Source: Treponema sp.
GTDB lineage: Bacteria > Spirochaetota > Spirochaetia > Treponematales > Treponemataceae
Length of the DNA: 33,351 bases
Reading direction: 5' to 3'
Assembly: GCF_024696245.1 (NCBI RefSeq)
Contig: NZ_JAILGZ010000050.1
Coordinates: 1 to 33,351 of the forward strand
Shown here: positions 1 through 33,351 of the stretch, in pieces
Layout of the letters: every line of letters begins with the position of its first letter
Position numbering within the stretch: the first letter of the stretch is position 1
Notes under the pieces: generated by a model
The model's input: the letters and a program-made list of their open reading frames with translations, nothing else
Databases searched by the model: none
What the model was told of the DNA's origin: nothing
Translations under genes and position numbers: made by a program

Positions 1-881
1 GCAACAACTGCAGCTTTAGCAGGTTTTTCTACGTCTTCATTGTAGCTTTTCTTCTGGTAAACTTTTACATAGTCTACATACATTTTTGCATCATCAAGGG
101 AAGGATCAAACTTTGTAGTTTCATCTGGATAACCAACCCAGCTTCCACCTACTGCCACGTTTAGTATGATGTAGAAGTTCTGGTCAAAAGGAGCAGGGTA
201 GGTTATTTCTCCAAAGCCCGGTCTTTTTGTAAACCAGTCATTTGCTTTTTTGTAAAGTTTGCCGTCACAGTACCAGCGGATTTCTCCAGGTTCCCATTCC
301 ACAGCAAAGATATGAAAGTTATCTGCAAAGTTTTCTGCTTCTGTAACTTCATATGTTCCCTGTACCATGGCGTGGGGTTCTCCAAAGTGAAGGGTACCGT
401 ACAATTTAGAAGTGTCATTACCTAAAACTTCCATGATGTCAATTTCACCACACTTAGGCCACTGACCATAGTAGCTTTCATCACCCGGCATCATCCAGAA
501 GGCAGGTAAGAATCCCGGCCCCTTTGGAACTTTAAGGCGGGCTTCAAATCTTCCGTAGGTAAATTCTTGTTTACCCATGGTGTTAATACGGCCGGATGTA
601 TATTCTACAGTGCCGTCTTTGTTTTCTTTTTTTAATGCCTGAATAATAAGGCAGCCGTCTTTTACATAAGTATTTTTTGTTGAATCATCATAGGACTGAA
701 GTTCTGCATTAACCCAGCCCGGATCATGAAACTCATAGTTCCAGTTTTTAGTGTTAAGTTTTTTTCCGTTAAAATCTTCCTGCCATACAAGGTCTGCATC
801 AGTGTATGCTGACTGACCAAAGGCTCCTGCAAAAGAGCTGGCAAGAAGGGTTGCTGAAAAAAGTAGTATTTGTTTTTTCAT
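1..881 (-). CDS. Secreted glycoside hydrolase family 16 (laminarinase/beta-glucanase-like), 3' end cut by window edge
   Basis: Translating the minus strand from the ATG at 881 gives 293 residues with no stop before the window edge, so the gene is partial. A signal peptide (MKKQILLFSATLLASSFAGA) is followed by a GH16 beta-jelly-roll domain from about residue 28 to 277. The family signature GEIDIMEVLG lies at 145-154, giving E146 as nucleophile, D148 as helper and E151 as acid/base; the WMMPG segment just before it is also typical. After residue 280 the chain becomes a Lys/Glu/Ala/Pro linker (DVEKPAKAA), so a further module probably lies outside the window. The family cleaves beta-1,3 or mixed beta-1,3/1,4 glucans, and the exact substrate cannot be read here. 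The start is supported by GAGG five bases upstream. It follows the glycan locus but sits behind a terminator, so it may have its own promoter. Confidence 0.9.
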   Translation of the reverse strand, partial: MKKQILLFSATLLASSFAGAFGQSAYTDADLVWQEDFNGKKLNTKNWNYEFHDPGWVNAELQSYDDSTKNTYVKDGCLIIQALKKENKDGTVEYTSGRINTMGKQEFTYGRFEARLKVPKGPGFLPAFWMMPGDESYYGQWPKCGEIDIMEVLGNDTSKLYGTLHFGEPHAMVQGTYEVTEAENFADNFHIFAVEWEPGEIRWYCDGKLYKKANDWFTKRPGFGEITYPAPFDQNFYIILNVAVGGSWVGYPDETTKFDPSLDDAKMYVDYVKVYQKKSYNEDVEKPAKAAVV

Positions 882-925
882 ATTTACCTCAAGGTTTATC
901 CTTAAAATTCTAGTAAAGCTTTTCT

Positions 926-972
926 AAAAAAACAGCCGCCGCAGAAATAGACGAGGAGGAGACTGCGGCGGC
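926..972 (-). terminator. Rho-independent terminator after the lipoprotein gene
   Basis: A perfect 10-bp GC stem (935-944 with 963-972, GCCGCCGCAG/CTGCGGCGGC) has an 18-nt loop. On the minus strand it is followed by a T-run (complement of 926-932). It separates the lipoprotein gene from the GH16 gene. Confidence 0.88.
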
Positions 973-1000
973 CGGACAAAGTTTTGTTTAATAGAGTTCT

Positions 1001-1990
1001 TTATTCAAGAACGATTTTTGTAATGGTTGCTCCGTGGCCGATAAGTTTAAATCCGTCAGTCTTAATTGCAGTCCATTCATCAGCTGATGGTGTATAGCTG
1101 AAGTTTGCAGGAGTTGCAGAAGGAGCAGTTTCAAAAGAAACTCCATGAAGATCATCTGCGCTTTCAGAAGTTAAATCGATGGTGATACCGCTGCCACTTC
1201 CTGCATAAAGTTCAGTTGTTCCAGAAAGCATCTTAAACTTCTGGTAATCGCTTGTGCCGTCTGTAATGTAAGTAACTGTAATTTTTGATTCAGCAGTTGC
1301 AGTTGCAAACTTATCTGCAGAAACAGAAACAGCAGTACCCCAGTCAAGGGTTGCTTCTGAAGAAATAAGTCCGCAGTCAACAACTTCTTCTTCTTCTTCA
1401 GAAGCCTGTGCATTTGAATTAAGCAATGCCTGATATTCATGTTCGCTGGCTGACAGTTCTGCATAATAGCTGTTTTCTACTCCACCAGCATTCTGGTTTG
1501 TATCGATAAGTGCTACAACAATACTGCTGAGGTCTACAACATTTTTTCCTGCACCTGTAATCTCACCGCTGATAAGCTGGAAGGTTACTGTGTCTCCAAC
1601 GCTGAGTGTCTGGTTAAGGGAAGGCTTTACCTTGTATTCCTTAAGGTTCTGGCTTTCTTCAAACTTAGCACCGTATTCATCAAGAGCAAATGTAAGGGTC
1701 GAAGAAGACATTTCTACTTCTACACCATTGACAGTTGCTGTCATTACTGCATCTTTGATTTTGATTGATTCATCTGAAGTATCATCTGTAGGTTTGTCAT
1801 ACTTAAGACAAAATACAACCTGATCTCCAGTTCCAGCAGAAGCAGTTGTAATAGGGAATTCAAGAAGGTTTCCTATTGGATCACTTGTTGAATTGTTTTC
1901 ATCTTCACCACTTCCACTGCAGGCAGTAAGTCCTGCAACCATTGCTGTCATAGCAGCAAGTGTCATGATTTTGTTTAAAGCCTTTTTCAT
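1001..1990 (-). CDS. Lipoprotein with glycan-binding-like C-terminal domain
   Basis: The protein has 329 residues. A type II signal peptide ends in the lipobox LTAC with Cys24, followed by a Ser/Gly/Glu/Asp linker, so it should be a lipoprotein. Residues about 40-180 look like an all-beta domain that I do not recognise. An acidic stretch (EEEEEVVD, around 199-206) precedes a C-terminal domain ending in GFKLIGHGATITKIVLE. This ending resembles carbohydrate-binding beta-sandwich modules found at the ends of secreted Bacteroidetes and spirochaete glycanases (inferred from motif memory). No catalytic motif is visible. AAGGAG sits just upstream of the ATG. It follows the two barrel genes by 63 bases and precedes a terminator, so it is probably the last gene of that unit. 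A surface glycan-binding role, like SusE/F in Bacteroidetes, is an inference. Confidence 0.7.
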   Translation of the reverse strand: MKKALNKIMTLAAMTAMVAGLTACSGSGEDENNSTSDPIGNLLEFPITTASAGTGDQVVFCLKYDKPTDDTSDESIKIKDAVMTATVNGVEVEMSSSTLTFALDEYGAKFEESQNLKEYKVKPSLNQTLSVGDTVTFQLISGEITGAGKNVVDLSSIVVALIDTNQNAGGVENSYYAELSASEHEYQALLNSNAQASEEEEEVVDCGLISSEATLDWGTAVSVSADKFATATAESKITVTYITDGTSDYQKFKMLSGTTELYAGSGSGITIDLTSESADDLHGVSFETAPSATPANFSYTPSADEWTAIKTDGFKLIGHGATITKIVLE

Positions 1991-2053
1991 ATTTTCTCCT
2001 TATGTTTATGGGTTTTCACCCAGAATTACCAGTTTTTCTGTCAGGTCTCTTTG

Positions 2054-3211
2054 TTAGAATTCAATAGAAGCGCTGAATGGAACAGACCATGTTACTCTTT
2101 CAGAAGTATCGTCTTTTGAATGAATGTCAACGCATACACCTGTATCAAGATTTACTTCGCCAATTTTAAGGGAAGTTCCACCCTGTAAAGTAAGGGCAAG
2201 GCTGTCGCTCAAATTGTCATCAAGGGTTACTGCATTTTCATCCATGTTCTTAACTAAAAGATATGGACATACTTCATCAGCAAGACCATAAGAGCCAAGA
2301 TTGTATGCTCCCTTTACAAGGAACTCCAGATAATTTGGATCACTGTCTTTTCCTGTTGTACGGATTGTTACAGGAAGATGGGCTGTAAGTTTAAGGGCAT
2401 CGATTGTGTATTCACAGTAAAGATCAATACAGCTTCCGTTCATTTCGTACTTGTCCTTGCTTGCTATGTAGTCAATTCCAAATACCGGCTGAATGAAGGC
2501 GTAAAGATTTTCGCTTTCGTAACCGGCACCAAAGCGTATTACCTTCCAGCTGTCCTTTCCGTTATCCCTGTAAGATGCTTCAAATCTGAATGGGCTAAAG
2601 TCATAGCTGGCTGTAAGACCCCATGCTGCATATTCAATGTCGTTGCTTCCCTGTTTTGTAATTCCACTTGAACCGATTCCTGGTGCAATAGCTGCAGAGA
2701 TGGTAAGTTCTTCAAGAGGACTATAAGCAAGGGAGAATCCCATTTCATCAGTGTCAGCATTTGTAATGTAAGAAGGAACTGCGCTTCCCCTTGAAGAAAG
2801 GGCAAATGGGTTTCCTACTTTTTCTTCGTCTACACGTTCAATAAAAAAGTCATTGCGTCCTACATAGCCCAGGCGGACATTAAGTTCATCAAGAGGCTTA
2901 AACCAGATGTAAGTATTTCTTGCACTTGCGTTCCAGCCGTCTTCTGCCTTTGAGCTTCCTTCCAGTTCAAAGAAAAGTTCAAAGTGAGCTCCTGCCAGTC
3001 CCCCATCTACATCAATTTCAAGTCCGTTTTTGCTGTGGTCTTCTACTGCATCAAGGGCAAAAATATCGTAAGAAGCATCTGAGCCTTTTGTTTTGGATTC
3101 TTTTACAATGCTGCCTTCCATTGTTACTTTTGCAGTAGCTTCGTAGGCGGTTGCAAAAGATAATGCCAGTAAAGAAATTGCAGCACCTGATACTATTTGT
3201 TTTATTTTCAT
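2054..3211 (-). CDS. Outer-membrane beta-barrel (porin-like) protein, paralogue of the upstream neighbour
   Basis: The protein has 385 residues. A signal peptide of about 22 residues (ends FATA) leads into alternating aromatic/polar beta strands throughout. The last residue is Phe (SASIEF), the usual outer-membrane beta-barrel C-terminal signal. It shares landmarks with the next gene upstream: WFKPLD, LGY.G, ER.DE.KVGNPF, DEMG, SWKV and a closing strand ending in Phe. The two are therefore diverged tandem duplicates. GGAGG precedes the ATG by six bases, and only 38 bases separate the genes, so they are cotranscribed. I cannot assign a named porin family. In this glycan locus, passage of oligosaccharides through the outer membrane is the most likely role (inferred). 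Confidence 0.75.
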   Translation of the reverse strand: MKIKQIVSGAAISLLALSFATAYEATAKVTMEGSIVKESKTKGSDASYDIFALDAVEDHSKNGLEIDVDGGLAGAHFELFFELEGSSKAEDGWNASARNTYIWFKPLDELNVRLGYVGRNDFFIERVDEEKVGNPFALSSRGSAVPSYITNADTDEMGFSLAYSPLEELTISAAIAPGIGSSGITKQGSNDIEYAAWGLTASYDFSPFRFEASYRDNGKDSWKVIRFGAGYESENLYAFIQPVFGIDYIASKDKYEMNGSCIDLYCEYTIDALKLTAHLPVTIRTTGKDSDPNYLEFLVKGAYNLGSYGLADEVCPYLLVKNMDENAVTLDDNLSDSLALTLQGGTSLKIGEVNLDTGVCVDIHSKDDTSERVTWSVPFSASIEF

Positions 3212-3249
3212 TTTTTCCTCCGTAAAATCTTTCTGATAAAAATATGTGA

Positions 3250-4458
3250 CTAGAATTTAATTTCTGCCTTAACCGGAATCTTCCATTCAACTTTGTTACA
3301 GTTATTTGCATCTGTATAAAGTTTTGAATGAATTAAAAGTTCGTAACCAATATCGATTGTGCAGGGACCAATATTAAATTCAGCACCAGGTGTAATATCA
3401 AAGTTAACTGAATCCTTAAGCTGGTCATTTAAGCGGATAAAGGCATACTTGTTGTCTCCGTCATGATTCATGCTGCCGATTTTGATGTAAGGACTAAAAG
3501 AATCCATGTTTGCGATTTTGCCTGTGTTATATTTTGCTTCAAGAACATATTCAAAATAATCAGGATCTTCATCCTCATCTGTAAGACGGAATGTTAAAGG
3601 AAGGTGGGCAATAAAAGTCCATGCATCAACTTTGTATTCACCGTATAAATCCATACAGATACCGGAGAGTTCATATTCATCACTTTCAGATTTGTAATCA
3701 ATTCCTAAGCAGCTCTGGGCAAAGGCGTAAATACCATTGTCTTCATAACCAAGGGCTGCACGGCAAACCTTCCAGCTCTGGCTTCCGTTGTCTCTGTATC
3801 CTGCCTGAAAGCATAACTTGTTGTAGTAGTAGCGGGCTGTAAGACCCCAGGCATCGTAAGTGCTGTCTGCATCTCCTGACTTGTTCCAGAAAGATTTACC
3901 AAAGTTTCCGGGACTTCCCCAGCGGCGGGCAATTCCTCCAGTTAATACAAGTCCTTCAATGGCACGGCTTTCAAAACCAAGACCCATTTCGTCAACGTCA
4001 GAATAGTTAATGTAGCCGGGATGTTTTGACCAGTCACGTTCGTTAAGGTTAAAGGGATTTCCTACTTTCCATTCGTCAATGCGTTCCTTATAAAGCTGAT
4101 CGCAGCCTGTGTAGCCAAGTGTGATTTTGAGGGAATCTAAAGGTTTAAACCAGATATTGGATCTGCGGAAAGAAACATTTGAGCCGCTGCTACCCTGTAA
4201 AGATGAATTGACTTCATACCAGAGGGCAAGGCGGCCACCAAAAGAGCCTTCGCTAAAATCGATTACGATACCGTCGTCATCTTTTTGCGCTTTGGAATTG
4301 AGTTTGAAGAATTCATATTTTGCATCTTCACCCTCTTGTTTTGTTCCCTCAGCAAGGTTACCGCTAAGAATTGCCCGGGCCTGTGTTGTCAGAGAAAAGG
4401 CCCCGCTTCCGGCGGTAATACTTGTGAGGAAAATACATAAAGCTTGTTTGAAATTCAA
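3250..4458 (-). CDS. Outer-membrane beta-barrel (porin-like) protein, tandem paralogue; TTG start
   Basis: The protein has 402 residues, with a signal peptide of about 28 residues (LTTQARA end), beta-strand-rich sequence and a terminal Phe (VKAEIKF). It shares WFKPLDSL, LGYTG, ERIDEWKVGNPF and DVDEMG with the gene downstream. The start codon is TTG at 4458: the Shine-Dalgarno AAAGGAGG ends 10 bases upstream, and there is no in-frame ATG or GTG between it and the coding region. The 116-base gap before it (4459-4574) is very AT-rich and holds the strong ribosome-binding site. It also holds a weak AT-rich inverted repeat with T-runs around 4526-4560, which could terminate the lyase transcript. 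Whether this gene starts a new unit or continues the lyase operon cannot be decided from sequence alone. Confidence 0.75.
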   Translation of the reverse strand: MNFKQALCIFLTSITAGSGAFSLTTQARAILSGNLAEGTKQEGEDAKYEFFKLNSKAQKDDDGIVIDFSEGSFGGRLALWYEVNSSLQGSSGSNVSFRRSNIWFKPLDSLKITLGYTGCDQLYKERIDEWKVGNPFNLNERDWSKHPGYINYSDVDEMGLGFESRAIEGLVLTGGIARRWGSPGNFGKSFWNKSGDADSTYDAWGLTARYYYNKLCFQAGYRDNGSQSWKVCRAALGYEDNGIYAFAQSCLGIDYKSESDEYELSGICMDLYGEYKVDAWTFIAHLPLTFRLTDEDEDPDYFEYVLEAKYNTGKIANMDSFSPYIKIGSMNHDGDNKYAFIRLNDQLKDSVNFDITPGAEFNIGPCTIDIGYELLIHSKLYTDANNCNKVEWKIPVKAEIKF

Positions 4459-4574
4459 TTCTTTATGTCCTCCTTTCTTTGAATCTGAAAAAGATTATCA
4501 GTCCGAAAGTAAGGGGGACATATCAAAAAAATACTATTTATTTCAAAATAATATTTTTTTTAATAAGGAAGGAT

Positions 4575-6443
4575 TTATTTTATTGTAAGGGTAAGCCTTG
4601 AAGCGTCAGAAGTTTTTATCTGAAGACGGTAAATAGTCTCCGGCCAGGTTCTTCTTAAGCGGGAATCTGTAACTTCTATAGCTTCGCTTTCTACCATTAC
4701 GCTGCTGTCACAGTCAATTTTTATACTGCCTTCATCAGCAACTTTAATTGTAGAAGTATTTGCATCGTAAACAGCCTGGTCTTTAAGCATTAGGTTCATC
4801 ACTATTGAAGATTTATTTTTATTCTTAAAGGCAAAGCTGTCTTCTATAACAACAGCAGATTCAGAAGTAGAAATCTTTCTAAGGTAAGAAGTAAGCCCCG
4901 CATCTTTTGTATAGGCTTTTGCAATATCCATGCTTATGGAATCGCCGTCTATTTTAACATCAGAGGCTGCATATTCTTTTCCATCATGTTCCATTGCACC
5001 GTTGATTTCAGCAAGGTTGTGATAGGAACTCTGCATTGTCCATATTTCATAACGCTGGGGAGAGAAGGTTTTCTGAGTATAGTTTTCTACACCAACATCA
5101 ATAATAAAAGGTTTGCCATTTTTATAAACAATAAAACTGCCGGTATCGTTGTGGTTGTGACTGTCTGCATTGTTTCCGGCTTTAGAAGCTGTAGAATAGA
5201 TTCCCTTGTGAACAATAAAGACACCTATACTCTGATACCAGATGTTTTTGTTAAAGCTATCTTCTTTACTGTGACAAACTGTGGCACTGTTAATTTCTTT
5301 ATCTGCAAAAAGGGATTGTAAAGTGTAGTAAAGGTTGCTTTGTGAAAGTTTATTTGCAGCAAGATCAAAAAGCTTTTCTTTTACGGAAGAAGCCTTCCAC
5401 TGTTCAGCTGCAAAAGATGTAAGGGCAGAAGAGTTTACTGCTTTACCAAAAAGGTATTCCCTGGCTCCGGATTTACCGGCTTTTGGGGAACAGTCAGCAA
5501 AATTAAAGAAGTATTCCGAGTGGGGAATATTCATATTTAAAATGTATTCTGCAATATTTTTTATTTTACTAAGTTTATAAATGTCATCTGTAAGGCCGCC
5601 GCTTACCCTGCTTATTATGTCTGCAGCATTGTAAAAGGTAAGGCCTGCATGGCGGTAGTATTCAGCACCTTCAGAACAGCAGCCGTCTTCTCCGTAGTCT
5701 TTAAGAAAGCAGTCCATGCTGTAAAAAGCTTTCTTTAAAACAGCTGTCCTTATTTCATTACTGTGGGGAAGAATAAAGGCAGCAAGCAGGGCATTCTGTG
5801 TACACCAGGGAGTCCAGTTACACATAGGTTCATCCCCGTCACCCATCCACCAGAAGTGTTCATTAAGGTAAGGAGTAATGATACGGCGTTCAAGTTCCTG
5901 CTCTATGCGCTGACAAATCATTGGAGAATCTCCGTCCAGTTTTTCTTTAAGAAGATACCAGGTAAGGGAGAGAAGGTTTGCAGTTTCTCCTGCAAAAAGT
6001 TCAAAGATAGGACGGCTGGCATCAGGATAAGGAAGCTGGGGAGTGTCTCTTGTGTAAGAGTTGTGGGCAGGAAGATGCCATGCACTTTCTTCACAGATTA
6101 AAAAAATTCCATCTGTAATAAGTTCAAGGTATCTTCCTTTGTTTTCAATACATTCAGCAAGAACAAGAATTATAAGAAGGGTACGTCGGTTAAAATGATT
6201 GTTTTCAAAATTAACTCTGTTTCCGTTTTTATAAAAGTCATGCCATAAGGAAATAGGAAGAAGAGGCCAGCCTTCACTTCTTATTTTAGTAGCAGCAAGT
6301 TCTGCCTGCTCAAGTATGTAGTTTTTTAATTCTCCATTCATACCATCCCAGGCTTTTCTGTCACTGACTTTTGCAAAGGGAGTAAAGTCTTTAAGTAAAG
6401 AAGGTATTTTGTCTGAATAAGAAGTAAAGGTTGTTTCGTTCAT
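4575..6443 (-). CDS. Heparinase II/III-type polysaccharide lyase, cytoplasmic
   Basis: The protein has 622 residues and the two-part fold of heparinase II/III lyases: an N-terminal alpha/alpha toroid (about 30-390) and a C-terminal beta-sandwich (about 400-622). Features that fit catalysis are N209 in CNWTPW, Y262/Y263 in EGAEYYRHAG, and H429/H431 in SHNHNDTGSF, followed by KPFIIDVG. The family cleaves uronic-acid polysaccharides by beta-elimination, leaving a 4,5-unsaturated uronate. There is no signal peptide, so it should act in the cytoplasm on imported oligosaccharides. AGAGGA lies just before the ATG, and the gap to the upstream lyase is 16 bases, so they form one operon with GH88. The substrate (glycosaminoglycan, alginate or other) cannot be read from sequence. 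Confidence 0.82.
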   Translation of the reverse strand: MNETTFTSYSDKIPSLLKDFTPFAKVSDRKAWDGMNGELKNYILEQAELAATKIRSEGWPLLPISLWHDFYKNGNRVNFENNHFNRRTLLIILVLAECIENKGRYLELITDGIFLICEESAWHLPAHNSYTRDTPQLPYPDASRPIFELFAGETANLLSLTWYLLKEKLDGDSPMICQRIEQELERRIITPYLNEHFWWMGDGDEPMCNWTPWCTQNALLAAFILPHSNEIRTAVLKKAFYSMDCFLKDYGEDGCCSEGAEYYRHAGLTFYNAADIISRVSGGLTDDIYKLSKIKNIAEYILNMNIPHSEYFFNFADCSPKAGKSGAREYLFGKAVNSSALTSFAAEQWKASSVKEKLFDLAANKLSQSNLYYTLQSLFADKEINSATVCHSKEDSFNKNIWYQSIGVFIVHKGIYSTASKAGNNADSHNHNDTGSFIVYKNGKPFIIDVGVENYTQKTFSPQRYEIWTMQSSYHNLAEINGAMEHDGKEYAASDVKIDGDSISMDIAKAYTKDAGLTSYLRKISTSESAVVIEDSFAFKNKNKSSIVMNLMLKDQAVYDANTSTIKVADEGSIKIDCDSSVMVESEAIEVTDSRLRRTWPETIYRLQIKTSDASRLTLTIK

Positions 6444-6459
6444 GATTTCCTCTTGTATT

Positions 6460-8478
6460 TTAAACGTTCAGCATTGTTCCGATTTCACTTTCACCGGCAG
6501 CCCTGTCAAAAACAGTTACGTTTCCAAATCCTATGCAGCCGTCAACAAGATAGGTATCTGTTGGTGTTGCATATTCTTCATGGGCTACAACAACAACATA
6601 ATCTTTTTTACCCTTAGTAATTTTAAGTGCCTGAATTTGTGAATCATTAAAGGTCCAGTTCTTAAAATTAGAGCGGAGTGGAATAAGCTGGGCTTTTACT
6701 TCTTCAAATTTTCCGGCTTTGTTAATCGAAATTACCGTAAACATAAAGGTAGAAGCTTTTGCCTTCCATTCAGTTTTAAGGCTTTCGTTGTTTTCTACAG
6801 CGTTGTAGTGGCGGGAAAGTCTTGTAGCAATTTTTTCTGTTTTTCCATCAGGGCAAAGTAAAAGAACCTGAGCTTCGTTTTTGCTGCTCTTGTACTTCCA
6901 GTTGCCAGCAGAACTTTCTGTAAGCTGTCCCTTGTTGTTAAAGTGAAGGAAGTTCTGGTAGCTGTGATTTCCGTTTGTATAGAATTCGTCAGCAAGAATA
7001 AAAATATCCGGCTTAATGTAAATAACGCGGCGGTTTGCAAATACTCCGCCTTTGCTGCTTGTCATGTAGCCGATATGTCCGCCTTCTGCATAGGCATATT
7101 TTTCAAAGTCCTTAAACTTCTGGTTAACTGCCCTGTCCAGATGTGAACATTCCCAGCTGTCTATGTAATTGTAACAGCTTGCTCCGTCAACAATAGTTGT
7201 GTTATGGGCTGCTGCATCCTTAAATTCAAAACGCTCAGGTTTATTTACATAAGTGTAGCGTCCTGAATCCATAAGGATATCTTCTTCGTTGGCATAAAGG
7301 TCAATGTGAAGCTGGTCTGAGTGACCGTGGCCTGCACCTAAAGTACCGCAGTGAAAGTGAAGGAAAGTATCTTTGTCTGTCCATCCGCTTCTCATGTAAA
7401 TGTTGCCAGATTCAGCAAGTGCTACAGTAAGTGAAGAAGGATGTTCAGTCTTCATGTTTTTATATTCTTCTGCAAGTTCTGCTCCAACTTCCCAGGCAGA
7501 ATCAAAGTCCAGTTCAGGGTATCCGCTTCCCTTAAGTACAGGGTCGTGGAAGAAGGCAGCACCGATTGTAGTAACATCCCTTACGTCAATTTCGTCACTG
7601 TCACCGTTAGAGATTTCTTCTCCGTTTGGTTTCTGCCAGTAAACATTTGCAAGGGCCATTTTATGAACTCTTTCTGTAAATCCTTCAGGCAGCTGAATAT
7701 TGTTTCTTTCTGCAAGAATAACAACAGTGTAGAAAAGCTGGGTTACTTCGTTGTGGTACATAGGGCTCTGTTCCCACTGGGCACCATCATCATAAACCTG
7801 AAGGCGGATTTCTGTATCAAGACGTTTAATTGCTGTCTTTACATATTCCTTAGTGCGTTCAGTTTCCGGCAGCATAAGGCCTGCTACAAAAAGACCGTGG
7901 TTGGCCATTACACCCCAGTTACTCATCATGTTGTACCAGTTCCATACAGACATAATGAATTCTGCGTGAACTGTCATGCTTTCTACAAACTTATCCATTA
8001 CTTCTTCTGTAATGGCAGGGCTTCCCTTAAAGTACATCATTGCCTTAATCCAGTATTCCATACGGAGGCCTGTTTCAAGGGTACGCCAGGCTTTGTCATT
8101 TTCTTCTGTATGAGGAACGCTTTCTATCCATCCGAGAAGCTGATTAACAAAAGCCTTTGCATATTTTTCATCTTTAGTAACAGCATAAGCCTGACCAAGA
8201 CAAATCCAGAATCTCATTCTGTTAAATGCAAAAATAAATTCCGGATCATCACCAGGCATGTAAAGCCAGTCAATTTTATCTTTAAAAATTACAGGCTCTG
8301 TTGTTTGTTCCATATCCCATCTAAGGTCAAATTTAAATTCCTGACGGCATACTTCATCTGCAACACGGAGAACATGTTTAAGTTCATCCTTGCAGTTTTT
8401 CTTTACATATTCAGCAGTAAGGTCCCTGTCATTAAAGAAAAACTTGCGGCCCTGATTAAAAAATTTGTTAACGTCCAT
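6460..8478 (-). CDS. Heparinase II/III-type polysaccharide lyase (second type), cytoplasmic
   Basis: The protein has 672 residues, with an alpha/alpha toroid (about 20-340) and a beta-sandwich (about 350-660). Likely catalytic residues are N193/H194 in VMANHGLF, Y241 in QSPMYHNEV, and H384/H386 in GAGHGHSDQLHIDLY. A typical MDSGRYTY and AAHNTTIVDG follow. It is clearly different from the 622-residue lyase downstream, so the pair probably handles different linkages or chain lengths. No signal peptide is present. The ATG lies one base after the GH88 stop codon, showing translational coupling. The unsaturated sugar ends made by such lyases are the substrate of GH88. Alternatives are the PL12, PL15 or PL33-type subgroups; I cannot choose among them by eye. 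Confidence 0.85.
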   Translation of the reverse strand: MDVNKFFNQGRKFFFNDRDLTAEYVKKNCKDELKHVLRVADEVCRQEFKFDLRWDMEQTTEPVIFKDKIDWLYMPGDDPEFIFAFNRMRFWICLGQAYAVTKDEKYAKAFVNQLLGWIESVPHTEENDKAWRTLETGLRMEYWIKAMMYFKGSPAITEEVMDKFVESMTVHAEFIMSVWNWYNMMSNWGVMANHGLFVAGLMLPETERTKEYVKTAIKRLDTEIRLQVYDDGAQWEQSPMYHNEVTQLFYTVVILAERNNIQLPEGFTERVHKMALANVYWQKPNGEEISNGDSDEIDVRDVTTIGAAFFHDPVLKGSGYPELDFDSAWEVGAELAEEYKNMKTEHPSSLTVALAESGNIYMRSGWTDKDTFLHFHCGTLGAGHGHSDQLHIDLYANEEDILMDSGRYTYVNKPERFEFKDAAAHNTTIVDGASCYNYIDSWECSHLDRAVNQKFKDFEKYAYAEGGHIGYMTSSKGGVFANRRVIYIKPDIFILADEFYTNGNHSYQNFLHFNNKGQLTESSAGNWKYKSSKNEAQVLLLCPDGKTEKIATRLSRHYNAVENNESLKTEWKAKASTFMFTVISINKAGKFEEVKAQLIPLRSNFKNWTFNDSQIQALKITKGKKDYVVVVAHEEYATPTDTYLVDGCIGFGNVTVFDRAAGESEIGTMLNV

Positions 8479-8479
8479 T

Positions 8480-9655
8480 TTACCAGTATAACTCCCAGCT
8501 TGGATTTACAATGCGGGTAAGGGCTTCCATGTAGAAGTAGTCACCCCAGGATGTACATTCATCAACACCTTCCGGTGTACATGTATTGTAAGGAGATTTC
8601 TTGCTGTATGTTCCATGAAGAAGAAGTCCGTTTGATTTAGAAAAATCCTTTACTGCATATTTATCAACAAGAGCTTTAAGAAGAACCCTTGCCTTGCGTT
8701 CAAGTTCCTTGTCTCCTGTCTGGGCAGCCATGTCTAAAAGACCACAGGCAACGATACAGTCAGAAGAAGAATCCCTTGGTTCAGTTTCTCCATCATGAGT
8801 AGCATTGTCATCGTTAAAAATCATATCCCAGTAAGGAACATTGTCTTCCGGCAGGCGGGACAGATAAAAGTCAGCTGTGCGGTGGAAGGCTTTAAGATAT
8901 TCTTCGTTAGGATCATAGCGGTATGCCAGTGAAGAGCCGTAAACACCCCAGCTCTGTCCTCTTGCCCATACAGAATCATCTGCGTAACCCTGACAGGTTC
9001 TTCCGTAAAGTGGAGCACCTGTTTCGCTGTCCATAAAGAAAGTATGGTAAGTAGAACCATCTGCACGAATAGAATTTTTCATACAGGTCTGTGTGTGAAG
9101 GCGGGCAATTTCTGCATATTTTTTGTCGCCGGTTTCTCTTGTTGCCCAGTAAAGAAGTGGTGTGTTAAGAAGACAGTCTACGATGTAGCGGTAGTTTTCT
9201 TTTTCTCCAAGAGCACCCCATGCCTGAATAAAGTTTCCTTTAGACTGAAAGCGGGAGATGAGCTGGTCTGCAGCCTTAATTGCAGCACTGCGGCCCATGT
9301 CACTTTTAATAAGTTTCCATGCAGCAACACAGCTTGGAGAATATAAAAATCCCATGTCATGATGATCTACAGAAATCTTGTTTTCGATTCTGTGGTTCAT
9401 GCTTTTAACATGTTCAAGGGCGGCATTCTTAAAAGCTTCATCTTTTGTGTATTCATATGCGAGCCAGATTTCTCCAGGCCAGAAGCCCGTTGTCCACTGA
9501 TCATTCTTACACTGAGGATAAAAATTGTTTACGCTTGAGTGATTCTGGGAACTTGTAGTGAATTCACCTAAATTGCGGCGAACCTGTTCAATGCATTTTT
9601 CTAAAGCAGCACGTGCTTCATCGTCGGTTAAAACCGGGGAATTGTCTCTAATCAT
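8480..9655 (-). CDS. GH88 unsaturated glucuronyl hydrolase
   Basis: The protein has 391 residues and an (alpha/alpha)6 barrel. It has the GH88 landmarks WTTGFWPG (54-61), DHHDMGFLYSPS with D100, and YRYIVDCLLNTPLLYWA with D160. These two Asp residues correspond to the catalytic pair of Bacillus unsaturated glucuronyl hydrolase. WARGQSWGVYG (230-240) and an ECTSWGDYFYMEAL end are also typical. The enzyme hydrates the double bond of 4,5-unsaturated uronic acid at the non-reducing end, releasing the sugar. There is no signal peptide, so it is cytoplasmic. It is the first gene of the lyase operon. No proper Shine-Dalgarno precedes the ATG (nearest AGGG is 13 bases away) and there is no other Met until residue 86, so the start is reasonably fixed. 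The transcript may have a very short leader. Confidence 0.9.
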   Translation of the reverse strand: MIRDNSPVLTDDEARAALEKCIEQVRRNLGEFTTSSQNHSSVNNFYPQCKNDQWTTGFWPGEIWLAYEYTKDEAFKNAALEHVKSMNHRIENKISVDHHDMGFLYSPSCVAAWKLIKSDMGRSAAIKAADQLISRFQSKGNFIQAWGALGEKENYRYIVDCLLNTPLLYWATRETGDKKYAEIARLHTQTCMKNSIRADGSTYHTFFMDSETGAPLYGRTCQGYADDSVWARGQSWGVYGSSLAYRYDPNEEYLKAFHRTADFYLSRLPEDNVPYWDMIFNDDNATHDGETEPRDSSSDCIVACGLLDMAAQTGDKELERKARVLLKALVDKYAVKDFSKSNGLLLHGTYSKKSPYNTCTPEGVDECTSWGDYFYMEALTRIVNPSWELYW

Positions 9656-9663
9656 AATACTTA

Positions 9664-9721
9664 ACTGTAACCCTAAATCTACAGTAATGCAAGTGTGATA
9701 TTAACTTATTAAAAGTGATAT
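9664..9721 (-). promoter_or_regulatory. Possible promoter and direct-repeat operator of the GH88-lyase operon
   Basis: On the minus strand TTGCAT (9687-9692) and TACAGT (9664-9669) are 17 bases apart, a weak sigma70-like pair that would start transcription about two bases before the ATG. Upstream, the heptamer GTGATAT (plus-strand reading) occurs at 9695-9701 and 9715-9721, exactly 20 bases apart. This would fit a regulator binding on one face of the helix. Both elements are inferred. Confidence 0.3.
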
Positions 9722-9725
9722 CAGA

Positions 9726-10679
9726 TTAGCGACCGCTATTCCTTTCCCAGAAAACACCTTCGCTGTAACCCTGAATGCTTTTGTCAATGTCTGCATCAGC
9801 CAGGCGTTTTTCTGCCCAGGTACAGTACTGGGGGCTCTGTTCAATACCCAGATAGTGACGCCCCAGTTTTTTTGCAGTAACACTGCTTGTTCCGCTTCCA
9901 AGAAAAGGGTCAAAAACAAAGTCTCCCGGATTACTTGAAGCAAGAATCATTTTTGCAATAAGTTTTTCCGGTTTTTGAGTAGGGTGGGCTGTGTTTTCTG
10001 CCATACTCCAGAATGGAATTGAAATATCATCCCAGAAGTTTCCGGGGCAGGTATCCCTAAAGTTACCATCTTCGTTTTCATTCCAGTCTTTAGGAACGCC
10101 GTTGACTTTATAGGGAGCAATAACCTTACGCCTGAGTTTTACGGCATCAAGGTTAAAGGTAAATTCATTATTTATAGTGCAAAACCAGATATCTTCCATG
10201 GAATTTTTCCAGTTGGCTTTTGCACCCCTGCCTTTTTCCCTCTGCCAGGTAATACGGTTTTGTATTATGAGTTTTTTCTGATCTTCAAGGGAACAAAGCA
10301 CGTCAGCAATAACCATGGAACTTTTCCAGTCACAGCAGATATAAAAGGAAGCATTTTTTTTAAGGCAGGGAAGAAGCTTTGTAATCCAGTTAAGAGTGTA
10401 TTCAAAATAAGTCTGTCTGTCTTTTGCTGAAAATTTATTCTCTGCGTAAGTTTTGCTAAGGTTATAGGGAGGATCGATTATGGCAAGGTCAACAAATTCT
10501 GACGGAAGCCTTTCCATAATTTTAAGAGTGTCACCGTTAATTGTTTTGTCGGTAATTTTTTCTATACTGTCAGTAAAAGTAAGCTGGTCATCTCCAGCCC
10601 CCTGAAGGCATCTGTCAAAGAATTCTTTTCCTTCTTCAACAGATATGTCCAGGGTTTTGTTTCGCTGGGATTTAGCCAT
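9726..10679 (-). CDS. DNA methyltransferase, beta-class (N6-adenine or N4-cytosine), no restriction partner
   Basis: With the ATG at 10679 the protein has 317 residues. Motif IV DPPY is at 69-72, and the AdoMet motif I DPFLGSGTS is at about 257-265, preceded by HPTQKPEKLI. The order catalytic motif, target-recognition region, AdoMet motif is the beta-class arrangement. It transfers a methyl group from AdoMet to adenine N6 or cytosine N4; the DNA target cannot be predicted here. The ATG overlaps the stop of the upstream acyltransferase gene by eight bases, which favours it over a TTG 36 bases earlier. No endonuclease gene is adjacent, so it looks like an orphan regulatory or protective methylase. 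Base composition does not stand out from the neighbours. Confidence 0.85.
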   Translation of the reverse strand: MAKSQRNKTLDISVEEGKEFFDRCLQGAGDDQLTFTDSIEKITDKTINGDTLKIMERLPSEFVDLAIIDPPYNLSKTYAENKFSAKDRQTYFEYTLNWITKLLPCLKKNASFYICCDWKSSMVIADVLCSLEDQKKLIIQNRITWQREKGRGAKANWKNSMEDIWFCTINNEFTFNLDAVKLRRKVIAPYKVNGVPKDWNENEDGNFRDTCPGNFWDDISIPFWSMAENTAHPTQKPEKLIAKMILASSNPGDFVFDPFLGSGTSSVTAKKLGRHYLGIEQSPQYCTWAEKRLADADIDKSIQGYSEGVFWERNSGR

Positions 10680-11568
10680 TATTTTTTGCTTCGATTTCGT
10701 TATGCTGCTTTTCAAGAAGATCCATTACGTGATCAATCATCTTCTGTTTTGGGTCAGCTTCATCAGCAGGAAGGGAAGCAAGATATTCATCTCTGAAAGG
10801 TTTGCATTCAATTACTTCGTGAGCGCCAAAAATAGTTACGGCTGGTGCACAAAGGTCATTAAGCATGTTTTCATCCTGAATCTCAAGAATTGAACCATTG
10901 ATTGAAACAAGAAGTACTACATCAAAAAGACGAAGGTAGCTGTCTATTTCTTTAAGCCCCCTCTTTGTCTCCGGATGTCCAGGGCGGTAACGGGTACCAC
11001 TTGGGAATACAAGAATAACTTCTCCCCTCTTTTTACATTCAGTCATTGCCCTCATGGCAGCCATGTTGATTTTGCGTGCCTTCTGTTCTTCTGCCTTAGC
11101 TTCTTCTTCTGATGCAGCGTCGGCTTCTTTTTTATCAAGAGAGCGGGTAGGGTAAATAACAACGCGGGTAAAGCTTTCTGCAAAAGCGCGAACAGTTGGG
11201 TCAGCTTCGTTAAGCTTCATACCTGCAATTGCTACAATTCTTTTAGAAAGATCTGCTACTTTTGGGTTGCCTGATTTTTCCAGCATGTAGCAGAAAGAAG
11301 GAAGGTCTGTATTGGAATAATGTTCCATAAGAATAAGACCGCTTTTTCCTGACTGAACAAGGTCATAGAATTTTTCAAAATTCTCTATGCCCTCCAGATG
11401 GCTTTCTGGAAGTGTATTGTCCTCTACAAGCATATCCATGATTTTTCTGGTGCCTGGATTTGCAACCTGATAAACATTTGTTTCATCAATTTTAGCTGCA
11501 GCGTGTGAAAGTTCACCAAGTTTCTTAAAAGAATCGGCATAACGCTTGTATAACGGAATTTTTTCCAT
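10672..11568 (-). CDS. PlsB/PlsC-superfamily acyltransferase (glycerol-3-phosphate acyltransferase-like)
   Basis: The protein has 298 residues. The acyltransferase HX4D motif is present as EHYSNTD (around residue 82), followed by LPSFCYMLE. A second block, FPSGTRYRPG (around 189), corresponds to the FPEGT or plant/chlamydial PSGGRDRP block. This combination and the absence of membrane spans resemble the soluble plastid/chlamydial glycerol-3-phosphate acyltransferase type more than bacterial PlsC. Its role would be acylating the sn-1 position of glycerol-3-phosphate in phospholipid synthesis. An Ala/Glu/Lys-rich helix (about 145-165) interrupts the fold. GAGG lies five bases from the ATG. The methyltransferase gene overlaps its 3' end. 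The superfamily is confident; the exact acyl acceptor is inferred. Confidence 0.75.
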   Translation of the reverse strand: MEKIPLYKRYADSFKKLGELSHAAAKIDETNVYQVANPGTRKIMDMLVEDNTLPESHLEGIENFEKFYDLVQSGKSGLILMEHYSNTDLPSFCYMLEKSGNPKVADLSKRIVAIAGMKLNEADPTVRAFAESFTRVVIYPTRSLDKKEADAASEEEAKAEEQKARKINMAAMRAMTECKKRGEVILVFPSGTRYRPGHPETKRGLKEIDSYLRLFDVVLLVSINGSILEIQDENMLNDLCAPAVTIFGAHEVIECKPFRDEYLASLPADEADPKQKMIDHVMDLLEKQHNEIEAKNNG

Positions 11569-11648
11569 AGTGTCCTCGAAATTTTGTTAAATATGGTACC
11601 TTTAATTTTAAAATGTTTAATCCCTCAATGTCAATTATCCTGAAGAAG

Positions 11649-13787
11649 TTAAATCATTTTATCCAGATATGCAAAGAAGTCTTCGTCAGACCTTGGTTTA
11701 GAAAAATAATAGCCCTGAATGGCATCGCAGTTGAGCTTTTTAAGGAAGTCCAGCTGTTCCTTAGTTTCTACACCTTCTGCAACAACATTCATTTTCTTAA
11801 AGTGGGCAATTTCTATGGTATGACGTAAGATTTCGTCTCCTCCTTCATTACCGATGTAGTCTATAAGACTTTTGTCCAGCTTAATAACGTCAAAAGGAAG
11901 AATATTCAGACAGCTTAAAGAAGAAAGACCTGTTCCAAAGTCATCCATGTGAATCTTAAAGCCTTCCTTTTTAAGGGTTTCGGTAAGCTCCTTAATTTTA
12001 AGGCCGTTGTCAGCAAAACTTTCCGTAAGTTCAAGAGGAACATAGTCAGGAATTATGCTTTTGTCTTTTATAATATTCTTGTAGCGCTGAATCAAACCGC
12101 TGTGGTGAAGGCTGGCCCTGGATACGTTTATAGAAACAGGAACAATGCTTTTGCCTTCATTAAGACGCTTTCTTATATGCTGGCAGACTGTTGTAAATAC
12201 ATATTCATCCAGCTTTACGATAAGACCGTCCTTTTCAAAAAGAGAAATGAATTCCCCTGGAGAAATTATTGTTCCATTAGGCTGAATCCATCTTACCAGA
12301 GCTTCTGCCCCTACAATCTTTTCTTCCTTGGCAGAAAATTTAGGCTGATACCATACTTTAAACTCATCGTTTTCCAGAGCCTTAGGGAAAGAAGCTTCAA
12401 GAAACTGTTCCCTTATGTGAACTTTACTTACAGTACCGTCATAATTTGCAAAGTGAACATCATAATTGTGCTTAATGCTTTTAGCAGCAAAAAGAGCCCT
12501 GTCGCAAATAATGTTTATGGAAGTGCTGTGGTCTATATTGCCGTAAAAACCAAAGTTGATGTTAAAGTTCTGTATCGGGGCGTGGCTTATAATTCCTTTT
12601 ATCTGATCAAGAAATTCATTTTCTGCCGAACGTCTGCTTGTAGGAAAGAGAACTATAAAGGAGTCTCCGCCGTAACGACCTATAATTCCGTAAGGTTCAA
12701 GCTTTTTATATTCAATTGCAAGGTATTTAAGTAAGTTATCTGCTTCTGTCGTACCATAAATGCTGTTAAGGAACTTAAAGTTTTCAATGTCCCCAAGAAG
12801 TACGTCAAAGCTTTTGTCCGGATTATTTTTTAAGAGTTTTGAAGCCTTGTCAAAAAAGGCCTGTCTGTTAAGAACACCTGTAAGCTGGTCATATTCAAAA
12901 AGATGAAGTTTTCTGGAAGTTTCCTGCATTCTCTTAAACAGCAGGAGAAAGACTGTTAAAACGATAGCTATGGAAATCAATATGTCAGGAATTAAATCCT
13001 GTACTGTTACCCAGCCTTCTACAGGTTCAACAGAAAGGTACCATACGTCATTAGGTACTTTTATCTTGATTTTTACACTTCTTGAAACATCTTTAGTAGT
13101 ATCAGCAAAGATAAAGCCATGTTCGTTTGTGTAAGTGTGGTTGTTATTGGTCTTCCATACACCAAAGTTATATTCTTCAGAAGAAGTATCCAGCTGATTA
13201 ATAATCTGATTTACAAATCTTTCCCAGTCCAGAACAACTGTGGTAAAGGCATCAAATTTGTCATCCTTAAAAATAGGGTTTCTGATAATAAAGCCAGGCT
13301 TTCCGTTTTTAAGGATATGAGGTCCGGCAACAGTAATTTTTCCTGTATTGATGGCTTTAATTGCCTTTTCTCCCTGTTCCGTGTCATTAATCATGTTAAA
13401 GCCTATGGTTGACTCTTTAATCTCTTCCGGCCAGGCATGAGTAATGGTTCCCATTGGTGCTAAAAAGAATTCACTTATGGAATCAGAGGATTTACTTAAG
13501 TCTATACAGATCATGTCAAAGTTTGTAAGAAAATTGTCCCTGTAATTAAGATAGAGACTTTTCATTGACTGGGTTATGTAAAGACTGGAGTTAACAATAA
13601 CAGTAATTCCCGAAGCAAGACTTTCTCCATAAATTCTGGCTGTGTCTTCCTGAGCCTGTCTTCTGGATTTATAAATAAGGGAAAGTGAAAAAATTTGAAC
13701 AATAATACATATGAGCATTATTACAGAAAGAATGCTCTTTTGAGCTGGGGAAAGTGATATTCTGGTGTTCTTTTTTCTGAAAATCAC
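11649..13787 (-). CDS. CHASE-GGDEF-EAL membrane protein, probable c-di-GMP phosphodiesterase with altered GGDEF site
   Basis: The protein has 712 residues. Membrane spans at about 19-39 and 267-285 enclose a periplasmic CHASE-type sensor (APMGTITHAWP, then IGFNMINDTEQG, ITVAGPHIL). A GGDEF domain (about 295-455) keeps D333 and the N-terminal metal-site segment but reads GGDSF at 373-377, losing the Glu of the signature. The EAL domain (465-712) looks intact: E495 in EALVRW, NVS (554-556), ELTES, DDFGTG with D615/D616, K637 and EGVET with E671. The likely activity is hydrolysis of c-di-GMP, with the GGDSF domain perhaps serving as a GTP-sensing module. The start is GTG at 13787 with AGAG directly next to it; the next Met (24) lies in the membrane span, so GTG is preferred. 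It is monocistronic and divergent from the MATE gene. Confidence 0.9.
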   Translation of the reverse strand: MIFRKKNTRISLSPAQKSILSVIMLICIIVQIFSLSLIYKSRRQAQEDTARIYGESLASGITVIVNSSLYITQSMKSLYLNYRDNFLTNFDMICIDLSKSSDSISEFFLAPMGTITHAWPEEIKESTIGFNMINDTEQGEKAIKAINTGKITVAGPHILKNGKPGFIIRNPIFKDDKFDAFTTVVLDWERFVNQIINQLDTSSEEYNFGVWKTNNNHTYTNEHGFIFADTTKDVSRSVKIKIKVPNDVWYLSVEPVEGWVTVQDLIPDILISIAIVLTVFLLLFKRMQETSRKLHLFEYDQLTGVLNRQAFFDKASKLLKNNPDKSFDVLLGDIENFKFLNSIYGTTEADNLLKYLAIEYKKLEPYGIIGRYGGDSFIVLFPTSRRSAENEFLDQIKGIISHAPIQNFNINFGFYGNIDHSTSINIICDRALFAAKSIKHNYDVHFANYDGTVSKVHIREQFLEASFPKALENDEFKVWYQPKFSAKEEKIVGAEALVRWIQPNGTIISPGEFISLFEKDGLIVKLDEYVFTTVCQHIRKRLNEGKSIVPVSINVSRASLHHSGLIQRYKNIIKDKSIIPDYVPLELTESFADNGLKIKELTETLKKEGFKIHMDDFGTGLSSLSCLNILPFDVIKLDKSLIDYIGNEGGDEILRHTIEIAHFKKMNVVAEGVETKEQLDFLKKLNCDAIQGYYFSKPRSDEDFFAYLDKMI

Positions 13788-13847
13788 CTCTATATTATAA
13801 TCCCACTTTTGATAAATTTCATTTTTTATGTATTTTTTTTAACCTGC

Positions 13848-13875
13848 TTGACATTAATTCATTTAAGTTTAGTAT
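13848..13875 (+). promoter_or_regulatory. Sigma70-type promoter of the MATE gene
   Basis: A consensus -35 TTGACA (13848-13853) is followed after 16 bases by TAGTAT (13870-13875). AGGA at 13895-13898 is the ribosome-binding site, seven bases from the ATG at 13906. Confidence 0.65.
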
Positions 13876-13905
13876 GCAGGTTTATTATTAATTCAGGATG
13901 CAGTT

Positions 13906-15252
13906 ATGAGTGAAAATTCTGTAGAAAATAAAACATTATCAGTTGTAAAACTTGCCTGGCCAATGTTTGTACAGCAGCTTCTTTCCATGTTCCTGGGATA
14001 TGTGGATACCATTATGGTAAGTCACTATTCTGACAATGCTGTAGGAGCTCTGGGTAATGCTAACCAGATAATCGGCTTTTTACTCCTTGCCTTTTGCGTT
14101 ATCAGCAGTGCTTCCGGTGTAATTATTTCTCAGTATCTGGGTGCTGGAAAATCCGGTAAAGAAATGAATCAGATTTATTCCCTTTCCGTTGCCTTTAATA
14201 TTTTTATCAGTCTTTTTATTTCTATAATACTGGCTTTTTTTTCAAGGCAGCTTTTATCCCTGATTAAAGTTCCTTCTGTAATGATGGATGATGCCTCTGC
14301 CTACATGAAAATCGTAAGCCTCTTTTTATTTGCCAATGCTGCTGTAGGAATTTTCAGCCAGATATTCAACTGTAACGGAAAAACCTTTTTTGGCATGATA
14401 ATCATGTTTGTTATGAATATCCTTAATATTGCCGGTAACTATATGTTCCTTTATGGACCCCTTAAAAAACTTAATATGGGTATTTCCGGAGTTGCAGCTT
14501 CTACTTCTGCCAGCAATGTAATTGGTTTTGTTTTATGTATCTTTTTCTTCTATAGAATAATAGGCGGCCGTTTTTCCCTCAGGCATTTTTTTCCATTCCC
14601 AGGCAAGCTTCTTGCAAAAATGATAAAGCTGGGGATTCCTGCTGCAGGAGAAAGCTTTTCTTATACCGGTTCCGTTACGGTAATAGCTGTTTTTATTAAT
14701 ATGCTGGGGCCTGATTCAGTTACGGCAAAGTCTTACTGTAATATTCTTACAGGTTTTTCTACAGTATTTTCAAATGCCATAGCAAATGCTGTTTCCATAA
14801 TTACGGGGCATGCTGTCGGAGCCGGCCGTTATGATTACGCCTATAAAAAAGTGTTAAAGTGTCTGGCCTGGGCAATGGGAATTACCCTTATAATAGCTTC
14901 CGTAAACTGGCTTATTTCTCCTTACACCCTTTCTTTATTTACTCAAAACGAAAGTATTATAAAAATTGGCAGCAGTGTAATGCTTGTAGCTCTCTTTTTA
15001 GAAATCGGTCGTGTTACAAACTATGTAGTTATAAGAAGTATGAGGGCAGCAGGGGATATTCTCTTTCCTGTTACCTTAGGAATATCTTCCATGTGGGGAA
15101 TTTCCATTGCAGCTTCCTGGTTCTTTGGTATTTTCTGCGGTTTTGGTCTTGCAGGAATATGGATGGGAATGGCTGCTGATGAAATCTTCAGGGCAGTGGT
15201 TGTCTTTATTCGCTGGCAGAAGGGCAGCTGGAGAGGCCGCAGGGTGGTATAA
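13906..15252 (+). CDS. MATE-family multidrug/organic cation exporter
   Basis: The protein has 448 residues, the usual MATE length, with about twelve hydrophobic spans in two homologous halves. The opening VVKLAWPMFVQQLLSMFLGYVDTIMVSHYSD and the ALGNANQI segment after it are typical of MatE repeats. The second half begins at about residue 235 (LIKLGIPAAGESF). MATE proteins export cationic or aromatic compounds using a Na+ or H+ gradient; the substrate is unknown here. A good promoter and an AGGA site precede it. Its last 47 bases overlap the 3' end of the convergent deacetylase gene, and no terminator lies between them. Confidence 0.9.
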   Translation: MSENSVENKTLSVVKLAWPMFVQQLLSMFLGYVDTIMVSHYSDNAVGALGNANQIIGFLLLAFCVISSASGVIISQYLGAGKSGKEMNQIYSLSVAFNIFISLFISIILAFFSRQLLSLIKVPSVMMDDASAYMKIVSLFLFANAAVGIFSQIFNCNGKTFFGMIIMFVMNILNIAGNYMFLYGPLKKLNMGISGVAASTSASNVIGFVLCIFFFYRIIGGRFSLRHFFPFPGKLLAKMIKLGIPAAGESFSYTGSVTVIAVFINMLGPDSVTAKSYCNILTGFSTVFSNAIANAVSIITGHAVGAGRYDYAYKKVLKCLAWAMGITLIIASVNWLISPYTLSLFTQNESIIKIGSSVMLVALFLEIGRVTNYVVIRSMRAAGDILFPVTLGISSMWGISIAASWFFGIFCGFGLAGIWMGMAADEIFRAVVVFIRWQKGSWRGRRVV

Positions 15253-15901
15253 ATTCTACTCCATTGTCTAAAAATAAATTTATGAGTTTTTCAAAGTAAT
15301 TCTTTTCCATGTCTTCAGTTTCTGTGTGGTCATGGATAAGGATTACCGGAATAAAATCCCTGAACTTTTCCTTATCAGCCTTCCATTCAGTAAGAAAATT
15401 TTCTGCTTTCTTGTAAATCTCACTGAAAGAGATTCCGCTGACTGGTCTTACCTTGTATTCCCTAAAATCAAAGTCCCAGAGGACGCTGTGTCTCTTTTTT
15501 AAGGCCATGGCAGAGTCTTTTAAAGGTGTAAAGCCCTGATTTTTAAGAAAATCATCCAGGGAATCTTCTAAAGCAGACCCGCAGTCACCGTATGGAAACC
15601 TGAATGCCTTAAAGGGTCTTTTGATTCCAGCCTTCTTGTAGAAGCTTTCTATTAATCTGTCGTTTTTTAGTATTTCTTCCCTGGCTTTTTCCATTGTAAG
15701 GGAAGTAAAGGCCGGGTGACTGTAGCTGTGGTTGCCAAGAACCATGCCTTTTTTTATTGCGTATACACAATTATCTGCAAAAGCATCGGCCCTCTGACCC
15801 CATACAAACATTAGAGCTTTAATCTGTCTGTCTGTAAGGTAGTCAGTGAGGATTGCCGTTCTTTCTGTAGCAATGTCGTCTACTGTCAGGTAAGCTTTCA
15901 T
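15206..15901 (-). CDS. Polysaccharide deacetylase (CE4, NodB fold), cytoplasmic
   Basis: The protein has 231 residues. NodB-fold motifs are in order: TVDD (6-9) for the catalytic base and metal Asp, NHSYSHP with H58 and H62 as metal ligands, RFPYGD (101-106), and LIHDH (188-192). The fold removes N- or O-acetyl groups from glycans such as peptidoglycan or chito-oligosaccharides. There is no signal peptide or membrane anchor, which is unusual for CE4 enzymes acting on the wall, so a soluble intracellular substrate is possible. The ATG overlaps the stop of the ModF-like gene upstream by four bases (ATGA), so the two are translationally coupled. The 3' end overlaps the convergent MATE gene. Confidence 0.85.
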   Translation of the reverse strand: MKAYLTVDDIATERTAILTDYLTDRQIKALMFVWGQRADAFADNCVYAIKKGMVLGNHSYSHPAFTSLTMEKAREEILKNDRLIESFYKKAGIKRPFKAFRFPYGDCGSALEDSLDDFLKNQGFTPLKDSAMALKKRHSVLWDFDFREYKVRPVSGISFSEIYKKAENFLTEWKADKEKFRDFIPVILIHDHTETEDMEKNYFEKLINLFLDNGVEFIPPCGLSSCPSASE

Positions 15902-17475
15902 TTTTCTTCTATAATCTTAAACATTGGGTCTTCCCCAGGGTGAAGTTCCAGGATGTGCTTTTCGCAGGGACGTACTTCCGAAGGATCATGGGTTACATGA
16001 AGAAGGGTGGTGGTTCCTGTTTCTGCAACAGTTTCTATTAAATCCAGAAGCTTGGTACGGTAATCTTCATCAAGACCGTGGCATGGTTCATCAAGAATAA
16101 GAACCTTTGGATTTTTAACGGCAGCCCTTATTATAAGAATAGCCCTCTGTTCACCGTAGCTTAAAGAAGAGAAAGTGTCGTTTTCCCTGCCTGCAAAACC
16201 TGCAAGTTTAAGCCAGGCTCTTGCCGTTGCCTTTTCAAAGTCCGTAGGAATCTCGTAAAGACCGATACTGTCCTTAAAGCCGGAAATTATTACGTTTTCA
16301 AGGCTTGTTCCACCAACCATGCGGTATTCAACATGAAGCCTGTAGCTTACGATTCCCAGTTTACGCTTAATATCCCAGATTGTTTCTCCGGAACCACGGC
16401 GCTTTCCAAAAATCTTTATGTTTTCCCTAAAGACCTGCATGTTGTCTCCGGTTATAAGTTCAAGAATAGTAGTTTTTCCGGAACCATTAGGTCCTCTTAT
16501 AAGCCAGTGAATGCCCTTACGGATTTCCCAGTTAAGGTTTACAAGAACATGGTGATCTTCCCAGCCCACATTTACGTTTTCAAAGCTTATAAGGCTTTCT
16601 TCTGTTGAATCATCTTCCGGGGCAAGGGCATGGCTTTCTTTTCTTATAGTTTCCAGTTCTTCCAGAAAAGCCTTCTTTGTTTTTTCCCTTTCTTCTTCTT
16701 TTTTAGCCCTCTTTTCCATAACAAGAGCTTCGTATTCCTTTCTGTCACCGCAGAATGAAACTTTTTTGTCCTTAAACTCTATTACCTTGTTAATATTGTC
16801 TGGAATTTCATGAAAGCGTTCCATACAAAGTATGATTTTAGGAAAACCTGAATCCTTATCTGAATTTGTCTGCCTGTGGGAAAGGGTGTCAAAGAATTCC
16901 AGGAGTATGCGGCGGCTTTCTGCATCAAGACCGGCAAATGGATCGCTTAAAATTAAAAGTCCGCATCCTGACAGCAGGGCACGGCATAAAAGGGTACGCC
17001 TGATTTCTCCTGTAGACATGTAACGCAGGCCCCGGTCAAGGATTTTTTCTACGCCGCAAAGCTTTACCTGAGGAAAAGTTTCCAGTCTGGCAGCTATAGG
17101 GGGAAGGGGAGCACCTTTTTTAGAGGAACCGCCAAGAACTTCACATATATACTGTCTTCCCGTACGGCCAATATCTTCTTTATCCATGTATTCGCTTTCG
17201 TCCCTCATGCGTTCTTCTTCTATTAAAGAAGCTGCTACTTCAAGGGACACAGTAGCAACATTACCTGCAAAAGAGTTTTCTGCCAGTGAATCTTCTGCCA
17301 GTGGAGTAAAATCTGCTTTTCCTGACAGGGCATCAATAAAGGCTGCCTTACCACCCCCGTTAGGCCCTGTAATAAGCCATGCCTGAGAGCTGTTCATGGT
17401 AAAGTCCACATTATTAAGGATTGTTACTGAGTTTTTGCTTACGGAACAGTTTTTTATCTGAATTAAGTTTTCCAT
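15898..17475 (-). CDS. modF: ModF/PhrA-like tandem ATP-binding protein with degenerate first site
   Basis: The protein has 525 residues with two ABC ATPase domains and no membrane part. The second domain (about 295-525) is intact: GPNGSGKT (328-335), the ModF-typical RRGSGETIWDIK (359-370), LSYGEQ (438-443), LDEP (461-464) and H496. The first domain has the STGE signature block typical of ModF (154-157). Its Walker A ends in GKA (A44 in place of Ser/Thr), and its Walker B reads LLILSDPF (S177, D178) in place of LDEP, so ATP hydrolysis there is doubtful. In E. coli, ModF is encoded with the molybdate genes, but its role is unclear. No molybdate transporter is nearby. An Arg/Lys/Glu coiled stretch (about 252-282) links the halves. 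GAAGG precedes the ATG by seven bases. Confidence 0.82.
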   Translation of the reverse strand: MENLIQIKNCSVSKNSVTILNNVDFTMNSSQAWLITGPNGGGKAAFIDALSGKADFTPLAEDSLAENSFAGNVATVSLEVAASLIEEERMRDESEYMDKEDIGRTGRQYICEVLGGSSKKGAPLPPIAARLETFPQVKLCGVEKILDRGLRYMSTGEIRRTLLCRALLSGCGLLILSDPFAGLDAESRRILLEFFDTLSHRQTNSDKDSGFPKIILCMERFHEIPDNINKVIEFKDKKVSFCGDRKEYEALVMEKRAKKEEEREKTKKAFLEELETIRKESHALAPEDDSTEESLISFENVNVGWEDHHVLVNLNWEIRKGIHWLIRGPNGSGKTTILELITGDNMQVFRENIKIFGKRRGSGETIWDIKRKLGIVSYRLHVEYRMVGGTSLENVIISGFKDSIGLYEIPTDFEKATARAWLKLAGFAGRENDTFSSLSYGEQRAILIIRAAVKNPKVLILDEPCHGLDEDYRTKLLDLIETVAETGTTTLLHVTHDPSEVRPCEKHILELHPGEDPMFKIIEEK

Positions 17476-17523
17476 ACTTCTGCCTTCTTTGAATGCAATA
17501 GATATAAGTTATTCAGATAATAA

Positions 17524-17554
17524 TAAAAAAAAGCTGCCTCATAGTGAAGCAGCT
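17524..17554 (-). terminator. Rho-independent terminator after the CBM48 gene
   Basis: The arms AGCTGC (17532-17537) and GCAGCT (17549-17554) extend inward on the minus strand through a U-G pair and TCA/TGA to a three-base loop. A T-run (complement of 17524-17531) follows. On the plus strand the U-G pair is a mismatch, which supports minus-strand use. Confidence 0.88.
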
Positions 17555-17585
17555 CTAATAAAAGTTTTTAAGTCTTTTATAATAT

Positions 17586-17894
17586 TTAGCAGATAACAAC
17601 AGAGTTGTCTGTATGTGAGAAAGGAGCCGGAATGTACTTGTCTGCTGCCCAGTCGTTTTCCCACTGTTTGCCGTCAAGAAGATAGCGGAACTGATATTCT
17701 TTACCAGCTTCAAGAGGAATTTTTACGGAGAAAGTTCCGTCTTTACCCTTCTTGAGTGGTGTTTCAGTGCTGCTCCATCCATTAAAGTCGCCTGCTATGG
17801 TTACTGTTTCAGCTCCATGTGCAGCGTCCTGTGAAACGGAAAATGTAACATTACAAGTAACTTTGTCTTTGGAATAGGATTTTTTTAAAGCCAT
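17586..17894 (-). CDS. Free-standing CBM48 (AMPK/isoamylase N-terminal-like) glycogen-binding protein
   Basis: The protein has 102 residues, and the whole chain is one early-set beta-sandwich. The CBM48/AMPK glycogen-binding pattern is clear: VTIAGDFNGWS (31-41), then LKKGKDGTFSVKIPLEAG, YQFRYLLDG, W and a NDWAADKY segment. Such modules normally sit at the N-terminus of branching or debranching enzymes and bind alpha-1,4/1,6 glucans. Here there is no catalytic domain. There is no signal peptide, so a role at intracellular glycogen is inferred. GGAG lies seven bases from the ATG. The gene has its own promoter and terminator and is therefore a monocistronic unit, divergent from metK. Confidence 0.85.
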   Translation of the reverse strand: MALKKSYSKDKVTCNVTFSVSQDAAHGAETVTIAGDFNGWSSTETPLKKGKDGTFSVKIPLEAGKEYQFRYLLDGKQWENDWAADKYIPAPFSHTDNSVVIC

Positions 17895-17937
17895 GCATAA
17901 ACTCCTTTACATGATTACCTTTATTTAATTATAAATA

Positions 17938-17966
17938 ATTATAAGTCAAGAATTTCCAATTTGCAA
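17938..17966 (-). promoter_or_regulatory. Sigma70-type promoter of the CBM48 gene
   Basis: On the minus strand TTGCAA (17961-17966) and a perfect TATAAT (17938-17943) are 17 bases apart. The predicted start is near 17931, giving a leader of about 37 bases. Confidence 0.65.
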
Positions 17967-18017
17967 TATTTAAAGTAATCTTGATAAAATTTTACGATTA
18001 TTGATACTTTTTTACCC

Positions 18018-18046
18018 TTGATTTTAACAACTTACTGTATTATATT
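18018..18046 (+). promoter_or_regulatory. Sigma70-type promoter of metK
   Basis: TTGATT (18018-18023) and TATATT (18041-18046) are 17 bases apart. The start would be near 18053, just upstream of the riboswitch. The flanking 17967-18017 is AT-rich with nothing else recognisable. Confidence 0.5.
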
Positions 18047-18062
18047 TCACGTGCACTAACTA

Positions 18063-18135
18063 TCCGCCGATTTATCCAAATTGCAGAGCGGAAGCTGTCC
18101 TCGCAGGAGGTCAGTAAATCTTGCTAAAAGGGAGG
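18063..18135 (+). promoter_or_regulatory. SAM-II type riboswitch with an extra hairpin, in the metK leader
   Basis: The leader aligns to the SAM-II pseudoknot riboswitch. P1 is TCCGC (18063-18067) with GCGGA (18088-18092). The loop has GATTTA (18069-18074), CC (18076-18077) and TTGCA (18081-18085). The 3' strand has TAAA (18115-18118) and GCTAAAAGGG (18123-18132). The loop aligns base for base to the metX SAM-II RNA whose structure is known. Predicted pseudoknot pairs are G83-C124, C84-G123 and A85-U122 (last digits of position), plus CC 76-77 with GG in the ribosome-binding site AGGGAGG (18129-18135). Between P1 and TAAA lies an added hairpin, 18095-18114, with a 7-bp stem, a U-U mismatch and a GCAG loop. 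SAM binding would hide the ribosome-binding site and reduce MetK synthesis (known mechanism, applied by inference). Confidence 0.85.
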
Positions 18136-18142
18136 CTCGACT

Positions 18143-19348
18143 ATGAGCGCTGTCTTAAACAAAAATCATCACTTATTTACATCAGAATCAGTAGGAGAAG
18201 GACACCCGGACAAACTTTGTGATCAGGTTTCGGATGCTATCCTTGATTATGCCCTTTCTCTTGATAAGAATGCCCACGTTGCCTGTGAGACATTTTCTAC
18301 TACAAATTTCCTTCTTGTTGGAGGAGAAGTAGGTTTTCAGGATCCAAAAGTAGACATTAATGTATTTAAGTCAAACGTAGAAAAAATAGCCCGTCAGGTT
18401 GCACTTGATATCGGTTATGATTCAGCAGAAAAGGGACTGGACGGTAAAAACTGTGTATTTGAAAACCGTATCCATGCCCAGTCAGCAGATATTAATCAGG
18501 GTGTAGTAGGAAAAGGCCTTGATGAATACGAAGGTCAGCAGGGTGCCGGAGACCAGGGAATGATGTTTGGTTATGCCTGCAATGAAACTCCTTCACTTAT
18601 GCCTGCTCCAGTATACTATTCACATCAGATTCTTCTTAAAGCCCATGAACTTCGTCACTCAGGTGCCATAAAGTGGCTCAGGCCTGATGCAAAATCTCAG
18701 GTTACAGTTGAATATGACGGTTTTAAGCCTGTAAGAATCGATACTGTTGTAGTTTCTCATCAGCATGATGACGTTGTTTCTCACGAAGAACTCGAAAAGA
18801 CTATAATAGAAAAGATTGTTAAGCCTGTTCTTGAACCAACTGGTCTTCTTGATGAAAACACAAAGTACTACATCAACCCTACAGGCCGCTTTGTAACAGG
18901 TGGTCCTGATGGAGATGCAGGTCTTACCGGCCGCAAAATTATCGTAGATACTTATGGTGGAATGGGCCGTCATGGTGGTGGAGCATTCAGCGGTAAGGAT
19001 CCTTCAAAAGTAGACCGTTCTGCAGCTTACATGGCCCGCTATATTGCAAAGAACATTGTTGCAGCAGGTCTTTCTGACAGGGCAGAAGTTCAGCTGGCTT
19101 ATGCTATTGGTGTTCCATTCCCTGTATCAATTATGGTAGATACTTTTGGAACAGAAAAGTATGACTGTGCAAAGATTGTTGCTGCCGTAGAAAAGGTTTT
19201 TGACTGCACACCTGCAGGAATTTCAGCAACCCTTAACCTTAAGCAGCCAATTTATCGTAAAACAGCAAGCTATGGTCACTTTGGCCGTGAAGGTTTCCCT
19301 TGGGAAAATACTGATAAGATTCAGGCCCTTCAGGAAGCTGTAAAATAA
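18143..19348 (+). CDS. metK: S-adenosylmethionine synthetase
   Basis: The protein has 401 residues, the normal length for the family. It makes S-adenosylmethionine from methionine and ATP in the cytoplasm. Signature segments are [24 protein letters not shown] near the N-terminus (with the ATP/Mg-binding GHPDK), [12 protein letters not shown] in the middle, and [19 protein letters not shown] in the C-terminal third. The ATG at 18143 lies seven bases after AGGGAGG, which is part of the riboswitch. Feedback control by its own product is therefore expected. nth follows after 19 bases, probably on the same transcript. Confidence 0.98.
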
Positions 19349-19367
19349 GAGGCTGTATAATAATAGT

Positions 19368-19997
19368 ATGAAACTGCTGTCAGAAAGTCAGATTGAGGAA
19401 GTTTTTACCCGCTTTAAAAAGGCAAATCCCTGTCCTCAGTCTGAATTAAAGTGGACTTCTCCCTTTACTCTTCTGGTAGCAGTTGTACTTTCTGCCCAGG
19501 CTACGGATAAAAGCGTAAATATTGCAACAGAAAAGCTTTATGCCGTAGCCGACACCCCTCAAAAAATCCTTGCCCTTAAAGAAGAAGGGCTTATTCCCTA
19601 CATAAAATCCATAGGTCTTTATAAATCCAAAGCTAAACACGTAATTGCCCTCTGCCGCAAATTAATAGAAGATTTTGACGGAAAAGTTCCTTCCACCAGG
19701 GAAGAGCTTATGACTCTAAGCGGAGTTGGCCGTAAAACTGCAAATGTAGTGCTGAATGTGGTTTTTCATCAGCCTGTAATGCCGGTAGATACCCACCTTA
19801 TGCGTATCTGTCCAAAAATCGGTCTGGCCCAGGGTAAAAATCCGGAAGAAGTAGAAGCCTCCCTTGTAGAACGTATTCCCCAAAAGTATATGGAACATGC
19901 CCACCACTGGCTTATTCTTCATGGCCGCTATATCTGTAAGGCCCGTAATCCTCTTTGTGAACAGTGTATTATTAGTGATATTTGCTGCCATAATTAG
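19368..19997 (+). CDS. nth: Endonuclease III (DNA glycosylase/AP lyase)
   Basis: The protein has 209 residues. It removes oxidised pyrimidines from DNA and nicks the abasic site. The helix-hairpin-helix LSGVGRKTANVVL (117-129) carries catalytic K123, and D141 in PVDTH is the second catalytic residue. The C-terminal [4Fe-4S] ligands are intact with spacing C190-x6-C197-x2-C200-x5-C206. It lies 19 bases after metK with only a weak ribosome-binding site (AGAGG, 16 bases away), so it may depend on upstream translation. No clear terminator follows. Confidence 0.96.
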   Translation: MKLLSESQIEEVFTRFKKANPCPQSELKWTSPFTLLVAVVLSAQATDKSVNIATEKLYAVADTPQKILALKEEGLIPYIKSIGLYKSKAKHVIALCRKLIEDFDGKVPSTREELMTLSGVGRKTANVVLNVVFHQPVMPVDTHLMRICPKIGLAQGKNPEEVEASLVERIPQKYMEHAHHWLILHGRYICKARNPLCEQCIISDICCHN

Positions 19998-20016
19998 TGT
20001 ATAATTGAGAAAAATG

Positions 20017-20076
20017 ACTTTAGAAAAAAAAGCTAAAGTTGATATGATTTTCTGCCGATATTGGTTAAGATATAAT
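20017..20076 (+). promoter_or_regulatory. Hairpin and possible promoter upstream of the LysM protein gene
   Basis: A perfect 7-bp inverted repeat, ACTTTAG (20017-20023) and CTAAAGT (20033-20039), encloses an A-rich loop. A perfect -10 TATAAT lies at 20071-20076, but a good -35 at the right spacing is not evident (TTGATA at 20039 is too far). The hairpin lacks a T-run, so it is a poor terminator. Confidence 0.35.
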
Positions 20077-20099
20077 AGAATCTAATTACGAGGGTATCT

Positions 20100-22502
20100 A
20101 TGAAGCAAATTGGAATTAAACTGGCGGACGGAACTTTTTACCCCATTCTTACTGAAGGAACTGCCGAGACAAAAAATCTCAATCTTACCACTGTTCAGGA
20201 CAACCAGACTACAGTTCATGTAGACCTTTACCGTTCTGAATCAGGATCTATGGATGATGCTGAATATGTTGATACCCTGGAAATTAAACAGCTTAATCCC
20301 CACGAAAACGGTGAACCTACCCTTAATCTGGAAATATCCCTTGATGAAAAAAATGCCCTCAGTGCAAAAATAAATGACCCGGAAACAGGAAAAAACAGCC
20401 AGACTCAGGTAACTCTTGTTTCAAGAACTCTGCTGGACAGAAATACTGAACCTGTTAACTTTAATATTGACGATACAATTGTTCCTCTTGATACTGACGA
20501 CAATTCCCAGACTGCAGAAGCTTCTGAATCTACAGATACAGAGATTCCGGGAGAAGCTTATGACAATACAATTGCAAATGACCTGCCTCTTACAGACGAT
20601 GCTATTATTGAAGAACCTGTGGTAGAAGAACCCCTTATGGAAGAAACAGCCGTAAGTGACGAAGACCTGGCAGACTTTAACGAAGAAGAAATTACCCTTC
20701 CTGTAACAGATGAAAGTGCAGAGGGGAATTCACTTGATAATCCGGAAGAAAAAGATGAAGGTTTGTCTGCTGCAGACGCTGCCCTTATTGCCGGAGGAGC
20801 TGCTTTAGCCGGAGCTGGTGCCTATGCCCTGGCAAATTCAGATGATAATAAAGAAGAAAATAATGATTTTGAAATTCCTGCCGATATTTTAAATGATCTT
20901 CCTTCTCAGGACCAAAGTGAAGGTGACTCTGATTCAGAAAAAATGGATGAAGTGAGCCTTTCTATGGATGAACTTAATGTTCTTGGTGTAGGTGATAACG
21001 AGAAGATAGAAAGTAGTGAAGAGGAAAGTGCAGTGATAGGACCATCTCCAAACGACGAAGATTTTTCTTTTGATGAAGTAAATGAAGAAAGCCAGGTTTC
21101 TGTTGATGAATCAGAAGCTTCAAAAGAAGAAAAAAGTGATGATTTTAATTTTGACTCAATTTCAGAAAGCGATCCTGCTCTGGTAGAAACTCCTGTAGAA
21201 GAATCTGTTCCGGAAGAAGAGCCGGCTGCAGAGGATATTTCTGTAGAAGAAGCAGTTACAGAAGAAACTCCTGCAGAACCATCCCTTGATGACTTTAGCC
21301 TGCCTGATTTTGATGCTCCTGCTGATGATACAGTAACAGAAGATGTTTCCGTAGAAGAATCTGTTCCGGAAGAAGAATCTGTTACAGCAGAAGAGCCAGT
21401 TACAGAAGAGTCTGTCGTAGAAGAAACTCCTGCAGAACCATCTCTTGATGATTTTAGCCTGCCTGATTTTGATGCCCCTGCTGATGATGCAGTAACAGAA
21501 GATGTTTCCGTAGAAGAATCTGTTCCGGAAGAAGAATCTGTTCCGGAAGAAGAAGCTGTTGCAGAAGAGCCTGTCGTAGAAGAAACTCCTGCTGAACCAT
21601 CCCTTGATGACTTTAGTCTTCCTGATTTTGATGCTCCTGCAGATGATACAGTAACAGAAGAAGAAGTTTCTGCAGAAGATTCAGTAGAAGAAAATCCTGC
21701 TGACGAAGAAAAGCCTGCAGAAGAAGATTTTAGCCTTCCTGACTTTGATGATGAACAGACAGCAGTTGCAGCAGCAAGTGCAAGTGCTGTAGGATTAAGT
21801 GGTGTTTTTGATGAAGATTTTGGGGAACCAGATCTTAATACAGAAGAAGAGTTTGACACCAGCTCACTGGATGACGATATGTATAAAACAAAAGATCCAA
21901 CTTTCAGACCTGACAATAATATGTTCAGCGACCTTTATGACAAAGAAACCCTCGAAGGAAAGTCTACATACAATTCAGACTATCAGGATGCTGATGAAAT
22001 TAAAAAGAAGACCCGCGTACCTGTAATTATCTGCATTATCTGTGCAATTATTTGTATCATCGGTGCCCTTCTTGTGCTTTTTGTAATTCCGTCAAAGATT
22101 AATATCTTCAATAAGAATAAAAAAGCTCAGCCTCAGCAGCAGCCTGTGGAAGAGCCGGTAGAAGAAGCTTACGAAGAACCTGTTGCAGACCTTGATGAAA
22201 AGGTAGTAATAGAAGTTGTTCCTCCTGCAGAAAAAGAAGTTGAACCTGAGCCTGCTGCTCCTGCAAAAGAAAACGAAATCGTTGTTGTAAAAGAAGCAGA
22301 AGTAGTTGTACCGGAAGTACCTAAGGCAGACGTAAAGAAGGAACCTGTTACATATAAGATTAAGTGGGGCGATACCCTTTGGGATATTGCAAATGCTTAC
22401 TATAAAAATCCATGGCGCTATAAGTTCCTTGCCCGTTATAATGGAATCAGAAATCCGGATAAGATTGTTTCCGGAACATACATAAAAATTCCTAACGAAT
22501 GA
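20100..22502 (+). CDS. Single-span membrane protein: Hsp70 substrate-binding-like domain, acidic repeats, LysM
   Basis: The protein has 800 residues. Residues 1-120 read like the beta-sandwich substrate-binding domain of DnaK without the ATPase: IGIK..DGT..., then QDNQTTVHVDLY, IKQLNPHENGEPTLNLEISLDE and NDPETGK. Residues about 120-635 are very acidic and low-complexity, with an Ala/Gly hydrophobic patch (AALIAGGAALAGAGAYALA, about 227-245). They include three 53-residue repeats from about 388 containing PSLDDFSLPDFDAP. A single membrane span lies at about 640-665. A Pro/Glu-rich stretch (about 670-745) leads to a C-terminal LysM (about 750-798, GDTLWDIANAYYKNPWRY). With no signal peptide, the long N-terminus should be cytoplasmic and the LysM periplasmic, holding peptidoglycan. 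Its stop overlaps the lytic transglycosylase start (ATGA), coupling the two. GAGGG precedes the ATG. Confidence 0.8.
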   Translation: MKQIGIKLADGTFYPILTEGTAETKNLNLTTVQDNQTTVHVDLYRSESGSMDDAEYVDTLEIKQLNPHENGEPTLNLEISLDEKNALSAKINDPETGKNSQTQVTLVSRTLLDRNTEPVNFNIDDTIVPLDTDDNSQTAEASESTDTEIPGEAYDNTIANDLPLTDDAIIEEPVVEEPLMEETAVSDEDLADFNEEEITLPVTDESAEGNSLDNPEEKDEGLSAADAALIAGGAALAGAGAYALANSDDNKEENNDFEIPADILNDLPSQDQSEGDSDSEKMDEVSLSMDELNVLGVGDNEKIESSEEESAVIGPSPNDEDFSFDEVNEESQVSVDESEASKEEKSDDFNFDSISESDPALVETPVEESVPEEEPAAEDISVEEAVTEETPAEPSLDDFSLPDFDAPADDTVTEDVSVEESVPEEESVTAEEPVTEESVVEETPAEPSLDDFSLPDFDAPADDAVTEDVSVEESVPEEESVPEEEAVAEEPVVEETPAEPSLDDFSLPDFDAPADDTVTEEEVSAEDSVEENPADEEKPAEEDFSLPDFDDEQTAVAAASASAVGLSGVFDEDFGEPDLNTEEEFDTSSLDDDMYKTKDPTFRPDNNMFSDLYDKETLEGKSTYNSDYQDADEIKKKTRVPVIICIICAIICIIGALLVLFVIPSKINIFNKNKKAQPQQQPVEEPVEEAYEEPVADLDEKVVIEVVPPAEKEVEPEPAAPAKENEIVVVKEAEVVVPEVPKADVKKEPVTYKIKWGDTLWDIANAYYKNPWRYKFLARYNGIRNPDKIVSGTYIKIPNE
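21261..21737 (+). repeat. Three in-frame 159-bp tandem repeats
   Basis: GAAGAAACTCCTGC begins units at 21261, 21420 and 21579, exactly 159 bases (53 codons) apart. Each unit encodes PSLDDFSLPDFDAP followed by a Val/Glu/Pro/Ser/Thr acidic run. The third unit diverges in its second half, and a fourth remnant (EDFSLPDFDD) follows near 21725. Confidence 0.9.
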
Positions 22503-24535
22503 AACTTGTATCTCCCTTAATATTTCTTTTCTCAATTTTACTGAGTCTGCCTGTATCAGGCTGCAGGGCTTCTGAAGGAGTCCTCCAGAAAAAGTACGGG
22601 GTAGACGCAGCTTATTTTGAAGGCCTCCGCTGTCTTAAAAACAAAAATTATTCTGATGCCTGCCGTTATTTTACCAATGCGGCTCAAGAGTGTTCTCCGG
22701 TTATTGCCCGCTGTGCTTTAAAAGAAAGGGCAGAACTTGAAGATGTTTCTGCAAGAATCAAAACCTATGAAGAAATCTACAGAAGATATAAAGATAAGAA
22801 ATCCCGCTGGGAATTGTGCGAACAGTACCTTAAATACCGGCAGCCTAAAAAGATTCTTGATCTGACTTACGGAATTAAATTTGAACCGGAATTTTCTGAT
22901 GACTTGTATTACAGATATGAGGCTCTTTCTCAGTGTCACGAAAAAATAGGCAGTCAGAGTTTAAACAGATGGCTGACAGAGTTTCCTTTTACAGAATTTC
23001 ATAAAATTTTTATAGAAGAACATGAACTTGAAGATGATGTTCTGCTTTTTAGAAAGAATGTTTATCAAAGAAAGTATTCCAAAGCCATAGATTATGTAGA
23101 AAAAGTTGCAGCAGATTATTCACTACCCCTTCTTTATTCAGAGATAGGAAAAACCCTCCTTTATGCTTCATCGGATTACAGGGCTTCTGCAAAAAAGCTG
23201 GAAGCTCTTCTTCCTGAGGTCTCTGATAATGACAGCAGTTTTTATTTATGTTTTTATATTGGTCGTCTTAATTCAAAAGCCGGTAATGTAAATGCTGCAA
23301 TTCAGTCTTTTATTAGTGCAATGAAGTTTGCTTCTGATAAGGCCAAATATGATAATGCCCTCTGGTATTTATTAAATGAATCCCTTAAGCTGCCTTATAC
23401 AGAAACCATTAACTTTATAGAATCTTATGCTCCTCAACTCCATGACCCTGCCTACTATGACGATTTTTTTGATACACTGTCTGCCAGTCTTCTTTCAAAT
23501 CAGCTCTGGTCTGAATATCTTAAGGTTACGGAAATAATTTCTTCTTTTGCATCAGAAGAAACTACTTCAAAATATTTTTATGTAAGCGGCAGACTCTTAG
23601 AAGAAGGTTATCTTTTTAAGCCTTTAGATGAAGCAAAAAATCTAAGCCAGGATTATTTTAAAAAAGCTGCTGCCTGCAGGACAAACCTTTATTACTTTTT
23701 ACTTGCCGGAGAAAAGGCAGGTATGAGTCAGGAAGAGATGGAAGAAGCCCTTTTTGATTTTGGCAGTAAAACTTCCATTAAAGTTAATAAGGATGCAGAA
23801 CGTCTTTTAGAAGGTTATGCAGATTATGGTTTTGCAGAATATATTTATGACGCCTGGAATAAGTATTCATCAGAAATTTCCATGGAATGTGCCTGCAAGA
23901 CAGCCCTCTTTTTAAAGCAGTGCGGCAGTAACGAAGAAAAGTTCTATCCCCAGAGTTTAAGGATAGCTTCCCGCAAGTTTAATTATCCAGACAGTAAGTT
24001 AAACCGTCAGATGCTGGAACTTGCTTTTCCCCGGGATTATACGGAAGATGTAGAAAAATGCTGCAGTGATTTTAATCAGAATGAATATCTTCTTTACGCC
24101 CTTATCAGAAGTGAAAGCTTTTTTGATTCTGCAATACAGAGTCATGCAGGGGCAACCGGCCTTACCCAGTTAATGGATTCAACTGCAGGAGATGTGGCAA
24201 GAAAACTTAAGGTAAAGGAATATGACCTTACTGACAGTGCCACAAATATTCGCTTTGGTTCCTTCTATCTTGAAGAACTTATTCACAGAATTGAAGAAAG
24301 TGAACTCAGGGCTTTATTTTCTTACAATGCAGGAATTACCAATGTCCGCAAATGGATAAAAACTGCGACCATTCTTTTTAAAAGAAAAGACTTCTCCAAT
24401 GACCTTTTCCTTGAAGCCCTGCCTTTTACAGAAACAAGGGAATACGGAAGAAAACTTCTAAGTGCATCCTGTATGTACGCCAGCCTTTATTATGGAAAAA
24501 CTTTCTCTCAGGTTATTCGCCAAATGATGAAATAA
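22499..24535 (+). CDS. Lipoprotein soluble-type lytic transglycosylase (Slt)
   Basis: The protein has 678 residues. A signal peptide ending in PVSGC suggests lipid attachment at Cys22. A long alpha-helical region (about 30-510) with TPR-like helical repeats resembles the Slt70 superhelix. The C-terminal SLT domain (about 525-660) has LIRSESFFD with catalytic E539, then SHAGATGLTQLMDSTA, and later ALFSYNAGITNVRKW. The enzyme cuts the MurNAc-GlcNAc bond of peptidoglycan and forms a 1,6-anhydro end, acting in the periplasm. It starts inside the stop codon of the LysM gene, so the two act as a pair on the wall. Gene start and length fit the family. Confidence 0.92.
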   Translation: MKLVSPLIFLFSILLSLPVSGCRASEGVLQKKYGVDAAYFEGLRCLKNKNYSDACRYFTNAAQECSPVIARCALKERAELEDVSARIKTYEEIYRRYKDKKSRWELCEQYLKYRQPKKILDLTYGIKFEPEFSDDLYYRYEALSQCHEKIGSQSLNRWLTEFPFTEFHKIFIEEHELEDDVLLFRKNVYQRKYSKAIDYVEKVAADYSLPLLYSEIGKTLLYASSDYRASAKKLEALLPEVSDNDSSFYLCFYIGRLNSKAGNVNAAIQSFISAMKFASDKAKYDNALWYLLNESLKLPYTETINFIESYAPQLHDPAYYDDFFDTLSASLLSNQLWSEYLKVTEIISSFASEETTSKYFYVSGRLLEEGYLFKPLDEAKNLSQDYFKKAAACRTNLYYFLLAGEKAGMSQEEMEEALFDFGSKTSIKVNKDAERLLEGYADYGFAEYIYDAWNKYSSEISMECACKTALFLKQCGSNEEKFYPQSLRIASRKFNYPDSKLNRQMLELAFPRDYTEDVEKCCSDFNQNEYLLYALIRSESFFDSAIQSHAGATGLTQLMDSTAGDVARKLKVKEYDLTDSATNIRFGSFYLEELIHRIEESELRALFSYNAGITNVRKWIKTATILFKRKDFSNDLFLEALPFTETREYGRKLLSASCMYASLYYGKTFSQVIRQMMK

Positions 24536-24579
24536 GTGTATACTTTGCATACAATTTATCACTTATTTAAGAGGTTGGT

Positions 24580-26307
24580 ATGAAAGATCCATTAATGAAT
24601 GTTCTTCCGGAATTCATGCATTTTTCAGAGCTGGGACCTCAGGTTGCAATTATATTAGGGCTTATGCTTTTTTTTGGAACTTGTGGAGGTCATCTTTTTC
24701 AGAAGCTAAAAATTCCCCAGGTTGTTGGTTATTTTATAGTAGGAATTATTATCGGAGATTCTGGTTTTCAGCTTATCCGTCCGGAAATCGTAAGCCTTCT
24801 TAATCCTATTAGTATTATTGCTCTTGCCTTTATCGGTTTTCTTGTTGGTGGAGAACTTAAGACTGATGTTATAAAAAAGATGGGAAAACAGTTTGTAAGT
24901 GTTCTTCTTTTTGAATCCCTTGTACCAGCAGTTTTTGTAGCACTTCTTACAGGATTTGCGTGTTATTTCTTTACCCGTGATGTTCAGCTTTCATTCTGTT
25001 TTGGTATTCTTTTAGGTGCCATCTGTTCTTCTACAGCACCGGAAGCTACTACAAATGTTCTTCAGGAATACAGAAGCCGTGGTCCTTTAACTACAATGAT
25101 TTACGGTCTGGTTGCCATGGATGATGCAGTAGCCCTTATTCTTTTTGCAATCTGTTCTACTGTAGCAGCTCCTATTCTTGGTGGTCATGCAGTTTCTTTT
25201 GGCAGACAGATGCTTAATGTTGCCTACAATGTTTTTGGTTCAATTGCCTTTGGTCTTTTATTAGGCTGGGTACTTACCTTTATCATTAAAAAGCTTATGC
25301 ACGAAGAAGGCCGCGTACTTTCTTTTGCCCTTGGACTTCTTCTTTTGTGTACAGGTGTATGTGACAGAATCGGCCTTAGCAATATTCTTGCAGCCATGAG
25401 TATCGGTTTTTACATTGCTAACTTTTCAGAAAAAAATGTACGTCCTGTATTTGAATTCACAAATAAGTTCACACCACCTATTTATGTCTTGTTCTTTGTT
25501 GTAGTTGGTGCCAAACTGAATATATGGGAAATGAAACCCCTTCTTATTGTACTTGCCCTTCTTTATATTGTAGGAAGAACTTTTGGTAAGGCTATAGGTT
25601 CCTGGTTTGGTGCTTACATAACTAAGGCTCCACTTACAGTACAGAATTACATGAAATACTGTCTTTTAAGTCAGGCAGGTGTTGCCATTGGTCTTTCACT
25701 TACAGCCGGCAACTACTTTAAGGACACAATCGGAGACAGTATCCTTCTTATCGTAACAGCTACAACTTTTGTTGCAGAACTTATCGGACCTGTTTTTGTT
25801 AAGTACGGTATTACTAAGGCAGAAGAGGCCGGCATGAATGTTACGGAAGACGACATTATTAAACGCAGCCGTGTTTCTGATGTTGAATGGGGTAGTGAAA
25901 AGGCCTGTGACCCTAAGAGCAATGCAATTGTAAATGATAATGAACTTATCCGTGATGTACTTACAAAATTTGAAAAACATCATTATCAGTCATTTGTAGT
26001 AAAGTCGTCCCTTGATGATACTCTTGAAGGAATCATTACCCTTGAGCATCTTAAGGAAACCCTTTTAATTGGAGAAATGGCAGAAACCCTTCTTGCCGTT
26101 GATATTATGGACATTCCGGTTTGTACTTGTAGTGCTGATACAACACTCCCGGAACTGTATGATATGTTCTCGGACAATGATACAGAAGCAATTCCAGTTG
26201 TAGACAAAGATGGAAAAGCTTTAGGTGTGCTTGAAAAATTTGCTGCAGACCATTACATTCATACACGTATTCTAGAAATAAACCGTAAGCTTGAGAGCTT
26301 GGGTTAA
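24580..26307 (+). CDS. CPA2-type cation:proton antiporter with C-terminal CBS pair
   Basis: The protein has 575 residues. About twelve membrane spans (20-405) have the CPA2/KefB-like pattern. The segment GLVAMDDAVALI carries D181/D182, matching the ion-binding Asp pair of electrogenic antiporters. PQVVGYFIVGIIIGDSG and FIGFLVGGELKTD are also typical. The soluble C-terminus (about 430-575) contains two CBS motifs (around 433-495 and 496-560) that in other proteins bind adenine nucleotides and gate transport. It probably exchanges Na+ or K+ for H+ with regulation by cell energy state (inferred). RBS AAGAGG lies five bases before the ATG. A downstream NifU-like gene follows after 21 bases. Confidence 0.87.
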   Translation: MKDPLMNVLPEFMHFSELGPQVAIILGLMLFFGTCGGHLFQKLKIPQVVGYFIVGIIIGDSGFQLIRPEIVSLLNPISIIALAFIGFLVGGELKTDVIKKMGKQFVSVLLFESLVPAVFVALLTGFACYFFTRDVQLSFCFGILLGAICSSTAPEATTNVLQEYRSRGPLTTMIYGLVAMDDAVALILFAICSTVAAPILGGHAVSFGRQMLNVAYNVFGSIAFGLLLGWVLTFIIKKLMHEEGRVLSFALGLLLLCTGVCDRIGLSNILAAMSIGFYIANFSEKNVRPVFEFTNKFTPPIYVLFFVVVGAKLNIWEMKPLLIVLALLYIVGRTFGKAIGSWFGAYITKAPLTVQNYMKYCLLSQAGVAIGLSLTAGNYFKDTIGDSILLIVTATTFVAELIGPVFVKYGITKAEEAGMNVTEDDIIKRSRVSDVEWGSEKACDPKSNAIVNDNELIRDVLTKFEKHHYQSFVVKSSLDDTLEGIITLEHLKETLLIGEMAETLLAVDIMDIPVCTCSADTTLPELYDMFSDNDTEAIPVVDKDGKALGVLEKFAADHYIHTRILEINRKLESLG

Positions 26308-26328
26308 TAAAAACAATGGAGGCATGAT

Positions 26329-26568
26329 ATGGCAGATGAAGCTTTAGTTTCAAAAGTAAAAGAGACCCTGGAAGCATTTAGACCCCAGCTTCGTGCAGAT
26401 GGCGGAGACATGGAGTTCATTAGTATTGATTCAGACAATAAAGTCCATCTTCGTCTTACCGGAGCATGCGGCGATTGTCCAATGGCAATGATGACACTTA
26501 AAATGGGCGTAGAACGCTACTTAAAGGAAACTTGTCCTGAAGTTACAGAAGTTGTTCAGGATGAATAA
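26329..26568 (+). CDS. NifU C-terminal-domain protein (Fe-S scaffold/carrier)
   Basis: The protein has 79 residues, essentially a single NifU-like domain. LRADGGDMEF (21-30) and TGACGDCPMAMMTLKMGVE contain the CxxC pair C47/C50 that binds a [4Fe-4S] cluster between two subunits. Proteins of this type carry clusters to apoproteins. GGAGG lies six bases from the ATG. It is placed between the antiporter and slyD with short gaps, so it is probably cotranscribed. Local clients include Nth in this window, but no direct link can be shown. Confidence 0.93.
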   Translation: MADEALVSKVKETLEAFRPQLRADGGDMEFISIDSDNKVHLRLTGACGDCPMAMMTLKMGVERYLKETCPEVTEVVQDE

Positions 26569-26577
26569 GGAATAATA

Positions 26578-27141
26578 ATGCAGATTACAAAGAATAAATT
26601 CGTACAGATTCATTACACACTTAAAGATGATGCAGGAGATCTTATTGATACTTCAGTAGAAAAGGAACCTCTCTGCTACATTCACGGTAATAACTATCTC
26701 CTTCCTAAACTGGAAGAAGAACTTGAAGGAAAAAATCCTGGTGATAAATTTACAGCTGTTCTTGAAGCTGCAGATGGTTATGGTGAACGTGATGAAAAAA
26801 TGATTGCAAAAGTACCAAGGGAAAACTTTGATACTTCAACTCCTATAGAAGTAGGAATGCAGTTTCAGGCAGATACTCCTTACGGTCCACAGATTGTAAA
26901 GGTAACAGAAGTAAATGATACAACAGTTACTGTAGATGCAAATCACGAACTTGCCGGTGTAAGACTGCACTTTGATGTAGAAGTAATCGATGTAAGGGAA
27001 GCTACAGAAGATGAACTTGCTTCACTTTCACAGGGCTGCGGTTGCGGCGGTGGCTGTGGAGGCGGATGCGGCGGAGACTGTGGCGGCGACTGCAGCTGTG
27101 ACGGTGGTTGCGGCGGCGGATGCGGTGGTTGTGCCGGCTGA
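26578..27141 (+). CDS. slyD: SlyD-like FKBP peptidyl-prolyl isomerase with Cys/Gly metal-binding tail
   Basis: The protein has 187 residues. The FKBP part (1-70 and 125-140) has VQIHYTLKDDAGDLIDTS and LPKLEEELEGKNPGDKF. The insert-in-flap chaperone domain spans about 71-125, and the SlyD hallmark DANHELAG is at 120-127. The enzyme catalyses proline cis/trans isomerisation and chaperones unfolded chains. The C-terminal 34 residues are almost pure Gly and Cys (ten Cys), with Asp and no His. E. coli SlyD has a His-rich tail that binds nickel, so this tail should prefer thiophilic metals (inferred). AAGGA precedes the ATG. The stop codon is two bases from the stop of the convergent aroK. Confidence 0.92.
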   Translation: MQITKNKFVQIHYTLKDDAGDLIDTSVEKEPLCYIHGNNYLLPKLEEELEGKNPGDKFTAVLEAADGYGERDEKMIAKVPRENFDTSTPIEVGMQFQADTPYGPQIVKVTEVNDTTVTVDANHELAGVRLHFDVEVIDVREATEDELASLSQGCGCGGGCGGGCGGDCGGDCSCDGGCGGGCGGCAG

Positions 27142-27143
27142 TC

Positions 27144-27707
27144 CTAAATAACTGCGATGATTTGGTCAGTGTTTACGTTTTTAGGAGCGTCCTTCATTAT
27201 GACCTTTTCATCTGCAATTGATTCGTAAATACTGATTCTTTCTACATAAAAATCATGAAAGATAGTCCTTGCTTCCTCAATGGAGCAGGGATTTTTTTTT
27301 GCAATATAGGCTGGAAGATTTTCTGGTTTGCCGTCTTTTCCTTTTTTAGCTTCACGCATAATTCTGTCGGCAGCAGTTTTTTCCGGAGTACAGAGGAAGA
27401 TAAATTTTCCAAGGGGATGAAGAATATCCAGGGCCTTTTTGTTGTTGCAGATTCCTCCACCGGTGGCAATTACAGCATCCTGTTTTTTTTCTGCAAGAAG
27501 GTCTGCAAGTTTTTTACAGGCATCAGCTTCTGCTTCCTTAAAGCCCTCTTCTCCTTTTGAAGTATAGATTTCTCTTGGAGACATTTTATTGTATTCACTT
27601 ATAAGGTCGTCTATATCATAAAAGGGCAGGCTGAGTTTCTGACTAAGAAGTTTTCCCTGAGCGCTTTTTCCGCAGTGCTTTATACCCATAAGAATAATTG
27701 ATTCCAT
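27144..27707 (-). CDS. aroK: Shikimate kinase
   Basis: The protein has 187 residues from the ATG at 27707. It phosphorylates shikimate with ATP on the route to chorismate and aromatic amino acids. The P-loop MGIKHCGKS (7-15), FYDIDD for shikimate/Mg, GEEGFKEAE (the GExxFRxxE block) and ATGGGIC are all present, and an Arg-containing lid follows. Two ATGs lie six bases apart (27713 and 27707). GAGG directly touches the first but is six bases from the second, so the second is preferred. It is 15 bases downstream of the RsmI-like gene, probably in one operon. Confidence 0.9.
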   Translation of the reverse strand: MESIILMGIKHCGKSAQGKLLSQKLSLPFYDIDDLISEYNKMSPREIYTSKGEEGFKEAEADACKKLADLLAEKKQDAVIATGGGICNNKKALDILHPLGKFIFLCTPEKTAADRIMREAKKGKDGKPENLPAYIAKKNPCSIEEARTIFHDFYVERISIYESIADEKVIMKDAPKNVNTDQIIAVI

Positions 27708-27728
27708 TTGCATCCTCTTTTTTTTAAC

Positions 27729-28469
27729 TTATCTGTAGATTAAAAATATAGCCGGTATTTTGTTTATATCCGGAGCTCCTTCTTTTTTCCATTCAGCAAT
27801 AGTTTTTGTGTGAATGTATTCAGAAGGAGTTGTAATTCCGCAGGCAATGCAAAGCCTTGTATCAGGTCTGCAGCTCTGGAGAATTGTTTCAAACATCTTT
27901 ATGTTTCTGTAAGGAGCTTCTATAAAAAGCTGGGTCTGTTTTTCTTTAGCAGCCCTTACTTCCAGCTGACGGATTTTCTGAGCCCTCTCTGCAGGTTTAA
28001 CAGGAAGGTAGCCGTTAAAGGCAAAACTCTGACCGTTAAAGCCGCTTGCCATTACAGCCATAATCATGGAAGAAGGTCCCACCAGGGGAATTACATCTAT
28101 GTTTTTTTTCTGTGCCATTTCTACAACAGCAGCCCCTGGATCTGCAACAGCCGGACAGCCTGCATCAGAAATGACTCCCATAGGTCTTTTATGTTTAATG
28201 AGGGGGTCAAGGTAGTGGGAGATTGTCTTTAAATCCGTATGTTCATTTAATTCTGTAAAATTAAAATCTTCTATAGGAAGGTTTTTGTCATTTTGTGCAA
28301 GGAATCTTCTGGCAGCCTTTGTACTTTCTACGATATAGTCTTTGATTCCCCTTATAATTTCTGTATTGTAGGAAGGCAGTACCTTGTCTAAAGGAGTGTC
28401 TCCAAGGGTAACCGGAATAAGATAAAGGGCAGCTTTTATTTTGCCTGCTGTATTTTTTTCTTCTGACAT
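27729..28469 (-). CDS. RsmI-like tetrapyrrole-methylase-fold SAM methyltransferase
   Basis: The protein has 246 residues. ALYLIPVTLGDTP at the N-terminus, YIVES.KAARRFL, SDAGCPAVADPG (101-112) and VGPSSMIMA (130-138) match the RsmI family. RsmI 2'-O-methylates C1402 of 16S rRNA. This protein is shorter than typical RsmI (about 280), belongs to the short-form branch and may have a different target. No Shine-Dalgarno is visible before the ATG at 28469. It is divergent from the thioredoxin reductase operon. Confidence 0.8.
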   Translation of the reverse strand: MSEEKNTAGKIKAALYLIPVTLGDTPLDKVLPSYNTEIIRGIKDYIVESTKAARRFLAQNDKNLPIEDFNFTELNEHTDLKTISHYLDPLIKHKRPMGVISDAGCPAVADPGAAVVEMAQKKNIDVIPLVGPSSMIMAVMASGFNGQSFAFNGYLPVKPAERAQKIRQLEVRAAKEKQTQLFIEAPYRNIKMFETILQSCRPDTRLCIACGITTPSEYIHTKTIAEWKKEGAPDINKIPAIFLIYR

Positions 28470-28556
28470 ATGGATTTTAGTGTACCATAAATCAATTTAA
28501 AATGTACAATGAATAAGCAGGAACTTGTATCCGTAAAAAAAAATAATGTAAAACTA

Positions 28557-28600
28557 TTGACAAATGATTGTATACAATCTATTATTTAATTGTACACAAT
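28557..28600 (+). promoter_or_regulatory. Promoter with two palindromic operator sites, trx operon
   Basis: TTGACA (28557-28562) and TATTAT (28580-28585) are 17 bases apart. The spacer holds the perfect palindrome GATTGTATACAATC (28566-28579). A second site, ATTGTACACAAT (28589-28600), follows. The two centres are 22 bases apart, about two helix turns. A half-site (ATGTACAAT) lies near 28502. The arrangement suggests cooperative repression by a dimeric regulator; its identity is unknown. AAGGAG at 28611-28616 is the ribosome-binding site. Confidence 0.75.
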
Positions 28601-28622
28601 CAGTTTTAAGAAGGAGTAAACA

Positions 28623-29495
28623 ATGGAAGACGTTCAGAATCAGATTTATGACGTAGCAGTTATTGGTACAGGTCCCGGCGGAATATCAGCAGCCATTACC
28701 TTAACAGTCCGCAATAAGAATGTTCTTTTACTGGGAACTGCTTCTTTAAGCGATAAAATAAGTAAGGCTCATGGTGTCCGCAATTATCCCGGACTTCCGG
28801 AGATTACTGGAGAAGACTTTCAGAAAAAAATGCTGGAGCATCTGAAGGTTCTTGGTATAAAGATTACGGAAGATCAGGTTACCGCCTGTTATTCCATGGG
28901 AGAATCCTTTAGCCTTACCTGCCGTTCCGGAAAAAATTATTCAGCAAAGTCTGTTATAATTGCCAGCGGTGTAAACTTTGGTAAAGCATACGAAGGAGAA
29001 GAAGCTTTCCTTGGAAGGGGAGTAAGTTACTGTGCAACCTGTGACGCAGCCCTTTATAAAGGTAAAAAAGTTGCCGTAATAGGTCAGACAGAAAAAGAAG
29101 AAAGCGAAGCAGCTTTTCTTGCAGAAACTTGTGCAGAGGTTTATTACATCCCTCTTTACAAAAAGGAATCTTTTGGCTTTAATGCAGAAAATATAAAGGT
29201 AATTGAAGACTCTGTTCTTTCAATTAAGGGTGGTCTTAAAGTTCAGTCCCTCCTTCTTAAGAATCAGGAGATTGAAGTTGACGGTGTATTTATTCTTCGT
29301 GACAGTGTTAAACCTTCCCAGCTTATTCCGGGAATTGCACTGGACGGAAATCACATAGCAGTAGACCGTCATTTTAAGACAAATATTGCAGGCTGCTTTG
29401 CATGTGGAGATATTACTGGTACTCCATATCAGTATATTAAAGCTGCAGGTGAAGGAAACGTTGCGGCACTTAGTGCTGTTGAATATCTTAAATAA
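28623..29495 (+). CDS. Thioredoxin reductase-like flavoprotein with degenerate NAD(P)H site
   Basis: The protein has 290 residues, about 20 shorter than usual TrxB. FAD-binding GTGPGG (15-20), the redox pair CATC (C137, C140) and the second FAD block CGDITGTPYQYIKAAGEG (261-278) are intact. The NADPH site is not. Where TrxB has GGGxSAxEEA, this protein has VIGQTEKEESEAAFLA (152-167), and the phosphate-binding HRRxxxR is replaced by IPLYKKES. It may therefore use another electron donor, as in the ferredoxin-dependent flavin thioredoxin reductases of anaerobes (inferred). It is followed by thioredoxin after 16 bases, so TrxA is the probable partner. Confidence 0.88.
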   Translation: MEDVQNQIYDVAVIGTGPGGISAAITLTVRNKNVLLLGTASLSDKISKAHGVRNYPGLPEITGEDFQKKMLEHLKVLGIKITEDQVTACYSMGESFSLTCRSGKNYSAKSVIIASGVNFGKAYEGEEAFLGRGVSYCATCDAALYKGKKVAVIGQTEKEESEAAFLAETCAEVYYIPLYKKESFGFNAENIKVIEDSVLSIKGGLKVQSLLLKNQEIEVDGVFILRDSVKPSQLIPGIALDGNHIAVDRHFKTNIAGCFACGDITGTPYQYIKAAGEGNVAALSAVEYLK

Positions 29496-29511
29496 AAACA
29501 AGGAGTTACTT

Positions 29512-29817
29512 ATGGTAAAACAGATTTCAGAATCAGAATTTGATGAAGCAGTAAAAAGCGGTGTAAGCGTTGTAGATTTTTCTGCAACATGGTGTGGTCC
29601 ATGCCAGATGCTTGGCCCTGTTTTAGAAAAGGTTTCAGAAAAACATGCCGGCAGCATTAACTTCTATAAGGTTGATGTAGACGAAGCTCCAAATCTTTGC
29701 CAGAAACTTGGAATCATGAGTGTTCCTGCCGTTTATCTTTTTAAGGATGGTGTACAGACAGCAACAAATATCGGCTTTGTACCTGAAGCACAGCTGGATG
29801 CATTTGTCAGCCAGTAA
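29512..29817 (+). CDS. trxA: Thioredoxin
   Basis: The protein has 101 residues, with the active site WCGPC (around 27-31) after VVDFSATWC. SVPAVYLFKDG carries the cis-Pro loop. It reduces protein disulfides in the cytoplasm and is re-reduced by the adjacent flavoprotein. The ATG at 29512 lies six bases after AAGGAG. A longer open frame from 29386 exists but begins inside the reductase gene and has no ribosome-binding site. Confidence 0.97.
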   Translation: MVKQISESEFDEAVKSGVSVVDFSATWCGPCQMLGPVLEKVSEKHAGSINFYKVDVDEAPNLCQKLGIMSVPAVYLFKDGVQTATNIGFVPEAQLDAFVSQ

Positions 29818-29835
29818 GTCTGTTTTTTAGTTCCT

Positions 29836-29871
29836 GCTGCAGGAGGTGTTTACTTTCTGCAGCTTTTTTTT
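29836..29871 (+). terminator. Rho-independent terminator of the trx operon
   Basis: The stem GCTGCAG (29836-29842) pairs with CTGCAGC (29857-29863), with a 14-nt loop, followed by eight T. Confidence 0.85.
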
Positions 29872-29876
29872 GTTTA

Positions 29877-29926
29877 AAATAAAAACGCCCCTTAAAGTGA
29901 ATACATATCAATCCGCTTTAAGGGGC
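29877..29926 (-). terminator. Rho-independent terminator of ackA
   Basis: A perfect 11-bp stem, GCCCCTTAAAG (29887-29897) with CTTTAAGGGGC (29916-29926), is followed on the minus strand by GTTTTTATTTT. It lies 37 bases after the ackA stop. Confidence 0.88.
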
Positions 29927-29962
29927 ATATCTTTTGGCTTAATTCAGCTTATTTTGTTAAGC

Positions 29963-31306
29963 TTATTTACCAATAATGTCACGGGCAAGGATTTTAGCAA
30001 TGTTAGGTCTCTTAACCAGGTCTCCCTTAAGTCCTTCTTCACGAGCCTTGTTTACATAGTCAGCTGACTGGAAGCTGTACTTAAAGTTTGTATGTACATC
30101 GTAAGTTCCCTTCATAAGAGCGTAAGCATCTTCTGTCATTACAAGCTCTTCATCTGTAGGAATTACAAAAATCTTTGTCTTTGAATCATCAGCGTGAATG
30201 TAAGTTTCTGCGTTACCAGTGAATGACCATTCGTTGCGCTGTGCATCAATTTTAATACCGTAGTTTTCAAGACCAGAGCAGGCCTTCATACGTGTAATAG
30301 GTCCTCTTTCTCCAACACCTGCTGTCCATACGATAGCATCAACATGACCAAGTTCAGCCATAAATGCACCGATGTACTTCTTAATGCGGAGGGCTTCCAT
30401 TTCTATAGAAAGCTGACAGAGTTTGTCTCCCTTGGCTGCATCAATTTCAATATCACGGCGGTCAGAATATTTTCCTGTAATACCAAGACATCCACACTTC
30501 TTGTTAAGTGCCTTGTCCATTTCGTCAGCAGACATTCCTGTTTTGCGCATGATGTAGAAAGGAAGGGCAGGGTCAAGGTCACCGGAACGTGTACCCATTA
30601 CAAGACCTTCAAGAGGAGTAATACCCATTGTTGTATCGTAACATACACCGTTCTTAACGGCACACATAGAAGAACCGTTACCAATGTGGCAGATGATGAG
30701 GTTGCAGTCTTTAGGATCTTTTCCAAGAAGAACGGCTGCACGTTTTGCTGTATAAAGGAAGCTTGTTCCGTGGAAACCATAGCGGCGTGCTGCATATTTT
30801 TCGTACCATTCACGTGGAATAGCATACTGGAAAGTTTCTTCTGGCATTGTCTGGTGCCATGCTGTATCCATAATTGCTGAGTGAGGAACATTTGGCATTA
30901 CTTTCTGAGCTGCTTCAATACCCATAATGTTTGCAGGCATATGAAGTGGTCCAAGGTCTACTACTTCCCTGAATCCGTCGAGAACTTCTGGAGTAATAAG
31001 AACTGACTTTGTAAACTTTTCTCCACCATGAAGAACACGATGACCTACAGCTCCGATTTCATCCATTGATTTGATAACGCCAACTTCTGGATCTGTAATT
31101 TCTTTTATGATAAGTTCGATTGCTTCTTTGTGGGTAGGACAAGGGCTTTCAATTTCTGTTTTCTTTCCCTTAGCTTTGTGTGTGATGCATGAACCTTCAA
31201 TACCAATGCGTTCAACAACACCATTTGCCATAACTTCCTTGTTGTCCCAGTCATAAACCTGGTACTTTGCAGATGATGAACCGCAGTTCAGTGTTAAAAT
31301 AACCAT
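29963..31306 (-). CDS. ackA: Acetate kinase
   Basis: The protein has 447 residues. It converts acetyl phosphate and ADP to acetate and ATP, the last step of acetate fermentation. Motifs include [15 protein letters not shown] at the N-terminus, [24 protein letters not shown] and GTRSGDLDP, followed by WTAGVGERG. About 45 residues after the usual ending ([12 protein letters not shown]) form a C-terminal extension rich in charged residues. AGAGG precedes the ATG by five bases. No phosphate acetyltransferase gene is in the window. The adjacent upstream gene encodes an HTH-fused acyl-adenylating enzyme, separated by a palindrome. Confidence 0.97.
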
Positions 31307-31327
31307 AATTACCTCTAATGTGTTTGT

Positions 31328-31369
31328 AAAAAAAATATCGCATTACATTATAATGCAATGCGATATTTT
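31328..31369 (-). terminator. Long palindrome: terminator of the upstream gene, possibly also ackA promoter/operator
   Basis: Arms 31332-31344 and 31357-31369 are perfect complements of 13 bases. The 12-base centre is itself a palindrome, with one pair that is G-U on the minus strand and A-C on the plus strand. A T-run (complement of 31328-31335) follows on the minus strand, as for a terminator of the HTH-fusion gene. Only 21 bases then remain before ackA. A perfect TATAAT (minus strand) lies in the centre, with TTGTAT 17 bases upstream, so the ackA promoter may lie inside the palindrome. Confidence 0.75.
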
Positions 31370-31389
31370 ATACAATTTAGCTTTCTTTA

Positions 31390-33246
31390 TTATCCTCTTC
31401 TTAAAAAGCCGGTTTCTAAATCAATCTTTGCCCTGTCCCTCATAAGATAGTGAAGTTTTTTTCCTGTTGCAGTACACGGAATCTCTTTTATTAAAGCATA
31501 ATACCTTGGCCTTTTATATTTTGACAGCATGGGATGATTAGAACAGAAAGAAAAAAGTTCTTCTATAGTAAGGGAAGGGTCATCTGCCACAACATAAGCT
31601 GCAACAGCATGTCCCCTGATTTTGTCCGGAACAGAAGTGACAATACAGTCCTTTACTTTAGGATGCTCATTTATGGCATCTTCTATCTGACTTGGATAAA
31701 TGTTTTCTCCGCTTACAACCATCATGTCATCTTTACGGCCCCTGATAGTTACAGTCCACTTTTCATCCCAGGTACCTGTATCTCCAGTGTAGTACCAGCC
31801 CTTGTAATATCTTTCTTTTGTTACTTCATCATTTTTATAATAAGAGTAGGAAGACTTTGCAGGACTTTTAATAATGATTTCACCTTCTGTCATTCTGTCA
31901 TGGTCAACCATTTCATCAGGTTCAGCCTTTCTGTCTGTATAAATCTGAACAACCCTTACTTCATCATCTATGCAGCTGCAGCCAACTGAACCTGCACCAT
32001 CAGGTAAGTCGTAGGGACGTAAAAAAGAATTCCAGAAGGTTTCTGTTGTTCCGTAGCCGTTAAAGATATTTGGGGTAAGTGCATTGCTGTACCTGATGCA
32101 GTCAGCCCTGCTTAAAGGAGCACCCATGGTAACTATACCCTTAAGGTTTGAAATATCCAGCTTTTCTTTATCCTGGCTTCTTGTTAAAAGTTCAAGATTG
32201 GCAGGGGCACCCATAAGGAAGGTGATTTTATATTGAGAAACCCAGCTAAGGGCTGTCTGGGGTTTAAAATTCCTCATTACAACAATAGAAGCTCCTGCAT
32301 AAAAAGCCGGTCCTGGTCCTGCACAGTGACAGCCACCTCTGTGAAACCATGGTGTCATGTTAAGGGTTCTGTCCATTCTGCTTAAAGGGTACTGCATGAT
32401 TACGTCGTGGGCAGAAAGTACTTCGTTAATGTCATTTATGGGAACTGATTTTGGAAGGGCAGTAGTTCCGGAAGTACAAAGCCTTAAAACTTCGTCATAA
32501 ATGTGGGGGCGAAAGTTTATCTGAACTTCATTTTCTGACATACCCTGAGTAAAGTCTTCATAAGAAATATGGCCTTCCGGAATTTCTTCTTTTTCAAGAT
32601 TGTCTGCCATTATTACTACAGCAGGTTTGTGCTTGCAGAGTTTTACAGCTTCTGTTACGGAAGAACGGGCATTAGGTGAATAAATAATTGCCTTAGGCTG
32701 GTTGTGATCTATTAAGAGTGCCATCTCTCCTGCTGCAAGCTGAACATTTGCTGCCAGTAAAATAGCACCGGTTTTTCTTGGTCCAATATAGCTGATGGCA
32801 AAGGCTGGGCAGTTCCTTAAGACAGCCATTACCACATCATTTTTACCAATCTGATTTTTTTGAAGGGCATGGGCAAATTTATTTGCTTCTTTATTAAGCT
32901 GACTGTAGCTGTATTCAAGACCGATTTCCGGATCAAAAAGGGCAGGTGAATCAGCATATCTTCTTACATTCCTCATAAATCCGTTAAGCCAGGTATAGTC
33001 ATGTTCAAAAGTATCCCTGAACATGGAATCATCATAAGTACGGCATACTCTTTCTGCAGTATGGATTTCTCCCTTGTTCCTTATAAGACGGCCTGATTCA
33101 ACAAGCTCCTTTACATAAGTAGAAACTGTCTGTCTTGTAAGTTTGCAGTGAACTGCAAGTTCTTTAAATGAAATTGTAGGTTTGGAACTTATAGTCTGTA
33201 GTATTTTTTGCAATAAATATGATTTTTTCTGCTGTGTTAACTTCAT
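31390..33246 (-). CDS. Winged-helix DNA-binding domain fused to an acyl-CoA synthetase (ANL superfamily)
   Basis: The protein has 618 residues. Residues 1-65 form a winged helix-turn-helix (SFKELAVHCKLTRQTVSTYVKEL, 26-48) like that of BirA and similar regulators. Residues 85-618 are a complete adenylate-forming enzyme: P-loop TSGTTALPK (258-266), NGYGTTE (396-402), YTGDTG (486-491), IRGRKDDMM (501-509) and GENIYP, with A10 Lys in TATGKK (K596). The enzyme part should join a carboxylic acid to AMP and then to CoA. Chain length or aromatic specificity cannot be read. The P-loop has Ala in place of the common Gly. The ATG at 33246 has no Shine-Dalgarno, and the promoter places the RNA start at the ATG. 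Autoregulation by an acyl-adenylate-loaded protein is an inference. Confidence 0.9.
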   Translation of the reverse strand: MKLTQQKKSYLLQKILQTISSKPTISFKELAVHCKLTRQTVSTYVKELVESGRLIRNKGEIHTAERVCRTYDDSMFRDTFEHDYTWLNGFMRNVRRYADSPALFDPEIGLEYSYSQLNKEANKFAHALQKNQIGKNDVVMAVLRNCPAFAISYIGPRKTGAILLAANVQLAAGEMALLIDHNQPKAIIYSPNARSSVTEAVKLCKHKPAVVIMADNLEKEEIPEGHISYEDFTQGMSENEVQINFRPHIYDEVLRLCTSGTTALPKSVPINDINEVLSAHDVIMQYPLSRMDRTLNMTPWFHRGGCHCAGPGPAFYAGASIVVMRNFKPQTALSWVSQYKITFLMGAPANLELLTRSQDKEKLDISNLKGIVTMGAPLSRADCIRYSNALTPNIFNGYGTTETFWNSFLRPYDLPDGAGSVGCSCIDDEVRVVQIYTDRKAEPDEMVDHDRMTEGEIIIKSPAKSSYSYYKNDEVTKERYYKGWYYTGDTGTWDEKWTVTIRGRKDDMMVVSGENIYPSQIEDAINEHPKVKDCIVTSVPDKIRGHAVAAYVVADDPSLTIEELFSFCSNHPMLSKYKRPRYYALIKEIPCTATGKKLHYLMRDRAKIDLETGFLRRG

Positions 33247-33252
33247 GTGTTA

Positions 33253-33281
33253 ATATTAAATTTAAGTACATGATGTGTCAA
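33253..33281 (-). promoter_or_regulatory. Promoter of the HTH-ANL gene, predicted leaderless transcript
   Basis: On the minus strand a perfect TTGACA (33276-33281) and TAATAT (33253-33258) are 17 bases apart. Transcription should start at about 33246, the A of the ATG. A 10-bp palindrome, TTAATATTAA (33250-33259), covers the -10, and ACATCATGT lies in the spacer; either could be an operator. The remaining 33282-33351 is AT-rich with no gene seen. Confidence 0.65.
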
Positions 33282-33351
33282 TTTAAAAAGAGCTTTTGGC
33301 TGATAATAACAAGAAATGTTTGTATTAGATTATATAAAATAAAAAAAGACA

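Follow-up and report, generated by a model that had tools for sequence, protein, structure and literature searches.

The closest described relatives of the RNA reported here are the SAM riboswitches SAM-II (metA motif, SAM_alpha, RF00521) and SAM-V (RF01826). In the crystal structures of both, the loop L1 occupies the P2 major groove, and SAM bridges a U at its adenine end and an A at its amino-acid end (PMC6061858). In SAM-V, P1 and the AAA strand are separated by a stem-loop, P3, which SAM-II does not have; in SAM-V the Shine-Dalgarno sequence lies within a short P2a that is stabilised by SAM, and control is translational (PMC6061858). SAH is strongly rejected by both classes (PMC1273637, PMC6061858). 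SAM-II RNAs from other Proteobacteria and from Bacteroides were listed already in 2005 (PMC1273637), and a SAM-II group with longer loops (SAM-II long loops, RF01726) is described for Bacteroidetes and marine bacteria (PMC2864571). In the translational metA SAM-II of Sinorhizobium meliloti, the Shine-Dalgarno sequence lies inside the expression platform, and the start codon used is 74 nt downstream (PMC9373788).

The window analysed here is the whole stretch of 33,351 nt from a Treponema sp. genome. In this window, the metK leader RNA (18063-18135) is an H-type pseudoknot with the metK ribosome-binding site at its 3' end, in which UCCGCC-GAUUUAUCCAAAUUGCA-GAGCGGA is followed by the hairpin CUGUCCUC-GCAG-GAGGUCAG and then by UAAAUCUUGCUAAAAGGGAGG, and the distance from the end of AAAUCUUGCUAAAAGGGAGG to the metK ATG (18143) is 7 nt (Table 1). 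The sequence agrees with the description in the earlier note, with P1, GAUUUA (18069-18074), CC (18076-18077) and UUGCA (18081-18085) all present. The leader strand is non-coding and is flanked by a divergent small gene (17586-17894, minus strand) and by metK, which scores above the TIGR01034 cut-off of 309 bits. With a probability of roughly 90%, this leader is predicted to belong to the SAM-II/SAM-V pseudoknot superfamily, to sense SAM and to act as an OFF riboswitch on translation.

Table 1. Features of the metK leader and gene (window positions) and leader RNAs of sigma-factor genes in five Treponema genomes
Feature	Positions	Strand	Evidence or remark
Possible promoter, TTGATT-17-TATATT	18018..18046	+	Consensus scan, 9/12 matches; weak alone
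P1 5' strand, UCCGCC	18063..18068	+	6/6 P1 pairs changed on both sides (n=75); 93.4% of cells paired
L1, GAUUUAU, expected third strand of the P2 triplex	18069..18075	+	Triplex role by analogy (PMC6061858, PMC5352136)
P2a 5' strand, UCC, complementary to Shine-Dalgarno GGA	18075..18077	+	C76 75/75, C77 73/75, U75 73/75
P2 pseudoknot 5' strand, AUUGCA	18080..18085	+	U82 75/75; U81, G83, C84 73/75
P1 3' strand, AGCGGA	18087..18092	+	Top position C.A in the window; many relatives have C-G or U-A
Extra hairpin, at the place of P3 in SAM-V	18095..18114	+	Covariation and shuffle test
A-rich L3, UAAAUCU, expected in the P1 minor groove	18115..18121	+	Analogy to SAM-V A40-A42 (PMC6061858)
P2 pseudoknot 3' strand, UGCUAAA	18122..18128	+	G123 to A128 75/75
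Shine-Dalgarno sequence GGGAGG; 18131-18133 is the P2a 3' strand	18130..18135	+	G131, G132 75/75
metK, methionine adenosyltransferase, regulated gene	18143..19348	+	NCBIfam TIGR01034, 564 bits, E=1.3e-169
Sigma-factor leader RNA L146	4802-4871	-	Directly upstream of the gene
Sigma-factor leader RNA L145	6850-6918	-	12-14 codon leader ORF between
Sigma-factor leader RNA L143	4322-4390	+	12-14 codon leader ORF between
Sigma-factor leader RNA L144	4914-4981	+	
Sigma-factor leader RNA L161	2329-2398	-	

The window RNA shares with SAM-II the pseudoknot core, the GAUUU third strand, the UUGCA/GCUAA P2 and all SAM contacts, and P3-less RNAs from the same spirochaete phylum (L122, L120) exceed the Rfam cut-off of that family. 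However, the SAM-II model misses the window RNA, which has a covarying 7-bp P3, and alphaproteobacterial SAM-II RNAs commonly have a long P2a and terminators, whereas P2a is short here and contains the Shine-Dalgarno sequence. With SAM-V, the window RNA shares the position of P3 directly after P1 and the short P2a, in which the nearly invariant UCC and GGA face each other. In contrast, the SAM-V core consensus is UUGUGC/GCACUAAA as against UUGCA/UUGCUAAA in the window, the P3 of the crystallised metY RNA has 3 bp as against 7 bp and a mismatch here, and the SAM-V model has no match to the window RNA. The likeness to SAM-II long loops is in the longer loops, and the model of that group does not pick up the window RNA. 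The Sinorhizobium metA leader also holds a Shine-Dalgarno sequence in its expression platform, but the metK ATG of the window follows that sequence after only 7 nt.

Because features of both Rfam families were tested and some were absent, the RNA was not filed in either family. Judged by its sequence, it is a SAM-II core (UUGCA/UGCUAAA) with a SAM-V periphery (P3 and the Shine-Dalgarno sequence in P2a). It is best regarded as a variant form within the SAM-II/SAM-V superfamily and not as a plain member of either family. The earlier note had called it a SAM-II riboswitch with an inserted hairpin in a spirochaete-like genome, and had regarded both the insertion and the host as notable. The identification holds for the core and not for the SAM-V-type periphery, and the novelty of the insertion has to be given up, since P3 of SAM-V is at exactly the same place (PMC6061858) and P3-like hairpins occur in alphaproteobacteria too. 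The host is a spirochaete, with close relatives named Treponema. SAM-II is not confined to alphaproteobacteria, given its listing in other Proteobacteria and Bacteroides (PMC1273637).

The conservation of the parts was determined in alignment A2, which contains 75 distinct relatives. Residues from U71 to A128 and G131 and G132 are numbered by the last digits of their window positions (U71 = 18071, A2 column 11). U71, U72 and U73 correspond to U10, U11 and U12 of the metX SAM-II, and U125 and A128 to the SAM-contacting U44 and A47. U72, U82, G123-A128, G131 and G132 are invariant in 75/75 relatives; within L1, U73 is likewise found in 75/75, and U71 in 70/75 with G in the other 5. Among the equivalents of SAM contacts taken from the metX SAM-II and the metY SAM-V, U72, U82, G123, C124, U125, A126, A127 and A128 are therefore without variation, and the equivalents of U11, U21, U44, A47, C43 and G42 (SAM-II contacts and core) are invariant or nearly so. 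In 72/75 relatives, a GGAG is spaced 5-10 nt from the first start codon. In agreement with the earlier note, the Shine-Dalgarno sequence, with its invariant GG, is placed so that it could form pseudoknot pairs with CC of the loop. The pairs of P2 and P2a hardly vary and give no separate covariation support for the pseudoknot, so both helices rest on homology.

By analogy with the structures of SAM-II and SAM-V, the GAUUUA third strand and P2a (UCC with GGA) would be open at low SAM, leaving GGGAGG free and metK translated. Abundant SAM would sit in the P2 major groove between U125 and A128 and lock the triplex. In the bound state P2a would be stabilised and the Shine-Dalgarno sequence hidden, and the production of SAM synthetase would stop, which would amount to end-product feedback. 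Since UCC faces GGA of the Shine-Dalgarno sequence and both are almost invariant, high SAM should block metK translation. P3 is expected to be an independent stem closing the base of P1, most likely stacking under P1 and leading the AAA strand towards the minor groove of P1. P3 would be dispensable, because relatives without P3 exist.

No terminator ahead of metK was found in the leader, and P3, which lacks a T run, was ruled out as a terminator or attenuator. The possible promoter would place the transcription start about 10 nt ahead of P1. The nested fold of the leader by itself is not unusually stable (z -0.83). A hairpin GAUUU/AAAUU within the P1 loop, seen in the nested fold and considered for the apo state, is broken in relatives with GAGUU or AACUU and is speculation.

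A changed ligand preference of the same fold, for example for SAH or for SAM and SAH together, is improbable. Such a preference would fit ahcY as the downstream gene in other spirochaete families (L105, L106, L111, L112) and the five Treponema RNAs with GAGUUA for GAUUUA, in which the altered third-strand base (18071) is the one that contacts the adenine-pairing U. However, no variation is seen at U72 and U82, the uridines next to the sulfonium, or at the contacts U125 and A128; SAM-II and SAM-V discriminate strongly against SAH (PMC1273637, PMC6061858); and the window itself has metK as the downstream gene and U at position 71. The GAGUUA variants represent a natural test of ligand specificity.

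P3 of the window comprises 20 bases with 7 bp and one U.U mismatch. The earlier note had noticed this extra stem and proposed to look for its covariation in relatives; the stem is real, with 8/8 pairs changed on both sides in A2 and also in A1, a structure-blind MAFFT alignment. For P1 and P3, both covarying, 94.1% of cells were paired in A2, which is fitted to the model and so biased towards its structure, as against at most 53% with the partner slid, and A1 gave the same picture (for P3, 87.3% against at most 52.4%). Folded alone, 67/75 P3 segments were better than 95% of their own shuffles. A chance hairpin was ruled out by the covariation.

P3 varies in length; some RNAs within the genus do without it (L127-L132, 46-52 nt), and some other spirochaetes have it (L105, L106, L112-L114). 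The hairpin was also observed in alphaproteobacterial SAM-II-like RNAs (L217, L219, L229, L230, L235, L247), being long and variable in L217, L219, L230 and L247. Presence in distant groups together with absence in members of the same genus indicates, on this comparison of sequences, that P3 is repeatedly gained or lost, and its natural presence and absence within one genus makes its function directly testable. The six alphaproteobacterial RNAs belong to Neomegalonema and Rhodobacteraceae, combine P3 with a Shine-Dalgarno sequence, and have downstream a gene for a PLP enzyme that by eye is metY/metZ-like.

A structured cis-regulatory leader without SAM binding of its own, either protein-bound or purely translational, is still less probable than a changed ligand. 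Among the stems, P3 varies most but is kept best, and its loop, GUAU-like in 47/75 relatives, could be read by a protein; but the invariant nucleotides are those of the SAM-binding pocket, and P3 varies in length and loop and is absent in some relatives. A SAM-sensing riboswitch remains the preferred reading.

The earlier note had named the Rfam SAM-II covariance model as the check, and this model gave no match at all, a result that by the letter of this check would refute the finding. None of the 4227 families of Rfam 15 matched in the window, nor did any match the site itself with the threshold relaxed to E=10; those P3-bearing metK leaders that were scanned with Rfam (E up to 10) also gave no match. 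In whole-genome searches with RF00521, RF01826 and RF01726 (the last at E<=10), whose gathering cut-offs are 36, 41 and 44 bits, respectively, the metK site was not listed. SAM-I (RF00162), considered as the resident SAM switch, was not found in the genome. Most likely RF00521 misses the site since the inserted hairpin has no counterpart in this model, which is tuned to alphaproteobacterial sequences.

Independent models were used for detection. R1 was built from 27 Treponema relatives, and because it contains the window, two further models were made: R2 without the window and its nearest relative, and R3 without any Treponema sequence, from other spirochaete RNAs (including L120 and L122) and four betaproteobacterial ones. 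The site scored 70.4 bits with R2 (E=1.6e-16) and 44.7 bits with R3. In an unfiltered search of the window, this R3 match had E=3e-10, and the second-ranked one reached 9.0 bits. In the whole genome, it was the sole good R3 match (E=2.3e-8; next best 19.0 bits); the E-values are rough, as the calibrations were short. R1 also matches P3-less spirochaete RNAs, for which Rfam SAM_alpha gives 45.2 bits (L122), 38.5 (L120) and 30.0 (L111) against the cut-off of 36. As Rfam recognises some member sequences of R3 as RF00521, the site is linked through R3 to recognised SAM-II sequences by homology, which supports a SAM-II-type aptamer ahead of a spirochaete metK. Chance resemblance without function, to which the failure of 4227 Rfam models might point, can be dismissed, being refuted by the comparative data: the R3 match, genus-wide conservation at equal distance from metK, and covariation.

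By pattern search and comparison of metK orthologues, the same leader was found in close relatives, and within the genus it precedes 30/30 of the metK genes that match best. R1 matches were obtained in 86/142 genomes of the genus (38/62 good ones) and, more weakly, elsewhere in the phylum, in further families and orders, where distant matches are often 52-55 nt long and without the hairpin. R3 matched in 58/392 spirochaete genomes, corresponding to 28/166 sampled spirochaete genera. In the genome scan, the element was found in Treponema bryantii NK4A124, T. zioleckii, Treponema sp. JC4 and many Treponema MAGs; the T. bryantii RNA (L201) is identical to that of G105, a genome placed in the genus of the window. 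The element is not universal in the genus, as 20 metK leaders without a match show nothing with R3 either (best 8.9 bits). Since many genomes of the genus are without it, the regulation is not essential to the lineage. Some Treponema metK leaders without SAM-II (L316, L317, L318, L322) share another conserved stretch, GGCGGACGCGCTCGCCACATGCCCGCC, which may be another regulatory RNA. In open papers, no published account of SAM-II-type RNAs in Treponema or other spirochaetes was found, and an earlier description is possible.

The downstream gene is metK in the window and the close relatives examined, and metK or ahcY in other spirochaete families. Often in these other families (L105, L106, L109, L110, L111, L112, L116, L117), the riboswitch Shine-Dalgarno sequence opens an ORF of 18-35 codons whose end is close to, or overlaps, the ahcY or metK start. 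This arrangement suggests translational coupling and recalls Sinorhizobium, in which SAM-II acts at a distance (PMC9373788). P3-bearing SAM-II-type RNAs were also observed upstream of sigma-70-family genes in five Treponema genomes (Table 1). The spirochaete contig L147 contains tandem SAM-II-type RNAs at 1376-1431 and 1596-1647 (plus strand), the first followed by a terminator-like sequence and the second by a Shine-Dalgarno sequence, with a gene of 225 aa downstream; this arrangement resembles the Pelagibacter SAM-II/SAM-V tandem.

Tandem or multiple SAM-II/SAM-V-like RNAs were observed in betaproteobacteria (L184, L187, L191, L194, L218, L224, L226, L234, L239, L245, L250, L257), preceding metK, MoxR-like AAA ATPases and genes of no assigned function, and L239 additionally has a SAM-I/IV at 57.6 bits. 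The spirochaete L107 has an ATPase related to these MoxR-like ones with a similar leader. One betaproteobacterial copy precedes a radC-like ORF; the radC RNA motif (RF01754) was considered for these copies and was not reported by Rfam.

These RNAs could represent an undescribed spirochaete SAM-II/SAM-V subgroup, with a SAM-II core and a P3 that is gained and lost, that controls metK and ahcY of the SAM cycle and, in some Treponema species, an alternative sigma factor as well, a proposal to which slightly less than even odds are given. The relatives ahead of sigma-factor genes suggest that SAM control extends past methionine genes; a SAM-controlled sigma factor would be new, and if the subgroup includes such an alternative sigma factor, the SAM level would set the transcription programme. 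With this finding, spirochaetes join the alphaproteobacteria and marine bacteria from which such a SAM riboswitch fold is best known; the Rfam models miss it in the spirochaetes. The finding also supplies intermediates between SAM-II and SAM-V, classes treated as separate though their cores superimpose.

Follow-up and report, generated by a model that had tools for sequence, protein, structure and literature searches.

The gene described here lies on the reverse strand of the window (the whole stretch of Treponema sp. DNA that was analysed, 33,351 nucleotides) and joins, in a single open reading frame, an N-terminal winged helix-turn-helix (wHTH) to a predicted enzyme of the ANL superfamily. 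The features of the locus, in window coordinates, are these:

31323 to 31374, reverse strand: terminator-like hairpin with U-tract between the fusion gene and ackA (dG -22.9 kcal/mol, z -6.2)
31390 to 33246, reverse strand: wHTH-ANL fusion gene, 618 amino acids, ATG start, single open reading frame (Pfam and AlphaFold2)
31390 to 33042, reverse strand: predicted ANL acyl-activating enzyme, residues 69-618, with TSGTT-A-LPK, NGYGTTE, YTGD, GRKDD and C-terminal TGK motifs
33043 to 33246, reverse strand: predicted N-terminal wHTH and linker, residues 1-68 (HTH_24; structural model), kept in G091 and G156
33103 to 33138, reverse strand: predicted recognition helix TRQTVSTYVKEL, codons 37-48, with 9 of 12 residues invariant
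33253 to 33258, reverse strand: putative -10 box TAATAT, ending 6 nt short of the start codon
33276 to 33281, reverse strand: putative -35 box TTGACA, spaced identically in the three fused genes
33307 to 33321, no strand assigned: candidate operator TAACA-AGAAA-TGTTT, matching TAACA-N5-TGTTA at 9/10 positions and found at the same position in the fused genes

Pfam recognises three domains in the 618-residue protein: HTH_24 at residues 13-52 (E 3e-9, 36.6 bits against a cut-off of 21.9), AMP-binding at residues 91-463 (E 2e-50) and AMP-binding_C at residues 520-596 (E 1e-14), the last two in the order expected for the ANL superfamily. There is no Pfam match to a biotin protein ligase domain in this protein, and the catalytic part is of the AMP-binding/ANL type. 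An AlphaFold2 model of the full-length protein, for which 35 aligned relatives served as input, contains helices at residues 5-21, 27-33 and 38-50 and wing strands at 54-57 and 60-63 (an H-H-H-beta-beta arrangement with block pLDDT of 78-92), followed by a poorly predicted linker (block mean pLDDT 60 around residues 61-70) and a well-predicted ANL fold (mean pLDDT 88.5). An initial annotation had proposed that an HTH lies in frame with a full set of ANL motifs and that the enzyme belongs to the ANL family rather than to the biotin ligases. The single reading frame, the Pfam domains and the motifs bear this out, and the structure prediction that it had called for yields a winged helix, a linker and an ANL fold. 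The product may be bifunctional, an ANL acyl-adenylating enzyme with a winged helix acquired at its N-terminus in one clade.

The catalytic residues of the enzyme part are present (K266, Y398-E402, T487-D489, R504-D506 and K596), several of them invariant in 35 sequences, as are the ANL hallmarks that we checked, namely the P-loop lysine, GYGTTE, TGD, GRxxD and the C-terminal catalytic lysine. The P-loop (window residues 258-269) reads TSGTT-A/S-L-P-K-x-V-P in nearly the whole orthologous family, so that Ala or Ser (Ala in the window protein) stands where paralogues from the same genome and an outgroup have Gly. A PDB fold search pairs the full-length model with aryl- and acyl-CoA ligases, the best structural matches sharing 24-25% identity with it, and the ANL part is probably an acyl-adenylating enzyme that forms acyl-CoA.

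Orthologues of the enzyme occur in 45 of the 200 congeneric genomes analysed (E ≤ 1e-60), and in an order-wide sample of 294 genomes all matches at E ≤ 1e-70 fall inside this genus. In only three of these 200 is the winged helix attached to the enzyme: the window genome and two further fused species, G091 (about 81% identity) and G156 (72%). Plain orthologues are mostly 61-72% identical over residues 69-618, and in nearly all of the 37 that we examined the initiating methionine precedes RTY(D/N)D, at window residue 69, by one to a few residues, with stop codons upstream of that methionine. No separate HTH was seen in their in-frame upstream translations, which thus give no sign of a split-gene arrangement. 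No relatives were found on viral contigs, and among the ten plasmid matches listed all begin at residue 68 or later. In a tree rooted at the midpoint only, with bootstrap values not fully settled, the three fused genes group together in a single clade (support 99/95). Parsimony favours a single gain of the fusion over repeated losses, which is no proof; the attachment of the winged helix, seen in a single clade of this Treponema-like genus, appears recent and stable.

Two further matches deserve mention. One is a 63%-identical plain orthologue in a metagenome-assembled genome labelled Lachnospiraceae (L039), which may reflect lateral transfer or the mis-binning of a spirochaete contig. The other is a second, 147-bp piece of the fusion gene (L005, G000:C162, 3-149; residues 153-201, 94% in the first search), which sits where a contig ends and adjoins, in inverted orientation, a stretch that codes for DY repeats; it could be an assembly chimera, a strain variant or a truncated copy.

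A spurious fusion through a mis-called start can be ruled out, since the frame is conserved in three species and the internal homologous position lacks an ATG. Nor is the fused frame a product of chance, because two other species have the same single-frame fusion and purifying selection acts on the HTH codons between the window and G091. HTH_24 scores above cut-off in all three fused proteins. Between the window gene and G091, dN is 0.14 and dS 2.8 for the HTH codons, and dN is 0.14 and dS 2.1 for the ANL part, dS being saturated in both; judged from these rates, selection on the HTH codons between the two is purifying. Over the first 53 residues 24 are identical between the window protein and G156, in which the wing and linker are 8 residues shorter. 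By sequence comparison the recognition helix is the best-kept part, with 9 of its 12 residues invariant in all three fused proteins (clustering P = 0.008). Modelled alone (pLDDT 71), the HTH resembles the wHTHs of MarR, IclR, ROK and CggR, among others (best Foldseek E 4.5e-3; VIA-align Z 8.2-10.3 against operator-binding wHTHs among others). The initial annotation had taken homologues without the first 65 residues and with a conserved start as a sign against the fusion. Most orthologues are indeed of this kind, without the first ~68 residues and with a conserved Met-RTYDD start, yet the fusion stands, because the fused genes form one clade at 99/95, the HTH is under selection and the promoter-proximal near-palindrome is absent from plain orthologues. 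We note that the nearest HTH sequences in the genus (L117, L125, L118 and L111) include C-terminal wHTHs of proteins that, from sequence features and not a profile search, we label Fic-like and AlbA-like; such domains are a possible source of the fused module.

Downstream of the fusion gene, on the same strand, lies ackA in both the window and G091; in the initial annotation the neighbouring ackA had tentatively suggested a link to short-chain acid metabolism. We find no support for it, given the strong terminator between the two genes in the window, the gap of about 335 bp in G091 and a different neighbour in G156, where the fusion gene adjoins aroA; the terminator hairpin and the G156 context led us to reject an operon with ackA. 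Next to plain orthologues in several species aroA and mraY recur (both named from their sequences and not by profile search), and we see no pathway logic in these neighbours; gene context yields no substrate.

All three fused genes share the arrangement TTGAC(A/T)-N17-A/T-rich hexamer-N6-ATG, and no Shine-Dalgarno match is seen upstream of any of them. With the end of this putative promoter only 6 nt from the start codon, the first transcribed base would fall on the ATG or beside it, and the position of the -10 box suggests that the fusion mRNA is probably leaderless. A -10-like hexamer close to the ATG also occurs in some plain orthologues and is not special to the fusion. Several plain orthologues (L018, L021, L023 and L025) have a TATAAT-like box very near the ATG without a Shine-Dalgarno sequence, which raises the possibility that leaderless mRNAs are widespread in the genus.

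A near-palindrome, centred at about -67, sits some 25-35 bp 5' of the -35 box. The best 15-mer common to the three fused genes on either strand (TAACAAGAAATGTTT / TAACACAAAATGTTA / TAACATAAAATGTAA) has 12 of 15 bases identical and starts at -75, -74 and -76 from the ATG; 12 of 2500 Markov shuffles reach its score anywhere, and a same-position score as high as the observed 11 came up in 4 of the 2500. The best match to TAACA-N5-TGTTA is 9-10/10 in the three fused genes, with the window's copy in opposite orientation, and at most 8/10 in the 37 plain orthologues, a difference that is suggestive and not decisive, since the three fused genes also served to define the motif. Self-regulation through this candidate site in all three fused genes has, on these comparisons, moderate support. 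The initial annotation had pointed to palindromes at 33240-33290. An inverted repeat does exist there (33240-33276, over the promoter), but it is imperfect (72% complementary) and not conserved, with no counterpart seen in the upstream sequences of G091 or G156. Genome-wide counts of TAACA-N5-TGTTA do not exceed those of a reversed-pattern control, and no regulon emerges, other sites in the window genome and in G091 being mostly inside open reading frames or unshared. In G156, perfect TAACAAAAAATGTTA copies lie upstream of an aspartokinase-type (thrA-like) gene and of aroA (L069:1501 and L075:1323), the extra copy 5' of the divergent aroA being 178 bp away. Both copies lack a conserved counterpart in the window genome and in G091, and another regulator could therefore be the owner of the motif.

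We propose that the fusion protein would dimerise, bind the upstream near-palindrome and control its own transcription, and that occupancy of the ANL site by an acid, acyl-adenylate or CoA would alter DNA binding, with movement of the ANL domains or the dimer interface as the coupling route. ANL enzymes show a ligand-coupled domain movement that has been turned into sensors (PMC10590383). Of the readings considered, the likeliest is autoregulation through the near-palindrome, modulated by the enzyme site; taken as a whole, we place this proposition just short of even. The broader reading, of a Group-II-like regulator of transcription that is based on an ANL enzyme, controls itself, is gated by a metabolite and arose in one genus, with enzyme-only orthologues as the surviving ancestral state, we offer tentatively, as possible but somewhat doubtful. 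As to the direction of control, the locus had been annotated as a possible BirA-like metabolic repressor; the architecture and the analogy hold, but 'repressor' is unsupported, the shared site being upstream of the -35 box. Since that position is at least as typical of activators, simple repression is not favoured, and the placement of the site tips the balance a little towards activation, whether or not modulated by ligand.

The evidence for the fusion and for the candidate operator applies equally to a wHTH that binds DNA constitutively, in dimeric autoregulation, on an otherwise ordinary acyl-CoA synthetase, such that the fusion couples the amount of the protein and not its ligand state. 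No observation requires ligand gating, and in certain regulator-enzymes made of one polypeptide, oligomerisation is the main contribution of the enzyme domain. The large substrate-coupled movements of ANL enzymes (PMC10590383) would nevertheless make a fully independent DNA-binding domain somewhat surprising, and we consider constitutive binding unlikely. It is also conceivable that the winged helix is not regulatory but a captured module that serves in protein contacts, in localisation or in enzyme tuning: some of the Fic-like and AlbA-like C-terminal wHTHs among its closest relatives in the genus may not bind DNA, its wing is shortened in G156 and no regulon emerges. Such a role sits poorly with a recognition helix that is the best-conserved element and with a shared near-palindrome that accompanies the HTH, and we regard it as unlikely too, slightly more so. 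Finally, the near-palindrome could be the site of another regulator or a chance AT-rich match, the fusion then regulating other genes or nothing. The genome counts agree with this, as does a chance of 2.4% per sequence of a match of at least 9/10 in 105 bp, but presence at nearly the same position in 3/3 fused genes against 0/37 plain genes makes it, to our minds, very improbable.

No paper on a wHTH-ANL fusion came up in the open-access literature searched, which is not proof of absence. If the protein is gated as we propose, it would show that a direct coupling of the ANL superfamily to transcription is possible, and the fusion would be a natural template for acid sensors; the protein may turn its own gene on or off depending on the acid that it activates.

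BirA is the textbook ligase-repressor. Group II biotin ligases, such as BirA of E. coli and B. subtilis, are, with their Group I relatives, the closest working analogue and resemble the fusion in carrying an N-terminal wHTH of about 65 residues on an adenylate-forming ligase, and by analogy an acyl-adenylate might be the signal in the fusion protein. The B. subtilis protein controls three sites, and its ligase function survives removal of the HTH (PMC4016012), so a ligase with a removable N-terminal wHTH is a workable design. The fusion differs from BirA in that its enzyme is an acyl-activating member of the ANL superfamily, which means that the protein is not a member of the biotin ligases, and in its distribution, three species of a single genus being the only ones in which we found it. 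With the ANL acyl/aryl-CoA ligases (4-coumarate, 4-chlorobenzoate and FadD13-type) the fusion enzyme shares the full fold and motifs, and it differs from them in the P-loop, where they usually have G and nearly all the orthologues A or S, and in its N-terminal wHTH. Plain orthologues (e.g. G115, G165 and G114) have the same enzyme with a Met before RTYDD and lack both the wHTH and the upstream near-palindrome; their presence beside the fused proteins parallels that of Group I biotin ligases, which have no wHTH, alongside Group II. The origin of ligase-regulator hybrids has been hard to study because the split among biotin ligases is ancient. Here the gain of the DNA-binding domain is apparently recent, and enzyme-only orthologues of about 70% identity allow direct comparison. 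The fusion is best read, by analogy, as a candidate young counterpart, in another enzyme superfamily, of the division of biotin ligases into Groups I and II, and not as a BirA homologue.
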